From NCBI RefSeq assembly GCF_035917415.1, contig NZ_CP109073.1, positions 2,391,501-2,455,500 of the forward strand: 64,000 bases of DNA, given 5' to 3'. The DNA comes from Streptomyces sp. NBC_01803. Lineage in GTDB: Bacteria; Actinomycetota; Actinomycetes; Streptomycetales; Streptomycetaceae. Positions 1-64,000 of this stretch are shown one piece after another. The notes under the pieces were generated by a model. That model ran no database searches and had not been told where the DNA came from. It saw nothing but the letters and a program-made list of their open reading frames with translations. The position numbers were made by a program, and so were the translations under genes. The stretch's first letter is position 1. Each line of letters begins with the position of its first letter.

Positions 1-137
1 AACCCGACCCCCTGGCCCGCGCACTCGGCGGCCGAGGCCAGCGCCAGCCCACCGTCGAGCACGACACTGCGCCGCCGGGTCCACCACCCGAGCGCGAACC
101 TCCGCCCCGGTGCCTCCCCCGCCCCCGTCGCATTCAT
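1..137 (-). CDS. N-terminal fragment of an unidentified protein, cut by the window edge
   Basis: An ATG at 137 on the minus strand opens a frame with high GC at third positions that runs off the left edge after about 45 residues. It reads MNATGAGEAPGRRFALGWWT, followed by RRRSVVLDGGLALASAAE. The hydrophobic turn after an arginine-rich stretch would fit the N-terminus of a membrane sensor kinase, but that is a guess. No convincing ribosome binding site is visible, and an ATG at 133 in another frame is possible. The real product lies outside the window. Confidence 0.35.
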   Translation of the reverse strand, partial: MNATGAGEAPGRRFALGWWTRRRSVVLDGGLALASAAECAGQGVG

Positions 138-314
138 AACGACCAGACTAAGGGCGCGGTCTACTCCTTTTCAGGAGGGTGAGGATGGTCGGGCCGGCGG
201 CCGGACCGGACGTGGGAGGGGCGCCGTAACGTCGTGCCGGGGGCCGGTGGGCTGGGATAGTGTGGGGTGCCGGTTCAGCGGCCTGACAACCAGGCCGCCT
301 TGCCCGATATGCCA

Positions 315-386
315 TCCCCTGTGGTGTAATTGGCAGCACTGCGGTTTTTGGTGCCGTATGTCCAGGTTCGAGTCCTGGCGGGGGAG
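315..386 (+). tRNA. tRNA-Gln (anticodon UUG)
   Basis: A complete cloverleaf can be drawn. The acceptor arm TCCCCTG pairs with CGGGGGA and discriminator G is at 386. The D arm contains GTGTAATTGGCAGCAC. The anticodon stem GCGGT/GCCGT closes the seven-base loop TTTTGGT, which places TTG at the anticodon. The T arm has GGTTCGAGTCC. The 3' CCA is not fully encoded, as is usual for many actinobacterial tRNAs. It stands alone between the left-edge gene and mfd; tRNA genes are common integration sites, but I see no integrase or attachment duplication beside it. Confidence 0.95.
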
Positions 387-399
387 CCTCTTCCAGCGC

Positions 400-560
400 T
401 CAGCGCGCGCGCCCCAACTGCCGCGGGCAGAGCTGTTCGTCGGCCCACTGCCGCACCACCACCGGGTCGTACGGCCCGCGTTCGGCCGTGCGCTCGAAGG
501 CCGGCCGCTGGATCTCCGGAAGCGTCCGCCCGTACTGCCCTGTGTACGGCGGCGCCGAGC
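400..560 (-). pseudogene. Coding-like remnant just downstream of mfd
   Basis: After the mfd stop the same minus-strand frame stays open across a low-complexity Pro/Arg/Ala stretch made of repeated PAP-PTR-like units. It then reads a protein-like tail (PPYTGQYGRTLPEIQRPAFE, then RTAERGPYDPVVVRQWADEQ) to a TGA at 400-402. Codons in this tail have strong third-position GC, as in real genes here. There is no start codon or ribosome binding site upstream. It may be the 3' end of a lost gene. I do not recognise the family. Confidence 0.3.
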
Positions 561-669
561 CACACCGCCCCGCCGCGAGCCGCGTCGGCGCGGCAGGCGC
601 GAGCCGCGTCGGCGCGGGACGGGTGGGCGCGGCAGGCGCGGGACGCGCCGGCGCGGGACGGGTGGGCCG

Positions 670-4233
<3,564 letters not shown>

Positions 4234-4275
4234 GAGGGGTCCGTCCGGGGGTGGAGGAGAATGCTTGCGGGTCTT

Positions 4276-4343
4276 CACTTGCTGGTGGGGTGCACTTCTT
4301 GGTGGGCGGCACTTGCTGGTGGGCGGCACTTCTTGGTGGGCGG
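4276..4343. repeat. Four tandem 17-bp repeats upstream of mfd
   Basis: Four head-to-tail units start at 4276, 4293, 4310 and 4327. They alternate between CACTTGCTGGTGGG(G/C)(T/G)G and CACTTCTTGGTGGGCGG. The period of 17 is not a multiple of three. The array lies about 40 bp upstream of the mfd ATG, between mfd and the end of the TetR gene, so it sits in the likely mfd promoter or leader. Confidence 0.85.
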
Positions 4344-4428
4344 CGCGTGCGGCGCGCCGCGGGCAACGCGAATCACCCGGCACGCGCGGCGGGCCGGGGG
4401 TTTCCAGAGTACGCGCCCGGCCCGACAG

Positions 4429-5028
4429 TCACGCCAGGTGACCGGCGAGGCCGCTCAGCAGCAGATCGATCCCGTTGCGGAACTCGACGTCGGGCGAGAG
4501 GTCCTTGGCGTGCCGGACGACATCGGCGAGCAGCGGGTAGTCGTCGCCGCCGGCCGCCCCGCTCGGCGGACCGAGCCGGTCGGTCTGGAGCGCGCCGATC
4601 AGATAGCTGATCAGGCCGCGCAGACCGATGAGGCGCTGGCGGCCGGTGAACCCGGCGGCGCGCAGCACGCTGAGCACGGCCTCGGCCCAGCGCCACGCGC
4701 CCGGGGAGTCGTGCCGGTGGGTGAGCACCAGCGGCATGGCCTCGGGGTGGGCGGCGACGGCGGCGCGGAGCCGGGCCAGGAGGACGGCCACCTGCTCCTG
4801 CCAGGGCTCGCCGGGCGGCGGCACGACATCAACGGCGGCGAGCATCCGTTCGGCGACGAGGCTCTCCAGCTCGTCGCGGCCGGCGACATACCGGTAGAGC
4901 GACATGGTCGCCATACCGAGCTCGGCGGCGACCACGCGCATGGAGAGCGCGGCGAGGCCGTCGCGATCGATGACGGCCAGGGCGGCATCGGTGACCTGGG
5001 ACTGCGTAAGGGATTTGGGACGCGGCAT
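4429..5028 (-). CDS. TetR-family transcriptional regulator
   Basis: A 199-residue one-component repressor. The N-terminal HTH (residues about 10-55, VTDAALAVIDRDGLAALSMR then AAELGMATMSLYRYVAGRDEL) is typical of TetR. The C-terminal half resembles the TetR_C-type ligand domain with the segment GLRGLISYLIGALQT. The ATG at 5028 (MPRPKSLTQS) is chosen because the longer open frame overlaps the divergent peroxiredoxin-like gene. The 72-bp divergent region has a palindrome inside the peroxiredoxin-like gene's promoter, so it probably controls that gene and itself. Confidence 0.88.
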   Translation of the reverse strand: MPRPKSLTQSQVTDAALAVIDRDGLAALSMRVVAAELGMATMSLYRYVAGRDELESLVAERMLAAVDVVPPPGEPWQEQVAVLLARLRAAVAAHPEAMPLVLTHRHDSPGAWRWAEAVLSVLRAAGFTGRQRLIGLRGLISYLIGALQTDRLGPPSGAAGGDDYPLLADVVRHAKDLSPDVEFRNGIDLLLSGLAGHLA

Positions 5029-5032
5029 AACC

Positions 5033-5076
5033 TTGACAGCGTACAGGATACGCCCATACGGTCGGTCGGCGTACAG
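5033..5076 (+). promoter_or_regulatory. Promoter with TetR-type operator for the peroxiredoxin-like gene
   Basis: A -35 TTGACA (5033-5038) and a -10-like TACGGT (5057-5062) are 18 bp apart, close to the vegetative consensus. The spacer holds the interrupted palindrome CGTACAGGATACG (5040-5052). The octamer GCGTACAG occurs at 5039-5046 and again at 5069-5076. This arrangement between divergent genes fits repression by the adjacent TetR protein. Binding itself is inferred. Confidence 0.55.
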
Positions 5077-5100
5077 CGCACTCTTTTGAGGAGGGTGACC

Positions 5101-5745
5101 ATGCCGGAGGCGACACCAGACGCCACTCCCGGAGCCACCGAGGCCACCGGGGACCCGGCGCCCGAACCGGCGCGGATTCCCGTGGGCACGGTGATCGAGG
5201 CCGAGGTCGAGACGATCTCGGGCGACAGGATCGCGATTCCCGCCGGAGAGGGGCTGCTGCATCTCCAGTTCCGCCGCTTCGCCGGCTGCCCCATCTGCAA
5301 TCTGCACCTGCGGTCGGTGGTCCAGCGGCACGACGAGATCGCCGCGGCCGGCGTCCGCGAGGTGGTCTTCTTCCACGCGCCGCCGGACGACCTGCGCGGG
5401 TACGTCGAGGACCTGCCGTTCGCCGTCGTGCCGGACCCGGACAAGACGTTCTACCGACGCTTCGGCGTCGAGTCCGGACTGCGCTCGATGGGGCCGCGCG
5501 CCTGGGGAGCGATCGCCCGGGGCTTCCTGGTGGTCTTCGGGCCGATGGTGCGCCGCAAACGGCCCGCCCCCAAGTTCACGCCGCACGGCGGCCAGCTCGG
5601 CCTGCCGGCGGACTTCCTGATCGCCCCGGACGGCCGCGTCCTGGCCGCCAAGTACGGCGACCACGCCTACGACCAGTGGTCGGTGGACGAGCTCCTGGCG
5701 CTGGCCGCCGCCGCCCGGGCCGGGGAGCCGGACCAGTCCGTCTGA
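5101..5745 (+). CDS. Peroxiredoxin-like (AhpC/TSA, thioredoxin-fold) protein
   Basis: A 214-residue cytosolic protein of the peroxiredoxin-like group. The N-terminal 25 residues are Ala/Pro/Thr-rich. The core carries FRRFAGCPICNLHLR near residues 57-71; its CPIC pair is at the position of the active-site Cys of thioredoxin-fold oxidoreductases. Further on are VFFHAPPDDL and PADFLIAPDGRVLAAKYG, the strand that closes the fold. Start ATG 5101 follows a strong GAGGAGGGTG. It is divergent from, and probably regulated by, the TetR gene at 4429-5028. The oxidised substrate is unknown. Confidence 0.8.
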   Translation: MPEATPDATPGATEATGDPAPEPARIPVGTVIEAEVETISGDRIAIPAGEGLLHLQFRRFAGCPICNLHLRSVVQRHDEIAAAGVREVVFFHAPPDDLRGYVEDLPFAVVPDPDKTFYRRFGVESGLRSMGPRAWGAIARGFLVVFGPMVRRKRPAPKFTPHGGQLGLPADFLIAPDGRVLAAKYGDHAYDQWSVDELLALAAAARAGEPDQSV

Positions 5746-5800
5746 GCGGCGGCCCGCGCCTCTCCCCGCCCTCTCCGCCCCCGCCGTGGCCGCGGCCCGC

Positions 5801-6292
5801 CTATGCCGTGGCCGCGGCCACCCGGATCACCGGGGCGTGGCGGACCGGGAAGTTGACCGAGTTGGCGATGAAGCAGATCCGGTGGGCCTCCTCGTGCAGC
5901 GCGGTGGCCGTTCCGACCATGCCCTCCTCCGCCACGGTGACCACCGGGTTGAGCACGACCTCCGTGAACGCCCCGCCGCCGCCCGGGGTTTCGCGCATGG
6001 CGCCCTGGGCCGCGTCCTCGTAGCCGGTGACCACCACGCGCTTGAGCGAGCACAGCGCGAGATACGACAGCATGTGGCACTGCGAGAGCGACGCGACGAG
6101 CAGCTCCTCCGGATTCCACCGGTCGGGGTCCCCGACGAACGCCGGGTCGGCGCTGCCCAGGATCATCGTCGGCTTCCCGGCCACGGTGATCTCGTGGTCA
6201 CGGGCGTACTTCCGGTATCCCGAGGTGCCTTCCCCGGTGTCGCCCGTCCACCGGACCGTCACGTCGTAGCCGTGCTCTCTGTTCCTGCTCAC
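5801..6292 (-). CDS. OsmC-family organic-hydroperoxide-resistance-type protein
   Basis: A 163-residue OsmC/Ohr-fold protein. Visible features are the N-terminal strand with RWTGDTGEGTSGYRKY, the central helix NPEELLVASLSQCHMLSYL with the conserved first Cys, and the C-terminal EEAHRICFIANSVNFPV with the second Cys. These two cysteines form the peroxidase pair in the family. It converges with the thioredoxin-fold gene on the other strand, which suggests a shared redox-defence theme but not an operon. Start ATG 6292 is the first in frame. Confidence 0.88.
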   Translation of the reverse strand: MSRNREHGYDVTVRWTGDTGEGTSGYRKYARDHEITVAGKPTMILGSADPAFVGDPDRWNPEELLVASLSQCHMLSYLALCSLKRVVVTGYEDAAQGAMRETPGGGGAFTEVVLNPVVTVAEEGMVGTATALHEEAHRICFIANSVNFPVRHAPVIRVAAATA

Positions 6293-6352
6293 CTGGCCGC
6301 TCCTTCTGACGTTCCGGACCGATCGTGCCCGGCATCACCACTGTCGCAGGTC

Positions 6353-6416
6353 CGTCCGGGCGTCCGGGCGTCCGGGCATCCGGGCATCCGGGCATCCGGG
6401 CATCCGGGCATCCGGC
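6353..6416. repeat. Eight tandem 8-bp repeats (CRTCCGGG)
   Basis: Three copies of CGTCCGGG (6353-6376) are followed by four of CATCCGGG and one CATCCGGC (6377-6416), with no spacers. The array begins exactly where the LysR-like reading frame on the minus strand loses its family resemblance. It therefore probably expanded in already non-functional DNA. Confidence 0.85.
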
Positions 6417-6500
6417 GAGCATGTCTCCGAACGCGCGTACGGCCGGCGGGAGCGGCGCCTCCGGGCGGGCCGCCACCAGCACCAGCCGGCGGCCGGCCGC
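6411..6500 (-). pseudogene. Remnant of a LysR-family regulator C-terminus
   Basis: The minus strand encodes AGRRLVLVAARPEAPLPPAV followed by RAFGDMLAG. This is the pattern that ends the effector domain of many actinobacterial LysR regulators: a strand with LVxRP, then a helix with PAVRAF. No HTH or effector-domain core lies upstream, and the frame continues into the octamer repeats instead of a stop. It reads as a relic of a deleted gene. Confidence 0.4.
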
Positions 6501-6694
6501 CGGGCGCGGCGGCGGCACGGTGGTCCCGCCGGGCGGGGTCCGCGCCGTGACCGTGCGCCGTAATGACGTGTGCATGCCGTCAATCCGTTACCTGTCGCAC
6601 TCCCCGCCGAAACGTTCCGGCGGGAGTATGTCGAACGCATGAGCACACGCGGCTCTGCTGAGCCGAATCCACCCCCACCACAAGGGAGTTCCGC

Positions 6695-7369
6695 GTGATC
6701 CGAGTGCGCAACGCCGTCCTGCGCCGTGTTGTCTACGCGCGTCGACGGCTGGCCCTGATAGCCGCCGTCACCGGCCTCATATCCATCGCCGCCCTCTTCA
6801 CTGGCCCCTCCGCCCAGGCCGCCCTGCCGACCCCGGTCAGCGCCTCGACCGCCCGGAGCTACCTGGCCGCCCTCCCGGTCCGCACCGAGAACCGGACGGG
6901 CTACAACCGCGACCTGTTCCCCCACTGGATCACCCAGAGCGGCACCTGCAACACCCGTGAGGTGGTGCTCAAGCGCGATGGCACCAACGTCGTGCAGGAT
7001 TCAGCCTGCGCCGCGGTGAGCGGCAGTTGGTACTCGCCGTACGACGGCGCCACCTGGTACGCCGCCTCCGATGTCGACATCGACCACCTCGTTCCGCTGG
7101 CCGAGGCGTGGGACTCCGGCGCGGGCTCCTGGACGACGTCGCGCCGCCAGTCGTTCGCCAACGACCTGACCCGCCCCCAGCTCATCGCCGTCACGGACGA
7201 CGTGAACCAGGCGAAGGGCGACCAGGACCCCGCCACCTGGATGCCCTCGCGCTCCAGCTACCACTGCGTTTACGCGCGCGCGTGGGTGCAGGTGAAGTAC
7301 TACTACGGCCTCGCCGTGGACTCCGCCGAGAAGAGCGCGCTGACCAGCATCCTCAACGGCTGCGCCTAG
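6695..7369 (+). CDS. Secreted HNH-type nuclease (DUF1524-like)
   Basis: A 224-residue exported protein. The N-terminus has an Arg-rich n-region, a long hydrophobic segment (ALIAAVTGLISIAALF) and a probable signal peptidase site after PSAQA. The mature part carries DVDIDHLVPLAEAWDSGA, the DHxxPL core of the HNH nuclease family, followed by QSFANDLTRPQLIAV and NQAKGDQDPATW, the second metal-site segment. Secreted members are probably nutritional or defensive nucleases. Start GTG 6695 is preceded by AAGGGA at 6682. The gene stands alone with a hairpin downstream. Confidence 0.88.
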   Translation: MIRVRNAVLRRVVYARRRLALIAAVTGLISIAALFTGPSAQAALPTPVSASTARSYLAALPVRTENRTGYNRDLFPHWITQSGTCNTREVVLKRDGTNVVQDSACAAVSGSWYSPYDGATWYAASDVDIDHLVPLAEAWDSGAGSWTTSRRQSFANDLTRPQLIAVTDDVNQAKGDQDPATWMPSRSSYHCVYARAWVQVKYYYGLAVDSAEKSALTSILNGCA

Positions 7370-7389
7370 CCTCCCGGCTGCCCCGAACC

Positions 7390-7442
7390 CCCTCCTCCGC
7401 CGTTCCGCACCGTGCTCACACCACGCGGGCGGCGGAGGAGGG
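7390..7442 (+). terminator. Hairpin downstream of the secreted nuclease gene
   Basis: CCCTCCTCCGCCG (7390-7402) pairs perfectly with CGGCGGAGGAGGG (7430-7442) around a 27-base loop. It lies 21 bp after the stop codon. There is no T-tract, which is usual for high-GC actinobacterial terminators. Confidence 0.5.
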
Positions 7443-7650
7443 CCCGGGACCCGGCCCCGGTGCGGGCGCCGATCAGCCGGGGCGGGACGAGGTCCAGGCG
7501 GTCATGGAGGCCCGGTCACGCCTGGGCACCCGCCCGGTCCTCGAGGCGGAGCAGCGGGCCCTGGCCGGGCGGCGGTCCGGACGTTCCCGCGGGCCTTCGG
7601 CTGGTCCGCCGGGTCGGCGCGGTCGGCCCGCCCCCGCCGGGTCGGCGCGG

Positions 7651-8589
7651 TCAGTGCGGGATGTCCGCGATCAGCGCGCCGGCGCCCTGCCGCTTCAGCG
7701 CGAGCGCGGTGGCGGTGCCGAGGTCTTCCGGGCTGAGCGCGCCGGCCCACTCGTGGGCGTCCAGCACCCGCTTGCCGTCGGGCGTGAAGACCCGGCCGCG
7801 CAGGGAGAGCCTGCCGTCCGGCTCGGCCTTGGCGTAGCCGGCGATGGGCGAGTTGCAGTGTCCCTGGAGAACGTGCAGGAACATCCGCTCCGCCGTGGCC
7901 TCCCGCCACGTGTCGTGGTGCCCGAGGCCGCTCACGGCGTCGATGGTCGCGGTGTCGTCCTCACGGCACTGGAGAGCGAGAATGCCGGCGCCGATCGGCG
8001 GGCACATGGTCTCCGGCTCCAGGATCTGGGTGATCCGGTCGACCCGCCCGATGCGTTCGAGGCCGGAGACGGCGAGCAGCAGCGCGTCGGCCTCGCCCGC
8101 GTCGAGCTTGGCGAGGCGGCTGTTGGCGTTGCCCCGCATCGGCACGCACTCCAGGTGCGGGTGGCTGGTGGCGAGTTGGGCGATACGCCGCACGGACGAG
8201 GTGCCGACCCGGCTGCCCGCCGGGAGCTGGTCGAGGGTGAGGCCGCCGGGCTGGACGAGGGCGTCGCGGATGTCGTCGCGCCGCAGATACGCGGCGAACA
8301 CGGTCCCAGCCGGCAGCGGCCGGTCGGCGGGCACGTCCTTGAGGCAGTGCACGGCGAGATCGGCCTCGCCGGCCAGCAGCGCCGCGTCGACCTCCTTGGT
8401 GAACGCGCCCTTCCCGCCCAGCGCCCCGAGGTCACCCATCCACCGGTCGCCCGAGGTGGTGACGGGCACCACCTCCGTCGTGATCTCCGGCCACAGGACC
8501 GCCAGTTCGGCCCGGACCCGCTCGACCTGGGCGAGCGCCATGGGCGACGAACGGGATACGACGCGGATCAAGTCAGCGGTGGCAGCCAT
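7651..8589 (-). CDS. hemC: Hydroxymethylbilane synthase (porphobilinogen deaminase) paralogue
   Basis: This enzyme polymerises four porphobilinogens to hydroxymethylbilane in tetrapyrrole synthesis. The 312-residue protein contains [14 protein letters not shown] at the N-terminus, [15 protein letters not shown], the HCLKDV segment with the catalytic Asp, [11 protein letters not shown], and the C-terminal [11 protein letters not shown]. In that last segment the dipyrromethane-carrying Cys is kept but the usual GGC context is changed to GHC. It stands alone, not in a hemACD cluster, so it may be a second copy. Start 8589 ([10 protein letters not shown]) is chosen by family length; no strong ribosome binding site is visible. 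Confidence 0.85.
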
Positions 8590-8812
8590 AGCAGCGATGC
8601 TAGCCCGTCCGATCATCTCCCGAGCGCGCGCCTCACATCTCCACGCCCCACCACAAACACACACACCCCTCCCCCACCTCCCACGCCCCGCGCTCGCCCT
8701 TGCCCTTGCCCTTGCCCGTCAGTCGCGTGAGACCCACCGATGCTTCCCTGGCCAACTCCCCCTGCCCACGGCGCTGGGGCCGTGGGCGCGTCTCCCCGCG
8801 AACCGCGACGGA

Positions 8813-8844
8813 AACGGGCCGGCGGTCGGGGCCGCCGGCCCGTT
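8813..8844 (-). terminator. Strong hairpin after the ABC exporter operon
   Basis: AACGGGCCGGCGG (8813-8825) pairs perfectly over 13 bp with CCGCCGGCCCGTT (8832-8844) around TCGGGG. It lies 24 bp past the stop of the permease gene. A GCCCTT hexamer array (about 8696-8713) lies nearer hemC in the same gap. Confidence 0.7.
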
Positions 8845-8867
8845 GGGGGTGTTCCGGGGTGGGGGGA

Positions 8868-11459
8868 TCAGTCCGTGCCGATCGCGTTCAGGATGTTCAT
8901 CCTTCCGGCGCGGAAGGCCGGGAGGAGGGCGGCCAGGAGGCCGACCAGGGCGGAGCCGATGAACACTCCGATGATCGTGAGCCAGGGGATCTCCAGGACC
9001 GTGAAGTTCTCGGCGGCCAGGAGCTGTTGACCCGCCGCTCCCCAGGCCAGGCCGAGGCCGAGGCCGAGCAGCGCGCCGAAGAGGGCGATCACCACCGACT
9101 CCAGCCGCACCATCCGCCGCAGTTGGCGGCGCGAGAGGCCGATGGCCCGCATCAGCCCGATCTCCCGGGTCCGTTCGATGACCGACAGGGCCAGGGTGTT
9201 CACCACGCCCAGGACCGCCACGATGATCGCCAGCGCCAGCAGCCCGTAGATCATGACGAGGAGCTGGCCGACCTGGCCCTGGATCAGGTCCTTGAACTCG
9301 GCCTGGTCGCGGACCTCCATCGTCGGGTACCGGTCGAGCGCCGCCTCCAGCGCGGCGCGGGCCGCGTCCTGCTGTCCGTCGGCCGCCGTGGCGAACATCA
9401 TCGTCGGCAGCGGCAGCGCGCCGTCCGGGACATGGAGACGGACGGTGTCGACGCCGACATACCAGGCGTTGCCCTCCAGCACGCTGTCGGTGGAGGTGAT
9501 CGCCCGCACCGCGAGGGTCGTGGTCTCGCCGTCCCGGAACGCGACCGTCAGCTCGTCGCCGACCTCCAGGTCACGGCGTTCGGCCGTGTCCACGTCGACG
9601 GAGATCGCGCCGGGCCCGAGCGCCTCCGTCATGTCGCCGGAGAGCACGCTGGAGGTGAAGTCGTCCACATAGCTGAGCGGCGTCACGCTGAAGGTGATGT
9701 CACTGCGCCCGCCGCCGGGGAACGTCACCGCGGACTCGATCTGCCGCACCTCGGTCACGTGGTCCAGCTCCGCGACCGAGCGCACCGCCTCGGCCTCGTC
9801 GGGCCGGATCGGGCCGAAGTTGGTGGCGGACACCACGAAGTCGGCGCCCAGCGAGTCGTCGATCTCCTCGGTCGCGGAGGCCACCATCGAGGTGCCGACC
9901 ACCGACAGGCCGGCCACCAGCGCCAGCCCGATCATCAGCGCGGCGGCGGTGGCGCCGGTGCGGCGCGGGTTGCGCAGGGCGTTGCGCTCGGCCAGCCGAC
10001 CGACCGGGCCGAACATCCGCAGCAGGACCGCGCTGAGGCCCCGTACCACCAGTCCGACCAGGGACGGCCCGACGACGATCAGCCCGATCAGGCTGAGCGG
10101 GACGCCGAGGACGAGGTACGGCACGCCGTCGGCGGCGCTGTCGTCCGCCGTGGCCGTCCCGGCGAGGGCGGCCAGGCCGACGACCGTGCACACCGCGCCC
10201 ACGGCCGCCCGTATCCGTCCGGCCCGCGTGTCGCCGGGGATGCCCGCGTCGCGCAGCGCGGCCATCGGGCTGATCCGTCCGGCCCGCCGGGAGGGGATGT
10301 AGGCGGCGACGAGGGTGACGGCGACGCCGAGGACGATCCCGACGACCGGCACGCTCCAGCCGATGGTCAGCTCCTCGGTGCTGAGGTTCATGCCGAGCAG
10401 GCCCATCACCTCCATCAGGCCGACGGCGAGACCGATGCCGACGCCGAAGCCGGTGATCGAGGCGACCAGGCCCAGCAGCAGCGCCTCGATCAGCACTGAG
10501 CGGTTGATCTGCCCCCGGCTGGAGCCGATCGCCCGCATCAGCCCGATCTCGCGGGTGCGCTGGGCGACGAGCATGGAGAAGGTGTTGACGATCAGGAAGA
10601 CGCCGACGAGCAGCGCCACGCCGGCGAAGCCGAGCAGCACGTACTTCAGGATGCTCAGCGCCTGGCCGATCTCGTCGCGGTTCTCCTCGATGTACTCGTC
10701 GGCGGTCTGGATCTTGTAGGTGCCGTCGCCGAGGGCGGCGGTGACGGCGGCCTTCAACTCCTCGTCGGTGACCGTGCCCGTGGAGTCCACGTAGACCGTG
10801 GTGACCCGGTCCTCGGCGTCCAGCAGAATCCGCTGGGCGGTGGGCAGGTCGATGTAGAGGACGGCCGCGCCGGGGTTGGTGACCGTGAAGTCCGCGATGC
10901 CGGTGATGGTGACGGGGTAGTCCCCGAAGGCGGTCACGAGGCGGAGCTCGTCCCCGAGGGCGAGGTCCTTCTTGTCAGCGGTGTCACCGTCGATCATGAC
11001 CTGGTCCGGCCCGGCCGGCGGCTCGCCCTCCGCGATCTCCATGGACCGCGACTCGATGTCCGACCAGTTGGCGACGACGGTGGGGGCGCCGCCGGTCGGG
11101 CCTATGTTCTCGTTCGCGGCGTCCACGGCGACCGCGGTGGTGGAGGTGACCGTGCCGGTCACGCGCTCCACGCCGTCGACGGCGGCGACCCGGTCGAGCA
11201 CCGAGACGGGCAGGGTCTCGGGGACGCCGGTGGTGGGGCCCTCCTCGAAGGCGCTCTGGTCGTCGTCCTCCTCCACCGCGGCGATCATCACGTTGGACGC
11301 CGTCTCGGCGAAGAGCTGGTCGAACGTCGTGTTCATGGTGGCGGTGAAGACCAGCGTTCCGCAGACGAACGCGACCGAGAGGACCACCGCCGCCCCGGAC
11401 AGGAGCATGCGCCCCTTGTGGGCGAGGAGGCTCCGCAGGGACGTTCTCAGGACGGTCAT
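8868..11459 (-). CDS. ABC transporter permease, FtsX/MacB type
   Basis: An 863-residue integral membrane protein. The N-terminus (LRTSLRSLLAHKGRMLLSGA) leads into the first membrane helix. After it comes a large extracytoplasmic MacB-like domain, a helix bundle near residues 260-380 (FLIVNTFSMLVAQRTREIGL), a second extracellular domain, and a C-terminal FtsX repeat (VVNTLALSVIERTREIGLMR). The two FtsX domains give the ten-helix layout of actinobacterial exporters. It overlaps the ATPase gene by 4 bp (11456-11459), so the pair is cotranscribed. The substrate is not predictable; lipids or antimicrobial peptides are common for the family. Confidence 0.92.
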   Translation of the reverse strand: MTVLRTSLRSLLAHKGRMLLSGAAVVLSVAFVCGTLVFTATMNTTFDQLFAETASNVMIAAVEEDDDQSAFEEGPTTGVPETLPVSVLDRVAAVDGVERVTGTVTSTTAVAVDAANENIGPTGGAPTVVANWSDIESRSMEIAEGEPPAGPDQVMIDGDTADKKDLALGDELRLVTAFGDYPVTITGIADFTVTNPGAAVLYIDLPTAQRILLDAEDRVTTVYVDSTGTVTDEELKAAVTAALGDGTYKIQTADEYIEENRDEIGQALSILKYVLLGFAGVALLVGVFLIVNTFSMLVAQRTREIGLMRAIGSSRGQINRSVLIEALLLGLVASITGFGVGIGLAVGLMEVMGLLGMNLSTEELTIGWSVPVVGIVLGVAVTLVAAYIPSRRAGRISPMAALRDAGIPGDTRAGRIRAAVGAVCTVVGLAALAGTATADDSAADGVPYLVLGVPLSLIGLIVVGPSLVGLVVRGLSAVLLRMFGPVGRLAERNALRNPRRTGATAAALMIGLALVAGLSVVGTSMVASATEEIDDSLGADFVVSATNFGPIRPDEAEAVRSVAELDHVTEVRQIESAVTFPGGGRSDITFSVTPLSYVDDFTSSVLSGDMTEALGPGAISVDVDTAERRDLEVGDELTVAFRDGETTTLAVRAITSTDSVLEGNAWYVGVDTVRLHVPDGALPLPTMMFATAADGQQDAARAALEAALDRYPTMEVRDQAEFKDLIQGQVGQLLVMIYGLLALAIIVAVLGVVNTLALSVIERTREIGLMRAIGLSRRQLRRMVRLESVVIALFGALLGLGLGLAWGAAGQQLLAAENFTVLEIPWLTIIGVFIGSALVGLLAALLPAFRAGRMNILNAIGTD

Positions 11460-12244
11460 GAGACCCGTCCCTTGGCGTCGAAGCCACGCATGCGGTCCAG
11501 CACCCGGTCGGCCGTCGGCTCGCGCATCTCGTCCACGACGCGGCCGTCGGCGAGGAAGACGATGCGGTCGGCGTGGGCGGCGGCGACGGGGTCGTGGGTG
11601 ACCATGACGATGGTCTGGCCGAGGTCGTCGACGGAGCGGCGCAGGAAGCCGAGGATCTCGGCGCCGGTGCGGGAGTCGAGGTTGCCGGTGGGTTCGTCGG
11701 CGAAGATGATCCCGGGGCGGGCGGCGAGGGCGCGGGCGACGGCGACGCGCTGCTGCTGGCCGCCGGACAGCTCGCCGGGCCGGTGGCGCAGGCGGTCGGT
11801 GAGACCGACGGTCTCCACGACCCGCCGCAGCCAGTCGGGGTCGGGTGTGCGGCCGGCGATGTCCATCGGGAGGGTGATGTTCTCGCCGGCGCTGAGCGTG
11901 GGCAGCAGGTTGAACGCCTGGAAGACGAAGCCGATGCCGTCCCGCCGCAGCCTCGTCAGCTTCTTGTCCCCCAGCCCGGTGATCTCGGTCTCCCCCACCC
12001 AGATCCGGCCGCTCGTGACCGTGTCCAGCCCCGCCAGGCAGTGCATCAGCGTCGACTTCCCCGACCCCGACGGACCCATGATCGCCGTGAACACCCCACG
12101 CTCGACATCCACCGACACGCCATCCAGCGCCACAACCCGCGTCTCACCCGTTCCGTACGCCTTGACCACACCCTCGGCCCGCGCGGCCACGGCTGAGTGC
12201 CCTCCGCCGCCCCCGGTCGCGGGATTCACAACAGCCGTTGTCAC
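11456..12244 (-). CDS. ABC transporter ATP-binding protein (LolD/MacB type)
   Basis: A 262-residue ATPase that powers the permease next to it. It shows Walker A GPSGSGKST, the Q-loop FVFQAFNLLPTLSAGENI, signature LSGGQQQRVAVARAL, Walker B IIFADEPTGNLDS and the H-loop MVTHDPVAAA. The start is placed at GTG 12244 (VTTAVVNPATGG) because GGAGGAG lies nine bases upstream. In-frame ATGs at 12286 and 12274 lack such a site. Its 3' end overlaps the permease start as ATGA. Confidence 0.93.
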   Translation of the reverse strand: MTTAVVNPATGGGGGHSAVAARAEGVVKAYGTGETRVVALDGVSVDVERGVFTAIMGPSGSGKSTLMHCLAGLDTVTSGRIWVGETEITGLGDKKLTRLRRDGIGFVFQAFNLLPTLSAGENITLPMDIAGRTPDPDWLRRVVETVGLTDRLRHRPGELSGGQQQRVAVARALAARPGIIFADEPTGNLDSRTGAEILGFLRRSVDDLGQTIVMVTHDPVAAAHADRIVFLADGRVVDEMREPTADRVLDRMRGFDAKGRVS

Positions 12245-12487
12245 GGTGATCTCCTCCAGTGAGTGAAGCTTGGCCATGGAAGCCACAAGGAAAGCCTAGG
12301 GACGCCACCCGGCCCGCTCATCGCCCGGCAGGACGAACCTCGCGGCGGCGGGATCGGCGCCACGTCGCAGCCGCCCCTAGGGGACGGCGCCGTCCGCGCA
12401 ACGGTTCGAACGCGGTCCCGTGCAGGCTGTAACCTGACGCCCCATGAACAACCGGGACTTCACGTTCCGTCGGAGGGAAGTCGAGCG

Positions 12488-13789
12488 ATGGGAAGCGCAG
12501 TTCCCCGTGCCGTCGTGCTCGCGGACTCGGACAGCCGGTGGAAGTGGGCCGCCCATGCCGCCCGGAAGCTCGCGCCCCGGCACGCCATCGACGCCCGCTT
12601 CCTGCTCACCTCGACCACCCCCACCGAGCGCCAGATCGCCGAGGTCGACGTGGCCCCGGACACCAGCCGCTTCGTCACCTGCGCCGAGCTGCTGGACGAC
12701 CCCGCGCTGGCCGAGGCCGAGCTGATCGTCGTCGGGACCATCGGCGGCACCGTGCTCGCGCTCATCCACAGCCTGGGGATGGCCTGGGACGGCGCCTCCC
12801 GGCGGCCCGTCGTCGCCTCCGGCTACGTGGGCGCGCTCTACGAGAACCTGGTGGACGGCCTGCTGCTGCGGGTCGGCTCCGACATCCTGCTGGCCAACGG
12901 CCCGGACGACGCCACCCGCTTCCGCGACATCTACCGGGGCATCGGCGCCGACCCGTTCAGCGTGGTCGAGGCGGCACTGCCGTTCCTCGGCGGACGCCGC
13001 TACGACCCCTCGGCGGTCGGCCGCGGCGACCGCCCGTTCACCGTCTGCTTCGCCGTCCAGCCGACCGTCCCCGCCTCCCGCGCGGCGCGCGCCGGGCTGC
13101 TGGACAAGCTCCAGCGGCACGCCCGCCGCTTCCCCGACCGCGAAGTGCTGCTCAAATTGCGCGTCCGGGAGGGCGAGACGACCAGCCGGATCGAGCGCTT
13201 CCCGTACCAGGAGCTGTACGACGAGCTGCCCGACCCGCCGCCCAACCTCAAGGTCGCGCACGGCGACATGGGCCAGGTGCTGGACCGCACCGACCTGCTG
13301 GTCACCGTCAGCTCGACCGCCGCCCTGGAGGCTGTCCACCGCGGCATCCCGACCGCGATCCTCACCGACTACGGGATCCGCGAGGCGCACGGCAACCACT
13401 TCTTCCTGCACTCCGGCGCGCTCGCCTCGTGGGCCCAGCTCGACGAAGGGCTCGTCCCCCGGGTCAGCCACGAGTGGGCGGCCCGCCAGGGCATCGGCCC
13501 GCGCGACCCGTACGCCGCCGCCCGCACCCGGTTCGCCCAGCTGACGGCGCGCTCCTCGCTGCCGCGCATGCGGCCGTACTACACACCGCGGAACGCCTCG
13601 GACTATCTGGAGACGCTGCTGATGCGCCACGGCCTCGGCCTCAGCGGACGCCCGCTGCCCGGCGGCGCGGCGGGCGCGGGCGGTCCGACCGCGATGCGCA
13701 AGCTGATCCAGCGCGGCGCCGACGGCCTCTACCGCGTCGGGCGGGCCCGTGTCGCACCCGTCATCCGCCGCCTGGCACAAGGACAGTGA
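12488..13789 (+). CDS. DUF6716-type putative glycosyltransferase
   Basis: A 433-residue protein matching, from memory, a conserved Streptomyces family labelled DUF6716 and described as glycosyltransferase-like. The N-terminal half has alternating strands and helices (VPRAVVLADSDSRWKWAAHA, then AELIVVGTIGGTVLALI). The C-terminal half has DLLVTVSSTAALEAVHRGIP, which resembles the nucleotide-sugar loop of GT-B enzymes. The tail is basic. Start ATG 12488 follows GGAGGGA at about 12471. No sugar substrate can be inferred. It is divergent from the ABC exporter pair. Confidence 0.65.
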   Translation: MGSAVPRAVVLADSDSRWKWAAHAARKLAPRHAIDARFLLTSTTPTERQIAEVDVAPDTSRFVTCAELLDDPALAEAELIVVGTIGGTVLALIHSLGMAWDGASRRPVVASGYVGALYENLVDGLLLRVGSDILLANGPDDATRFRDIYRGIGADPFSVVEAALPFLGGRRYDPSAVGRGDRPFTVCFAVQPTVPASRAARAGLLDKLQRHARRFPDREVLLKLRVREGETTSRIERFPYQELYDELPDPPPNLKVAHGDMGQVLDRTDLLVTVSSTAALEAVHRGIPTAILTDYGIREAHGNHFFLHSGALASWAQLDEGLVPRVSHEWAARQGIGPRDPYAAARTRFAQLTARSSLPRMRPYYTPRNASDYLETLLMRHGLGLSGRPLPGGAAGAGGPTAMRKLIQRGADGLYRVGRARVAPVIRRLAQGQ

Positions 13790-13867
13790 ACACGCAGCGG
13801 TGCTGACATCGGGTGGCCCGCTGCATAAGATCGATCGACCCAACGGACCATCCACGGGAGTGCCTCA

Positions 13868-14539
13868 GTGAAGCGCCGCAGCTCCGCACTGTCCGTCTCC
13901 GCCGCAGCCGTGCTGGCCGCCGCGGCTCCTCTGCTGCTCACCGGATGCTCCACCGACGCCCACCCGGGCGCGGCGGCCGTCGTGGGCGGCGAGCGGATCG
14001 CCCTGGCCACGGTCCAGTCCGAGGTCGAGGCCGTCCGCGACGCGCAGCGCGACCGGCCGGAGGCCGACCAGCTCATCGCCGCCAGCAGCGGGCTCACCCA
14101 GGAGCGCGTCGAGTTCCTGGTGTACCTGGAGGTGCTGGAGCGCGCGGCGGACGACGCCGGGGTGAACGTCTCACGCCGCGATGTGCAGACCGCCCGCGCG
14201 GAGGCCGAACGGAACCTGGGGGGCGCCGACGCGCTGGCCCAGGCCGCGCTGATGCCGGCCAGCGGCGCCACCCCGCTCGCCGGGGACGAGCAGATCGACC
14301 AGATGCTGCGCAGCCAGCTTCTGTTCCAGGGCCTGGCGGAGCGGCTCGGCGTCACGCCGGACGCGGCGGGCGTGCAGCGGATCGCCACCGTGCTGGCCAC
14401 CACCGCCGAGGAGATCGGTGTCGACGTGAACCCGCGCTTCGGCGAGTGGGACGCGGAGCAGGTCATGCTGACCGACGCCACCGAGCCCTGGCTGCGGGCG
14501 GCGAGCGGCGAGCAGGCCGCCGTTACGCTCGGCGGGTGA
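13868..14539 (+). CDS. SurA N-terminal-domain lipoprotein
   Basis: A 223-residue lipoprotein with lipobox LLLTGC near residue 27. It is followed by AAAVVGGERIALATVQSEVE, the start of the SurA/PrsA-like N-terminal chaperone domain, and then a helical body. No rotamase domain is present, so it is probably a periplasm-side chaperone or scaffold and not a prolyl isomerase. GTG start at 13868. Its stop overlaps the mazG start (GTGA, 14536-14539), so the two genes are translationally coupled. Confidence 0.8.
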   Translation: MKRRSSALSVSAAAVLAAAAPLLLTGCSTDAHPGAAAVVGGERIALATVQSEVEAVRDAQRDRPEADQLIAASSGLTQERVEFLVYLEVLERAADDAGVNVSRRDVQTARAEAERNLGGADALAQAALMPASGATPLAGDEQIDQMLRSQLLFQGLAERLGVTPDAAGVQRIATVLATTAEEIGVDVNPRFGEWDAEQVMLTDATEPWLRAASGEQAAVTLGG

Positions 14540-15585
14540 CCACTTCCCCGTCTGATTCGTCCCCCTCCCCCGCATCCCCCGTTTCCGCCGCCTCCCCCGC
14601 GCCGTCCGCTCCGGCCGGCCGGATCGTGCTGCTGACCACCACCCACCGGGTGGCCCCCGGGCTGCTGTCCTGGCCCGCCTGGCAGGCCCTGCGCGACGCC
14701 GACCTGGTGCTGTGCCGGGACACGGCGCACCCGCAGCTTCCTTATCTGAAGGAGGCCGGGATCGCGGTGGAGGCCGTCGCCACCATCGACGCGGACCGGG
14801 TGGTGGGCGCGGGCGCGGGCGGGCGCCTGGTCGTGGTGCTGACCTCGGCCGAGGGCGAGCCGCGCCTGACCGACGGGCTGGCTGCACTGGCCGGCTCCGG
14901 CCGGGCCACGACCCTGCCCGAGCTGGAGCTGCTGCCCGGCTCCTATGACCTGCCGGGCGCGCGGCTGCTCGACCTGGTGCAGGTGATGGACCGCATCCGC
15001 GCCGTGTGCCCCTGGGCGTCGACACAGACGAGTGAGGACCTCGCGCCGTACGGCGTGGAGGAGATGTACGAGCTGATCGAGGCCATCGAGGCGGGCGACC
15101 GGGCGGAGCTGCGCGAGGAGCTGGGGGACGTGCTGCTCCAGGTCGTCTTCCACGCCAGGATCGCGGCCGAGGACACCGAGGAGCCGTTCGACATCGACGA
15201 CGTGGCGGGCGGCATCGTGGCGAAGCTGATCCACCGCCACCCGCACGTGTTCGGCGACGAGCGGGCCGAGACGGCGGACGACGTGAAGGCGCTGTGGCTG
15301 CGCGCGAAGGCGGCGGAGAAGGGCCGGACCTCGGTCACGGACGGCATCCCGCTGGGCCAGCCCGGCCTGGCGCTCGCGGCGAAGCTCTCCGCCCGCGCCC
15401 GGACGGCCGGCGTCGACGTGCCGCTGCCCCCCGCCCCGGCCGGCGACTTCGGCTACCGCCTGCTGGCCCTGGCCACCGAGGCGGAAGCCGCCGGCACCGA
15501 CCCCGAAACGGCCCTGCGCACCGCGGCCCGCGCCTACCGCGACGCGATCCGCGCGGCGGAGGCGCGGCCCGCCCGGCAGGAGTGA
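14536..15585 (+). CDS. mazG: MazG-type nucleoside triphosphate pyrophosphohydrolase
   Basis: The family hydrolyses NTPs and dNTPs to monophosphates and cleans nucleotide pools. The C-terminal domain (about residues 160-300) has CPWASTQT, then GVEEMYELIEAIEAGD and LREELGDVLLQVVFHA. These are the EExxE and ExxD metal-binding helices of the MazG fold. The first 155 residues (RIVLLTTTHRVAPGLLSWPA...) resemble a degraded tetrapyrrole-methylase-like domain. The protein is 349 residues long. GTG start overlaps the upstream lipoprotein stop. Confidence 0.92.
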   Translation: MTTSPSDSSPSPASPVSAASPAPSAPAGRIVLLTTTHRVAPGLLSWPAWQALRDADLVLCRDTAHPQLPYLKEAGIAVEAVATIDADRVVGAGAGGRLVVVLTSAEGEPRLTDGLAALAGSGRATTLPELELLPGSYDLPGARLLDLVQVMDRIRAVCPWASTQTSEDLAPYGVEEMYELIEAIEAGDRAELREELGDVLLQVVFHARIAAEDTEEPFDIDDVAGGIVAKLIHRHPHVFGDERAETADDVKALWLRAKAAEKGRTSVTDGIPLGQPGLALAAKLSARARTAGVDVPLPPAPAGDFGYRLLALATEAEAAGTDPETALRTAARAYRDAIRAAEARPARQE

Positions 15586-15648
15586 CCGCGCCCGCCCGCC
15601 GGGCGGCAGCGGGCGTGATGAGGCCGTGCGGCCGTGGCGTCATGGGCG

Positions 15649-16608
15649 TCAGAACGCCGCCGCGGCGGCCACCAGGCGGTGCGGCGCGGCGCCGGTCAGC
15701 AGCGTCGTGAGACCGCTGAGCACGTCCGGGCCCAGATACCAGTCGCCCGTGTGGTCCACGCAGTACAGCCGTCCGTCGCGGTCCACCACGAGCAACGCCG
15801 TGCCGCCGGCCTCCTCGCCCAGCGGGCACAGCTCGGTGCCCAGCGCGCGGCCGAGTTCGCCCAGGGTGCGGGCCCAGTGCAGGCCGCGCAGCGGGTCGAT
15901 GACGACGCCGGTCGCCGCGTACGCCTGCCCGGGGCCCTGCGGCGACAGCGTCAGCGCGCCGAGCTCGGCCCACGTCTCGAAGGCGGCCGGGAACAGCGTG
16001 TGCGGGTGGCCCTGCGGCGAACGGTGGCCGCTGAGCACGTCCGCCCACCGCTCGGCGCGGGCCGCGTGCCGCCGACCCGGGCTCCAGCCCCCGGCGGTCA
16101 GGGCCTGGTCGGCGCTGCCCGCCGACCACGGGCCGCCCGCGGCGGGCGCGTCGGCCGACATCGCCACCGCCACGTCCGGCGCGGCGCTGACGCTGCGCAC
16201 GCCGAGGCGCGCGAGCAGCACGGCGCAGGAGCGGCAGTGCGGGGCGTACTCGCCGTGCTGCGGGTCGCCGTCCTCGCGGATGTGCCGCGTGGTGATCCCG
16301 GCGTCCGCCAGGGCGATCCGGGCGGCGGTGAGGTCGTGGGCTGCCGCCTCGGTGAGGCAGCGGGAGAGCAGGAACGGCTCGGGGCAGCGGCCGAGGTGGC
16401 GCTCGCGCTGCCCCGTGCCGAGCCCGTCGAGGATGTCCGCGACCACCGGGTGGAGGTCGGGGGCGGCGGCGGCGCGGCTCGCGGTCCCGGTGAGCGCCTG
16501 GGCGCGGGCGGGAACGGACAGCGCGGCGGCCGTGGTCGGCAGAATGCCGTCGCGGCGGTGCCGGAGCACGGGAGGCACCGGGCCGTGGGTATCCGATATC
16601 ACGTGCAC
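15649..16608 (-). CDS. YwqJ-like deaminase domain fused to a SUKH-3 immunity domain
   Basis: A protein of about 319 residues with two parts. The first carries deaminase-type metal motifs: ERHLGRCPEPFLLS near residues 68-82 and HGEYAPHCRSCAVLL near 118-132, the PCxxC-like pair. The second (about 157-319) begins AGGWSPGRRHAARAERWADV and ends with the ELCPLGEEAGG, VVDRDGRLYCVD and WYLGPDV segments seen in SUKH-3. YwqJ-type deaminases act as toxins and SUKH proteins as immunity factors in polymorphic toxin systems; here both are in one chain. The start is uncertain: GTG at 16608 or 16602. It is divergent from the next two genes. Confidence 0.72.
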   Translation of the reverse strand: MHVISDTHGPVPPVLRHRRDGILPTTAAALSVPARAQALTGTASRAAAAPDLHPVVADILDGLGTGQRERHLGRCPEPFLLSRCLTEAAAHDLTAARIALADAGITTRHIREDGDPQHGEYAPHCRSCAVLLARLGVRSVSAAPDVAVAMSADAPAAGGPWSAGSADQALTAGGWSPGRRHAARAERWADVLSGHRSPQGHPHTLFPAAFETWAELGALTLSPQGPGQAYAATGVVIDPLRGLHWARTLGELGRALGTELCPLGEEAGGTALLVVDRDGRLYCVDHTGDWYLGPDVLSGLTTLLTGAAPHRLVAAAAAF

Positions 16609-16638
16609 GATCGTGCCACCGACACACGGAACCCATAG

Positions 16639-16654
16639 GCTGTCCGCCGACAGC
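16639..16654. promoter_or_regulatory. Palindrome in the divergent promoter of the SUKH cluster
   Basis: GCTGTC (16639-16644) and GACAGC (16649-16654) form a perfect six-base inverted repeat around CGCC. They sit in the 74-bp gap between the divergent SUKH genes and could be a shared operator. The evidence is positional only. Confidence 0.35.
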
Positions 16655-16682
16655 GTGATGTAACAGCAGGGGGCGTACCGCC

Positions 16683-17657
16683 ATGACGACAGGTCGGCTC
16701 GGGCAACAGGCCGCGCCACCGAACAGGGCCTATGCCGGACAGGTCGTGCAATTCCCCGACCCGGTGCGGGCCGCCCGATTCCCGCACGGAGTCCGCGTGG
16801 ACGCGGACGGTTTGCCCGATTTCTCACCCTACGCCAGAGCCGCCGCCGAGATCGCTGATCCGCCGGAGGGCTTCGGCGTGGACGAGCTGCGGCTGACCGA
16901 CTACGTGTCGGCCAACGCCGCGCTGCACGCCGGGGGCCACGAGCTGTGGGCCAACCTGCCGCCCGTCGCCACGCCGCACGGCTGGACCTGGCACCACGTG
17001 GCGAACTCGCGGCGGCTGGAGCTGGTGCCGGTCGAGGTGAAGGCGCTGCTGCGGCACCACGGTGGCCTGGCGACGGCGAACGTCGACCAGACCAAGCGCG
17101 GCACCCGCCCGCTGGCCGAGACCAAGCCCGTGCACTTCGCCGTGCCGCGCTCGGTCGCCGTGCCGGAGGACCGGCTGCGCGCCGCGGAGGACCGGCTCGG
17201 ATACCGGCTGCCGGAGGCGTACCGCTCGTTCCTCAAGGCGGCCGGCGGCTGCGCGCCGGTCGGCGTGGCGCTCGACGCGGAGCTGGGGCTGCTGATCGAC
17301 CAGCCGTTCTTCACGCTGCGCGAGGAGGCCGCGGTCAACGACGTGGTCTACATCAACAAATGCCTGCGCGACCACCTCACCAAGGACTACCTGGGCGTCG
17401 CGTTCGCCCACGGCGGCATCCTCGCGGTGAAGGTCAAGGGCGAGGACCTGGGCTCCGTCTGGCTGTGCCCGTACGACGACGCGCGGGACCGGGACGGCCT
17501 GACTCTCCAGCAGCGGGTCGCCGATCTGCTGCTGCCCTGCGGCTCGGACTTCGACGACTTCCTGCTGCGGCTGGCGGGGAACCCGCCGGAGCTGGACACG
17601 GTGGCGAATCTGATGGTCGACGGCGGATTCGCGCGCGCCGTCCCGGTGGAGGGATGA
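16683..17657 (+). CDS. HNH/WHH-type nuclease domain fused to SMI1/KNR4 (SUKH-1) domain
   Basis: A 324-residue protein. Residues about 45-130 contain LPDFSPYARA, GHELWANLPP, GWTWHHVANSRRLELVPVEV and the RHHGG segment. This is the pattern of HNH/ENDO VII toxin nucleases with a WHH motif (His104, His105, His125, His126). Residues about 160-320 match SMI1/KNR4: PEDRLRAAEDRLGYRLPEAY, RSFLKAAGG, and FAHGGILAVKVKGEDLGSVW. Nuclease and immunity-type folds are thus joined in one chain. ATG 16683 has only a weak upstream G-tract. The stop overlaps the next start (ATGA, 17654-17657). Confidence 0.75.
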   Translation: MTTGRLGQQAAPPNRAYAGQVVQFPDPVRAARFPHGVRVDADGLPDFSPYARAAAEIADPPEGFGVDELRLTDYVSANAALHAGGHELWANLPPVATPHGWTWHHVANSRRLELVPVEVKALLRHHGGLATANVDQTKRGTRPLAETKPVHFAVPRSVAVPEDRLRAAEDRLGYRLPEAYRSFLKAAGGCAPVGVALDAELGLLIDQPFFTLREEAAVNDVVYINKCLRDHLTKDYLGVAFAHGGILAVKVKGEDLGSVWLCPYDDARDRDGLTLQQRVADLLLPCGSDFDDFLLRLAGNPPELDTVANLMVDGGFARAVPVEG

Positions 17658-19798
17658 GCGCGATGGTCACGTTCGCACAGGCGCAGGAGCGCGCGGAGCA
17701 CTGGGTGAACGGCCCCGGGGGCGGCGATCCGCGCCGCGAGGTCCGGGTGCGGGAGTTCGGTCTCGGTTTCGTGGCCTGGGCCGAGGAGCCGGAAGCGGGC
17801 CCGGTCGGCGGCGGCAAGCTGGTGATCGCGCGGGACAGCGGTGACACGACGCTGTGGCCGGCCCTGCCGGTCGGCGACGTCATCCGCGCCTACGAGGAGG
17901 AGTACGGCACCCCCGCCACGGCGGCGCCCGCCGAGCCCGAGGAGCAGCGGATCGATCTGAACGTCACCTCGTTCCTGCTGACGCCGCCGCAGTGGCTCCA
18001 GGACGCGGCCGACCGCGCGAGCGGCGACGGACCCGAGCCGGTCCCGCCGGTGGCCGAGGCCGAACCGGAGCCAGAGCCCGAACCGGAGCCGCTGCCCGAA
18101 CCGGAGCCGGAGCCGGAGCCGATCGCCCCACCGCCACCGCCGCCCGCGTCCGACAGCCCGTGGTCCGGCAAGGACATCGAACGGCCCGCGCCCGTCGCGG
18201 GCGGCTCGCCATGGGCGGGCGCCGACACCTCGGGCAGCGGCGCCGACGCCGAGTCCATAGCGCCCCCGGCGACCGTGTTCTCGCCGCCCGTGGTGGCCGA
18301 CCCGGGCGGCCCGCCGTCCGTCGTCGTCCCCTCCGAGGCGCGGACCGCGATCCTGCCGCAGGGCAGCGCCCTGCCGCCCACCGCCATCCACCGCGCGGAC
18401 CCGCCTGCCGCGCCCGCCGCCCCGGCCGGAACGCCCGTGGGCCCGCCGCCCCGTGCCGGCGGCGGCGCGGCCGACCTCGCCAACGCGGACACCGCCAAAT
18501 CGGTGACCGGACCGCCGGCCGGGCCCTCCGGCGGCGGCACGCGCGGCGCCCTCCCGGTGCCGCCCCCCGCGCCGCCCGGTGCCAGGCCGGGCGCGGCACC
18601 GCCGCCGCCCAGGCCCACCGGGAACAACGCGACCGCCGACTACCTGCCGACGCAGGCCGTCGACCCCGAGTTCGTGAAGTCCCTGCGCGACCCGGGTCGT
18701 TCCGGCCGACCCCCGGCGCCCGCACCACCCCCCGCGCCCTCCCCCGTTCCGGCACCGGCACCCGTGCCCGCGCCGCCGCCCCCGCCCGGTGGCCCGGGCT
18801 ACGGCTATCCGCCGCCCGGCCTGCCGATGGTCGGCTCCGGCTACATGGCGGTACTGCGCTACCGCGCCCCGGACGGCTCGGAGCAGCAGCTCATCCGCCG
18901 CTCCGCGCCCGGGATGCCGCACCCCGAATGGCAGTTGCTGCACGAGCTGCACGCCATGAACGTGCCGCCGCAGCAGGTGCTGGAGTTGCACACCGAGCTC
19001 CAGTCGTGCGAAGTGCCCGGCGGGTACTGCGCGCGCATGATCCGCGAGACCTGGCCGCAGGTGCGGATCACGCACACCGCCGCGTACGGCCGGGACTTCG
19101 CCTCCCGGCAGGCCGGGGTCAGGCATCTGGTGGAACACCAGGACGAGCTCCAGCAGTTCGCGGACGGCCCGGCCCGTTCCGCCCCGGTCCGCGTGCCGTT
19201 GCCGCAGCAGCAGCCCGCGCCCGCCGTCGGCCTCGACGTGATCGGCCAGGAGCTGGCGCACGCCTTCGGCCCGCAGGGCGTCTTCCGGTACACCGCGCAG
19301 GCCGTCTCGCGCCAGGGCGTGCCGGAGATCGTGGCGCAGACCCTCGTGTGGGCCGGACTCCCGTTGGAGATCAGCCCGTTCTTCTGGGCGCAGGCCCAAC
19401 CGGGCCGCCCGGTCCCGACCCTGGCCGAGCTGGCGATGGAGCGCGGTGTCCAGCCCGCCCCCGACGCCGGCTCCTACCTGGTGATGGGCACCGACTTCGG
19501 CCGCCAGTTGTGCGTGCAGTACGGCACGGCGCACATCGTCGCCGTGCCGCTGGAGGCCGCGCCCGGCGGAGCGCCGGTGCCGCCGCAGTTCGTGAACGCG
19601 TCGCTGCCGCAGTTCGCGCGCTGCATGGCGCTGCTGGGCCGGATGTGGCGGCTGCGGCTGGGCCTCAACTCCGAGCAGGCGGGCCGCTGGACGACCGACT
19701 TCCAGGCCCAGCTCGCCTCGCTGGACCCGGTGGCGGTGGCCGACCCGGAGAGCTGGTGGTCCGTGCTGCTCGAACAGATGTGGGACGGTCTGCTGTAG
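17654..19798 (+). CDS. YrhB-like domain, Pro-rich linker, deaminase-like domain and SUKH-4 domain
   Basis: A 714-residue multidomain protein. Residues 1-85 (MVTFAQAQERAEHWV ... LVIARDSGDTTLWPALPVGD) form a YrhB/Imm35-like domain. About 120-400 is a Pro/Glu- then Pro/Gly/Ala-rich linker. About 400-510 (GYMAVLRYRAPDGSE) carries the HPE motif and SCEVPGGYC, resembling toxin-type nucleic-acid deaminases. About 530-714 (VIGQELAHAFGPQGVFRY ... GSYLVMGTDFGRQLCVQYGT) matches SUKH-4. ATG 17654 overlaps the upstream stop; ATG 17663 is an alternative. No signal peptide is present, so a cytosolic role is likely. Confidence 0.72.
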   Translation: MSAMVTFAQAQERAEHWVNGPGGGDPRREVRVREFGLGFVAWAEEPEAGPVGGGKLVIARDSGDTTLWPALPVGDVIRAYEEEYGTPATAAPAEPEEQRIDLNVTSFLLTPPQWLQDAADRASGDGPEPVPPVAEAEPEPEPEPEPLPEPEPEPEPIAPPPPPPASDSPWSGKDIERPAPVAGGSPWAGADTSGSGADAESIAPPATVFSPPVVADPGGPPSVVVPSEARTAILPQGSALPPTAIHRADPPAAPAAPAGTPVGPPPRAGGGAADLANADTAKSVTGPPAGPSGGGTRGALPVPPPAPPGARPGAAPPPPRPTGNNATADYLPTQAVDPEFVKSLRDPGRSGRPPAPAPPPAPSPVPAPAPVPAPPPPPGGPGYGYPPPGLPMVGSGYMAVLRYRAPDGSEQQLIRRSAPGMPHPEWQLLHELHAMNVPPQQVLELHTELQSCEVPGGYCARMIRETWPQVRITHTAAYGRDFASRQAGVRHLVEHQDELQQFADGPARSAPVRVPLPQQQPAPAVGLDVIGQELAHAFGPQGVFRYTAQAVSRQGVPEIVAQTLVWAGLPLEISPFFWAQAQPGRPVPTLAELAMERGVQPAPDAGSYLVMGTDFGRQLCVQYGTAHIVAVPLEAAPGGAPVPPQFVNASLPQFARCMALLGRMWRLRLGLNSEQAGRWTTDFQAQLASLDPVAVADPESWWSVLLEQMWDGLL

Positions 19799-19960
19799 GC
19801 GGCGGGAGGCGCCCAACGGACGAGCCCCGTCGCGACGGTGGCCGGGTCCGCGCTCGGTCGCGCCCTCAAGTGCCTCTGTAGCACGGGAGTTGACGGTTTA
19901 CCGGCCGGTTTGGTGGGGTCCGCGTGGCCTGAGTTCCGTTCGAGCGGGGATCATTGCCGT

Positions 19961-20866
19961 ATGACGGGCTTCGGCATGGCACGCGGCCGGGGCTACCGGC
20001 CCTCGCAGGTGGATCAACGGCTGGCAGAGCTGGCCGCGGAGCGCGACCTCGCGTGGCGGCGGCTGGCCCGGTTGAGCCTCCGGGTCGAGGAGATGACCCG
20101 CGAGGCCGAACGGCTGGCCACCGCCCTGGCCGCGCTGCCGCCACCGTCGTTCGACTCGCTGGGCGAGCGGGCGGGCGATTTGCTCACCGAGGTCGAGACG
20201 GAGGCGGCCGAGTTGCGCGCCGCCGCCGAGGCCCGGGCGGGCGAGCTGCTGGAGGCGGCCGAACGGGCGGCACGCGGGCTGCGCGACGACGCCAGGGCGG
20301 CGGCGGCCGGGCGGCGCGGCGCGGCGGACGCGGCGGCCGAGAGCACGCTCGCCGCGGCGGAGGCGTTCGCGACCCGGGTGCTGACCGAGGCCCGCCGCCG
20401 GGCCACCACGGTCCGGCGGGAGGCCGACGCGACGCTCGCCGAGGCGACCCGGCGCTGCGAGGCGATGGTGGCCGAGCAGAGCCGGAGTCAGGCCAAGGCG
20501 GCACGCGCCCTGCACGAGGAGCTGACGGCCCGCCAGGCGGAGACCGACGCGCGCCTCGCGGAGCTGGCGGCGCGCGGCGACACCGCGCTGGCCCGCGCCG
20601 AGCGGGAGCTGGCCGACGCCGAGGCGGAGGCGAAGGCCCGCGAGGAGGCGGCCGACGCGCGGCGCGGCCAGTTGCTCTCGGACGCCCGCGTGCGGCGCCA
20701 GCGCGTCGACCGGGAGACCGAGCGCGTCCTGCGCGAGCTGGAGGAACAGGCCGACCATGTGCGTGCCCACCTGGCGCACATCCGCGCCACCCTGGCCGCC
20801 CTGACCGGCCGCGCCCCGCGCCGGCCCGGCACCGAGCCGCCCGCCGACTCGGCGGGACGCGGGTAG
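19961..20866 (+). CDS. Coiled-coil protein with DivIVA-like N-terminus
   Basis: A 301-residue, mostly helical protein. The N-terminus GRGYRPSQVDQRLAELAAER resembles the DivIVA/Wag31 start that senses membrane curvature. Almost all of the remainder is heptad-rich Ala/Glu/Arg sequence (EAERLATALA, EADATLAEATRRC, AEREL), consistent with a long coiled coil. Similar Streptomyces proteins are annotated as cellulose-binding or cytoskeletal filament-like (FilP/Scy-type). ATG 19961 follows CGGGGA. It lies 73 bp upstream of glmU but its role is not tied to it. Confidence 0.7.
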   Translation: MTGFGMARGRGYRPSQVDQRLAELAAERDLAWRRLARLSLRVEEMTREAERLATALAALPPPSFDSLGERAGDLLTEVETEAAELRAAAEARAGELLEAAERAARGLRDDARAAAAGRRGAADAAAESTLAAAEAFATRVLTEARRRATTVRREADATLAEATRRCEAMVAEQSRSQAKAARALHEELTARQAETDARLAELAARGDTALARAERELADAEAEAKAREEAADARRGQLLSDARVRRQRVDRETERVLRELEEQADHVRAHLAHIRATLAALTGRAPRRPGTEPPADSAGRG

Positions 20867-20939
20867 GTGCCGTCGGTATCCTCGGGAATCCCGTTCCCCA
20901 GGACCGACCAGGACCGACCGACCGAAGGACGCGATCTTC

Positions 20940-22403
20940 GTGAGCCCCATTCGCCCGGCAGCCGTCATCGTTCTCGCAGCGGGTGAGGGGACCCGCATGA
21001 AGTCCGCGACCCCCAAGGTGCTCCACGAGCTCTGCGGCCGTTCGCTGGTCGGCCATGTGGTCGCCGCCTGCCGCGAGCTGGCGCCCGAGGAGCTCGTCGT
21101 CGTGGTGGGCCACGGCCGCGAGCGGGTCGCCGCGCACCTGGCCGACTTCGACGCCGGGGCGCGGATCGCCGTGCAGCGCGAGCAGCGCGGCACCGCGCAC
21201 GCCGTCCGGGCGGGCCTGGACGAGTTGGCCGCGCACGGCGCCGACACCTCCGGCACGGTCCTGGTGACCTGCGGCGACATCCCGATGCAGCGGCCCGCGA
21301 CGCTGCGCGCGCTGGCCGCCGCCCACACGGAGCAGGGCAACGCGGTGACGGTGCTGACCATGGAGCTGCCGGACGCCACCGGCTACGGCCGGGTGCTGCG
21401 CGGCGCGGGCGGCGAGGTGACGGCGATCGTGGAGCACCGGGACGCCTCGCCCGCGCAGCTCGCCGTGCGCGAGGTCAGCTCGGGGGTGTTCGCGTTCGAC
21501 GGGCGGCTGCTGGCCGAGGCGCTGGGCCGGGTCGGCACGGACAACAGCCAGGGCGAGGAGTACCTGCCGGACGTGCTGGGCATCCTGCGCGACGCCGGAC
21601 ACCGGGTCGGCGCCGAACGGGCCGCCGACCACGGTGAGCTGGCCGGCGTGAACAACCGGGTGCAGCTCGCCCAGGCCCGCCGGACGCTCAACGACCGCCT
21701 GCTGGAGGAGGCCATGCTCGCCGGGGTCACCGTCGTGGACCCGGCGACGACCTGGCTGGACGTGACCGTGACGTACGAGCCGGACGCCGTGGTCCACCCC
21801 GGCACACAGCTCCTGGGCGCCACCCACCTGGCCGCCGACGCGGAGGTCGGCCCGGGCTGCCGGCTGCGCGACACCTCGGTCGGCGAGGGCGCCGTGGTCA
21901 CCCACACGGTCGCGGACAACGCCCGGATCGGCGCGGGCGCGAACGTCGGCCCGTACGCCTATCTGCGCGGCGGAACGATCCTGGGCACGGGCGCGAAGGC
22001 CGGGACTTTCGTGGAGATGAAGAACTCCGCGATCGGCGAGGGATCGAAGGTGCCGCACCTCTCCTATGTCGGTGACGCCACGATCGGTGACCACACGAAC
22101 ATCGGCGCGGCGAGCGTCTTCGTGAACTACGACGGTGAACAGAAGCACCACACGACCATCGGCTCCCACTGCCGCACCGGTTCCGACAATATGTTTGTGG
22201 CGCCGGTCACGGTCGGGGACGGGGTCTATACCGCGGCGGGGTCGGTCATCACGCAGGACGTACCGCCGGGATCACTCGCCGTAGCGCGCTCCCGCCAGCG
22301 GAACATCGAGGGCTGGGTGGTCCGCGAGCGCCCGGGATCGGCGGCGGCGCGGGCCGCCGACGCCGCTCTAGCTGCGGCGGAACACAAGTCGGAGGAGGAT
22401 TGA
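20940..22403 (+). CDS. glmU: Bifunctional UDP-GlcNAc pyrophosphorylase / glucosamine-1-phosphate N-acetyltransferase
   Basis: The enzyme makes UDP-GlcNAc for peptidoglycan. The N-terminal uridyltransferase domain has AAGEGTRMKSATPKVLHELC and later TCGDIPM. The C-terminal left-handed beta-helix (from about residue 260) carries GPYAYLRGGTILGTGAKAGT, FVEMKNSAIGEGSKVPHLSY and the INIGAA-like segment HTNIGAASVFVNYDG. Length is 487 residues and the start is GTG 20940. It precedes prs in the same direction, linking amino-sugar and PRPP supply as in many bacteria. Confidence 0.97.
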   Translation: MSPIRPAAVIVLAAGEGTRMKSATPKVLHELCGRSLVGHVVAACRELAPEELVVVVGHGRERVAAHLADFDAGARIAVQREQRGTAHAVRAGLDELAAHGADTSGTVLVTCGDIPMQRPATLRALAAAHTEQGNAVTVLTMELPDATGYGRVLRGAGGEVTAIVEHRDASPAQLAVREVSSGVFAFDGRLLAEALGRVGTDNSQGEEYLPDVLGILRDAGHRVGAERAADHGELAGVNNRVQLAQARRTLNDRLLEEAMLAGVTVVDPATTWLDVTVTYEPDAVVHPGTQLLGATHLAADAEVGPGCRLRDTSVGEGAVVTHTVADNARIGAGANVGPYAYLRGGTILGTGAKAGTFVEMKNSAIGEGSKVPHLSYVGDATIGDHTNIGAASVFVNYDGEQKHHTTIGSHCRTGSDNMFVAPVTVGDGVYTAAGSVITQDVPPGSLAVARSRQRNIEGWVVRERPGSAAARAADAALAAAEHKSEED

Positions 22404-22472
22404 CGGGGGCGTACCGTAGAGGTGCCCCCATGGGGTGAACGAGCGCTGACGCGGATGCCAAGGAGACGTACT

Positions 22473-23450
22473 GTGACCGGGATCAAGACGACCGGCGAGA
22501 AGAAGCTGATGCTCTTCTCCGGCCGCGCCCACCCCGAGTTGGCGAAGGAGGTCGCCGCGCAATTGGGCGTGGGACTGGTTCCGACAAAGGCCCTCGACTT
22601 CGCCAACGGCGAGATTTACGTGCGCTTCCAGGAGTCGGTGCGCGGCGCCGACTGCTTTCTGATGCAGAGCCACACCGCCCCGATCAATAAATGGATCATG
22701 GAGCAGCTGATCATGCTCGACGCGCTGAAGCGGGCTTCGGCGCGGAGCATCTCCGTGATCATTCCCTTCTACGGTTATGCCCGGCAGGACAAGAAGCACC
22801 GTGGCCGGGAGCCGATTTCGGCCCGGCTGATGGCGGATCTGCTGAAGACCGCGGGCGCGGACCGGATCATCACGATGGATCTCCACGCGGACCAGGTGCA
22901 GGGGTACTTCGACGGCCCGGTGGACCATCTGTTCGCGCTGCCGGTGCTCACGGACTACATCGGCAGCCGGGTGGACCGCGCGATGCTGACCGTCGTCTCC
23001 CCGGACGCGGGCCGGGTGCGGGTCGCGGACCGCTGGGCGGACCGGCTGGCCGCCCCGCTGGCGATCGTGCACAAGCGGCGCGACCCCAACGTGGCGAACC
23101 AGGTCACGGTGCACGAGGTCGTCGGCGACGTGCGCGGCCGGGTGTGCGTGCTGGTGGACGACATGATCGACACCGGTGGCACGATCTGCGCGGCGGCGGA
23201 CGCGCTGTTCGCCAACGGCGCGCAGGACGTGATCGTGGCGGCGACCCACGGCGTGCTGTCCGGCCCGGCGGCGGACCGCCTGAAGAACTCGAAGGTCAGC
23301 GAGTTCATCTTCACGAACTCCCTGCCCACGCCGAGCGAGGTGACCCTCGACAAGATCACCGTCCTGTCGATGGCCCCGACGATCGCCCGCGCGGTCCGCG
23401 AGGTCTTCGAGGACGGCTCGGTCACCAGCCTCTTCGAGGGCGACGCCTAG
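22473..23450 (+). CDS. prs: Ribose-phosphate pyrophosphokinase (PRPP synthetase)
   Basis: It makes PRPP from ribose 5-phosphate and ATP for nucleotide, His and Trp synthesis. The 325-residue class I enzyme shows FSGRAHPELAKEVA, the flexible loop PFYGYARQDKKHRGREPISA, TMDLHADQVQGYF, HKRRDPN and the PRPP loop VDDMIDTGGTI. All canonical residues are present. Start GTG 22473 follows AAGGAGA (22460-22466). A GC-rich hairpin follows the gene. A diverged paralogue is at 60643-61593. Confidence 0.97.
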   Translation: MTGIKTTGEKKLMLFSGRAHPELAKEVAAQLGVGLVPTKALDFANGEIYVRFQESVRGADCFLMQSHTAPINKWIMEQLIMLDALKRASARSISVIIPFYGYARQDKKHRGREPISARLMADLLKTAGADRIITMDLHADQVQGYFDGPVDHLFALPVLTDYIGSRVDRAMLTVVSPDAGRVRVADRWADRLAAPLAIVHKRRDPNVANQVTVHEVVGDVRGRVCVLVDDMIDTGGTICAAADALFANGAQDVIVAATHGVLSGPAADRLKNSKVSEFIFTNSLPTPSEVTLDKITVLSMAPTIARAVREVFEDGSVTSLFEGDA

Positions 23451-23463
23451 CCCTCGCCGGACG

Positions 23464-23488
23464 CCCCCGGCCGCACACGGGCCGGGGG
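23464..23488 (+). terminator. Hairpin downstream of prs
   Basis: CCCCCGGCC (23464-23472) pairs with GGCCGGGGG (23480-23488) around GCACACG, starting 14 bp after the prs stop. It separates prs from the roughly 160-bp leader of rplY, in which I recognise no known riboswitch. Confidence 0.65.
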
Positions 23489-23651
23489 CCGTCGGGTGCG
23501 ATTCGTCCCCTCCGCCGGGGGCGGGTAGACTCGCGGCGTTGCTCGGCGAGGGAGGCCCGCAGGGGTCATCCGTTATCGACGCGCTCTTCGTGGAGGGCCC
23601 GCCCTGGGCCGGGTGACCGTTTCTGTTCCGGTCCCCTACGAGGAGTGCCCC

Positions 23652-24266
23652 ATGGCCGATGTGAAGCTGAACGCCCAGGTCCGCGACGAGTTCGGCAAGG
23701 GCGCCGCCCGCCGGGTCCGCGCCACCGGGCGCGTCCCCGCCGTCATCTACGGACACGGCACCGAGCCCGTGCACATCACGCTGCCGGGCCACGAGCTGAT
23801 GCTGGCCCTGAAGGCGGCGAACGTCCTGATCACCCTCGACATCGAGGGCCGCCAGGAGATGGTGATCCCCAAGGCCGTGCAGCGCGAGGCCATCCGCGGC
23901 TTCCTGGTCCACCTCGACCTGCTGATCGTCAAGCGCGGCGAGAAGGTCACCGTCGAGATCCCGATCCAGGTCGAGGGCGAGCTGGCCCCGGGCGCCGGCG
24001 GTCTGCTGGAGCACGTGCTCAACGCGCTGCCGGTCGAGACCGAGGCCACCCACATCCCCGAGTCGGTCACCATCTCCATCGATGGCCTCCGGCCCGGCGA
24101 CTCCGTGCTCGCCAAGGACGTGCCGCTGCCCACCGGCACCTCGCTCGCCATCGACGGCGAGGACATCGTCCTCCAGGTGCTCCAGCCGCAGGCCGAGGAG
24201 CCCGCCGCGGAGGGCGCCGGGGCCGAGAGCGCGCAGCAGGTCACCGGGGAGTCCGCCGCCGAGTGA
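23652..24266 (+). CDS. rplY: 50S ribosomal protein L25 / general stress protein Ctc
   Basis: A 204-residue 5S-rRNA-binding protein of the long two-domain CTC form. The N-terminal L25 domain reads [20 protein letters not shown] and AVIYGHG. The C-terminal TL5 domain (about residues 95-180) has [14 protein letters not shown] and [12 protein letters not shown]. The tail is acidic and Ala-rich. ATG 23652 follows AGGAG at 23641. It is transcribed with pth 28 bp downstream; the pairing ctc-pth is widespread. Confidence 0.95.
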
Positions 24267-24294
24267 CCCCGCCCATCGGTGGGAGGATGTGACC

Positions 24295-24876
24295 GTGGAC
24301 GAACCCTGGCTGATCGCGGGGCTCGGTAACCCCGGGCCCCAATACGCCGCCAACCGGCACAACGTCGGCTTCATGGTGGCGGATCTGCTCGCCGAGCGGA
24401 TGGGCGGCGCCTTCAAGGCGCACAAGTCCCGCGCCGCCGTGCTCGAAGGGCGCCTCGGCGCGCCCGGCGCGGGCGGGCCGCGCGTGGTGCTCGCCAAGCC
24501 GCTCTCGTTCATGAACCTGTCGGGCGGTCCGGTCACGGCGCTCGCCACGTTCTACCGGATTCCCGTCTCCCGCCTGGTCGTCGTCCACGACGAGCTGGAC
24601 ATCGGCTACGGAGTGCTGAGGCTGAAGCGGGGCGGTGGGGACAACGGGCACAACGGCCTGAAGTCCCTCACCGCCTCGCTCGGCCGTGACTACTTCCGCG
24701 TCCGCTTCGGCGTCGGCCGCCCGCCGGGCCGGATGGACGTGGCGGCGTTCGTGCTGCGCGACTTCTCGGCGGCCGAGCGCAAGGAGCTGGACTTCCTCGT
24801 GGACCGGGCCGCGGACGCCGTGGAGGCGCTGATCACGGTGGGTCTGGAGAAGGCGCAGAGCACCTACAACGGCTGA
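24295..24876 (+). CDS. pth: Peptidyl-tRNA hydrolase
   Basis: It releases tRNA from peptidyl-tRNAs dropped by ribosomes. The 193-residue protein has [20 protein letters not shown] with the catalytic His, [22 protein letters not shown] with the catalytic Asp, and the [11 protein letters not shown] substrate loop. GTG 24295 is preferred over the in-frame GTG 24289 because GGGAGG (24281-24286) is then about eight bases away. It probably forms a short operon with rplY. Confidence 0.96.
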
Positions 24877-25057
24877 CGCCGGGGCACGTCCCGGGGACGT
24901 GAAACGGGCCACTACCGGATCGTTATCGGGGATTTTTGGGGCGACCGGGAGCCAAGGGGACCGATGAGGACAACTCGCCCTTGTCATGCCCAGCCGCACA
25001 CATAATGCTGTCCCGGCCTCACAACCTTCATTTCTCTTCCCCGGAGTTGAATGCACT

Positions 25058-25807
25058 ATGCGCAAGCTGTCCATCCTGGGCGCGGTCGCCGCCGCGGCGA
25101 CGGTGCTGGTCGCGGGTGCCCCGCCTTCCGTCGTCACCGACCACGAGGTCGGGCTGCACCAGGACGATCAACTGCCCATCAGCGCGTCCGATCCCGAGTT
25201 CTCGCAGGGCGAGGACTGCCCGCCGATAGGTGCTGACCAGGACGGCTGGCACTTCGTGCTGCCCGGCAACAGCACGACCTTCGTCGAGCTGCGCGTCACC
25301 TTCGAGCCTGGCGGCGAGCAGGTCGTGACCGACTTCGGCCCGCCGTCCGACAAGCACGCCTACGTGGCCTCCGAGCCCGGCGCGGAGCTGGTCGCGGCCG
25401 AGGCGACCGTGCACGGCGAGGCGGTCGACTTCCGCCTGTCGCACACCTGCCCGGCCACCGAGACGGGCACCACCGGCGGCGAGGACGCGACCGGCGGCGG
25501 TGAAGAGGCGGCCAGTGGCGGCGGCGAGGAGTCGTCGTCCGCCACGGGTGGCGACGGCGGCACCTCGGAGGGCGGCGAGGAGGCCGGCGCTTCGGAGGGC
25601 ACTACCTCGGAGGGCACCTCCGGCGGTGACGAGCCGATCGGCCAGGCCGGCGGGGAAGAGGCTCCGGCCGCCGGCGAGGACGCCGGCGGCGACTTGGCCG
25701 AGACCGGGTCCAGTGTGCCGGTGATCGCGCTGTCCGCCGGGGCGGCGGCGCTGGTCGCGGCCGGCGGGTACCTGGCGCTGCGGCGCCGGAACGCCGCCCA
25801 GGGCTGA
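25058..25807 (+). CDS. LAETG-anchored (sortase E-type substrate) cell-wall protein
   Basis: A 249-residue exported surface protein. A signal peptide (MRKLSILGAVAAAATVLVAG) is followed by a folded domain of about 120 residues with two Cys pairs possible (GEDCPPIG and SHTCPAT). A Gly/Glu/Ser/Thr-rich stalk follows (about 150-210). The sorting signal LAETG at about 213-217 precedes a hydrophobic helix and the basic tail RRRNAAQG. LAxTG is the motif used by class E sortases in streptomycetes. The folded domain is unknown to me. A strong hairpin follows. Confidence 0.82.
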   Translation: MRKLSILGAVAAAATVLVAGAPPSVVTDHEVGLHQDDQLPISASDPEFSQGEDCPPIGADQDGWHFVLPGNSTTFVELRVTFEPGGEQVVTDFGPPSDKHAYVASEPGAELVAAEATVHGEAVDFRLSHTCPATETGTTGGEDATGGGEEAASGGGEESSSATGGDGGTSEGGEEAGASEGTTSEGTSGGDEPIGQAGGEEAPAAGEDAGGDLAETGSSVPVIALSAGAAALVAAGGYLALRRRNAAQG

Positions 25808-25828
25808 CGGCCTCCGCCCGACGACGAA

Positions 25829-25861
25829 CGGCCCCGGCGCGCACCCCGCGCGCCGGGGCCG
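25829..25861. terminator. Bidirectional hairpin between the sortase substrate and MFS genes
   Basis: CGGCCCCGGCGCGC (25829-25842) pairs over 14 bp with GCGCGCCGGGGCCG (25848-25861) around ACCCC. It lies 21 bp after the plus-strand gene and directly beyond the stop of the convergent MFS gene. Confidence 0.8.
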
Positions 25862-25864
25862 CCG

Positions 25865-27217
25865 TCATGTCCGGGCCGGGACCGCCGCCGGGGCGCCCCT
25901 GCGGATCACCATGACCAGCACGGTCGCCACCGCGCACAGCACGCCCGCCGACGTCCAGGCCAGATCGTAGGAGCCGGTCGCGTCGCGGATCATTCCGGCG
26001 CCGAACGCGACCACCGCCGCGCCCAGTTGGTGCGAGGCCAGCACCCAGCCGAAGACCACTCCGGCGTCCGCGCCGAAGTGCTCGCGGCACAGCGCGATCG
26101 TGGGCGGCACGGTGGCCACCCAGTCCAGTCCGTAGAAGACGATGAACAGCAGCATCGGCGGGTGGACGTTCTCCGCCAGCAGCACCGGCAGGAAGAGCAG
26201 GGACGCGCCGCGCAGGGCGTAGTAGACGGCGAGCAGCCGGCGCGCGTCGTACCGGTCGGTCAGCCAGCCGGAGCAGATGGTGCCCAGCACGTCGAAGATC
26301 CCGATGACCGCGAGCAGCGAGGCGGCGACCGGCACGGGCATGCCGTGATCGTGGGCGCCGGGCACGAAGTGGGTGCCGATCAGGCCGTTGGTGGAGGCGC
26401 CGCAGACGGCGAACGAGGCGGCGAGCAGCCAGAAGACCCTGGTGCGGGCGGCGGCGGCCAGCGCGGTGAGCGTCCGGCGTGCCGCGCCGGGCGGGGCGGG
26501 CGGCGGGGTGACGTAGTCGTCGCCCGCGCCGTACGGCCGCAGGCCCAGATCCTCGGGCCGGTCGCGCAGCAGCCACACCACCAGCGGCACGACGGCGAGC
26601 GCGCACAGCGCGACGGCCAGCGCGGCGGTGCGCCAGCCGGGGCCCTCGGCGAGGAGGCCGACCAGCGGCAGGAAGACGAGGTTCCCGGCCGCGCCGCCCG
26701 CCGTGAGGATGCCGGTCACCAGTCCCCGGCGGGCCACGAACCAGCGGCCGGCGATCGTTCCGGCGAAGGCCAGTGCCATCGACCCGGCGCCGAGCCCGAC
26801 CAGGACGCCCCAGCACAGCACGAGCTGCCACCGCGCGGTCATGAAGACGGTCAGCCCGCTGCCCGCCGATATCAGGAGCAGCGAGCCCAGCACGACCCGG
26901 CGGATGCCGTACCGCTCCATCAGCGCGGTGGCGAACGGCGCGGTGAAGCCGTAGAGCAGCAGGTTGACCGAGACGGCGAACGAGATGCTGCCGCGCGACC
27001 AGCCGAACTCCTCATGCAGCGGGTCGATCAGCACCCCGGGCGTGGCCCGGAAGCCGGCCGCGCCGATGAGGACCAGGAACGCGACCAGCGCCACCCACCA
27101 GGCGGGATGCACCCTCGGCGGCACGACGGCGGCGACGGCCGGGGCGGGGGACGACGGGGTCGACGGGGTCGACGGGGTCGGGGACGACGAGGTCTCGGGG
27201 CGGGCAGTCTGCGTCAC
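25865..27217 (-). CDS. MFS transporter (OFA/monocarboxylate-like)
   Basis: A 12-helix major facilitator of about 450 residues. After a Ser/Thr/Pro-rich N-terminal tail the first helix WWVALVAFLVLIGAAGFRAT begins. The loop 2-3 signature is LMERYGIRRVVLG. The second half starts at FWLLAASFAVCGASTNGLIG and has the matching loop WLTDRYDARRLL. The pattern GVLIDPLHEEFGWSRGSIS is typical of OFA-type monocarboxylate/oxalate permeases. GTG 27217 (VTQTARPETS) is taken as start. It is divergent from a GlxA-type regulator 71 bp away, which may control it. Confidence 0.85.
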   Translation of the reverse strand: MTQTARPETSSSPTPSTPSTPSSPAPAVAAVVPPRVHPAWWVALVAFLVLIGAAGFRATPGVLIDPLHEEFGWSRGSISFAVSVNLLLYGFTAPFATALMERYGIRRVVLGSLLLISAGSGLTVFMTARWQLVLCWGVLVGLGAGSMALAFAGTIAGRWFVARRGLVTGILTAGGAAGNLVFLPLVGLLAEGPGWRTAALAVALCALAVVPLVVWLLRDRPEDLGLRPYGAGDDYVTPPPAPPGAARRTLTALAAAARTRVFWLLAASFAVCGASTNGLIGTHFVPGAHDHGMPVPVAASLLAVIGIFDVLGTICSGWLTDRYDARRLLAVYYALRGASLLFLPVLLAENVHPPMLLFIVFYGLDWVATVPPTIALCREHFGADAGVVFGWVLASHQLGAAVVAFGAGMIRDATGSYDLAWTSAGVLCAVATVLVMVIRRGAPAAVPART

Positions 27218-27288
27218 CCGATGATCCTGCGGCCCGGGCACCGCGGCGAGCGAGTGGCCCGATGGCCAGGATGTGCAAGGATCGGGCC

Positions 27289-28278
27289 ATGAGCGAGACG
27301 AGCGCCTTCACCCGGCCGGGCCGCCACCGCGTCGCCGTCCTGGTCCGGCACGGCCTGCTCCCGATCGAGCTGGGCATCGCGCACCGCATCCTGGGCCGGG
27401 CCAAGTCGGCGGACGGCAAACGGCTCTACGAGGTCGTGACCTGCGCGCCGGTCCCCGGCGTGATCCGCACCGACGCGGACATCACGGTCAATGTGGCGCA
27501 CGGCCCGGAGGCGCTGGCCGAGGCCGACACCGTGATCGTCCCGGCCTCGCACGAGACGGACGAGACATACAGCGAGGGGCGGCTGCCCGCGCCGCTGGCC
27601 GCCGCCCTGGCCCGCGTCCGCCCCGGCACCCGGATCGCGTCAATCTGCACGGGCGCGTTCGTCCTGGCCGCCGCCGGGCTGCTGGACGGCCGCCGGGCCA
27701 CCACGCACTGGGCCTCCTGCGACCACTTCAAGGCCCTGTACCCGCGGGTCCTGCTCGACCCGGACATCCTCTACACCGAGGACGGGCACGTGCTCACCTC
27801 CGCCGGGGTCGCCTCCGGCATCGATCTGTGCCTGCACATGGTCCGCTCCGACTTCGGCGCCGCGGTGGCCAATTCGGTGGCCCGCCGGACGGTGGTCCCG
27901 CCGCACCGGGACGGCGGGCAGGCGCAGTTCGTCGAACGGCTCGTCCCCACGCCCCGCGTCCACTCCACGGGCCGGGCCCGCTCGTTCGCGCTGGCCCATC
28001 TCGACCGGCCGCTGACCCTGCGCGAGCTGGCGGAGCGGGAGGCGATGAGCGTGCGGACGTTCACCCGCCGCTTCCGCGAGGAGACCGGGCTGTCGCCGCA
28101 GCGCTGGCTCACGCATCAGCGTGTGGAGCGGGCCCGGCAGTTGCTGGAGGAGAGCGACCTGCCCGTGGACCGGATCGCCCGCGAGGCCGGCTTCGGCACG
28201 GCCGCCTCGATGCGCCAGCACCTGCAGGCGGCGCTGGGCGTCTCCCCCACCGGGTACCGACGAACGTTCCGCACCTGA
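27289..28278 (+). CDS. GlxA-family transcriptional regulator (DJ-1/PfpI + AraC)
   Basis: A 329-residue regulator. Residues about 10-180 form the DJ-1/PfpI-like amidotransferase fold (HRVAVLVRHGLLPIELGIAH; IASICTGAFVLAAAGLLDGR with the nucleophile-elbow Cys; SAGVASGIDLCLHMV). Residues about 225-329 are the AraC DNA-binding domain with two HTHs (RPLTLRELAEREAMSVRTFT and DRIAREAGFGTAASMRQHL). ATG 27289 follows AAGGA. It is divergent from the MFS gene and is its likely regulator. Confidence 0.92.
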   Translation: MSETSAFTRPGRHRVAVLVRHGLLPIELGIAHRILGRAKSADGKRLYEVVTCAPVPGVIRTDADITVNVAHGPEALAEADTVIVPASHETDETYSEGRLPAPLAAALARVRPGTRIASICTGAFVLAAAGLLDGRRATTHWASCDHFKALYPRVLLDPDILYTEDGHVLTSAGVASGIDLCLHMVRSDFGAAVANSVARRTVVPPHRDGGQAQFVERLVPTPRVHSTGRARSFALAHLDRPLTLRELAEREAMSVRTFTRRFREETGLSPQRWLTHQRVERARQLLEESDLPVDRIAREAGFGTAASMRQHLQAALGVSPTGYRRTFRT

Positions 28279-28286
28279 CCGGCGCG

Positions 28287-28325
28287 CCGTCCCGTAGCGA
28301 CGCCGTCCCGTGGCGGCCGTCCCGT
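28287..28325. repeat. Three imperfect CCGTCCCGT repeats
   Basis: CCGTCCCGT occurs at 28287, 28303 and 28317, separated by 5-7 variable bases. The array lies in the 215-bp gap between the convergent GlxA-type gene and ppc. No function is apparent. Confidence 0.6.
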
Positions 28326-28493
28326 AACGACGCTGTCCGCATGCGCATGGTGACGGTCCGTGGTCTCCTGATGCCGTGCCCGCACTCCGCTACGCCCTCC
28401 ACCCGGGCGCCAGGGCCGCGACCGGCGAGCTCGCCTGGCGATGAGCGGTCCGGCGGCCGTGCGCGCGCCGGGCGAAAAGGAACCGCCCGGGAC

Positions 28494-31262
<2,769 letters not shown>

Positions 31263-31422
31263 GGTTGCGGCTCCTCGTGGCGGCTGACGGAGGAAGGTGT
31301 GGCGGCGGACCGCGCTGTCCGGCAGAGCCATCGTAATGAGGATTCTCCACAGAACCGATACATAGCGGTCGCCGGGGGTAGAGGGGCTTGTGACCACACG
31401 GCGAACCGCCATACTGACGATG

Positions 31423-31445
31423 CCGTAGGTTACGGTCCCGTAGGT
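31423..31445 (+). promoter_or_regulatory. CCGTAGGT direct repeats upstream of the desaturase gene
   Basis: CCGTAGGT lies at 31423-31430 and 31438-31445. The first copy is also half of the inverted repeat CCGTAGGTTACGG (31423-31435). The site is 45-67 bp upstream of the desaturase ATG. That position fits an operator for the cotranscribed TetR regulator. The assignment is inferred from position and symmetry. Confidence 0.45.
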
Positions 31446-31489
31446 GGCTGGAACTTCTCGATTGTGCCCTCTCTCCCGAGGAACCGCCC

Positions 31490-32518
31490 ATGTCGTCCAC
31501 TGACCAAGATCTCGTGCCGTCGCCCACATCAGGGGAACGATCCCCCGGCGAGCCACTTCCGTCCGGCACGCTGGGCGGCGAGCGGCGCCGTTCGATGGAG
31601 CAGATCGCGCTGCTGCTGTTCATCGTCGTTCCCTTCCTCGCCCTGGTGGTCGCCGTGCCGCTGGCCTGGGGCCGGGGCGTGAGCTGGCTCGACCTCGGCC
31701 TCCTGGGGGCGTTCTACTTCCTCGGCTGTCACGGCATCACGATCGGCTTCCACCGGTACTTCACCCACGGCTCGTTCAAGGCCAGGCGCCCGCTGCGGAT
31801 CGCGCTCGCCATCGCCGGCTCGATGGCCGTCGAGGGGCCGGTCGTCCGCTGGGTGGCCGACCACCGCAAGCATCACCAGCACTCGGACGCCGACGGCGAC
31901 CCGCACTCCCCCTGGCGGTACGGCGAGACCGTGCCCGCCCTGCTGAAGGGCCTGTGGTGGGCGCACATGGCGTGGATGTTCGACAGCGAGCGGACCGACC
32001 AGCGCGCGTACGCGCCGGATCTGCTCAAGGACCCCGACATCGTGCGCGTCTCGCGGCAGTTCGTGCTGTGGACCGCGCTCTCGCTGGCCGCTCCGGCCGC
32101 CGTCGGCGGCCTGGTCACCTGGTCCTGGGGAGGCGCGCTGAGCGCGTTCTTCTGGGGCTCGCTGGTGCGGGTCGCGCTGCTGCACCACGTCACCTGGTCG
32201 ATCAACTCGATCTGCCACGCCACCGGCAAGCGGCCGTTCCGCTCGCGCGACCGGTCGGGGAACGTGTGGTGGCTGGCCGTACTGTCCTGCGGCGAGTCCT
32301 GGCACAACCTGCATCACGCCGACCCGACATCCGCCCGGCACGGCGTGGACCGCGGGCAGGTCGATTCCAGTGCCCGGCTGATCCGCTGGTTCGAGAAAGC
32401 CGGCTGGGCCTATGACGTCCGCTGGCCGAAGCAGTCGCGACTCGACGCCAAGCGCACCCCGCGCGAGACGAACGGGGACGAAAACCGGAAAGAAAACGCC
32501 GCTGCCAACGCGGCATGA
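31490..32518 (+). CDS. Membrane acyl-CoA delta-9 fatty-acid desaturase
   Basis: A 342-residue di-iron membrane desaturase. The three His boxes are HRYFTH, HRKHH and HNLHH, in the order and spacing of acyl-CoA (stearoyl-CoA type) desaturases. Hydrophobic pairs at about 40-85 and 185-225 anchor it. The enzyme adds the delta-9 double bond to adjust membrane fluidity. ATG 31490 follows GAGGA. The TetR gene starts 7 bp after the stop, so an operon with self-regulation is likely. The C-terminal tail is charged and unusual. Confidence 0.92.
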
Positions 32519-32525
32519 TGAGGGC

Positions 32526-33203
32526 GTGGCGACCGAAATCAGCATCAATGACAGTGGCAAGGACAGGCCCGCCCGCCCCGCGCGGCGGGCCCGTCGGCGA
32601 ATGACCGGCACGGAGCGCCGGGAGCAGTTGCTGGACATCGGGCGCACGCTCTTCGCCGAGCGCGGCTTCGAGGGCACGTCGGTGGAGGAGATCGCGGCGA
32701 AGGCGGGGGTCTCCAAGCCGGTGGTCTACGAGCATTTCGGCGGCAAGGAAGGGCTCTACGCGGTCGTGGTCGACCGCGAGATGAGCCGTCTGCTGTCCAT
32801 GGTGACCGGCGCGCTGACCGCGGGGCATCCGCGAGAGCTGCTGGAGCAGGCGGCGTTCGCCCTGCTCGACTACATCGAGCAGTACACGGACGGCTTCCAC
32901 ATCCTGGTGCGCGATTCGCCGGTGGCCCAGTCCACAGGCACGTTCGCGTCGCTCATCGGGGACATCGCCACGCAGGTCGAGGACATCCTGGGGCACGAGT
33001 TCAAGAGCCGCGGGTACGACCCGAAGCTGGCGCCGATGTACGCGCAGGCGCTGGTCGGGATGGTGGCGCTGACCGGCCAGTGGTGGCTGAACGTGCGCCG
33101 GCCGAAGAAGGCGGAGGTCGCCTCGCACCTGGTCAATCTGGCCTGGCACGGCCTCCAGGGGCTGGAGCACCACCCGCGGCTGATCGGCCGCCGCCGCACC
33201 TGA
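32526..33203 (+). CDS. TetR-family regulator in operon with the desaturase
   Basis: A protein of about 225 residues. The HTH near residues 30-75 (REQLLDIGRTLFAERGFEGT, SVEEIAAKAGVSKPVVYEHF) is canonical TetR. The C-terminal domain (FALLDYIEQYTDGFHILV; LTGQWWLNVRRP) resembles acyl-CoA-responsive members. GTG 32526 is chosen; ATG at about 32601 is possible. By context it senses fatty-acyl status and represses the desaturase operon. Confidence 0.85.
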   Translation: MATEISINDSGKDRPARPARRARRRMTGTERREQLLDIGRTLFAERGFEGTSVEEIAAKAGVSKPVVYEHFGGKEGLYAVVVDREMSRLLSMVTGALTAGHPRELLEQAAFALLDYIEQYTDGFHILVRDSPVAQSTGTFASLIGDIATQVEDILGHEFKSRGYDPKLAPMYAQALVGMVALTGQWWLNVRRPKKAEVASHLVNLAWHGLQGLEHHPRLIGRRRT

Positions 33204-33242
33204 GCCGCGTCCGAGTCTCATCGAGCCGCGTCCGGGACGACA

Positions 33243-33289
33243 GCACGACTCCCCCTCCGGAGCTGAGCGCTTCGGAGGGGGAGTCGTGC
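33243..33289. terminator. 17-bp perfect hairpin between convergent TetR and rodlin genes
   Basis: GCACGACTCCCCCTCCG (33243-33259) pairs perfectly with CGGAGGGGGAGTCGTGC (33273-33289) around a 13-base loop. It sits 40 bp after the TetR stop and 68 bp beyond the rodlin stop, so it can serve both strands. Confidence 0.85.
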
Positions 33290-33356
33290 GTTGCGGAGCA
33301 CCGGTCAGAAGGCCGAAGAACCCGGAGTCCGCGGGCCGGGCGGCAACGCCGGCGGG

Positions 33357-33758
33357 TCAGCGCCTGCTCACACCGTTCTCGGAGAGCAACGAGATGTCCG
33401 ACAGGAGCCTCGACAGCGGGTCGTCGCCCTTGACCTGCGTGGAGTTCTCGGCGCACTCCTGGTCGGGCTGGCCGCTGAGGATGTCGTCGGGGATGGCGAC
33501 GATCGGGACGGCGCTGCTGATGTCATCGATCGGGACGCAGACATCGTTGAGCGAGCCACTGACCAGGGCGACGTTCGGGCTCATGTAGCCGCCGGTCGTG
33601 GTGTTTCCGTACACCTTCTTCGACCCGTTGCCGTTCACCGTGGCGGCGTTGCCCGACTCGTCGTCGCCGCCGATCGCCATGGCGGGGGCGGCGGCGAGGC
33701 CCGTCGCGCCGACGACCGAGGCCGCGACCGCGACCGTGGCAAGCGTCTTCTTGATCAC
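33357..33758 (-). CDS. Rodlin-family secreted protein
   Basis: A 133-residue exported protein. Signal peptide MIKKTLATVAVAASVVGATG ends near AMA. The mature part has NGNGSKKVYGNTTTGGYMSP, ALVSGSLNDVCVPIDDI and CAENSTQVKGD. These are the hallmarks of RdlA/RdlB, proteins that align chaplin fibrils into the rodlet layer of aerial hyphae and spores. The two Cys residues are conserved. GTG 33758 follows AAGGAC. No chaplin gene or second rodlin is next to it, unlike the known rdlA-rdlB pair. Confidence 0.85.
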   Translation of the reverse strand: MIKKTLATVAVAASVVGATGLAAAPAMAIGGDDESGNAATVNGNGSKKVYGNTTTGGYMSPNVALVSGSLNDVCVPIDDISSAVPIVAIPDDILSGQPDQECAENSTQVKGDDPLSRLLSDISLLSENGVSRR

Positions 33759-33865
33759 TAGCTTGTCCTTCCGGGTTCTGGAATGCCCTGTGTTGGAGCG
33801 CCCTGCACAACGCGCCTGGGGGGATTCGGTTGCCGCTGTTCACCCGATTCGCCCAACGTTGTGCC

Positions 33866-34264
33866 TCAATGGCACTGTCTTGGCGGTTTGGGCATGAGGA
33901 ACTCCAGCCGGTTGCCGACCGGGGCCTCGCTGAAGAACCACCGGTGGCCCGGAAGGTCACCGTCCCCTTCGACCCGGGCGCCGTCCCCTTCGACCCGGGC
34001 GCCGTGCGCGGCGAGGCGGGCGGCGAAGGCGTCGATGCCGGCGACGAGGATGCCGGGGTGGGCCTTGCCCGGCGGCCGGTACCCGGCCTCGATGCCGAGG
34101 TGGAGCACGCGGTCGCCCGCGGCGAACCAGCAGCCGCCACGCGCGGCCAAGGCGGGCGGCTTGGGCGGCTCGGCCATGCCCAGGACCCCGGCGCAGGAGG
34201 CGCGCAGCCGCTGCTCGCCGCCGGGCGGCGCGGCCAGCGGGACGTGGTCGAGTCCGGTGATCAT
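33866..34264 (-). CDS. VOC (glyoxalase/bleomycin-resistance) family protein
   Basis: A 132-residue vicinal oxygen chelate protein. It begins MITGLDHVPLAAPPGGEQRL, with the metal-ligand His in LDHVPLA, and ends with DLPGHRWFFSEAPVGNRLEF, where the Glu of the second site lies. ATG 34264 overlaps the upstream methyltransferase stop (ATGA) after GGAGGCGCG. A heptapeptide GARVEGD is tandemly doubled near residues 87-101, from an exact 21-bp duplication at 33961-34002. The substrate is unknown. Confidence 0.85.
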   Translation of the reverse strand: MITGLDHVPLAAPPGGEQRLRASCAGVLGMAEPPKPPALAARGGCWFAAGDRVLHLGIEAGYRPPGKAHPGILVAGIDAFAARLAAHGARVEGDGARVEGDGDLPGHRWFFSEAPVGNRLEFLMPKPPRQCH

Positions 34265-35088
34265 CGCGCCTCCGTCCGCTGGGCCACGACGAAGACCCGG
34301 CGGAACGGGAAGAGCGTGCCATGGCCGCCGGGCGGATAGGCGGCGCGCAAGGCGCCGCGGTACTCGGCGAGGAACGCCTCGCGGGCTTCGGGATCGCCCT
34401 CCAGGGCGGTCAGGACGGGCCGCAGGCCGGTCCCGGAGACCCAGTCCAGCACCGGGTCCTCGCCGCGCAGCACGTGGAGGTAGGTGGTCTCCCAGACATC
34501 GGGCGCGCAGCCGAGGCCGGCCAGGATCCCGACGTACGCCTCGGGGGTGAGCACCATGTCGGGGTGGGGCGGCACGCCGCCGAGCCGGCCGCGCCAGCGC
34601 GGGCTCTCGCACAGCTCGCGCATCAGCACGTGGCTGGGGGCCGAGAAGTTCCCCGGGACCTGGAAGGCGAACACCCCGCCGGGCGTGAGGCCCGCCACCC
34701 ACGAGGGGAAGCGGTCGGCGTGGTCCGGCACCCACTGGAGGGCGGCGTTGGACAGGATCAGGTCGAACGGCTCGGTGGGCCGCCAGTCGACCAGGTCGGC
34801 GTGGGCGAAGTCGAGCGAGCCGCCGCCGGGGGTCGGCCCGGCGTGCGCGGCGGCCTCGGCCAGCATCGCCGGGGAGTTGTCGTAGCCGGTGACGTGGGCG
34901 TCGGGCCAGCGTTCGGTCAGCGGGAGGCTGGGGCGGCCCGGTCCGCAGCCGAGGTCGGCGACGCGCGGGGCGGCGGGCGAGGGCAGGGGCGGGACGCGGA
35001 CGAGGAGATCGAGCAGGGGGCGCCCGCGGTGTCCGCTGTGCCGCTGGTACTGGGCGGGGTCCCACCGGGTCCGCGGTGCGTGTGACAT
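34261..35088 (-). CDS. SAM-dependent methyltransferase, trans-aconitate 2-methyltransferase type
   Basis: A 275-residue class I methyltransferase resembling Tam. The N-terminus RTRWDPAQYQRHSGHRGRPL is characteristic. Motif I is VADLGCGPGRPSLPL, motif II VTGYDNSPAML, and motif III FDLILSNAALQWVPDH. The C-terminal half (YLHVLRGEDPVLDWVSGTGL) matches the family's substrate-lid region. It overlaps the VOC gene by 4 bp and is divergent from a MarR gene with a palindrome between them, so it is probably under MarR control. Confidence 0.88.
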   Translation of the reverse strand: MSHAPRTRWDPAQYQRHSGHRGRPLLDLLVRVPPLPSPAAPRVADLGCGPGRPSLPLTERWPDAHVTGYDNSPAMLAEAAAHAGPTPGGGSLDFAHADLVDWRPTEPFDLILSNAALQWVPDHADRFPSWVAGLTPGGVFAFQVPGNFSAPSHVLMRELCESPRWRGRLGGVPPHPDMVLTPEAYVGILAGLGCAPDVWETTYLHVLRGEDPVLDWVSGTGLRPVLTALEGDPEAREAFLAEYRGALRAAYPPGGHGTLFPFRRVFVVAQRTEAR

Positions 35089-35112
35089 GGGAGGGAGCCT
35101 GCCCGCGCTTTA

Positions 35113-35126
35113 TCTTGATGTCAAGA
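35113..35126. promoter_or_regulatory. Perfect palindrome between the methyltransferase and MarR genes
   Basis: TCTTGATGTCAAGA is a perfect 14-bp inverted repeat, 25 bp upstream of the methyltransferase start. Two further similar stretches, TGAAACTTCAGGTCG and TGAGACTTCACATCG, follow at about 35139-35169. The size and symmetry fit a MarR-dimer operator. Confidence 0.55.
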
Positions 35127-35191
35127 AGCTCTATACCATGAAACTTCAGGTCGTGAGACTTCACATCGACAGAACTACTAGACTGGACGCC

Positions 35192-35689
35192 ATGGAGGAC
35201 GAGGTGGACCGGCTGGTGGCGGCCTGGCGGCGCGAGCGCCCCGATCTCGACGTGGAGCCGCTCGAAGTGCTCAGCCGCGTCAGCAGACTGGCCCGCCACC
35301 TGGACCGGGCGCGGCGCCTGGTCTTCTCCGAGCACCACCTGGAGCCGTGGGAGTTCGACGTGCTCACCGCGCTGCGCCGCGCGGGCGACCCGTACCAGCT
35401 CTCCCCCGGCCAGCTCCTGACCCAGACCCTGGTCACCTCCGGCACCATGACCAACCGCATCGACCGGCTGGCCAAGCGCGGCCTGGTCGAGCGGCTGCCC
35501 GACCCCAACGACCGGCGTGGCGTGCTGGTGCGGCTGACCACGTCGGGCCAGCATCACGCCGACGAGGCGCTGGCGGACCTGCTCACCCAGGAACGCGCCC
35601 TGCTCGGCGACCTGACCACCGCGCAGCGCCGCGACCTGGCGGCCCTGCTGCGCGTCCTGACCGCGCCGTTCGACAACACCCCGGTCTGA
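35192..35689 (+). CDS. MarR-family transcriptional regulator
   Basis: A 165-residue winged-helix repressor. The recognition region reads HHLEPWEFDVLTALRRAGDP, QLLTQTLVTSGTMTNRIDRL and AKRGLVERLPDPNDRRGVLV, which is the MarR wing with its DxRR motif. Start ATG 35192 lies just after a possible -10 (TAGACT, about 35179), so the transcript may be nearly leaderless. It is divergent from the methyltransferase-VOC pair and probably represses both. A hairpin follows immediately. Confidence 0.9.
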   Translation: MEDEVDRLVAAWRRERPDLDVEPLEVLSRVSRLARHLDRARRLVFSEHHLEPWEFDVLTALRRAGDPYQLSPGQLLTQTLVTSGTMTNRIDRLAKRGLVERLPDPNDRRGVLVRLTTSGQHHADEALADLLTQERALLGDLTTAQRRDLAALLRVLTAPFDNTPV

Positions 35690-35722
35690 GCCCCGGCGGC
35701 CCCGGCCGGGACGCCGGGGCTC
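35688..35722. terminator. Hairpin between convergent MarR and PCMT-like genes
   Basis: GAGCCCCGGCG (35688-35698) pairs with CGCCGGGGCTC (35712-35722) around a 13-base loop. The left arm overlaps the MarR stop codon and the right arm ends 5 bp before the stop of the convergent gene. Confidence 0.75.
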
Positions 35723-35726
35723 TCGC

Positions 35727-36860
35727 TCAGCGGTCGCCCGGAGTGCTGACCACCCGATCGGGGGTGCGGAGCCAGATGTCCTGCTGGTCCTTGGTGACCG
35801 TGATCCCGAAGTCGAAAAGGCGCGGCCGGTCGCGGGCGCGCCACCAGTCCAGGGCCCAGTCGACATCCGCCAGCAGGTCGCGCGGGCCGTGCCGGTAGGA
35901 GGCGCTGGGCGTGACCCGCGCCCAGGAGACGGTGCCGCCCTCCCCGTCCAGGAAGAACCAGTCGTCGTCGCCCGCCTGCCGGCAGTACGCGACGCCGGGC
36001 AGCAGCACGCTCAGCGCGAACTCGCCGTGCGAGTCCACGTCCGACAGATCGACCGCCGGGCCGCTGAACCGTTCCGCCTCGCGATACGTCGCCGCCCATA
36101 TCCCCCGTGGGTCCCGCCCCGCCACGCACTGGCCGCGCACCGGCATGAACGACTCGCCGCCGTGGAACCAGCCGCGTGCCGTGCCGTCCTCGTTCCTCCG
36201 CAGCCAGATCAGACCGCGCCCGTGGTAGTTGGGGTACCAGGGGGTGACGATCTCGCCGCCGGGCCGCACTTGCTCCAGCCAGGCGGGCGGGACGCGCCGA
36301 ACGGCGGCCGTGGAGATCAGCCGGTCGTAGGGGGCGCCGTCGGGCCATCCCAACTCCCCGTCGCCCCACACCACATGCGGCCGGTACCCGGCGTCCGCCA
36401 GCACCCGCACGGAACGGCGGACGAGTGCGGCGTCGATCTCCACGCTGGTGACCTGGCCGGTTCCGACCCTCTCGCACAGCAGCGCCGCGTGGTATCCACT
36501 GCCGGTGCCCACCTCCAGGACCCGTTCGCCGGGCCGGGGTTCGAGCGAGGCCAGCATGTTCAGCACGGCGGCGGGCGGGCTGATCGAGCTGGTCGGCTCC
36601 CGGCCGCTGGGGTCGAGCTGGGTGACGACGCCCTCCTCGGAGAACACCATCTCCGTCCACCGGTCGGGGTCATCCGTCCAGCGGACCGGCGTCCAGCCGG
36701 GCCCGTTGGGGTTGCGGCGCCACACCGTCTCGGGCGCGAACAGGTGGCGGGGAACGCGTTCGAAGACCGCCTCCATCCACCCCGACTGGAAGTGCCCCCC
36801 GTGCGCCAGCGCCTCCATCAGCCGTCGGCGCGGCGCCTCCATGTCTACGTCAACGCACAC
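35727..36860 (-). CDS. Protein-L-isoaspartate O-methyltransferase-like protein
   Basis: A 377-residue PCMT-fold methyltransferase, longer than repair-type Pcm (about 210 residues). The PCMT part (1-210) shows FAPETVWRRNPN, SISPPAAVLNMLASLEPRPG, the motif I segment VLEVGTGSGYHAALL, and LISTAAVRRVPPAWLEQVRP. The extra C-terminal 160 residues (LSDVDSHGEFALSVLLPGVA; DWFFLDGEGGTVSW) are found in actinobacterial peptide-modifying or regulatory PCMT relatives. GTG 36860 follows GGAG with good spacing. It lies just downstream of an XRE-DUF6879 cassette on the same strand. Confidence 0.82.
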   Translation of the reverse strand: MCVDVDMEAPRRRLMEALAHGGHFQSGWMEAVFERVPRHLFAPETVWRRNPNGPGWTPVRWTDDPDRWTEMVFSEEGVVTQLDPSGREPTSSISPPAAVLNMLASLEPRPGERVLEVGTGSGYHAALLCERVGTGQVTSVEIDAALVRRSVRVLADAGYRPHVVWGDGELGWPDGAPYDRLISTAAVRRVPPAWLEQVRPGGEIVTPWYPNYHGRGLIWLRRNEDGTARGWFHGGESFMPVRGQCVAGRDPRGIWAATYREAERFSGPAVDLSDVDSHGEFALSVLLPGVAYCRQAGDDDWFFLDGEGGTVSWARVTPSASYRHGPRDLLADVDWALDWWRARDRPRLFDFGITVTKDQQDIWLRTPDRVVSTPGDR

Positions 36861-36956
36861 GTGCCACTCCGCGGCCTCGCAAGCTTCGTTTCACAGGAGG
36901 AAGGTAAGAACGGTTGGCGAGAACCGGCCACGAACTTGCACCGGTTTTCGCACCAG

Positions 36957-37808
36957 TCAACTAAGTGAGGCCGCAGCCGCTCCGATGAGCGCGCGCGCTT
37001 CGGGCCCGTAGACCGCCAGTCGCGACATCTGGCTGAACGCCCGCTCGTACATGGCCATTTCGCTGGGCGACGTGATGGTGACCTGGGCCGTCAGCAATTC
37101 CACGAACGCCTGCTTCGAGTCGTAGAGGCTGAAGGTCTCCAGCGTCCACAGCCGGCGCGCGCCCGCGTTGAACGGGATCACGCCGAGGGACACCGACGGC
37201 AGCGCCATGACGGAGAGCAAATGGCCGAGTTGGCCCGCCATCGTCTCCGCGTCGCCGATCTGGTAGCGCAGCACGGCCTCTTCGACCAGCAGCGCGAAGT
37301 GGCGACCGCCCTCGTGCACGACGCGGGACCGGGCCAGCCTGGCGTCGACGGCCTCGGTCACGTCGTCCGGCGCGCCGTGGAACTGCGTTATCGAGCCGAG
37401 CAGGGCCGCCGCGTACTCCCGGGTCTGGAGCACGCCGGGGATCACCGTCGAGCAGTAGACGCGGAACTTGCGGGTCCGCTCGTACAGCGGGACATAGGAC
37501 TCCTGGAGCCTGCGCAGCCCGGTGCGCTGCAACCGCCGCCATTCCACGTACAGCGACTCGGCGTTGCGCGAGGCGGCTATGAGATCGGGGATCTCTTCCG
37601 GAACGCCGCACGCCTCGCACCACGCGCGGAGGTCGGCGTCCGAGGGCGGCGTCCTGGCGTTCTCTATGCGGGAGGTCTTGGCCTCGCTCCAGCGGCAGCG
37701 GATGGCCAGCCCGCGCCCGGTCAGCCCCGCGTCCAGGCGGATGTCCCTGAGGCGCGCGGCGACGGCCTCGCGCGCAGCCTGGGCGCTGGAGGACGGCGAT
37801 ACGGACAT
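36957..37808 (-). CDS. XRE-type regulator with DUF5753 (Scr1/WhiJ-like)
   Basis: A 283-residue DNA-binding protein. The N-terminal helix-turn-helix (LRDIRLDAGLTGRGLAIRCR, WSEAKTSRIENART) is XRE-like. From about residue 90 the DUF5753 domain begins (YVPLYERTRKFRVYCSTVIP, GVLQTREYA; later LPSVSLGVIPFNAG and ETFSLYDSKQAFVELLT). Such proteins occur by the dozen in Streptomyces and act as regulators or antitoxin-like partners. ATG 37808 is 21 bp after the upstream DUF6879 stop, so the genes form one unit. Confidence 0.9.
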   Translation of the reverse strand: MSVSPSSSAQAAREAVAARLRDIRLDAGLTGRGLAIRCRWSEAKTSRIENARTPPSDADLRAWCEACGVPEEIPDLIAASRNAESLYVEWRRLQRTGLRRLQESYVPLYERTRKFRVYCSTVIPGVLQTREYAAALLGSITQFHGAPDDVTEAVDARLARSRVVHEGGRHFALLVEEAVLRYQIGDAETMAGQLGHLLSVMALPSVSLGVIPFNAGARRLWTLETFSLYDSKQAFVELLTAQVTITSPSEMAMYERAFSQMSRLAVYGPEARALIGAAAASLS

Positions 37809-37829
37809 GCGGTTGCTCTCGGTGGTACG

Positions 37830-38354
37830 TCAGACCTGGTACTCCTGATGCGGGACAGCTCGCTCCCACACAGCGGCGAACGCCGCAGAACACAGCTTCC
37901 CGACGGGCGAGGTCTGATTCAACTCGGCGCCCGCTGAACCCCCCTTACCAGTGAAATAATTGAACATGACAGTGGTGTCATCGAACAACCAGAAGTCGTT
38001 TCCCGGCAGGGCGATGTCGGACGCCCGGCGCCGCGGGAGCCAGCGGACCTCTTCTCCCGCGGCGATGTTCTGGAACGTGCAGGCGTGTTCGTACCGGATG
38101 TAGTCCGTGACCGGCTCGGAGACGATGCGGGCCCGGCGGAATGTCACCCCCCGGGCCACGGCGTCCCGCACCCAGGTGTGGAAGTCCGTCCACCACGAGT
38201 CCGGATCGCCGGGATCGGGCCGGTGACCGGCCTTCCATGCGGCGAAGGCCGCGTCCTCCTCCTCGATCCCGTAGACGTCTCTCATTTCCAGGTGGACGGC
38301 GGAACGACGGCAGTTCGCCAGAAGGTCAACGAACAGCCGATCGCTCTGCGACAT
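37830..38354 (-). CDS. DUF6879 family protein
   Basis: A 174-residue cytosolic protein of unknown function. Conserved segments, shared with the two other copies in this window, are AVHLEMRDVY, DAVARGVTFRRARIVSEPVT, YIRYEHA, VRWLPRR, LPGNDFWLFDD and a C-terminal W.RA.PH.EY. The ATG at 38354 is chosen because GGGAGG lies upstream; it overlaps the 3' end of the small gene by 29 bp. It lies between the small gene and its XRE partner. The family's fixed neighbourhood suggests a partner or effector of the XRE protein. Confidence 0.85.
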   Translation of the reverse strand: MSQSDRLFVDLLANCRRSAVHLEMRDVYGIEEEDAAFAAWKAGHRPDPGDPDSWWTDFHTWVRDAVARGVTFRRARIVSEPVTDYIRYEHACTFQNIAAGEEVRWLPRRRASDIALPGNDFWLFDDTTVMFNYFTGKGGSAGAELNQTSPVGKLCSAAFAAVWERAVPHQEYQV

Positions 38355-38568
38355 CACACGCCTCCCTGAGGGCGGGGACCATGCGGGCGGGAATCCGGAT
38401 CACCGCCTCGGTCTCGGGAAGCGGACCGAACTTCTCGCACTCCTCCTCGGTGTCCGGGTCGGCCTTCCAGCCCTGGAGCACGAGATCGGCGTTGTGCTCG
38501 TCCACCAGCACGGTGGGGCACTGGGTCCCGTTGGTGTTCGGGTCCTTCGCGATGAACCGTAGTGCCAT
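38326..38568 (-). CDS. Small conserved protein heading the XRE-DUF6879 cassette
   Basis: An 80-residue protein that begins MALRFIAKDPNTNGTQCPTV, has the central segment LVLQGWKADPDTEEECEKFG, and ends VIRIPARMVPALREACDVAE. The same three blocks occur in the broken copy at 54833-55134. ATG 38568 follows TGGGAGG. It overlaps DUF6879. It has no recognised domain; the acidic middle and helical end could mediate protein contacts. Confidence 0.78.
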   Translation of the reverse strand: MALRFIAKDPNTNGTQCPTVLVDEHNADLVLQGWKADPDTEEECEKFGPLPETEAVIRIPARMVPALREACDVAERSAVR

Positions 38569-38701
38569 GACTGCCTCCCACGCTCCGCGGTTTGTGCCGG
38601 ATCGCACGACCATCGCCCACGCGATTGTGCAGCGTCAAGAGGGCGGCACAGTGCGTGACGGAGCGCGGGTCAGGCTCGGGTGGGCACGGGTCGGGCGCCG
38701 G

Positions 38702-39529
38702 TCAGGCGAGGGGCTTGCGTCCGACTCCGCCGAAGGCGTCGACCGCGGCGGGGCCGCCGAATCCGTCGAACTCCGGCCGCCACTCGGGCAGTCGCACCAC
38801 CCCGGGGGCCACCACCTCCAGCCCCTCGAAGGCCGCCTCGATCTGCTCTGGGCCGCGGACGTAGTACGGCACGGCGCCGCTGGCGGTGTACTCCTCCTCG
38901 GCCGCCACCATCTGCTCGGTGGTGTTGGTGCCGTCGTAGTGGACGAGGAAGCTGCCGGGCGCCAGGGGCGCCAGCAGGCGCTGGATCAGGGACTTGGCCT
39001 CGTCGAAGTCCTTGATGTGGCCCATGATGCCCATCAGGACCAGCGCGACCGGCTTGCCGAGGTCCAGGGTCTTCTCAGCGGCGGTGAGGATGCCCTCCGG
39101 ATCGCGCACGTCGGCGTCGATATAGGCGGTGACGCCCTCGGGGGTGCTGGTCAGCAGGGCGCGGGCGTGGGCCAGGACCAGCGGATCGTTGTCGACATAG
39201 ACGATCCGGGAGTCGGCGGCGGCTCGTTGGGCGACCTCGTGCGTGTTGTCCGCGGTGGGCAGCCCGGTGCCGATGTCGAGGAACTGCCGGATGCCCTCCT
39301 CCAGCACCAGGTACCGGATGGCGCGGGCGAGGAAGTGCCGGGAGGTCCGGGCGACATCCACCAGTCCCGGCATGTGCTCCTTGATGTAGTCGCCGACCTG
39401 GCGGTCCGGCTCGTAGTTGTCTTTGCCGCCCAGCAGATAGTTCCAGAACCGGGCCGAGTGCGGGACGGACGTGTCGATCCTGTCGGGGATTCCCGAAGGT
39501 CCGCTGTTGGCTGGCTGGTTGTCCGTCAC
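38702..39529 (-). CDS. SAM-dependent methyltransferase (DUF574 / PF04672 type)
   Basis: A 275-residue protein of the DUF574 methyltransferase family, abundant in streptomycetes. Characteristic segments are DTSVPHSARFWNYLLGGKDN, YEPDRQVGDYI, FLDIGTGLPTADNTHEVA, and VALVLMGIMGHI. GTG 39529 is preferred because GCAGGAGTCGAGG lies just upstream; ATG 39556 has none. It lies 133 bp upstream of the cassette on the same strand. The substrate is unknown. Confidence 0.88.
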   Translation of the reverse strand: MTDNQPANSGPSGIPDRIDTSVPHSARFWNYLLGGKDNYEPDRQVGDYIKEHMPGLVDVARTSRHFLARAIRYLVLEEGIRQFLDIGTGLPTADNTHEVAQRAAADSRIVYVDNDPLVLAHARALLTSTPEGVTAYIDADVRDPEGILTAAEKTLDLGKPVALVLMGIMGHIKDFDEAKSLIQRLLAPLAPGSFLVHYDGTNTTEQMVAAEEEYTASGAVPYYVRGPEQIEAAFEGLEVVAPGVVRLPEWRPEFDGFGGPAAVDAFGGVGRKPLA

Positions 39530-39648
39530 TGCCTCGACTCCTGCCGATGTGTGCATGAGATATCTGCTCGCTGACAACTTATCTCTCACACACGCATCCG
39601 GCATATGCCACCCCGGCCGCCGCACCCGGAGGCAGGCGAGGGCAGGGA

Positions 39649-40299
39649 CTACTCCGCCGGGGGGACGCCCGCGCGGCGGGCCAGGGCGACGGCGGCGAGG
39701 GTGGAGTGGACGCCGAGCTTGCCGAGGACGTTCTGCATGTGGGTGCGGACCGTATGCGGGGACAGATACAGCCGTTCGGCGACCGCCTTGCGGCCGAGGC
39801 CCGCCAGCATGCAGCGCAGCACCTCCAGCTCGCGGGGGGTCAACGACTCGACCAGGCGCTCGTGTTCGCTGCGGTGACGGCGGTCACGGTGCAGTTCGTG
39901 GAGGACTCCGGTGAGCAGCGCGGGCGCGATGTGGGTTTCCTCGCGCAGCACGCCGCGGAGGACCTGGAGGAGTCTCGCCAGGGAACTGTCCTTGGCCACC
40001 CAGCCGTTGGCACCGGCGGTCAGGGCGACGGCGGCCCGCGCCGGGTCATCGCATGCCGCGAGCATGACAGCCCGGAGGCCGGGGTGACGTTCCCGCGCCG
40101 CGATGAGCAGCGCACTCTCGCCGTCGAGGTCGACGTCGAGCAACAGGACGTCGAACGGCGCCCGTTCGAGCTGGTGCAGGGCGGCCGGCACGCTCCCGAC
40201 GGCCATCGCGTCCACGTCCTGCTCCGCGGTGAGCGCGGTGGCCAGTGACTCGGCGAAGATCCGGTGCCCGTCCACCACGAGCACCCGAATTCGATCCAC
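39649..40299 (-). CDS. LuxR-type (NarL/FixJ) response regulator
   Basis: A 216-residue regulator. The receiver domain starts VDRIRVLVVDGHRIFAESLA and has the phospho-acceptor Asp in FDVLLLDVDLDG near residue 53. The C-terminal HTH reads LTPRELEVLRCMLAGLGRKA, VAERLYLSPHTVRTHMQNVL. GTG 40299 follows GAGGGG. No sensor kinase gene is adjacent. Confidence 0.9.
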   Translation of the reverse strand: MDRIRVLVVDGHRIFAESLATALTAEQDVDAMAVGSVPAALHQLERAPFDVLLLDVDLDGESALLIAARERHPGLRAVMLAACDDPARAAVALTAGANGWVAKDSSLARLLQVLRGVLREETHIAPALLTGVLHELHRDRRHRSEHERLVESLTPRELEVLRCMLAGLGRKAVAERLYLSPHTVRTHMQNVLGKLGVHSTLAAVALARRAGVPPAE

Positions 40300-40475
40300 A
40301 GCGGCCCCTCGGTCGCCTCGGCAGCGGAAAGGCGGGGGTCGGCGGGCGCGACGCCGGTGTCCCGGCTCCGGGAGACTCCGCACGGCCGCCGCCGCACGGC
40401 ACCGGTGCCGGGCCATGAGCGTCGCGCCCACCTGTCTCGCCCCCTGAAGCGGCACCGGCCCCCACCGATGCTCCT

Positions 40476-40502
40476 CCTCAGGTTACGGGTGACAGCCTGA
40501 GG
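40476..40502 (-). terminator. Weak hairpin downstream of galK
   Basis: CCTCAGG (40476-40482) pairs with CCTGAGG (40496-40502) around a 13-base loop, 38 bp past the galK stop. Confidence 0.4.
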
Positions 40503-40539
40503 CGGAAGTGGTTTCACCGAAGTGCGCGTATCGCAGGCG

Positions 40540-41685
40540 TCACACCGGGAGGCGTTGCGCGCCGGATGAGGGGATCGCCTCGAAGACACGCGGCGGGTGA
40601 TGACCGGCCGCGGCGAAGGCATCCTCGATCGCCGCGCGGACGGTGCCGGTGGCGTCGGCGGTGTCCTCGGCCACCAGCACGAGGGCCGAGCCGCCGAAGC
40701 CGCCGCCGGTCATGCGGGCGCCGAGCGCGCCGGCCGCGACCGACGCCGAGACAGCCAGGTCGAGTTCGGCGCAGGAGACCTCGAAGTCGTCGCGGAGCGA
40801 GGCGTGTCCGGCGGTGAGCAGCGGGCCGATCTCGCGGGCACGGCCGACGTCGAGGAGCGCGACGACCCGCTCGACGCGGTCGTTCTCGGTGACCACGTGG
40901 CGCACGCGGCGGCGGAGGGTGTCGTCGGGGAGGCGGGCCAGGGCCCCGGCCAGGCCCTCGATCGGGATGTCGCGCAGCGCGGGCACGCCCAGGGCCGTGG
41001 CGCCCGCCTCGCATTCGGCGCGGCGGGCGGCGTAGGCGCCGTCGGCGTGGGCGTGCCGGACGCGGGTGTCGACCACCAGCAGCCGCAGGCCCTCCAGGGC
41101 CATGGCGAACGGGATCTGCCGGAGGCCGAGGTCGCGGGTGTCGAGCCGCAGGACGTGTCCGGCGGTGCAGCAGGCGGAGGCCATCTGGTCGAGGATGCCG
41201 CTGGGGACGCCGGCGAAGTCGTTCTCCGCGCGCCGCGCGAGGCGGGCCAGGGCGGCGGGAGCGAGGCCCAGGTCGAAGAGGTCGCTCAGCGCCAGGGCGG
41301 TGACGACCTCCAGCGCGGCGGAGGAGGACAGGCCCGCGCCGACGGGGACATCGGACTCGAAGGAGATGTGGAGGCCGCCGAGGTCGTGGCCCGCCTCGCG
41401 CAGCGCCCAGGCCACTCCGGCGGGGTAGGCGGCCCAGCCGGTGACCGTGCCCGGGGCGAGGGCGTCCAGGTCCAGGTCGACCGGGCCCGCTTCCGGCATC
41501 CAGCCGGAGAACAGGAGCAGTCGGCGGTCGGCGCGGCGCGAGACGGCGGCCTTGGCGGTGTGTGGCAGGGCCATGGGCAGCGCCAAGCCGTCGTTGTAGT
41601 CGGTGTGTTCGCCGATCAGGTTGACCCGGCCGGGGGCCGACCAGTGGCCCTCCGGGGTGGCGCCGAACAATTGCTCGTGAGTCAT
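40540..41685 (-). CDS. galK: Galactokinase
   Basis: Phosphorylates galactose at C1, entry to the Leloir pathway. The 381-residue GHMP kinase has the galactose signature GRVNLIGEHTDYNDGLALPM, the ATP loop VPVGAGLSSSAALEV, and the third motif ARMTGGGFGGSALVL. It overlaps galE by 4 bp (41682-41685). galK and galE are therefore coupled, but galT is not next to them. Confidence 0.96.
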   Translation of the reverse strand: MTHEQLFGATPEGHWSAPGRVNLIGEHTDYNDGLALPMALPHTAKAAVSRRADRRLLLFSGWMPEAGPVDLDLDALAPGTVTGWAAYPAGVAWALREAGHDLGGLHISFESDVPVGAGLSSSAALEVVTALALSDLFDLGLAPAALARLARRAENDFAGVPSGILDQMASACCTAGHVLRLDTRDLGLRQIPFAMALEGLRLLVVDTRVRHAHADGAYAARRAECEAGATALGVPALRDIPIEGLAGALARLPDDTLRRRVRHVVTENDRVERVVALLDVGRAREIGPLLTAGHASLRDDFEVSCAELDLAVSASVAAGALGARMTGGGFGGSALVLVAEDTADATGTVRAAIEDAFAAAGHHPPRVFEAIPSSGAQRLPV

Positions 41686-42671
41686 GGCCGCGTGTCCGCT
41701 CGCCGGGCGAACTCCCAGGCGTCACCGATGATTCCGGCGAGGTCGGGGCGGCTGGGGCGCCAGCCGAGCCGGTGGCGGGCGTGGTCGGCGGAGGCGACCA
41801 GGACGGCCGGGTCGCCGGGGCGGCGGGCGGCCGGGACCGCGGGGATGGCGTGGCCGGTGACGCGGCGGGCGGTGTCGATGACCTCGCGGACGGAGAAGCC
41901 GTTGCCGTTGCCGAGGTTGCAGATCAGGTGCTCGCCCGCCGTGGCGGCCGTCAGGGCCAGCAGATGGGCCTCGGCGAGGTCGTCCACGTGGATGTAGTCG
42001 CGCACGCAGGTGCCGTCCGGGGTCGGGTAGTCCGTGCCGTAGACGGCGATCGACTCCCGGCGTCCCAGCGCCACCTGGAGGATGATCGGGATCAAGTGGC
42101 TCTCGGGGTCGTGCCGTTCACCCAGTATCCCGCCCGGGTGCGCGCCGGCCACATTGAAGTACCGCAGCGAGACGGCGGCCAGACCGTGCGCCGCGCACTC
42201 GCCGGTGAGCATGTGGTCGACGGCGAGCTTGGTCGCGCCGTACGGATTGCCCGGCGCGGTCGGGGCGTCCTCGGTGATCGGGGTGACGTCCGGCTCGCCG
42301 TAGACGGCGGCGGTGGAGGAGAAGACCAGGGTGCGCACGCCCGCCTCGCGCATGGACCGCAGCAGCTCCATCGTGCCGCCCACGTTGTTCCGCCAGTACT
42401 TCTCGGGGTCGGCCACCGACTCGCCCACCTGGGAGCACGCGGCGAAGTGCAGCACCCCGGTGTAGGAGGAGTCCAGCACCTTCCCGGCCTCCTGGATCCG
42501 GCCCTCCACGAACTCCGCGCCCGCCGGGACCCCTTCGCGGAAGCCGGTGGACAGGTCGTCCAGCACGGTCACCCGGTGGCCCGCCGCCAGCAGGTGCGCC
42601 GCCACGGTGCCGCCGACGTAACCCGCGCCCCCGGTCACCAGGTACTTGGCGGTCTCGCTCGTCCCGCTCAC
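41682..42671 (-). CDS. galE: UDP-glucose 4-epimerase
   Basis: Interconverts UDP-glucose and UDP-galactose. The 329-residue SDR has the NAD loop YLVTGGAGYVGGTVAAHLLA, the catalytic Ser region LVFSSTAAVYG, YGATKLAVDHML with the Tyr-x-x-x-Lys pair, and CVRDYIHVDDLAEAHL. It heads the galE-galK pair. The 292-bp upstream gap (42672-42963) contains two hairpins but no galT and no clear promoter. Confidence 0.95.
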   Translation of the reverse strand: MSGTSETAKYLVTGGAGYVGGTVAAHLLAAGHRVTVLDDLSTGFREGVPAGAEFVEGRIQEAGKVLDSSYTGVLHFAACSQVGESVADPEKYWRNNVGGTMELLRSMREAGVRTLVFSSTAAVYGEPDVTPITEDAPTAPGNPYGATKLAVDHMLTGECAAHGLAAVSLRYFNVAGAHPGGILGERHDPESHLIPIILQVALGRRESIAVYGTDYPTPDGTCVRDYIHVDDLAEAHLLALTAATAGEHLICNLGNGNGFSVREVIDTARRVTGHAIPAVPAARRPGDPAVLVASADHARHRLGWRPSRPDLAGIIGDAWEFARRADTRP

Positions 42672-42748
42672 GCTGTCACCACCTCTCGAAGCCGGTCGGC
42701 CGCCGCCTCCGGCAGTACGTCAGTGCGGTACGTCACTGATGAACGCAT

Positions 42749-42774
42749 CCCGGCCGGAGTCCGATCCGGCCGGG
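42749..42774. terminator. 10-bp hairpin upstream of galE
   Basis: CCCGGCCGGA (42749-42758) and TCCGGCCGGG (42765-42774) form a perfect stem around GTCCGA, followed by TGTTTCC on the plus strand. On the minus strand it would lie in the galE leader or end the upstream regulator's transcript. Confidence 0.45.
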
Positions 42775-42869
42775 TGTTTCCAGCTTGCCGGGACCGCACC
42801 GGACGGTGAGGAGTTCCGGGCTCGGCGCGAAGTCCCCGGGCAAGCGGGGCGTGGTCTTCTTCACCAGCC

Positions 42870-42890
42870 CCTCCGGCAGGAGGCCGGAGG
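42870..42890 (-). terminator. Hairpin downstream of the second LuxR-type gene
   Basis: CCTCCGGC (42870-42877) pairs with GCCGGAGG (42883-42890) around AGGAG, 74 bp past the stop of the minus-strand regulator. Confidence 0.5.
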
Positions 42891-42963
42891 ATCGAGCACG
42901 TTCACACAGAGTCGAACATGAAGGAACACGAGCATAGCGCGGCCGGGGCCCGACCGCAGGGGA

Positions 42964-43641
42964 TCAGAGCCCCCGGGAGGCGGCGAGGTGGTCGAGGAGT
43001 CCGGTGCGGACGGCCAGGGCGGCGGCCTCCAGGCGCGAGGCCGTGCCGAGCTTGGTGAGCAGCCGCTGGACGTGCGTGCGGGCGGTGCTGGGCGCGACTC
43101 CGAGGCCGGCGGCGATACGTCGAGTGTCCTCGCCCTCGACTATGCGCACCAGCACGTCGGCCTCGCGGTCGGTCAGCAGCGCCGCCAGCCGCGCGCCCTC
43201 CTCCTGGCCGGCCACCCGGGGGTGCAGCAGCTCCGCGAAGGCGTCGCGCAGCAGCTGCGGCGTCACCGCCGCCTCCCCCGCCTTGGCCTTCAGCATCGCG
43301 CGCTCCACGCCCTCGATGCGCTCGTCGTGCCGCACATAGCCGCGCGCGCCCGCCGCGAAGGCCGCCGCCACGCCACGCGGGTTGGGCACCGGACCAAGCA
43401 CGACGACGGCCACGCGCGGGCATTCGCGCCGCAGGCGCTGCAACGGGTCGAGCGCGCCCGGCACTTCGGGCTCCAGCGAGCCGAGCAGACACACGTCCGG
43501 CTGTTTGCCGACCACCAGGTCCGCGCCCCGGGCGATGGGCGCCCCGGCGCCCAGCACCCGGTGGCCGCGCACCCGCAGGGCGGAGGCGAGGGCCTCGGCG
43601 ACCAGTCTCCTGTCGTCAACGACCACGACCCGAACGCTCAT
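42964..43641 (-). CDS. LuxR-type regulator with an atypical receiver domain
   Basis: A 225-residue regulator. The receiver-like half starts MSVRVVVVDDRRLVAEALAS, but the strand that should end in the phospho-acceptor Asp reads PDVCLLGSLEPE, with no Asp. The C-terminal HTH is standard: LTDREADVLVRIVEGEDTRR, IAAGLGVAPSTARTHVQRLL. It is probably not controlled by phosphorylation. It precedes galE on the same strand at 292 bp. Confidence 0.85.
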   Translation of the reverse strand: MSVRVVVVDDRRLVAEALASALRVRGHRVLGAGAPIARGADLVVGKQPDVCLLGSLEPEVPGALDPLQRLRRECPRVAVVVLGPVPNPRGVAAAFAAGARGYVRHDERIEGVERAMLKAKAGEAAVTPQLLRDAFAELLHPRVAGQEEGARLAALLTDREADVLVRIVEGEDTRRIAAGLGVAPSTARTHVQRLLTKLGTASRLEAAALAVRTGLLDHLAASRGL

Positions 43642-43673
43642 ACGTCTCCTCCGCTCGCTCTCGCCGCGCCGGC

Positions 43674-43697
43674 GGTCACGGTCACGGTCACGGTCAC
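43674..43697. repeat. Four tandem GGTCAC hexamers
   Basis: GGTCAC is repeated four times without spacing, in the 84-bp gap upstream of the second LuxR-type gene and beyond the PQQ-protein stop. A GTGACC/GGTCAC array could be a binding site or simple slippage. Confidence 0.75.
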
Positions 43698-43725
43698 GGT
43701 CGCCGACGACGGGCCGGCCGTTCCG

Positions 43726-45411
43726 TCACCGGTAGACGAGGAGCGCCGGCCTGCGCGCGTCGTCGCCGTCGTAGAACGCCCGGTTGACCAGCACCAGGGT
43801 GTTGTCGTGCCACATGGGCTGCTGATTATGAACCATGTACCCCGACATCAGGGCGAACTCCTGGGCGCGGGCTGCCCGGTCCAGCGCCATGACCGGCGAG
43901 ACGCCCTCCGTTTCCGGGTCGATGGCGACGACCATGCCCTCCAGGGTGTCGCTCGCCGGCTGGTAGGCGAGGATCTTGCCGTCCTGCGTGCCGAACGGCC
44001 AGATCTGGCCGCCGTTGATGGCCTCGACCTCGTACAGGGCCTGGCCGGTGGTGAGGTCGAACGCGGCCACCGCGTTGTCGCCGTAGGGGACGTTGGTCGG
44101 CAGGTAGAGGAAGCCGTCGTGGACCACGCCGGGCCAGCAGTTGTGCAGGGTGCTGACCTCGCACGGGTTCAGGTACCGGTCGATGTCGTAGTCGAGGTCG
44201 TGCGCGACCTCCCGGTGGCGCTCGTCCACGACGAAGACGCGCGAACCCCCGGGGGCGGAGATGTCGTCGCCCACGGTGGCGGTGACCACCAGCGGGTCCA
44301 CGGAGACGACGGAGTCGACCGACAGCGCCTCGTTCTCGTACGTCCCCTCGTACTCCCACTCCCACAGCTCGGTGCCCGCCTCGTCGGTGGCGCGCACGCT
44401 GCCGCCCTCGTCGCCGAGGGAGCCGCAGGTGAGCTTGGAGATGAACATGTCGTCAACGACCATGTACTCGCCCTCGCGGCACCGGTCGTTCGCCCGGGAC
44501 TCCCACAGCTTCTCCTCGCCGGAGACGCTGTAGCCCATGCCGCCGACGCCGGTTCCGACGGCCACCACGTCGCCGAGGATCGCGGGGTAGGAGGTCGACG
44601 AGGTCGGCCACTCGGAGTCGAGCGGCATGCTCATGACCTCCTGGCCGGTGGCGATGTCGACCACCGTCAGCACCTCGCAGTCGCGGCCCTGGAGGAGGGC
44701 GACGCGGTTCTCCGAGACGTTCGGCGAGGTCAGGCAGTTGCCCTCGGAGGACTCGAAGGGCAGGCTCCAGTTCTCCTCGCCGGTCGCCAGGTCGTAGGAG
44801 ACGAGGGCGTCGGGCATGACGCGCACGAAGGCGTCGTCCACGAACCAGGCGCCCTTGGCGTCGATGAGGATCTGCTCCGCGGTGACCCGGGGCGAGGGCA
44901 GGTCCCAGGCGAGCGTGGCCTGAATCGGCTCGGCGGGCAGGCCGCCGTCACCCCCACCGTCGCCCTCGCCGCCCTCGCCGCCCTCGGGACCGCTCGGCTG
45001 GTCGGCGGCGGTCTCCTGGTCGTCGTCACCGGTGAGCAGCCAGACGGCCCCGCCGCCCGCGAGCAGCAGGGCGAGCACGGCGGAGACGGCGATCACGATC
45101 AGCGGCCCGCGCGGCCGGGAGGCCGGTGGCCGCGGCGCGGGGGGCGCCGGGGGCGCCGCCCAGCCGCCCGTGGGCGGCCCGTACGGTCCGGGCGCGGTGG
45201 GCGCGCCGAAGCCGCCGCCGACGGCGGGGGGACCACCGATGGTCGGGGACCGGTACGGCTGCGGGTATCCGTAACCGGGCTGTCCTGGCACCCCGCCCGG
45301 GACCGCGGGCGGCGCGATCGGCGGGGTCCCGGGCGCGCCGGCCGACGGCCCGAACTCACCCGGCGGCGGCTGATGCGGTGGCTGATGCGGTGGCGGTGGC
45401 GGCTGTGACAT
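43726..45411 (-). CDS. Membrane-anchored PQQ-like beta-propeller protein
   Basis: A 561-residue protein. The N-terminal 100 residues are Pro/Gly-rich (PPPPHQPPHQ; PGYGYPQPYR) and cytoplasmic. One membrane helix follows (LIVIAVSAVLALLLAGGGAV), then an acidic spacer. The rest is an extracellular propeller with repeated blades (DALVSYDLATGEENW; VAAFDLTTGQALYEVEA). This layout is common in actinobacterial surface proteins of unknown function. Cys residues in the propeller (GRDCEVL, NPCEVSTLHNC) may form disulphides. Confidence 0.82.
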   Translation of the reverse strand: MSQPPPPPHQPPHQPPPGEFGPSAGAPGTPPIAPPAVPGGVPGQPGYGYPQPYRSPTIGGPPAVGGGFGAPTAPGPYGPPTGGWAAPPAPPAPRPPASRPRGPLIVIAVSAVLALLLAGGGAVWLLTGDDDQETAADQPSGPEGGEGGEGDGGGDGGLPAEPIQATLAWDLPSPRVTAEQILIDAKGAWFVDDAFVRVMPDALVSYDLATGEENWSLPFESSEGNCLTSPNVSENRVALLQGRDCEVLTVVDIATGQEVMSMPLDSEWPTSSTSYPAILGDVVAVGTGVGGMGYSVSGEEKLWESRANDRCREGEYMVVDDMFISKLTCGSLGDEGGSVRATDEAGTELWEWEYEGTYENEALSVDSVVSVDPLVVTATVGDDISAPGGSRVFVVDERHREVAHDLDYDIDRYLNPCEVSTLHNCWPGVVHDGFLYLPTNVPYGDNAVAAFDLTTGQALYEVEAINGGQIWPFGTQDGKILAYQPASDTLEGMVVAIDPETEGVSPVMALDRAARAQEFALMSGYMVHNQQPMWHDNTLVLVNRAFYDGDDARRPALLVYR

Positions 45412-45552
45412 GTATCCCCCTGGCCGGTTCCGGTCGGGTCCCGGTCCCGGTCGAACGTCCTGCGAGCGGAACTCTTTCTACCATCGGACTTCCGCCCGCC
45501 CGCCATGGTTCCTGACCGCCCGCCGTCACACGCCCCGCCCGGCGCCGGTCGC

Positions 45553-47352
45553 CTAGTCGCCGTCCGCGAGGTCGAGCCAGCGGGTTTCCAGCTCGTCGCG
45601 CTCCCGGGCCAGTTCGCGGAGCTGGGCGTCGAGGCCCGCGATACGTTCGAAGTTCGTCGCGTGCTCGGCCATCTCACCGTGCAGGGCGGCTTCCTTCTCG
45701 TCCAGGCGCTCCAACTGGCGCTCGATCCGCTGGATCTCCTTCTGGGTCGCGCGGGAGAGCTGGGCCGATTTCGCGGCGGGCGGCGCGGCGGCCGGGGCGC
45801 CGGCGGAGGGCGTGTCGCGGACGGTGGCGCGGCGTTCCAGATACTCGTCGAGGCCGCGCGGCAGCATCCGCAGATCGCCGTCGCCCAGCAGCGCGAACAC
45901 CCGGTCGGTCACGCGCTCCACGAAGAAGCGGTCGTGGCTGACGACCACCAGCGAGCCCGGCCAGCCGTCGAGGAGGTCTTCGAGCTGGGTCAGCGTCTCG
46001 ATGTCCAGGTCGTTGGTCGGCTCATCCAGGAACAGCACGTTGGGCTCGTCCATCAGCAGCCGCAGGATCTGCAACCGCCGCCGTTCGCCGCCCGACAGGT
46101 CCCCGACCGGGGTCCACTGACGTTCCTTGCCGAAGCCGAACTGCTCGCAGAGCTGCGAGGCCGTCATCTCCCGGCCCTTGCCCAGGTCGACGCGGGCGCG
46201 CACCTGCTCCACGGCCTGGAGCACCCGCTCGGTCGGGTCCAACTCGGCCACGTCCTGCGAGAGATAGGCCAGCCGGACCGTCTTGCCCACGGTCACCCGC
46301 CCACCCGCGATGACCTTCGACCCCTCGGGGTCGGCCAGGGCGCGCAGCAGGGTGGTCTTGCCCGCGCCGTTCACCCCGACCAGGCCGACGCGGTCGCCGG
46401 GACCGACCTGCCAGGTCAGATGCGTCAGCAGGTCCCGGCCGCCGACGCGCAGGGTGACGTCCTCCAGGTCGAAGACCGTCCTGCCGAGCCGGGCGGAGGC
46501 GAAGCGCGACAGCTCGGCGCTGTCGCGCGGCGGCGGCACGTCCGCGATCAGGGCGTTGGCCGCCTCCACGCGGAAGCGCGGCTTGCTGGTCCTGGCCGGG
46601 GCACCGCGCCGCAGCCACGCGAGCTCCTTGCGCATCAGGTTCTGCCGCCGGGCCTCCTCGCCGGCCGCGACACGCTCGCGCTCGGCACGGGCGAAGACGT
46701 AGTCGCTGTAGCCGCCGTCGTAGGTGTGGACGGTGCCGCGCTGCACGTCCCACATCCGGGTGCAGACCTGGTCGAGGAACCACCGGTCGTGGGTGACCAC
46801 CACCAGCGCCGAGCGGCGCTCGCGCAGGTGGGCGGCGAGCCAGGCGATGCCCTCGACGTCGAGGTGGTTCGTCGGCTCGTCCAGCACGATCACGTCCTGC
46901 TCCGCGATCAGCAGCTTGGCGAGCGCGACGCGACGCCGTTCGCCGCCGGACAGCGGGCCGACGACCGTGTCCAGGCCGTCCGGGAAACCCGGCAGGTCGA
47001 GGCCGCCGAAGAGGCCGGTGAGCACGGAACGGACCCGGGCGTCGCCCGCCCACTCGTGGGCGGGCACGTCCCCGATGACCTCCTGGCGCACCGTGGCGGC
47101 CGAGTCGAGGGAATCGTGCTGGGTGAGGACGCCGAGCCGCAGGTCTCCCGAGTGGGTGACGCGGCCGTCGTCGACCTCCTCCAGGCGGGCCAGGACGCGG
47201 ATGAGGGTGGTCTTGCCGTCGCCGTTGCGGCCGACGACGCCGACGCGGTCGCCCTGGCCGACGCCGAGCGAGACACCGTCGAGGATGGTCCTGGTGCCAT
47301 AGACCTTGCGGACGGACTCCAGGTTGACGAGGTTCTTGACGGCTTCAGGCAT
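45553..47352 (-). CDS. ABC-F family ATPase (Uup-like)
   Basis: A 599-residue soluble protein with two ABC domains and no membrane part. The first has GRNGDGKTTL, LSGGERRRVALAKLL and LDEPTNHLD; the second has GVNGAGKTTL, LSGGERRRLQILRLL and LDEPTNDLD. A C-terminal coiled coil (about 525-599, KEIQRIERQLERLDEKEAAL) is typical of Uup. ABC-F proteins act on the ribosome or DNA junctions, and some confer antibiotic resistance. It overlaps the ispE end by 8 bp, so it is cotranscribed. Confidence 0.92.
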   Translation of the reverse strand: MPEAVKNLVNLESVRKVYGTRTILDGVSLGVGQGDRVGVVGRNGDGKTTLIRVLARLEEVDDGRVTHSGDLRLGVLTQHDSLDSAATVRQEVIGDVPAHEWAGDARVRSVLTGLFGGLDLPGFPDGLDTVVGPLSGGERRRVALAKLLIAEQDVIVLDEPTNHLDVEGIAWLAAHLRERRSALVVVTHDRWFLDQVCTRMWDVQRGTVHTYDGGYSDYVFARAERERVAAGEEARRQNLMRKELAWLRRGAPARTSKPRFRVEAANALIADVPPPRDSAELSRFASARLGRTVFDLEDVTLRVGGRDLLTHLTWQVGPGDRVGLVGVNGAGKTTLLRALADPEGSKVIAGGRVTVGKTVRLAYLSQDVAELDPTERVLQAVEQVRARVDLGKGREMTASQLCEQFGFGKERQWTPVGDLSGGERRRLQILRLLMDEPNVLFLDEPTNDLDIETLTQLEDLLDGWPGSLVVVSHDRFFVERVTDRVFALLGDGDLRMLPRGLDEYLERRATVRDTPSAGAPAAAPPAAKSAQLSRATQKEIQRIERQLERLDEKEAALHGEMAEHATNFERIAGLDAQLRELARERDELETRWLDLADGD

Positions 47353-48301
47353 AGGACTCGATGGTAGTCGCGCCGGGAGCGGGCGCGGTCGTGGCCCGGG
47401 CCGCGCGGCAGGTGCCGCTGTCGGCCAGCGACTTGGTGATCTTGGCGGCGGACCCGGCGTCGGCGGCGAGGAACGCGCAGCTCGGCCCCGAGCCGGAGAC
47501 CAGGCCGCCCAGCGCGCCGGCCGCCATGCCCGCCGCCAGGGTGGCGGCCAGCGAGGGGCGCAGCGAAACGGCCGCGGGCTGGAGGTCGTTGGCGAGCGCG
47601 GCGGCGAGCGCGGGCGCGTCGCCGGTGCGGAGGGCTTCGAGGAGGGCGGGGTCGGGCTCGGGCGCGGTGACCGGCCGGTCACCGCGCAGACGGTCGCACT
47701 CGCGGTAGACCTCGGGGGTGGACAGGCCGCCGTCCGCGAGGGCGAAGACCCAGTGGAACGGCCCGGACACGGCCAGAGCGGTCAGCCGCTCACCGCGCCC
47801 CCGGCCCAGGGCCGCGCCGCCGACCAGACTGAACGGCACGTCGGAGCCCAGCTCGGCACACAGCCGAAGGAGCTCGGCGCGGGGGGTGGCCGTGCCCCAG
47901 AGGGTGTCGCAGGCGAGCAGGGCACCGGCGGCGTCCGCGCTACCGCCCGCCATGCCGCCCGCGACGGGGATGTCCTTGACGATGTCCAGCCGGACGGCGG
48001 GCTCGATCCCGTGCCGGGCGGCGAGCAGCTCGGCGGCCCGGACGGCGAGATTGGAGCGGTCCAGCGGTACGTGCTCGCTGCCGGGGCCGGTGCAGGTGAC
48101 GGTGACGCCGGGCGCGGCGGGGCCGGGCGCGGCGGGGCCGGCCGGGCTGGTGAGGGTCGCCGTGACGTGGTCGTGGAGGCCGACGGCGAGGAAGACGTTG
48201 GCCAGGTCGTGGAAGCCGTCCGGGCGCGGCGGCCCGACGGCGAGCTGCACGTTCACCTTGGCCGGGACGCGAACCGTGACGGACGGGGAGGGTGTGGGCA
48301 T
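47345..48301 (-). CDS. ispE: 4-diphosphocytidyl-2-C-methyl-D-erythritol kinase
   Basis: GHMP kinase of the MEP isoprenoid pathway. The 318-residue protein begins VRVPAKVNVQLAVGPPRPDG and carries the ATP loop IPVAGGMAGGSADAAGALLA and the GGLVSGSGPSCAFLA third motif. It lies between rsmA and the ABC-F gene on the same strand. The 116-bp gap to rsmA holds a GGCCGGTGC-type simple repeat at about 48350-48395. Confidence 0.95.
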   Translation of the reverse strand: MPTPSPSVTVRVPAKVNVQLAVGPPRPDGFHDLANVFLAVGLHDHVTATLTSPAGPAAPGPAAPGVTVTCTGPGSEHVPLDRSNLAVRAAELLAARHGIEPAVRLDIVKDIPVAGGMAGGSADAAGALLACDTLWGTATPRAELLRLCAELGSDVPFSLVGGAALGRGRGERLTALAVSGPFHWVFALADGGLSTPEVYRECDRLRGDRPVTAPEPDPALLEALRTGDAPALAAALANDLQPAAVSLRPSLAATLAAGMAAGALGGLVSGSGPSCAFLAADAGSAAKITKSLADSGTCRAARATTAPAPGATTIESYA

Positions 48302-48417
48302 GCGATCAATCTCGGAGACGGGACAACGGTGCGGTTGGGCCGGTCGGTAAGGCCGGTGCGGCCGGTGCGGCCGGTGCGGTCGGCCGGTCGGTACGGTCCT
48401 GGGGCGGCCGGTGCGGG

Positions 48418-49287
48418 CTACGGGCGGTGTTCGGCGAGGCGGGCGAAGTCCTCGACGGACAGGGCCTCGCCGCGGGCGCCCGGCGAGACGCCGGCCGCCA
48501 CGCAGGCCGCCTCGGCGGCGGCCGGGGAGCCGGCCCAGGACGCCAGCGCCGAGCGCAGCATCTTGCGGCGCTGGGCGAACGCCGCGTCGACCACCGCGAA
48601 GACCTCCTCCCGGCCGGCCGTGGTGCGCGGCGGCTCGCGGCGGGTGAGGGCGACGAGCCCGGAGTCGACGTTGGGCGCCGGCCAGAACACGGTCCGGCCG
48701 ATGGCCCCGGCGCGCCGGGCCTCGGCGTACCAGGCGGCCTTGACGGACGGCACCCCGTAGACCTTGGAGCCGGGCGCGGCGGCAAGCCGGTCGGCGACCT
48801 CGGACTGCACCATCACCAGGGCCCGGTCGATGCTGGGGAAGGTGGCGAGCATGTGCAGGAGCACGGGGACGGCGACGTTGTAGGGGAGGTTGGCGACGAG
48901 GGCGCCGGGGGGCGGTCCGGGCAGCTCGGTGACGCGCATGGCGTCCGCGTGCACGAGGGAGAACCGGCCGACGCGCTCCGGAAGCCGCGCGGCGACCGTG
49001 GCGGGCAGGGCGGCGGCCAGCACGTCGTCGATCTCGACGGCGGTGACATGCCCGGCGGCGTCGAGGAGGGCGAGGGTCAGCGAGCCGAGCCCGGGGCCGA
49101 TCTCGACCACCGTGTCGTTCTCGCCGACGCCGGCGGCGCGCACGATGCGGCGGACGGTGTTCGCGTCGATGACGAAGTTCTGCCCGCGCTGCTTGGTCGG
49201 GCGCAGGCCGAGGGCGGCGGCCAACTCACGGACGTCGGCCGGTCCGAGCAGGGCGTCACCGTGCTCCACGTGCTCCGCGCCCTTCAC
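48418..49287 (-). CDS. rsmA: 16S rRNA (adenine1518/1519-N6)-dimethyltransferase
   Basis: KsgA dimethylates two adenines at the 3' end of 16S rRNA in a late step of subunit assembly. The 289-residue protein has [20 protein letters not shown], the SAM motif [17 protein letters not shown], and the catalytic [21 protein letters not shown] 49287 overlaps the tatD stop (GTGA). Order tatD-rsmA-ispE is common in actinobacteria. Confidence 0.95.
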
Positions 49288-50132
49288 CCGAAGGCCCGGA
49301 CGGTGTTGGCGGCGATGTGGCGGGACAGCTCTTCCTCGCTCAGCCCCTTGACCTCGGCCATGGCGCGCAGGGTCACCGGGATGAGGTAGGAGGCGTTGGG
49401 CCGGCCGCGGAAGGGGGTGGGCGTGAGGAACGGCGCGTCGGTCTCCACGAGCAGCAGCTCGGGCGGGGCGGCGGCCAGCGCGTCGCGCAGGGGCTGCGCG
49501 CTGCCGAAGGTGACATTGCCGGCGAAGGACATGAAGTACCCCTCGGCGGCGCAGAGTTCGGCCATGGCGACGTCGCCCGAGTAGCAGTGGAAGACGGTCC
49601 GCCGGGGGGCGCCCTCCTCGCGCAGGATCCGCAGCACGTCGTCGTGGGCGTCGCGGTCGTGGATGACCAGCGTCTTGTCCAGCTCCTTGGCGAGCGCGAT
49701 GTGACGGCGGAAGGAGCGCTGCTGCGCGGCGGTGCCCTCGGGGCCGGTGCGGTAGTAGTCGAGGCCGGTCTCGCCGAGCGCCCTGACCTGGTGCAGCCCG
49801 GCCAGCTCGGCGATCTCCGCCAGCGCGGCGTCGAGGGCGGCGGCGCCCTCGACGCCGTCGATGCGCGCGGCCTCGTTGGGGTGCAGGGCCACGGCGGCCC
49901 ACACGGCCTCGTGCTCGGCCGCGGTCTTGGCGGCCCACCGGGCGCGCGCCACGTCGCAGCCGATCTGCACGACGCGCGTGACGCCGACGGCGGCGGCCTT
50001 GGTCAGGGCCTCCTCGACGGTGGTGTCCTGCATGTCGAGATGCGTGTGCGAATCGGTGACGGGCACGGCGAGCGGCTCGGGCAGCGGTGGCGGCAGGTGC
50101 TGCTCGGCCTTGGCCTTGGCGGACTTGGGCAT
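49284..50132 (-). CDS. tatD: TatD-family metal-dependent deoxyribonuclease
   Basis: A 282-residue TIM-barrel hydrolase. Metal ligands are in [40 protein letters not shown] and [12 protein letters not shown], all intact. ATG 50132 ([11 protein letters not shown]) is chosen by family length. It precedes rsmA with a 4-bp overlap. Upstream lies a duplicated segment that separates it from rsmI. Confidence 0.92.
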
Positions 50133-50140
50133 GCCCACGA

Positions 50141-50612
50141 TCCTACGGCCGCGACATGGCCCGATTCCGACACACCGCAAGGTGCCGCTGGGCCGGGCCG
50201 TCGCGCCGAGCCGGGGCCGCTGGGCCGCGCCGCCGGGGCCGCCGGGCCGGGTCGAGGCCGCCGGGGTGCCCGGGCTGGCCGGTGGTCACCCGGGCGGACG
50301 GCGGCTCCCCGGGCGGCGACCACGGCGTCGAAGACCCTAAGGCCGCGACAGGGCCCGATTCCGACACACCGCAAGGTGCCGCTGGGCCGCGCCGCCGGAG
50401 CCGCCGGGCCGGGTCGGGGCCGCCGCGCCGAGCCGGGGCCGCCGGGCCGCGCCGGGGCCGCCGGGCCGCGCCGGGTCGCTGGGCCGCGCCGCCGAGGCCG
50501 CCGAGGCCGGGGTGCCGCCGGGCCGGGCCTCTGCGCCGGGGTGCCCGGGCTGGCCGGTGGTCAGCCCGGGCGGACGGCGGCTCCCCGGGCGGCGACCACG
50601 GCGTCGAAGACC
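50141..50612. repeat. Tandem duplication of the tatD-rsmI junction with a partial rsmI 3' end
   Basis: This gap between tatD and rsmI has two related units, about 50141-50336 and 50337-50612. Each starts with a GGCCGCGACA...CCCGATTCCGACACACC block and ends with the rsmI 3' end up to GTCGAAGACC. The first unit holds an orphan rsmI tail (minus strand VFDAVVAARGAAVRPG) that has lost one base at the stop codon. The second is longer by about 80 bp because a GCCGGGCCG-type GC repeat has expanded. No other gene is seen in the gap. Confidence 0.85.
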
Positions 50613-51418
50613 TCCCGCTTCGGCAGCCCGGCCGCCCGCGCCACCTCCGCGATCGCCTCCTTGCGGTGCTGCCCCGCCGCCTCGCGCTCCGCGACCAGCC
50701 GGGCCAGCGAGGCGGCGTCCGCCGCCCCCGGCGCCGACGGCTCCGCGCCCGCGACCACCACCGTGATCTCGCCGCGCACGCCCTCCGCCGCCCAGGCCGC
50801 CAGCTCGGCCAGCGGCCCGCGCCTGACCTCCTCGTACGTCTTGGTCAGCTCCCGGCACACCGCCGCCCGCCGGTCCGGCCCGAACGCCTCCGCCATCGCC
50901 GCGAGCGTCGCGGCCAGGCGGTGCGGGGACTCGAAGTACACCAGCGTCCGCCGCTCGCCCGCCGCCTCGCGCAGCCGGGCCGCCCGCTCCCCCGCCTTGC
51001 GCGGCGGGAAGCCCTCGAAGCAGAACCGGTCCACCGGCAGCCCCGACAGCGCCAGCGCGGTGAGCACCGCTGAGGGGCCGGGCACGGCCGTCACCCGCAC
51101 CCCGCGTTCCACCGCCGCCGCCACCAGCCGGTACCCCGGGTCCGACACCGACGGCATGCCCGCGTCCGTCACCAGCAGCACGCGGGCCCCGCCCGCCAGT
51201 TCGTCGGCGAGCTCGGGGGTGCGCGCGGCCTCGTTGCCCTCGAAGTACGACACGACCCGGCCGCCCACCCGCACGCCGAGCCCCTGGGCCAGCCGCCGCA
51301 GCCGCCGTGTGTCCTCGGCGGCCACGATGTCCGCCGAGGACAGCTCCTCGCCCAGCCGGGGCGGGGCGTCCGCCAGATCACCGATCGGGGTTCCCGCCAG
51401 TACGAGCGTGCCTGTCAT
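50561..51418 (-). CDS. rsmI: 16S rRNA (cytidine1402-2'-O)-methyltransferase
   Basis: A 285-residue tetrapyrrole-methylase-fold enzyme that methylates the ribose of C1402. Key parts are LVLAGTPIGDLADAPPRLGE, IVAAEDTRRLRRL, LVTDAGMPSVSDPGYRLV, and FEGFPPRKAGERAARLRE. The C-terminus LPKREVFDAVVAARGA is complete. ATG 51418 is used; an in-frame ATG at 51427 also exists. It is divergent from the mannosyltransferase gene. Confidence 0.95.
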   Translation of the reverse strand: MTGTLVLAGTPIGDLADAPPRLGEELSSADIVAAEDTRRLRRLAQGLGVRVGGRVVSYFEGNEAARTPELADELAGGARVLLVTDAGMPSVSDPGYRLVAAAVERGVRVTAVPGPSAVLTALALSGLPVDRFCFEGFPPRKAGERAARLREAAGERRTLVYFESPHRLAATLAAMAEAFGPDRRAAVCRELTKTYEEVRRGPLAELAAWAAEGVRGEITVVVAGAEPSAPGAADAASLARLVAEREAAGQHRKEAIAEVARAAGLPKREVFDAVVAARGAAVRPG

Positions 51419-51496
51419 GCCCCTCATCCTCGCCGATCCCCGAGGATCGCCGAACCTCACCGGGAACCCACCGCCCGGATGCCAAGATGGCCGGTG

Positions 51497-53212
51497 ATGA
51501 GCAGCAGCCAGACCGTGATGACGGAGACCCCGCCCGAACCGGCCCACGCCCGCCCTCCCACCTGGGAGCATCGGCTGCGCCGGTTCGGGTACGCCCCCGG
51601 CCGGGCAGCCGGGGTGCGGGAGCGGCTGGTTCCGCCCTACCCCGAGCCGGGGACCCGGCTGTGGCGGTACTTCGGGTTCGCGCCGACGGCCGCCGCCCGG
51701 CTGGCCCGCTGGAGCGGCTGGGGCGGCCCGCTGCTGGTCGCGCTCTTCGCCGGCGTGCTGCGCTTCGTCAACCTCGGCTCGCCGAACGCCGTGATATTCG
51801 ACGAGACGTACTACGCCAAGGACGCCTGGTCGCTCCTGAAGAGGGGCTACGAGACCGAGTGGCCCGAGGACGCCAACGACCGCATCATCGCGGGCGACAT
51901 CCCGTTCGACGACACCGCGTCGTACGTCGTGCACCCACCGGGCGGTAAGTGGGTCATCGCGCTGGGCGAGTGGATCTTCGGGCTGACGCCGTTCGGTTGG
52001 CGCTTCATGGTGGCGCTGCTCGGCACGCTGTCGGTGCTGATGCTCTGCCGCATCGGCCGCCGGCTGTTCCGCTCCACGGTGCTGGGGTGCGTCGCCGGGC
52101 TGCTGATGGCGGTCGACGGGCTGCACTTCGTGATGAGCCGCACGGCGCTGCTGGACCTGGTGCTGATGTTCTGGCTGCTGGCCGCGTTCGGCTGCCTGCT
52201 CGTGGACCGCGACGCGGCCCGCGCCCGGCTGGCCGCCGCGCTGCCGGAGGGGGCGGACGGGCTGCTCCGTTCGGACGCGGCGGTCGGGGAACGGCTCCGG
52301 CTCGCCTGGCGCCCCTGGCGGATCGCGGCCGGGGTCTGCCTGGGCCTGGCGTGCGCGACGAAGTGGAACGCGCTGTACGTGCTGGCCGCGTTCGGCATTC
52401 TGACCGTCCTGTGGGACGCCGCGTCCCGCCGCACGGCCGGCGCCCCGCACGCGCCCCGGGCGACGCTGCGGCGGGACGCGGCACCCGCGTTCCTGTCGAT
52501 GGTGCCGGTCGCGTTCGTCACCTATCTGGCGTCCTGGACCGGCTGGTTCCTGACCTCCGACGGGTACTACCGCCAGTGGGCCGCGCAGTCGACGGAGGAC
52601 GACTCGTACGCCTGGCTGCCCGCGCCGCTGCGCGGCCTGTGGCACTACACGTCGGAGGTCTACCAGTTCCACGTCGGCCTCACCTCGGAGCACGACTACC
52701 AGTCGAACCCGTGGAGCTGGCTCGTCGCGGGCCGCCCGGTGACCTACTTCTACAACTCCCGCGATCCGGGCGAGGGCGGCTGCGCCTACGCGAGCGGCTG
52801 CGCCCGCGAGGTGCTGGCCCTGGGCACCCCGCTGCTGTGGTGGTCGGCGTGCTTCGCGCTGGCCTACGCGCTGTACCGCTGGCTGTTCCGCCGCGACTGG
52901 CGCGCGGGCGCGATCCTGTGCGCGGTGGCGGCGGGGTACCTGCCCTGGTTCATGTACCAGGAGCGGACGATCTTCTACTTCTACGCGGTGGTCCTGGTTC
53001 CGTTCCTGTGCCTGGCGGTGACGATGATGCTCGGCGCCCTCCTCGGCCCCCCGGGCTGCGGCGAACAGCGGCGCGTCATCGGCATCGTGGCGGTGGGGGT
53101 GCTGGTGCTGCTGATCGTGTGGAACTTCATCTACTTCTACCCGATCTACACCGGCATGGAGATCCCCCTGGACGGCTGGCGCGCCCGGATGTGGCTCGGC
53201 ACCTGGGTGTAG
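51497..53212 (+). CDS. pmt: Dolichyl-phosphate-mannose-protein mannosyltransferase (Pmt)
   Basis: A GT39 membrane enzyme of about 571 residues that O-mannosylates exported proteins using polyprenyl-phosphate mannose. After a cytoplasmic N-terminus comes NAVIFDETYYAKDAW with the catalytic Asp-Glu pair, then VHPPGGKWVIALGEWIFG. Many membrane helices follow (WRFMVALLGTLSVLML; LLDLVLMFWLLAAFGCLLV). The C-terminus is IPLDGWRARMWLGTWV. In Streptomyces, Pmt is needed for glycosylation of phage receptors and for antibiotic tolerance (established knowledge). Start could be 51479, 51497 or 51518. Confidence 0.94.
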   Translation: MSSSQTVMTETPPEPAHARPPTWEHRLRRFGYAPGRAAGVRERLVPPYPEPGTRLWRYFGFAPTAAARLARWSGWGGPLLVALFAGVLRFVNLGSPNAVIFDETYYAKDAWSLLKRGYETEWPEDANDRIIAGDIPFDDTASYVVHPPGGKWVIALGEWIFGLTPFGWRFMVALLGTLSVLMLCRIGRRLFRSTVLGCVAGLLMAVDGLHFVMSRTALLDLVLMFWLLAAFGCLLVDRDAARARLAAALPEGADGLLRSDAAVGERLRLAWRPWRIAAGVCLGLACATKWNALYVLAAFGILTVLWDAASRRTAGAPHAPRATLRRDAAPAFLSMVPVAFVTYLASWTGWFLTSDGYYRQWAAQSTEDDSYAWLPAPLRGLWHYTSEVYQFHVGLTSEHDYQSNPWSWLVAGRPVTYFYNSRDPGEGGCAYASGCAREVLALGTPLLWWSACFALAYALYRWLFRRDWRAGAILCAVAAGYLPWFMYQERTIFYFYAVVLVPFLCLAVTMMLGALLGPPGCGEQRRVIGIVAVGVLVLLIVWNFIYFYPIYTGMEIPLDGWRARMWLGTWV

Positions 53213-53229
53213 ACACTCCGAACGATCGT

Positions 53230-53476
53230 CGCGCGCCATCGAGTTCGTGGGCGGACGCGGACGGGCGGCGGATCGCCCGGGCCGTCGCCGCCCGCCACGG
53301 CGCCCGGGCCGAGCCCTGGGACCGGCCGACGCGGCCCGGCGCTGGGGCCCAGCGCTGGGGCGATGGTCGAACCCTTCCTCCTCGACCAGACCGCCACCGC
53401 CACCCGTGCCCACACCGACCTCGGCTGGCCCCCACACCGCCCGTCGCTCCGGGGCGAGCTACGCCAGAACGGCTGA
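53230..53476 (+). pseudogene. Decayed C-terminus of an NAD-dependent epimerase/oxidoreductase
   Basis: Two plus-strand frames in succession encode pieces of an SDR-type epimerase tail. The first is WADADGRRIARAVAARHGAR followed by AEPWD. The second, from about 53363, is PFLLDQTATATRAHTDLGWP, then PHRPSLRGELRQNG and a TGA at 53474. This matches the usual order (helix, ALDQ, ARRELGW-P, PSLLEEL). The frame switch and missing Rossmann domain mark it as a fossil at the left boundary of the accessory island. Confidence 0.5.
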
Positions 53477-53479
53477 CCC

Positions 53480-54349
53480 TCAGCCGTTCTCGGCGGTCGT
53501 CAGCTTCTCAATGGCGGCGACGATGAGGGCGCGCGCCTGGGCGCCGTGGACGGCGAGGGTGGAGAGTTGCTCGAAGGCGCGGAGGTAGAGGGCGACTTCG
53601 CTGGGCGCGGTGATCTTCACCGAGGCCGAGAGAAGTTCCACGCGAACGAGTCGCTGGTCGAACATAGTGAAGGTTTCCAACGGCCACATGATGCCCCGGC
53701 GCTCGGCGGCGGCGGGAATGACGCCGAGCGAGACGGAGGGCAGTGACATAAGAGAGAGCAACTGACCGAGCTGGCCTGCCATGACGCCGACATCGCCGAT
53801 GCGGTAGTGGAGGACCGTTTCCTCGACCAGGGCAGCCAGTCGGTGATTCCCCTCCTGGACCGAACGTGCACGTCGCACACGCACCCCCGCCGCCTCGGCG
53901 GCGTCGTTGGGGATGCGGCGGAAGCCGGCGATGGTCTCCAGTAGGGCCGTGGCGTAGGCGGTGGTCTGGAAGAGACCCGGGATCAGATTCGAGCAGTACA
54001 CGTGAAATCGCCGTGTGCGCTGGTACAGGTCCACGCTCGACTGCTGAAGGTGCCGGAGCCCGGCGCGTTCCAGCCGTCGCCACTCCACATACATGGAGGT
54101 GACCTGGCGGTTGGCGGCGATGAGGTCCGCCGCGCGTTCTGGTGTCCCGCACGCCGTGCACCACGCCCGGATGTCGGCGTCGGTGGGGGCAGTCTTGGCG
54201 TTCTCGATCCGGGACGACTTGGACTCGCTCCAGCCGCATCTGCCGGCCAGCTCACGTCCGGTGATTTCGGCGTCCATGCGCAGCTCTCGCAGGCGTTCCG
54301 CGAGAGCTGCGCGTGCTTTCTGGGCACCGGACAGAGAGGGGGCGGGCAC
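53480..54349 (-). CDS. XRE-type regulator with DUF5753 (second cassette)
   Basis: A 289-residue homologue of the regulator at 36957-37808. HTH: LRELRMDAEITGRELAGRCG, WSESKSSRIENAKT. DUF5753 from about residue 95: SVDLYQRTRRFHVYCSNLIP, GLFQTTAYATALLETIAGF, LPSVSLGVIPAAAERR. GTG 54349 starts 5 bp after the DUF6879 stop, so translation is coupled. Its 3' end abuts the epimerase fossil. Confidence 0.9.
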   Translation of the reverse strand: MPAPSLSGAQKARAALAERLRELRMDAEITGRELAGRCGWSESKSSRIENAKTAPTDADIRAWCTACGTPERAADLIAANRQVTSMYVEWRRLERAGLRHLQQSSVDLYQRTRRFHVYCSNLIPGLFQTTAYATALLETIAGFRRIPNDAAEAAGVRVRRARSVQEGNHRLAALVEETVLHYRIGDVGVMAGQLGQLLSLMSLPSVSLGVIPAAAERRGIMWPLETFTMFDQRLVRVELLSASVKITAPSEVALYLRAFEQLSTLAVHGAQARALIVAAIEKLTTAENG

Positions 54350-54354
54350 GGCGA

Positions 54355-54873
54355 CTAGCGAATCACGTACTCCTCGTGCGGGATCGCCCGGTCCCAGACT
54401 TGCTCGAAGGCGATCGTGCAGTGGGCGATCAGCCCCTGGTCGTCGGTGAAGTCGTACCCGACGAGCTCTCCGTTGCCCGCGAAGTGATGGATGCGCGCCA
54501 TGTGGTCATCGAACACCCAGAAGTCATTGCCCGGCAGGCTCAGGTCAGTCGCGTTCCGGCGCGGCAGCCAGCGGACCCGTTCACCGGCGCGCACGTTCGC
54601 AATGGTGACGTAGTGCTCCCAGCGGATGTACGAGGTCACCGGCTCCGAGACGATGCGGGCTCGCCGCACTTCGACTCCCCGGGCCACCGCATCAGCGACC
54701 ATCTGATGGAACGGGTGCCACCAGGAGTCACGGTCGTCCCAGTCGGTGAGGTGACCCTGCTGCCAGCTCTCAAATCGCTCAGTGCTGTAGTAAACGTCCC
54801 GCATCTCCAAGTGGACAGCGGACGTCTTGCAGTCAGCCAGCAGCTCGGCGAACGTCGGCTCGCTCGATGACAT
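54355..54873 (-). CDS. DUF6879 family protein (second copy)
   Basis: A 172-residue protein that aligns end to end with the copy at 56037-56555, with only about 30 differences by eye, and more distantly with 37830-38354. Shared blocks: HLEMRDVYYS, FESWQQGHLTDW, DAVARGVEVRRARIVSEPVT, LSLPGNDFWVFDDH, RAIPHEEY. It is followed at once by its XRE partner and overlaps the broken small gene upstream. Confidence 0.87.
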   Translation of the reverse strand: MSSSEPTFAELLADCKTSAVHLEMRDVYYSTERFESWQQGHLTDWDDRDSWWHPFHQMVADAVARGVEVRRARIVSEPVTSYIRWEHYVTIANVRAGERVRWLPRRNATDLSLPGNDFWVFDDHMARIHHFAGNGELVGYDFTDDQGLIAHCTIAFEQVWDRAIPHEEYVIR

Positions 54874-55134
54874 CGCACGCCTCCCTCAGCATCGGCACCA
54901 TGCGGGCCGGGATGCGGATGATCGTCTCACCCTCCGGAACGGACTCGAAGGCAGGACTGATCGCCTCGCAGGCTGCTTGAGTCTCGGCGTCAGCGTTCCA
55001 CCCCTGGATCAGAGCTCCATGGCGTCCGTGTCCGTCCACACGGTAACGCAGTTCTCGTAGGTCGTATGGGGGTCGATCCAACGAACTCTAAGGACATAGC
55101 GGCCTCCGGTCTTGTCGCTTGCAGTCGTTGTCAC
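54833..55134 (-). pseudogene. Frameshifted small protein of the second cassette
   Basis: Homologue of the 80-residue protein at 38326-38568. From GTG 55134 one frame reads GGRYVLRVRWIDPHTTYENC then VTVWTDTDAMEL and stops. The rest, IQGWNADAETQAACEAISPA ... IIRIPARMVPMLREACDVIE, is in another frame. Removing one CT from GAGCTCTGATCC (plus-strand AGAG at 55011-55014) joins both parts into MELIQGWNAD, in line with the intact copy. A TTG at 55081 could in principle start the downstream part alone. Confidence 0.75.
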
Positions 55135-55190
55135 AACCTTGCTGACTGTGTACTTGCTCCGTCAAGGGCGCAAAAACGTCTCAGTTCTGA

Positions 55191-55210
55191 TGCAAGTGTC
55201 TGCAAGTTTT
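55191..55210. promoter_or_regulatory. TGCAAGT direct repeat in the divergent region of the second cassette
   Basis: TGCAAGTGTC (55191-55200) and TGCAAGTTTT (55201-55210) are adjacent 10-bp direct repeats. An inverted ACTTGC is at 55152-55157. The 264-bp region lies between the broken small gene and the 37-residue peptide gene. The same heptamer (as ACTTGCA, 36934-36940) lies upstream of the PCMT-like gene near the first cassette. Confidence 0.35.
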
Positions 55211-55398
55211 CTGACATAGGGCACCACCCCTCCGTAGCGTCTCGATTGCGGAGCGGAGCGGGCCGGAGCCCGCGCTGTCGCCTCCGTCGAAGTCCCGTTC
55301 TCCGGGCGGATGGATTGGCCCTCCCCCGCCCGGAACGGGTGGTGCATCACCGGCGCGAAACGGACCCGCGCCTGCCTCGGCACACGAAGGAGACGCCC

Positions 55399-55512
55399 AT
55401 GCACCTCATCCCGCCATGGATTCCGGGCGCCGCCGACCCCGGTGACGACGAGCCGACCGAGGGTGGTCAGTCCGGCGGTTGTGGGGACGGCGACGGCTGC
55501 GGACGCAAGTAG
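55399..55512 (+). CDS. 37-residue Cys-containing peptide, possible RiPP precursor or small signal
   Basis: A short gene with an excellent ribosome binding site (AAGGAG, 55387-55392) seven bases before ATG 55399. The product starts MHLIPPWIPGAADPGDDEPT and ends EGGQSGGCGDGDGCGRK. It has a hydrophobic Pro/Trp start, an acidic middle and a Gly-rich tail with two Cys. No membrane segment is present. The leader-like first half and the C-G-D-G-D-G-C core would fit a modified peptide precursor. No complete modifying enzyme is adjacent, so this stays a hypothesis. Confidence 0.6.
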   Translation: MHLIPPWIPGAADPGDDEPTEGGQSGGCGDGDGCGRK

Positions 55513-55565
55513 CCACTCGGCCGCCCCCGCTCGGGGGCGGCCCCCACCTGTGCCCACCGAGGACC

Positions 55566-55680
55566 ATGAACCCGCCAACTCATTTCCACGCCTACCGCTG
55601 GCAGGGTGAACGCCGGACGCTCGACAGGGAGGCCGACCGGCGGCCGGCCTCCCCCGCGTTCGCCGCCAACCCCTGTCGCC
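55566..55680 (+). pseudogene. Possible truncated gene start after the peptide gene
   Basis: ATG 55566, with GAGG just upstream, opens MNPPTHFHAYRWQGERRTLD followed by READRRPASPAFAANP. Protein-like character fades after about 30 residues although the frame stays open to about 55979. It may be the 5' remnant of a gene once cotranscribed with the peptide. I do not recognise the family. Confidence 0.25.
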
Positions 55681-55681
55681 G

Positions 55682-55987
55682 ATGGCCATCAGTCACTGGC
55701 TGCTGCGCCCGGCGCAGGCCATCACCCGCACATTCCGCAGTCCCGAGGAGGCGACCGACTGGTTCTGCCACGAACTACGCCGGGCCGCCCCCGACTTCGC
55801 CGCCGAACACGAACGTCATCCCGAACGGCTCGACGCCAAGGCCGACTACGTCGGACGCACACTCACCTGGGGCGGCGACACCCACGCCGGCTGGTACCTG
55901 CGCGGCACCGCCTTCTTCACCCTGGACATCATCGGCTGCAGCACCAACCGCACCGATCCGAACCTTCCCTGCCCGTTGAGGACGTAA
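55682..55987 (+). CDS. Small hypothetical protein
   Basis: A 101-residue protein, MAISHWLLRPAQAITRTFRS, EEATDWFCHELRRAAPDFAA, ending STNRTDPNLPCPLRT. Codon use is normal for the region. It has a helix-rich N-terminal half and a strand-rich C-terminal half with two Cys. ATG 55682 lacks a visible ribosome binding site, so translation may depend on upstream reading. It lies 49 bp before the DUF6879 copy at 56037. Function unknown. Confidence 0.5.
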   Translation: MAISHWLLRPAQAITRTFRSPEEATDWFCHELRRAAPDFAAEHERHPERLDAKADYVGRTLTWGGDTHAGWYLRGTAFFTLDIIGCSTNRTDPNLPCPLRT

Positions 55988-56036
55988 GTTCACGCATACC
56001 GATCCGCCGGGTGCCTATTTCATGAGAGGACGCACC

Positions 56037-56555
56037 ATGTCATCGAGCGAGCCGACGTTCGCCGAACTGCTGGCTGATTGCCGTACGACCGCCATCCATC
56101 TGGAGATGCGCGATGTCTACTACAGCAACGAGCGCTTCGAAAGCTGGCAGCAGGGACACCTCACCGACTGGAACGACCGTGATTCCTGGAGGCGTTCCTT
56201 CCACCAAACGATCGAGGACGCGGTCGCCCGGGGCGTCGAGGTGCGGCGTGCCCGGATCGTCTCGGAGCCGGTCACCCCGTACATCCGCTGGGAGCACTAC
56301 GTCACCACGGCGAACCTGCTGGCCGGAGAGCAAGTCCGCTGGCTGCCTCGGCGCATGGCGACCGACCTCAGCCTGCCGGGAAACGATTTCTGGGTCTTCG
56401 ATGACCACACCGCGCGCATCCACCATTTTGCGGGCAACGGCGATTTCGTGGGGTACGACTTCACCAACGATCAAGCGCTGATCACCCACTGCGCCGCCGC
56501 CTTCGAACAGATCTGGCAACGGGCCATCCCACACGAGGAGTACGACCCCGCCTGA
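56037..56555 (+). CDS. DUF6879 family protein (third copy, inverted)
   Basis: A 172-residue near-duplicate of the protein at 54355-54873, on the opposite strand. The first 29 nucleotides of the two genes are identical. ATG 56037 follows AGAGGA. It lacks both an XRE partner and the small upstream protein, so it is an orphan. All DUF6879 blocks are intact (VRRARIVSEPVTPYIRWEHY; LSLPGNDFWVFDDH), so it may still be functional or interact with the XRE protein next door. Confidence 0.85.
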   Translation: MSSSEPTFAELLADCRTTAIHLEMRDVYYSNERFESWQQGHLTDWNDRDSWRRSFHQTIEDAVARGVEVRRARIVSEPVTPYIRWEHYVTTANLLAGEQVRWLPRRMATDLSLPGNDFWVFDDHTARIHHFAGNGDFVGYDFTNDQALITHCAAAFEQIWQRAIPHEEYDPA

Positions 56556-56617
56556 GACCGGGTCATCCCCTGGCACGGGCGGGGCTTGCCCGCCTTCGCC
56601 GTTCGCAGCGGCGCTCT

Positions 56618-56851
56618 CTAGCCGGGTGCGTACGGATCGACCCCGGGACCACGGAGCGCCGACGCCTCGGCTCTTCCCCGTCGGGGCACGCTCCAGGCGT
56701 CGAATTGGCTGGTGAGCCACGTGGCGGAAACGCCGAGACTTCGAGCGAGGCTACTCATCGGCACCTTGCCGAGCACATAACGCGCCACGACCGTTTCTCG
56801 GTTGGCGACCACCCAGTTCCGCGCCGCCTTTCCGTTCAGTCCCTGATTCAC
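56618..56851 (-). CDS. Small helix-turn-helix-like protein
   Basis: A 77-residue protein. The middle, ETVVARYVLGKVPMSSLARS followed by LGVSATWLTSQFDAW, has the helix-turn-helix pattern of a resolvase-like or sigma-4-like DNA-binding unit. GTG 56851 follows GGGGGAGAA and overlaps the upstream gene stop (GTGA). It is probably cotranscribed with the CPVC protein. Confidence 0.6.
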   Translation of the reverse strand: MNQGLNGKAARNWVVANRETVVARYVLGKVPMSSLARSLGVSATWLTSQFDAWSVPRRGRAEASALRGPGVDPYAPG

Positions 56852-57000
56852 TTCTCCCCCTTCTCACTGCCCCCAGGCTGCCCCGTGCCCGCCGGCATGG
56901 GGCGCTTCCTCGGTAGATAGATGAGCTGATCACAGACCGGGCACCGTTTGCCCTCCGGCGAATCCCTGAGCTCCCCGGGATGCCTGCACTCGCTTCCCAT
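56848..57000 (-). CDS. 50-residue zinc-ribbon-like protein
   Basis: A short protein that begins MGSECRHPGELRDSPEGKRC and continues PVCDQLIYLPRKRPMPAG. Cys5 and His7 together with the CPVC knuckle could bind one zinc. ATG 57000 follows GAGGGG with good spacing. It overlaps the small HTH gene by 4 bp. Such pairs are frequent in integrative elements of streptomycetes, though no integrase is seen here. Confidence 0.6.
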   Translation of the reverse strand: MGSECRHPGELRDSPEGKRCPVCDQLIYLPRKRPMPAGTGQPGGSEKGEK

Positions 57001-57083
57001 GTTTTGCCCCTCACACCTCTGCGACTGGCTCTGGCCGAAAATTCCGGAAGGGCGCCTTATCAGGATCGGCGATAACGAGTGCT

Positions 57084-57353
57084 TCACGTCGTCTCCCGCA
57101 GGAATTCCACGTTCTCCGGAGCCGTAGGCCACTCGTACCCGCCACCGGGGGGCCGGATGAAGATCTCGGTCCGTTCCCTTTTCTCTCCGTTCCACCAGAC
57201 CATCACGTCACGCAACGTGCCTTCCTCACCGGTCACGCGGTCACGGACTCTCCGTCGGTGGAAGGGGCCGAGCCGGGGCCACTCGCTGCCGTAGACACGG
57301 TGCAGGAACGCCACTTCGTCGGCCGCCGCTCGTCCCGGTGCTGTCTCTGCCAT
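57084..57353 (-). CDS. Small hypothetical protein
   Basis: An 89-residue protein: MAETAPGRAAADEVAFLHRV, a central VRDRVTGEEGTLRDVMVWWN, and a C-terminal IFIRPPGGGYEWPTAPENVE. ATG 57353 follows AAGGAC. The strand-rich middle (RVTGEEGTLRDV) looks like a small beta-barrel. It is divergent from the XRE-TPR regulator. Function unknown. Confidence 0.6.
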   Translation of the reverse strand: MAETAPGRAAADEVAFLHRVYGSEWPRLGPFHRRRVRDRVTGEEGTLRDVMVWWNGEKRERTEIFIRPPGGGYEWPTAPENVEFLRETT

Positions 57354-57552
57354 GGCTGCCTGTCCTTCGTTCAGGTGATCTGCGCCTCCGGGCCGATAGC
57401 CCGGCGGCACCGGAGTGTCGGCGGAGTGGCCGTTCAGCAAGGAAACCGGGCCGCGCCTTTCCAAGCCACGGCAGACAAGCGGCATCACTGCCGCGGGAAA
57501 GCCGCAGCGGATACGCTGAGCTGGGCAGACGGCACTCGGACGGAGGACCGGC

Positions 57553-58779
57553 ATGGCGATCAAGCGTCCCGGACTGGCCAAGCGCCGGAAGGCGTGCGGC
57601 TTCACGCAAGAAAGATTCGCGGAAGCGCTCGGGACGGATCGCACCACGGTGCAGCGCTGGGAGAACGGCTCCAACGAACCGCAGCCATGGCTCCGCCCCC
57701 GCATCTCCGAACTGCTTGAGATCACCGCCACCGAACTCGACTCTCTCCTCGCGGGCGACGAAGCAACGCTGAAGCGGCTTTCCGAGAGTGCCACCGCCTG
57801 CCACCACGACCACGAGCACGAGCACGAGCACGACGAGCTGGACGCACTGGAATTGGCACGGCGAGTCGAGGCCAGCGATGTAGGACGAGAGACCCTGGAC
57901 CGCCTGGCGAGCGCCTTCGATGACCTGGCCATCGCCTATCCAAAGGCACCGCCTCAGGATCTACTGAACGACGTTCGCCGTCACCTGCGCTATGTGGCCC
58001 ATCTCATGGATGCTCGGAAAACCCTTCGTGAGCAGCGCCACCTGCTGGTCATCGGGGGATGGTTCTCTCTCCTCGGAGCCACCCTGCATATCGATCTCAA
58101 CCAACAGAGTGCCGCCACAGCCCGATTGCGTACCTCGATCTCCCTGGCGCGGCAGGCCGAGCACTCGGAGATCCAAGCGTGGTGCTTCGAGACGGACGCC
58201 TGGCGGGTGCTGACGGATGGCGAGTACAACCGAGCCCTGGAACTGTCCCAACGAGCCCAGCGATACGCCCCTCGGGGAAGTTCCGTGGCGATACAGGCCG
58301 TCGCCCAGGAGGGACGGGCGCGAGCACGGCTCGGGCAGACGCAGGAGACCTACGCGGCCATCGGCCGAGTTCAGCACATGTCCGCCAAGCTCGAAGTGCT
58401 CAATCGCCCGGAGCACCACTACCAGTACGACCCCCGGAAGTCCCTCGCTTACACGGCTACGACGCTGGCCTGGGTGGAGGACCCGGCGGCAGAGCGGTAT
58501 GCACGCGAGGTCATCGCCCGACTCTCGCCGCCGGGCGATGTGAGCCGATGGCCACGCAGAGTGGCCTCCGCTCATATCGATCTCGCCTTGGCCTTGCTGG
58601 GGAACGACCGTGTCGATGAGGCGTCCGACGCCGCGGCGCAGGCCATACTCTCCGGCCGGGTGGCCCCCTCCAACTACTGGCGGGCCCTGGAGGTGGTCCG
58701 GGCCATCGAGGCCAGAGCCCTCCGGGGAGCGTCCGACCTGCGTGACGCGTACCAGCAGATGCAACAGCTTCCCCGCTGA
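57553..58779 (+). CDS. XRE-family regulator with TPR-like C-terminal domain
   Basis: A 408-residue regulator. The N-terminal HTH reads LAKRRKACGFTQERFAEALG, TDRTTVQRWENGSNEPQPW. A His/Glu stretch (HHDHEHEHEHDE) at about residues 84-95 may bind metal. The remainder is a helical-repeat domain (ARLRTSISLARQAEHSEIQA; YNRALELSQRAQRYAPRGSS), the layout of quorum- or starvation-responsive regulators in actinobacteria. ATG 57553 follows GGAGG. It marks the right part of the accessory island. Confidence 0.85.
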   Translation: MAIKRPGLAKRRKACGFTQERFAEALGTDRTTVQRWENGSNEPQPWLRPRISELLEITATELDSLLAGDEATLKRLSESATACHHDHEHEHEHDELDALELARRVEASDVGRETLDRLASAFDDLAIAYPKAPPQDLLNDVRRHLRYVAHLMDARKTLREQRHLLVIGGWFSLLGATLHIDLNQQSAATARLRTSISLARQAEHSEIQAWCFETDAWRVLTDGEYNRALELSQRAQRYAPRGSSVAIQAVAQEGRARARLGQTQETYAAIGRVQHMSAKLEVLNRPEHHYQYDPRKSLAYTATTLAWVEDPAAERYAREVIARLSPPGDVSRWPRRVASAHIDLALALLGNDRVDEASDAAAQAILSGRVAPSNYWRALEVVRAIEARALRGASDLRDAYQQMQQLPR

Positions 58780-58930
58780 CCGGCCGGGCTCGGCGGGCCG
58801 TCCGGCGCACACTCCGCCGCCCCGTGGCGACCGCCCTGTCCATGTCGCGGCGCGCGTGAAGGCCCGGGGCGCGTAGCGGGTAGGCTGCGCTTCCCGGAGG
58901 GGTCTTCATTTAGGGCAGGGCAGGGCGAAC

Positions 58931-60583
58931 ATGCGCAACGGGCAGCGGGTCGCGGTCGTTTCGGGGGTCTGTGTGGCCGTCGTGTCGGCTGTGGGGTTCG
59001 GGGCGTACGCCCTCATCGGGGGTGACGACGCCGACAAGGCGGGCACCGTCGCCGCGACCTCGGACGAGCTGCCGGGCGAGACCGGGCCGGAGGTCGAGAC
59101 CGGGCCGCCGACCGCCGACGAGGTGCTGGCCACCGCCGGGGCCTTCCTCGACGCCTGGGCGGGAGGTGACGCCGCCACGGCCGCCGCCCTCACCGACGCG
59201 CCCGACAAGGCGGAGGCCGCGCTGACCGCGCTCGCCGCCGACGCCGGGATCGAGGAGCTGACGCTTGAGGCGGGGACGCCCAGCGACGGCGAGGTGCCGT
59301 TCTCCGTCAACGCCGCCGTCGCGTACGAGGGCGAGCGGGGCGAGCTGGCCTACGACTCCGCGCTGACCGTCGTCCGGGACAGCGTGAGCGGCGAGGCCGT
59401 CGTGGCCTGGGCGCCGACCGTCCTGCACCCCGACCTCGCCGAGGGTCAGTCCATCCAGACCGGACCGGTCAGTGAGGTACCGCCGGTCGAGGTGCTGGAC
59501 AAGAACGGCGAGGTGATCGACGGCGAGGAGTATCCGTCGCTGGTCCCCATACTCGCCGATCTCCAGGAGCGGTACGGCGAGCAGGCGGGCGGCAGCGCCG
59601 GGGCCGAGACGCGGATCGTGGACGGGGAGGGCGAGACCGTCGCCTCCCTGCTGGAGATCGCCGAGCCGTCCCCGGGGCAGGTGCCGACCACCATCGACCC
59701 GGCGATCCAGCGGGCCGCCGAGGAGGCGGTCGCGGCCAGTAGCCGGGCCTCGGTCGTCGCGATCCAGCCCAGCACCGGCGCGGTCCAGGCGGTCGCCAAC
59801 AACCCGGCCGACGGCTTCAACGGCGCGCTGGAAGGCAGTTGGGCGCCCGGCTCGACGTTCAAGATCGTGAGCTCGTCGCTGCTCATCGACCGGGGCCTGG
59901 CCTCGGCCGGCAGGGCGCACCCCTGTCCCAAGCACTTCGAGTACGGCGGCTGGCGGTTCCAGAACGACGACGAGTTCGAGATCCCGAACGGCACTTTCGC
60001 GGACAGCTTCGCCCGGTCCTGCAACACCGCCTTCATCAGCCAGGCACCGGAGTTGGGCGACGCCGACCTCGGCAACCAGGCCCGGGACGCCTTCGGGCTC
60101 GGCCTCGACTGGCAGGTGGGCGTGACGACGATGGACGGCGCGGTGCCCACCCAGTCGGACGCGCAGATGGCCGCCTCACTCATCGGCCAGGGCGGCGTGC
60201 GGATGAGCCCGCTGACCATGGCCTCCGTTTCGGCGACCGTGAAGAACGGCGGCTTCCGCCAGCCGTATCTGGTGCCGGCGGAGTTCGACGGGCGGCAGCT
60301 CGCGCAGGCGTCGGGGGGGCTGTCCGGCGCCACCGCGCAGGAGTTGAGGTCGCTGATGAACCGGACCGCCGTCAACGGGACGGCCGCCGGCGCGATGGCG
60401 GGTCTCGGCGGCGATGTCGGCGCCAAGACCGGTTCGGCCGAGGTGGACGGGCAGGACAAGCCGAACGCCTGGTTCACCGCGTACCGCAACGACCTGGCGG
60501 TGGCGGCCGTGGTGCCGAACTCCGGGCACGGCGGCGAGTTCGCCGGGCCGGTGGTGGCGGACGTGCTGCGGGCGGGCTCCTGA
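58931..60583 (+). CDS. Penicillin-binding protein (transpeptidase) with NTF2-like domain
   Basis: A 550-residue class B-type PBP anchored by an N-terminal helix (VAVVSGVCVAVVSAVGFGAY). Residues about 60-160 form a MecA-N/NTF2-like domain. The transpeptidase domain has the active-site SxxK in WAPGSTFKIVSSS, the SxN-like SCN in FARSCNTAFISQ, and KTGSAEV. It cross-links peptidoglycan outside the membrane. The short dimerisation region differs from PBP2/FtsI. A possible -10 (TAGGCT) lies at about 58881. Confidence 0.92.
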   Translation: MRNGQRVAVVSGVCVAVVSAVGFGAYALIGGDDADKAGTVAATSDELPGETGPEVETGPPTADEVLATAGAFLDAWAGGDAATAAALTDAPDKAEAALTALAADAGIEELTLEAGTPSDGEVPFSVNAAVAYEGERGELAYDSALTVVRDSVSGEAVVAWAPTVLHPDLAEGQSIQTGPVSEVPPVEVLDKNGEVIDGEEYPSLVPILADLQERYGEQAGGSAGAETRIVDGEGETVASLLEIAEPSPGQVPTTIDPAIQRAAEEAVAASSRASVVAIQPSTGAVQAVANNPADGFNGALEGSWAPGSTFKIVSSSLLIDRGLASAGRAHPCPKHFEYGGWRFQNDDEFEIPNGTFADSFARSCNTAFISQAPELGDADLGNQARDAFGLGLDWQVGVTTMDGAVPTQSDAQMAASLIGQGGVRMSPLTMASVSATVKNGGFRQPYLVPAEFDGRQLAQASGGLSGATAQELRSLMNRTAVNGTAAGAMAGLGGDVGAKTGSAEVDGQDKPNAWFTAYRNDLAVAAVVPNSGHGGEFAGPVVADVLRAGS

Positions 60584-60642
60584 AACGGGCGGTTCCGGCG
60601 GCACAGTAGGGTTGCTCCGGGCCCATGAGGAGGTACCGGACC

Positions 60643-61593
60643 GTGCGCGAGATAGCCGTATTCAGTGGCAGCGCCCATCCCCAGCTGGCCGCCGAGGTCT
60701 GCGCGCATCTCGGTGTGCCGTTGCTGCCGACCCGGGTGGACCGTTTCGCCAACGACTGCCTTCAGGTGCAGCTCCAGGCCAACTGCCGGGAGCGGGACGT
60801 GTATCTCATCCAGCCGCTGGTCCGGCCGGTGCAGGAGCACCTGGTGGAGCTGCTGTTGATGCTGGACGCCGCGCGCGGCGCCTCGGCGGCACGGACGACC
60901 GTGGTCATGCCGCACTACTCGTACGCCCGTTCCGACAAGAAGGACGCGCCGCGCATCTCGATCGGCGGGCGACTGATGGCGGATCTGATGGTGACGGCCG
61001 GGGCGAGCCGGGTGCTGGCCATGACGCTGCACTCGCCGCAGGTGCACGGCTTCTTCAACATCCCGGTGGACCACCTGCACGCGCTGCGGGAGCTGGCCGC
61101 GCACTTCCGGGGCCAGGACCTGGCCAACACGGTGGTGGTCTCCCCCGACCTGGGCAACGCCAAGGAAGCCGCGGCGTTCGCGCGGATGCTGGGTGTGCCG
61201 GTGGCGGCGGGCGCCAAGCAGCGGTTCAGCGACGACCGGGTGCAAATCAGCTCGGTCATCGGCGAGGTCGCCGGGCGCGACGTGATCGTGCTGGACGACG
61301 AGATCGCCAAGGGCAGTACCGTCATCGAACTGCTCCAGCGGCTGCGCGAGTTCGGCGTCGGGTCGATCCGGATCGCCTGCACGCACGGGCTGTTCTCGAA
61401 CGGCGCGCTCAAGCGGCTGAGCGAGGAGCCCGGCGTGCTGGAGATCGTGTGCACCAACACGGTCCCGATCCCGACCGAGGAGCACACCGGCAAGCTGCGG
61501 GTGCTGTCCATCGCCCCCGCGCTGGCCGAGGCGATGCGCCGCATCCACAACGGCGAATCGGTCAGCGCCCTCTTCGACCAGAACCAGTCCTGA
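60643..61593 (+). CDS. PRPP-synthetase paralogue with altered active-site loops
   Basis: A 316-residue homologue of prs. The fold is clear: IAVFSGSAHPQLAAEVCAHL, PHYSYARSDKKDAPRISIGG, TLHSPQVHGFFNIPVDHLHA. But the PRPP loop reads VLDDEIAKGSTV instead of VDDMIDTGGTI, and the HKRRDPN segment is replaced by AKQRFSDDRV. Catalysis may be changed or lost, as in PRPP-synthetase-associated proteins. The start is GTG 60643 because the in-frame ATG at 60625 is itself part of the GAGGAGG ribosome binding site. Confidence 0.85.
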   Translation: MREIAVFSGSAHPQLAAEVCAHLGVPLLPTRVDRFANDCLQVQLQANCRERDVYLIQPLVRPVQEHLVELLLMLDAARGASAARTTVVMPHYSYARSDKKDAPRISIGGRLMADLMVTAGASRVLAMTLHSPQVHGFFNIPVDHLHALRELAAHFRGQDLANTVVVSPDLGNAKEAAAFARMLGVPVAAGAKQRFSDDRVQISSVIGEVAGRDVIVLDDEIAKGSTVIELLQRLREFGVGSIRIACTHGLFSNGALKRLSEEPGVLEIVCTNTVPIPTEEHTGKLRVLSIAPALAEAMRRIHNGESVSALFDQNQS

Positions 61594-61667
61594 GAGCCGG
61601 GGGCTGAGGAACCGCGGCCGAAGGGCCGGGGGCTGAGAGCCGGGGGGCCGGGGCTGGGGACTGGGGG

Positions 61668-62399
61668 CTAGGGGCAGAAGCCGCTCACGCTCGTCGACTC
61701 GCCGATCGTCAGCGCGCGGTCGGACATCCTGCCGGACCAGTCGAACGTCGCGCCCGAGGCGTGCACATCGATCCCCGTGACGGCCGAGCCGCCCCAGGCG
61801 TGGGCGAACGCGCCGCGCGCCGTCAGCTCACGGCAGGTGCCCGCCGCGGTCTCGAAGACGACGGCCGCGCGGCCGGTCGCGACGTTCATGTCGGAGCCGG
61901 ACTTGCGCGGCTGGAGCAGGAACGCGACGCCGTACGGGCCCACTTCGGCGGCGTCCTCACGGCTGGCGTTGGGGAACCGGGAGGTGCTGCCGCTGTAGTG
62001 GACGACCTGGAGGATCGGGGTCACCGGCACGTTGAACCAGGTGGCCACGGACTGCGCGCCCGGCATCGGGTAGCCGGGCATGGTGTCCCACTTCCAGTCG
62101 ACGATCGCGACCCAGCGCTCGCGGCCGTTGACGATGCCGATCACATGGACGTCCGGCGGGGACACGTACACGCCGTCGGCGGCCGGGAGAAGGGGATCGC
62201 TGACCATGATCAGGCAGCCGAGCCCGACCAGCGTCTCATCGGTGCTCAACGTGGCGCTGCTCAGCGTCTCCGGGGCCGCGCCGGCGGCCGGGATGTCGGG
62301 TCCGCAGCCCTCGTCCCCGGCCCGCGCGGGCGGGCCGACCGAGGCCGCCAGAGTGAGGACGGCCGCGAGGCTGAGAGCCGCCGTTGATCTGCGCCGCAC
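61668..62399 (-). CDS. Secreted hypothetical protein
   Basis: A 243-residue exported protein. Signal peptide RRRSTAALSLAAVLTLAASV ends near PARA. Mature sequence is strand-rich (WVAIVDWKWDTMPGYPMPGA; TPILQVVHYSGSTSRFPNAS) with Cys in DEGCGPD, GLGCLIM, AGTCREL and the C-terminal GFCP, probably two disulphides. GTG 62399 follows GGAGGCGGCG. No family recognised. The short gap to the PRPP paralogue has a GGGGGCTGAG-like simple repeat. Confidence 0.65.
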   Translation of the reverse strand: MRRRSTAALSLAAVLTLAASVGPPARAGDEGCGPDIPAAGAAPETLSSATLSTDETLVGLGCLIMVSDPLLPAADGVYVSPPDVHVIGIVNGRERWVAIVDWKWDTMPGYPMPGAQSVATWFNVPVTPILQVVHYSGSTSRFPNASREDAAEVGPYGVAFLLQPRKSGSDMNVATGRAAVVFETAAGTCRELTARGAFAHAWGGSAVTGIDVHASGATFDWSGRMSDRALTIGESTSVSGFCP

Positions 62400-62474
62400 C
62401 GCCGCCTCCAGAGATCCGCTTCCCCAGCCCCCCGCCGGGAATGGCGTCGCATACTAGCAGGCCGCCGGGCGGCG

Positions 62475-63233
62475 TCAGCGACGGGCCGCCGAGGGATCGA
62501 AGCCGAACGGGAGCTCAAGTCGGTGACGCTTCAACAGCTCGTCGTTGGACAGGAGTTCGTGCGTCGGGCCATCGGCGGCGAGCACGCCCTCGCTGAGGAT
62601 GACCGACCGCGGGCACAACTCCAGCGCGTACGGCAGGTCATGGGTGACCATGAGGACCGTGAGGTCCAACGAGAGCAGGATGTCGGCCAGTTCCCGGCGG
62701 GCGGCCGGGTCCAGGTTGGCCGAGGGCTCGTCGAGCACCAGGATCTCCGGGTCCATGGCGAGCACAGTGGCGACGGCGACCCGCCGCCGCTGCCCGAACG
62801 AGAGGTGGTGCGGCGGCCGGTCGGCGAAGCCGACCATGCCGACGCGATCGAGCGCCCGCGTCACCCGGGCGTCCAACTCGGCACCGCGCACGCCCGCGTT
62901 GGCCGGGCCGAACGCCACGTCGTCCCGGACGGTCGGCATGAAGAGCTGGTCGTCGGGGTCCTGGAAGACGACGCCGACACGGCGGCGGATCTCCCCCATG
63001 GTGTCCGCGCGGACCGGCAGCCCGGCGACGTGGACGCTGCCCGCGCCGGCCGTGAGGATGCCGTTGAGGTGGAGCACGAGGGTCGTCTTACCCGCGCCGT
63101 TGGGGCCGAGGAGCGCGACGCGCTCGCCGCGCGCGAGGGTGAGGTCGACGCCGAACAGGGCCTGATGCCCGTCCGGGTAGGCGTAGGCGAGGCCGGCCAC
63201 CGCGAGCACGGGGCTGTCGGCGGGCTGGGTCAT
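62475..63233 (-). CDS. Energy-coupling-factor (cobalt-type) ABC transporter ATPase
   Basis: A 252-residue ATPase of the EcfA/CbiO family. Motifs: Walker A GPNGAGKTT, the Q-loop VGVVFQDPDDQLFMPTVRDD (the QDPDDQLF form is diagnostic for CbiO/EcfA), signature LSFGQRRRVAVATVL, Walker B LVLDEPSANLD, and MVTHDLPYAL. ATG 63233 overlaps the CbiQ-like gene stop (ATGA). It drives uptake of cobalt, nickel or a vitamin. Confidence 0.93.
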   Translation of the reverse strand: MTQPADSPVLAVAGLAYAYPDGHQALFGVDLTLARGERVALLGPNGAGKTTLVLHLNGILTAGAGSVHVAGLPVRADTMGEIRRRVGVVFQDPDDQLFMPTVRDDVAFGPANAGVRGAELDARVTRALDRVGMVGFADRPPHHLSFGQRRRVAVATVLAMDPEILVLDEPSANLDPAARRELADILLSLDLTVLMVTHDLPYALELCPRSVILSEGVLAADGPTHELLSNDELLKRHRLELPFGFDPSAARR

Positions 63234-63988
63234 AGGGTCCATCCCAGCACACAGGCCACGAGCGCCGTCGCGGGGAGGGCGGCGGCGCGGGCCCAGGTGG
63301 CGCGGCCGGCCGTGAGCCGGTCGATGACGGGCGCGGTCCCGGTGTATCCCCGGCTGAGCATGGCGAGATGGACGCGCTCGCCGCGCTCGTAGCAGCGGAT
63401 GAACAGCGCGCCGGCGGTCTTGGCGAGCACGCCCCACTGCCGGACGCCGCGCGCGGTGAAGCCCCGCGATTCGCGGGCGACGCGCATCCGGCGCAGCTCG
63501 TCGGAGATCACGTCGGCGTAGCGGAGCATGAACGCGGCGATCTGCACCAGGAGCGGTGGCAGCCGCAGGCGCTGGAGCCCGAGGAGAACGTCGCGCAGCT
63601 CGGTGGTGGCGGCGAGCAGCACGGAGGCGGCGACGCCGATGGTGCCCTTGGCGAGGATGTTCCACGCGCTCCACAGCCCGGACTCGCTCAGCGAGAGCCC
63701 GAGCCAGGTGACCCGGGAGCCCTCGGCGAGGAACGGCAGGAGCAGCGCGAAGGTGACGAACGGCAGCTCGATGAGCATCCGCCGCAGGACGAAGCCCGGC
63801 GTGAGGCGCGCGGTCGCGGCGACGGCGGCGAGCAGCGCGGCGTGCGCGCCGAACGCCCAGACCGCCTCGCGGGGCGTGGCGACGACGACGAGGACGAAGC
63901 CGAAGACGGCGACGAGCTTGCAGTGCGCGGGCAGGGCGTGCACCGGGGAGTCACCGGGCCGGTAGAGACCCCGCGCCCCGGCGGGCAC
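63230..63988 (-). CDS. Energy-coupling-factor transmembrane protein (CbiQ/EcfT)
   Basis: A protein of at least 252 residues. Helices include KLVAVFGFVLVVVATPREAV and LVQIAAFMLRYADVISDELR. The two Ala-Arg-Gly-type coupling motifs are RVARESRGF and LAMLSRGYTG. It links the ATPase to a substrate-binding S unit (CbiM-like), expected just beyond the right edge. GTG 63988 is a possible start, but the frame is open to the window end, so the gene may begin outside. Confidence 0.9.
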   Translation of the reverse strand: MPAGARGLYRPGDSPVHALPAHCKLVAVFGFVLVVVATPREAVWAFGAHAALLAAVAATARLTPGFVLRRMLIELPFVTFALLLPFLAEGSRVTWLGLSLSESGLWSAWNILAKGTIGVAASVLLAATTELRDVLLGLQRLRLPPLLVQIAAFMLRYADVISDELRRMRVARESRGFTARGVRQWGVLAKTAGALFIRCYERGERVHLAMLSRGYTGTAPVIDRLTAGRATWARAAALPATALVACVLGWTL

Positions 63989-64000
63989 CCGCCGCTTGGT

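Follow-up and report, generated by a model that had tools for sequence, protein, structure and literature searches.

Three neighbouring genes of Streptomyces sp. NBC_01803, here named A, B and C, join toxin-type domains to SUKH immunity-type domains. They lie in a window of 64,000 nucleotides, which is the whole stretch of DNA that was analysed. Pfam matches above the cut-off confirmed this composition, which an earlier note on the same DNA had proposed as a cluster of toxin-type nuclease and deaminase domains with SUKH domains. We consider it about evenly probable that these genes form a cytosolic module, inherited vertically and built from domesticated domains of toxin and immunity type, in which SUKH domains would gate deaminases and which would serve an internal role. 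The comparison covered 199 genomes of the genus, 61 genomes of the family and 80 loci, 51 of which were long (at least 19 kb). The features are as follows (positions in the window).

15649..16602, minus strand: gene A, YwqJ-type deaminase fused to SUKH-3, 317 amino acids (Pfam and AlphaFold model)
15691..16113, minus strand: SUKH-3 domain of A (PF14433)
16201..16572, minus strand: YwqJ-deaminase domain of A with C94-P-E96 and C144-x2-C147 in P0001 numbering (PF14431)
16636..16643, plus strand: TAGGCTGT, promoter-like element upstream of B with the -10 sequence TAGGCT, which fits TANNNT (conservation)
16683..17657, plus strand: gene B, WHH nuclease-like domain fused to SUKH-1, 324 amino acids (Pfam)
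16797..17078, plus strand: WHH/colicin-DNase-like domain of B with H104, H105, K120, H125 and H126 (PF14414, PF12639 and conservation)
17163..17567, plus strand: SUKH-1 (SMI1/KNR4) domain of B (PF09346)
17654..19798, plus strand: gene C, 714 amino acids (Pfam)
17654..17938, plus strand: N-terminal Imm35/YrhB-like domain of C, a weak call (PF15567 below cut-off)
18029..18823, plus strand: Pro/Ala/Gly-rich linker of C, poorly conserved
18836..19138, plus strand: XOO_2897-type deaminase domain of C with H423-P-E425, C452 and C459 (PF14440 and deaminase fold)
19244..19777, plus strand: SUKH-4 domain of C (PF14435 and SUKH fold)
19961..20866, plus strand: gene D, downstream neighbour, coiled-coil, weakly DivIVA-like (48/51 loci)

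Domains and active sites of the three proteins

Gene A matched PF14431 (YwqJ-deaminase) with 67.3 bits (E 2.1e-18) and PF14433 (SUKH-3) with 145.5 bits (E 1.7e-42), both beyond the curated cut-off. Thus, the divergent gene indeed pairs a YwqJ-like deaminase with SUKH-3. The cysteines which the earlier note had singled out (Cys75, Cys125 and Cys128, corresponding to C94, C144 and C147) are present, and all three are kept in 76/76 aligned loci. Glu96, a further residue of the deaminase site, was missing from that list. In an alignment of 58 rows the Cys, Glu, Cys and Cys were all retained in 53 of the 54 deaminase-bearing rows; the single exception, P0150, has alanine at both later cysteine positions. 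The [HC]xE and two-Cys ligand pattern of the zinc-type deaminase superfamily is present in A. The AlphaFold model of the whole protein (pLDDT 89.7, pTM 0.87) matched deaminase and SUKH folds, with blasticidin-S deaminase among the fold matches. A Foldseek search with the whole chain of A and a sequence search for solved relatives each gave no significant match.

Both domains of A were seen in 76/80 loci, fused without a stop in 15 and split in 61. The earlier description of A as a fusion therefore holds here, but fusion is not the defining state, since 61/76 loci encode the parts separately. In the family sample the parts of A were present in 61/61 genomes and, by our own reading, fused or adjacent in 59/61; a stop-free match spanning both domains was found only in the window's own genome. 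Because this search found deaminase and SUKH-3 encoded separately in genomes beyond the window's clade, we take the fusion to be the derived state. The tree of B alone gave no direction. That the pair is fused in one clade and adjacent elsewhere suggests a physical complex.

The start of C overlaps the end of B by ATGA (17654-17657), as had been noticed before. Gene C exceeded the curated cut-offs for PF14440 (XOO_2897-deam, 127 bits, E 3.4e-37) and PF14435 (SUKH-4, 167 bits, E 5.9e-49). Consequently, two of the three parts assigned to it earlier, the deaminase-like region and SUKH-4, were recovered. The YrhB-like part stayed below the cut-off: PF15567 (Imm35) was detected at that level in 3/9 homologous N-terminal segments (best E 0.0043), and the profile did not match the window's own segment. 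The linker aligned in 42/80 loci with a median coverage of 0.24.

The deaminase histidine and both cysteines of C are kept in 61/61 aligned loci and the glutamate in 42/42 alignment rows, divergent rows included; both cysteines are lost in seven divergent homologues. The earlier note had named the two cysteines, as Cys451 and Cys458, and had not listed H423-P-E425. C likewise shows the [HC]xE and two-Cys pattern. A model of residues 391-714 (pLDDT 92.1, pTM 0.90) gave fold matches to APOBEC3H, CDA and DddA for the deaminase part and to YobK, Syd and Knr4 for the SUKH-4 part, while no solved relative of C was significant by sequence. Both checks proposed earlier, structure prediction and inspection of the metal ligands, thus turned out in favour of deaminases in A and C. 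The fold is that of the zinc-type nucleic acid/nucleotide deaminase superfamily, and in the proteins tested profile and fold agree on the SUKH superfamily.

Gene B matched PF14414 (WHH) with 51.2 bits (cut-off 25.1) and, above the curated cut-offs, PF12639 (Colicin-DNase, 37.7 bits) and PF09346 (SMI1_KNR4, 44.2 bits, E 3.7e-11). The proposed pairing of WHH with SMI1/KNR4 is thereby borne out, and the histidines pointed out in it (H104, H105 and H125) are present. Its reading as a toxin-type nuclease fared less well. The WHH profile is matched, but a lysine, Lys120, which was absent from the residues listed earlier, stands at the position of a usual histidine in 80/80 loci. The same lysine was found in 119/120 B proteins, the remaining one being unmatched by the search pattern. 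Moreover, His104 is replaced by Ala, Val or Thr in 5/5 loci of one family with the same gene order (f3). The metal-binding histidines were presumed from colicin E9-type sites. The complete histidine metal site of a WHH nuclease (HNH/Endo VII) is not found in B, as judged partly from a weak alignment with RhsP, which the sequence search for solved relatives had given for B. Owing to Lys120 and the loss of His104 in the five homologues, B is probably no nuclease of the standard kind.

A crude hydropathy scan of A, B and C revealed neither a signal peptide nor a membrane helix, in agreement with the earlier claim that none carries an export signal. Among their Pfam matches there was no secretion or trafficking N-terminus and no processing domain. 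The three genes contain no TTA codon (bldA control).

Distribution, gene order and the region upstream of B

B and C were each matched in 189/199 sampled genus genomes. Three genomes matched neither, each of them consisting of 640-790 contigs; 6/189 matches of C and 1/189 of B were weak, with E values of 1e-96 or worse, and could be partial matches or paralogues. In the family sample we counted 54/61 genomes in which C had at least 60% identity over nearly all of 324 residues. The order A-B-C was kept in 50/51 long loci, with no variable toxin cassette. The glmU gene, presumably SCO3122 in S. coelicolor, was near the block in 51/51 loci of at least 19 kb. It had been suggested that conservation between mazG and glmU would indicate a resident function; the glmU side of this argument stood, but mazG was beside the block in only 8/51 loci. 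Presence in nearly all sampled genomes of the genus and the fixed place by glmU support a resident, not mobile, cluster, and on account of the conserved chromosomal place we reject a mobile or phage origin.

The median identity to the window was 81% for B, 83% for the deaminase of C, 78% for SUKH-4 and 74% for glmU. The corresponding pN/pS values were 0.31, 0.28 and 0.33, compared with 0.40 for glmU. Thus, the three segments look more constrained than glmU.

A histidine kinase and gene D flank the module in 37/51 loci. Family matches of D were below the cut-off; it is probably the orthologue of SCO3114. In S. coelicolor, SCO3115-SCO3118 lie likewise between SCO3119, an orphan histidine kinase according to PMC9739842, and SCO3114, given as a coiled-coil protein in PMC2680258. 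These tags were inferred from gene order, and the likeness is one of order and gene type only; SCO3120-3121 had no counterpart in the loci looked at. Our literature search, whose scope did not include the primary 2011 papers on SUKH and deaminases, found no experimental study of these genes, and SCO3115 to SCO3118 occurred in no main text that it retrieved.

Upstream of B, TAGGCTGT was found in 75/79 regions, the window included, and 76 copies were counted in 1.37 Mb of loci. It was considered as a private autoregulatory site of B and rejected. The region upstream of glmU contains an equally conserved 8-mer (62/67), and one TAGGCTGT in the window alone is not unusual (0.28 expected). The exact 12-mer GCATAGGCTGTG occurred in only 9/31 genomes, fewer than were matched by the reversed control. 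Of the 10 motif hits of that search, 7 lay just upstream of B by coordinates. CATAGGCTGT occurred once in the window's own genome, where the reversed control of the 10-mer gave two matches versus one for the motif. It is simpler to regard the motif as an ordinary conserved -10 element.

Possible roles of the module

A slowly evolving set at one chromosomal place in the relatives argues for an internal job of these domains in the cell and against a mobile weapon. In the explanation that we prefer, A and C would be zinc-type deaminases, an activity predicted from their sites and folds. The partner SUKH domain would bind the deaminase and gate its activity, in cis for C and for A in the window, and for A of most relatives in trans through the product of the neighbouring gene. 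The one-clade fusion, the confident two-domain models and the known role of SUKH point to such gating. B would keep the WHH fold without the full metal site and most likely bind nucleic acid or a partner, having probably lost cleavage. The deaminase may act on an intracellular pool (RNA, single-stranded DNA or nucleotides) in growth or development. Only tentatively do we suggest a core self-gated base-editing module, in which deaminases restrained by SUKH in cis or trans, with the WHH protein as non-cleaving guide that binds nucleic acid, would edit RNA or DNA of the cell itself during normal growth or development.

An intracellular alarm carried throughout the genus, in which SUKH would free the deaminases upon phage attack or stress and cause abortive infection or programmed cell death, appears rather unlikely. 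Defence genes are usually patchy in distribution. The cytosolic defence role considered in the earlier note is disfavoured by near-universal presence among the sampled genus members, a fixed place, strong constraint with slow evolution, and the lack of any match of the three proteins to the PADLOC models of known anti-phage systems (0 families at E 0.1). Gated toxin-type enzymes lacking an export signal would nevertheless fit an abortive-infection layout, and multicellular bacteria such as Streptomyces have many conflict systems according to PMC7159879.

Slightly less probable still is that catalysis is irrelevant and the toxin domains persist because they serve regulatory complexes based on SUKH as a binding scaffold or decoy. 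Lys120 of B, the five relatives without His104 and the dead deaminase sites of the seven divergent C homologues would agree with this, but no deaminase ligand of A or C varies among the loci compared, which is unexpected under relaxed catalysis.

Immunity genes usually diversify, whereas sequence and place are conserved here. We therefore regard as improbable a polyimmunity module that neutralises deaminase or nuclease toxins of competitors and in which the attached toxin domain would act as a regulator or a decoy, even though each of the three proteins has an immunity-type domain. Zhang et al. 2012 (PMC3482391) describe polyimmunity that involves SUKH as well as fusions of SUKH to toxins: the SUKH entry of their immunity table lists YwqJ and XOO2897 deaminases, and SUKH "shows fusions on occasions to toxins and immunity domains". 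It is very improbable that we are dealing with a polymorphic toxin-immunity locus of the ordinary kind: the domain families are common to both (Pfam; PMC3482391), but the cluster has no trafficking or processing part that we found and no variation of toxin ends, and it belongs to the core of the genus, in which it is passed on vertically.

Single proteins with related domains differ likewise from those of the cluster. In the RhsP-WHH : RhsPI toxin-immunity pair (PDB 8bd1), presumably identical with the T6SS effector of V. parahaemolyticus in PMC12724144, RhsP is secreted as an effector and its catalytic residues are conserved, whereas B is a single cytosolic chain in which Lys120 falls where the weak alignment places a histidine of RhsP. 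The deaminase fold of DddA (6u08, 8e5d) and APOBEC3H was matched by the C model and that of DddB/BaDTF3 (9k3e) by the models of both A and C. In contrast to these proteins, the deaminases of the cluster have their own SUKH domain and are, as far as seen, not delivered to other cells.

If the preferred explanation of a domesticated module is true, a set that is inherited vertically, seems not to be secreted and has invariant active sites throughout the genus would mean that toxin domains were recruited for internal physiology. Tractable Streptomyces carry orthologues, so that the question can be addressed by simple deletions. Deaminases of the toxin type are familiar both as weapons and as tools for base editing. 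Iyer et al. in 2011 are said to have proposed that the editing deaminases of eukaryotes stem from toxins, and the module would then be a bacterial parallel to such an origin.

Domain composition and distribution of the block

The genome of Streptomyces sp. NBC_01803 (5.85 Mb, one contig) carries a three-gene block at 15649-19798 of the window:

Gene A, 15649-16602, minus strand: YwqJ-type deaminase and SUKH-3 (Pfam matches above the cut-offs)
Gene B, 16683-17657, plus strand: WHH/colicin-DNase-like domain and SUKH-1 (Pfam matches above the cut-offs)
Gene C, 17654-19798, plus strand: N-terminal domain, long proline-rich linker, XOO_2897-type deaminase and SUKH-4 (the two named Pfam domains above the cut-offs)

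B and C overlap by ATGA. A weak Imm35/YrhB likeness of the N-terminal domain of C was detected via homologues (3 of 9 segments, best E-value 0.0043); a profile search with the window's own segment gave no Imm35/YrhB match. NCBIfam and PADLOC searches with the three proteins gave no match. Among named genome records, the nearest B protein was that of S. specialis (92% identity).

In the genus sample, B and C were each matched in 189 of 199 genomes. Three genomes matched by neither consist of 640-790 contigs each, and assembly gaps are thus the likely cause. Some of the 189 C matches were weak (G001, G008, G455, G486, G501, G535; E-values of about 1e-89 to 1e-10), as was one B match (G530, 4e-96); all of these could be partial hits or paralogues. 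In the sample of relatives B was present in 34 of 37 genomes of the same genus (own genome counted) and in 13 of 15 of the same order; none of the 9 others had it. The class sample of 345 genomes gave B in 38 and C in 41; among the matches listed, all 33 same-genus rows matched both, and matches beyond these were distant or partial. Within the family sample C was matched in 59 of 61 genomes, in 54 of them, counted by reading, with at least 60% identity across nearly the whole query; in two genera the C matches were weak, partial or absent. The A query matched 61/61 genomes from 17 genera. By reading of the listing, its deaminase and SUKH-3 were fused or adjacent in 59 of the 61; in G561 a distance of 2.5 kb separates them, and in G593 they are on different contigs. 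The own genome also holds a weak second deaminase and SUKH-3-like pair (C1:4622763-4623474; 34% and 29% identity) with stops within the deaminase match.

Active sites of the deaminases and of B

The locus sample, drawn from named genomes, comprised the best 80 of 551 relatives and is biased toward close kin. In this sample no aligned row deviated at the three Cys of A (76/76) or at His423, Cys452 and Cys459 of C (61/61). A wider alignment of A (n=58) contained four SUKH-3 proteins and 54 deaminase-bearing rows, of which 53 showed the C, E, C and C residues; the sole exception, P0150, has Ala in place of both later Cys.

Median identity to the window and simple pN/pS versus the window (not corrected for GC bias, for mutual comparison only)
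B: 81%; 0.31
C-deaminase: 83%; 0.28
SUKH-4: 78%; 0.33
C N-terminus: 66%; 0.45
A-deaminase: 57%; 0.70
SUKH-3: 56%; 0.62
glmU: 74%; 0.40

A search with C 391-714 retrieved second copies in some members of the genus and copies in family f19. Seven divergent C homologues of the fetched set have the same three-part order at 34-37% identity to the window; both Cys are gone in 7/7 and the His in 6/7, and the Glu is retained in 7/7. These second-copy or distant Imm35-like/deaminase/SUKH-4 proteins with lost Cys ligands are those of L108, L109, L110, L111, L112, L113 and L116. The reverse order, SUKH-4 followed by a deaminase with intact active-site residues, occurs at L114 7593-8414 and L115 8308-9129.

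We take the metal-binding His of B from colicin E9-type sites. H104, H105, H125 and H126 were conserved in 80/80 loci. Position 120 is Lys in the same 80 loci; a wide search showed Lys there in 119 of 120 proteins, the remaining one being unmatched by the pattern; the WHH toxin RhsP apparently has His there (weak alignment with a gap at H125/H126). L085, a divergent B copy in the same genus, retains both WHH and the Lys. Five same-order relatives of family f3, with about 42% identity, have A, V or T at position 104 and H or N at position 120. H105, H125 and H126 were the only invariant ones among these positions in a 14-row alignment. Considering Lys120, the His104 changes in f3 and the restriction of invariance to these three residues, B is probably not a metal nuclease of the standard type.

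Gene order, fusion history and upstream region

Among 51 loci of at least 19 kb, the order A-B-C was found in 50 (the exception, L022, is without A), glmU in 51 and the downstream neighbour D in 48. Relative to glmU the block faces either way, depending on the lineage: the arrangement in 37 loci is glmU(-) HK(+) A(-) B(+) C(+) D(+), and in six it is, as in the window, surA mazG A(-) B(+) C(+) D(+) glmU(+). The sensor histidine kinase gene HK (L072 7003-8325) was present in 43 of the 51, mostly between glmU and A, and absent in this count from all 8 loci with the window's arrangement. In five f3 loci B stands without A or C within 18-19 kb.

Gene order suggests SCO3119 (HK), SCO3118 (SUKH-3), SCO3117 (deaminase), SCO3116 (B), SCO3115 (C) and SCO3114 (D) as the S. 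coelicolor counterparts; SCO3120 and SCO3121 had no counterpart in the loci examined. We take glmU to be SCO3122. The latter is described as adjoining prsA2 (PMC4021200), and SCO3119 as an orphan histidine kinase (PMC9739842) that AtrA may regulate negatively (PMC13170358). D (19961-20866, plus strand) encodes a coiled-coil, weakly DivIVA-like protein, by synteny the putative SCO3114 orthologue. SCO3114 is reported as a 33 kDa rod-domain coiled-coil protein and intermediate-filament-like candidate, with a diffuse mCherry fusion and wild-type strain morphology (PMC2680258, PMC6224456).

Both A domains were found in 76 of the 80 loci. In 15 of these they are fused in a single, stop-free frame; in the other 61 a stop or a frame change separates them, and the domain matches are 35-364 bases apart. 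Three of the other four showed neither domain and one a part; in L029, L036 and L038, which belong to these four, B lies near a contig end. Apart from L022 and the fused loci, the remaining 64 cluster in the B tree as a single supported group (100/99), and the fused loci lie outside it. Since split genes occur across the family sample, the fused A is likely the derived state. Fusion here and adjacency as separate genes elsewhere suggest that the deaminase and SUKH-3 proteins form a complex.

Of 79 regions upstream of B, 75 contain TAGGCTGT; the own genome has a single copy of CATAGGCTGT. The element matches TANNNT, reported as the HrdB motif (PMC6344877). The glmU upstream region is comparably conserved and the exact 12-mer of the element is not commoner than its reversed control; we therefore read it as an ordinary promoter element. 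A perfect palindrome, CACGATCGTG, lies 5' of B at 16606-16615 and recurs, by eye, the same or nearly so in L001, L003, L004, L005 and L007. CAGGGGGC (16667-16674, about -15 from the B start), an unusual-looking ribosome-binding region, is conserved in 75/79 upstream regions.

A proposed domesticated module

The module does not match what a secreted, variable toxin would look like, and a patchy defence island fits it poorly. It is best explained as domesticated and internal to the cell, a module in which the active-looking deaminases of A and C would be under SUKH control and B would be non-cleaving. Fusions of SUKH domains to toxins were already recorded by Zhang et al. 2012 (PMC3482391), so this kind of module is known. 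The present analysis adds that the module is core in the genus, that its deaminase sites are invariant and its B site is altered, and that divergent copies are dead; it also outlines how fusion in A is distributed and which state is likely derived.
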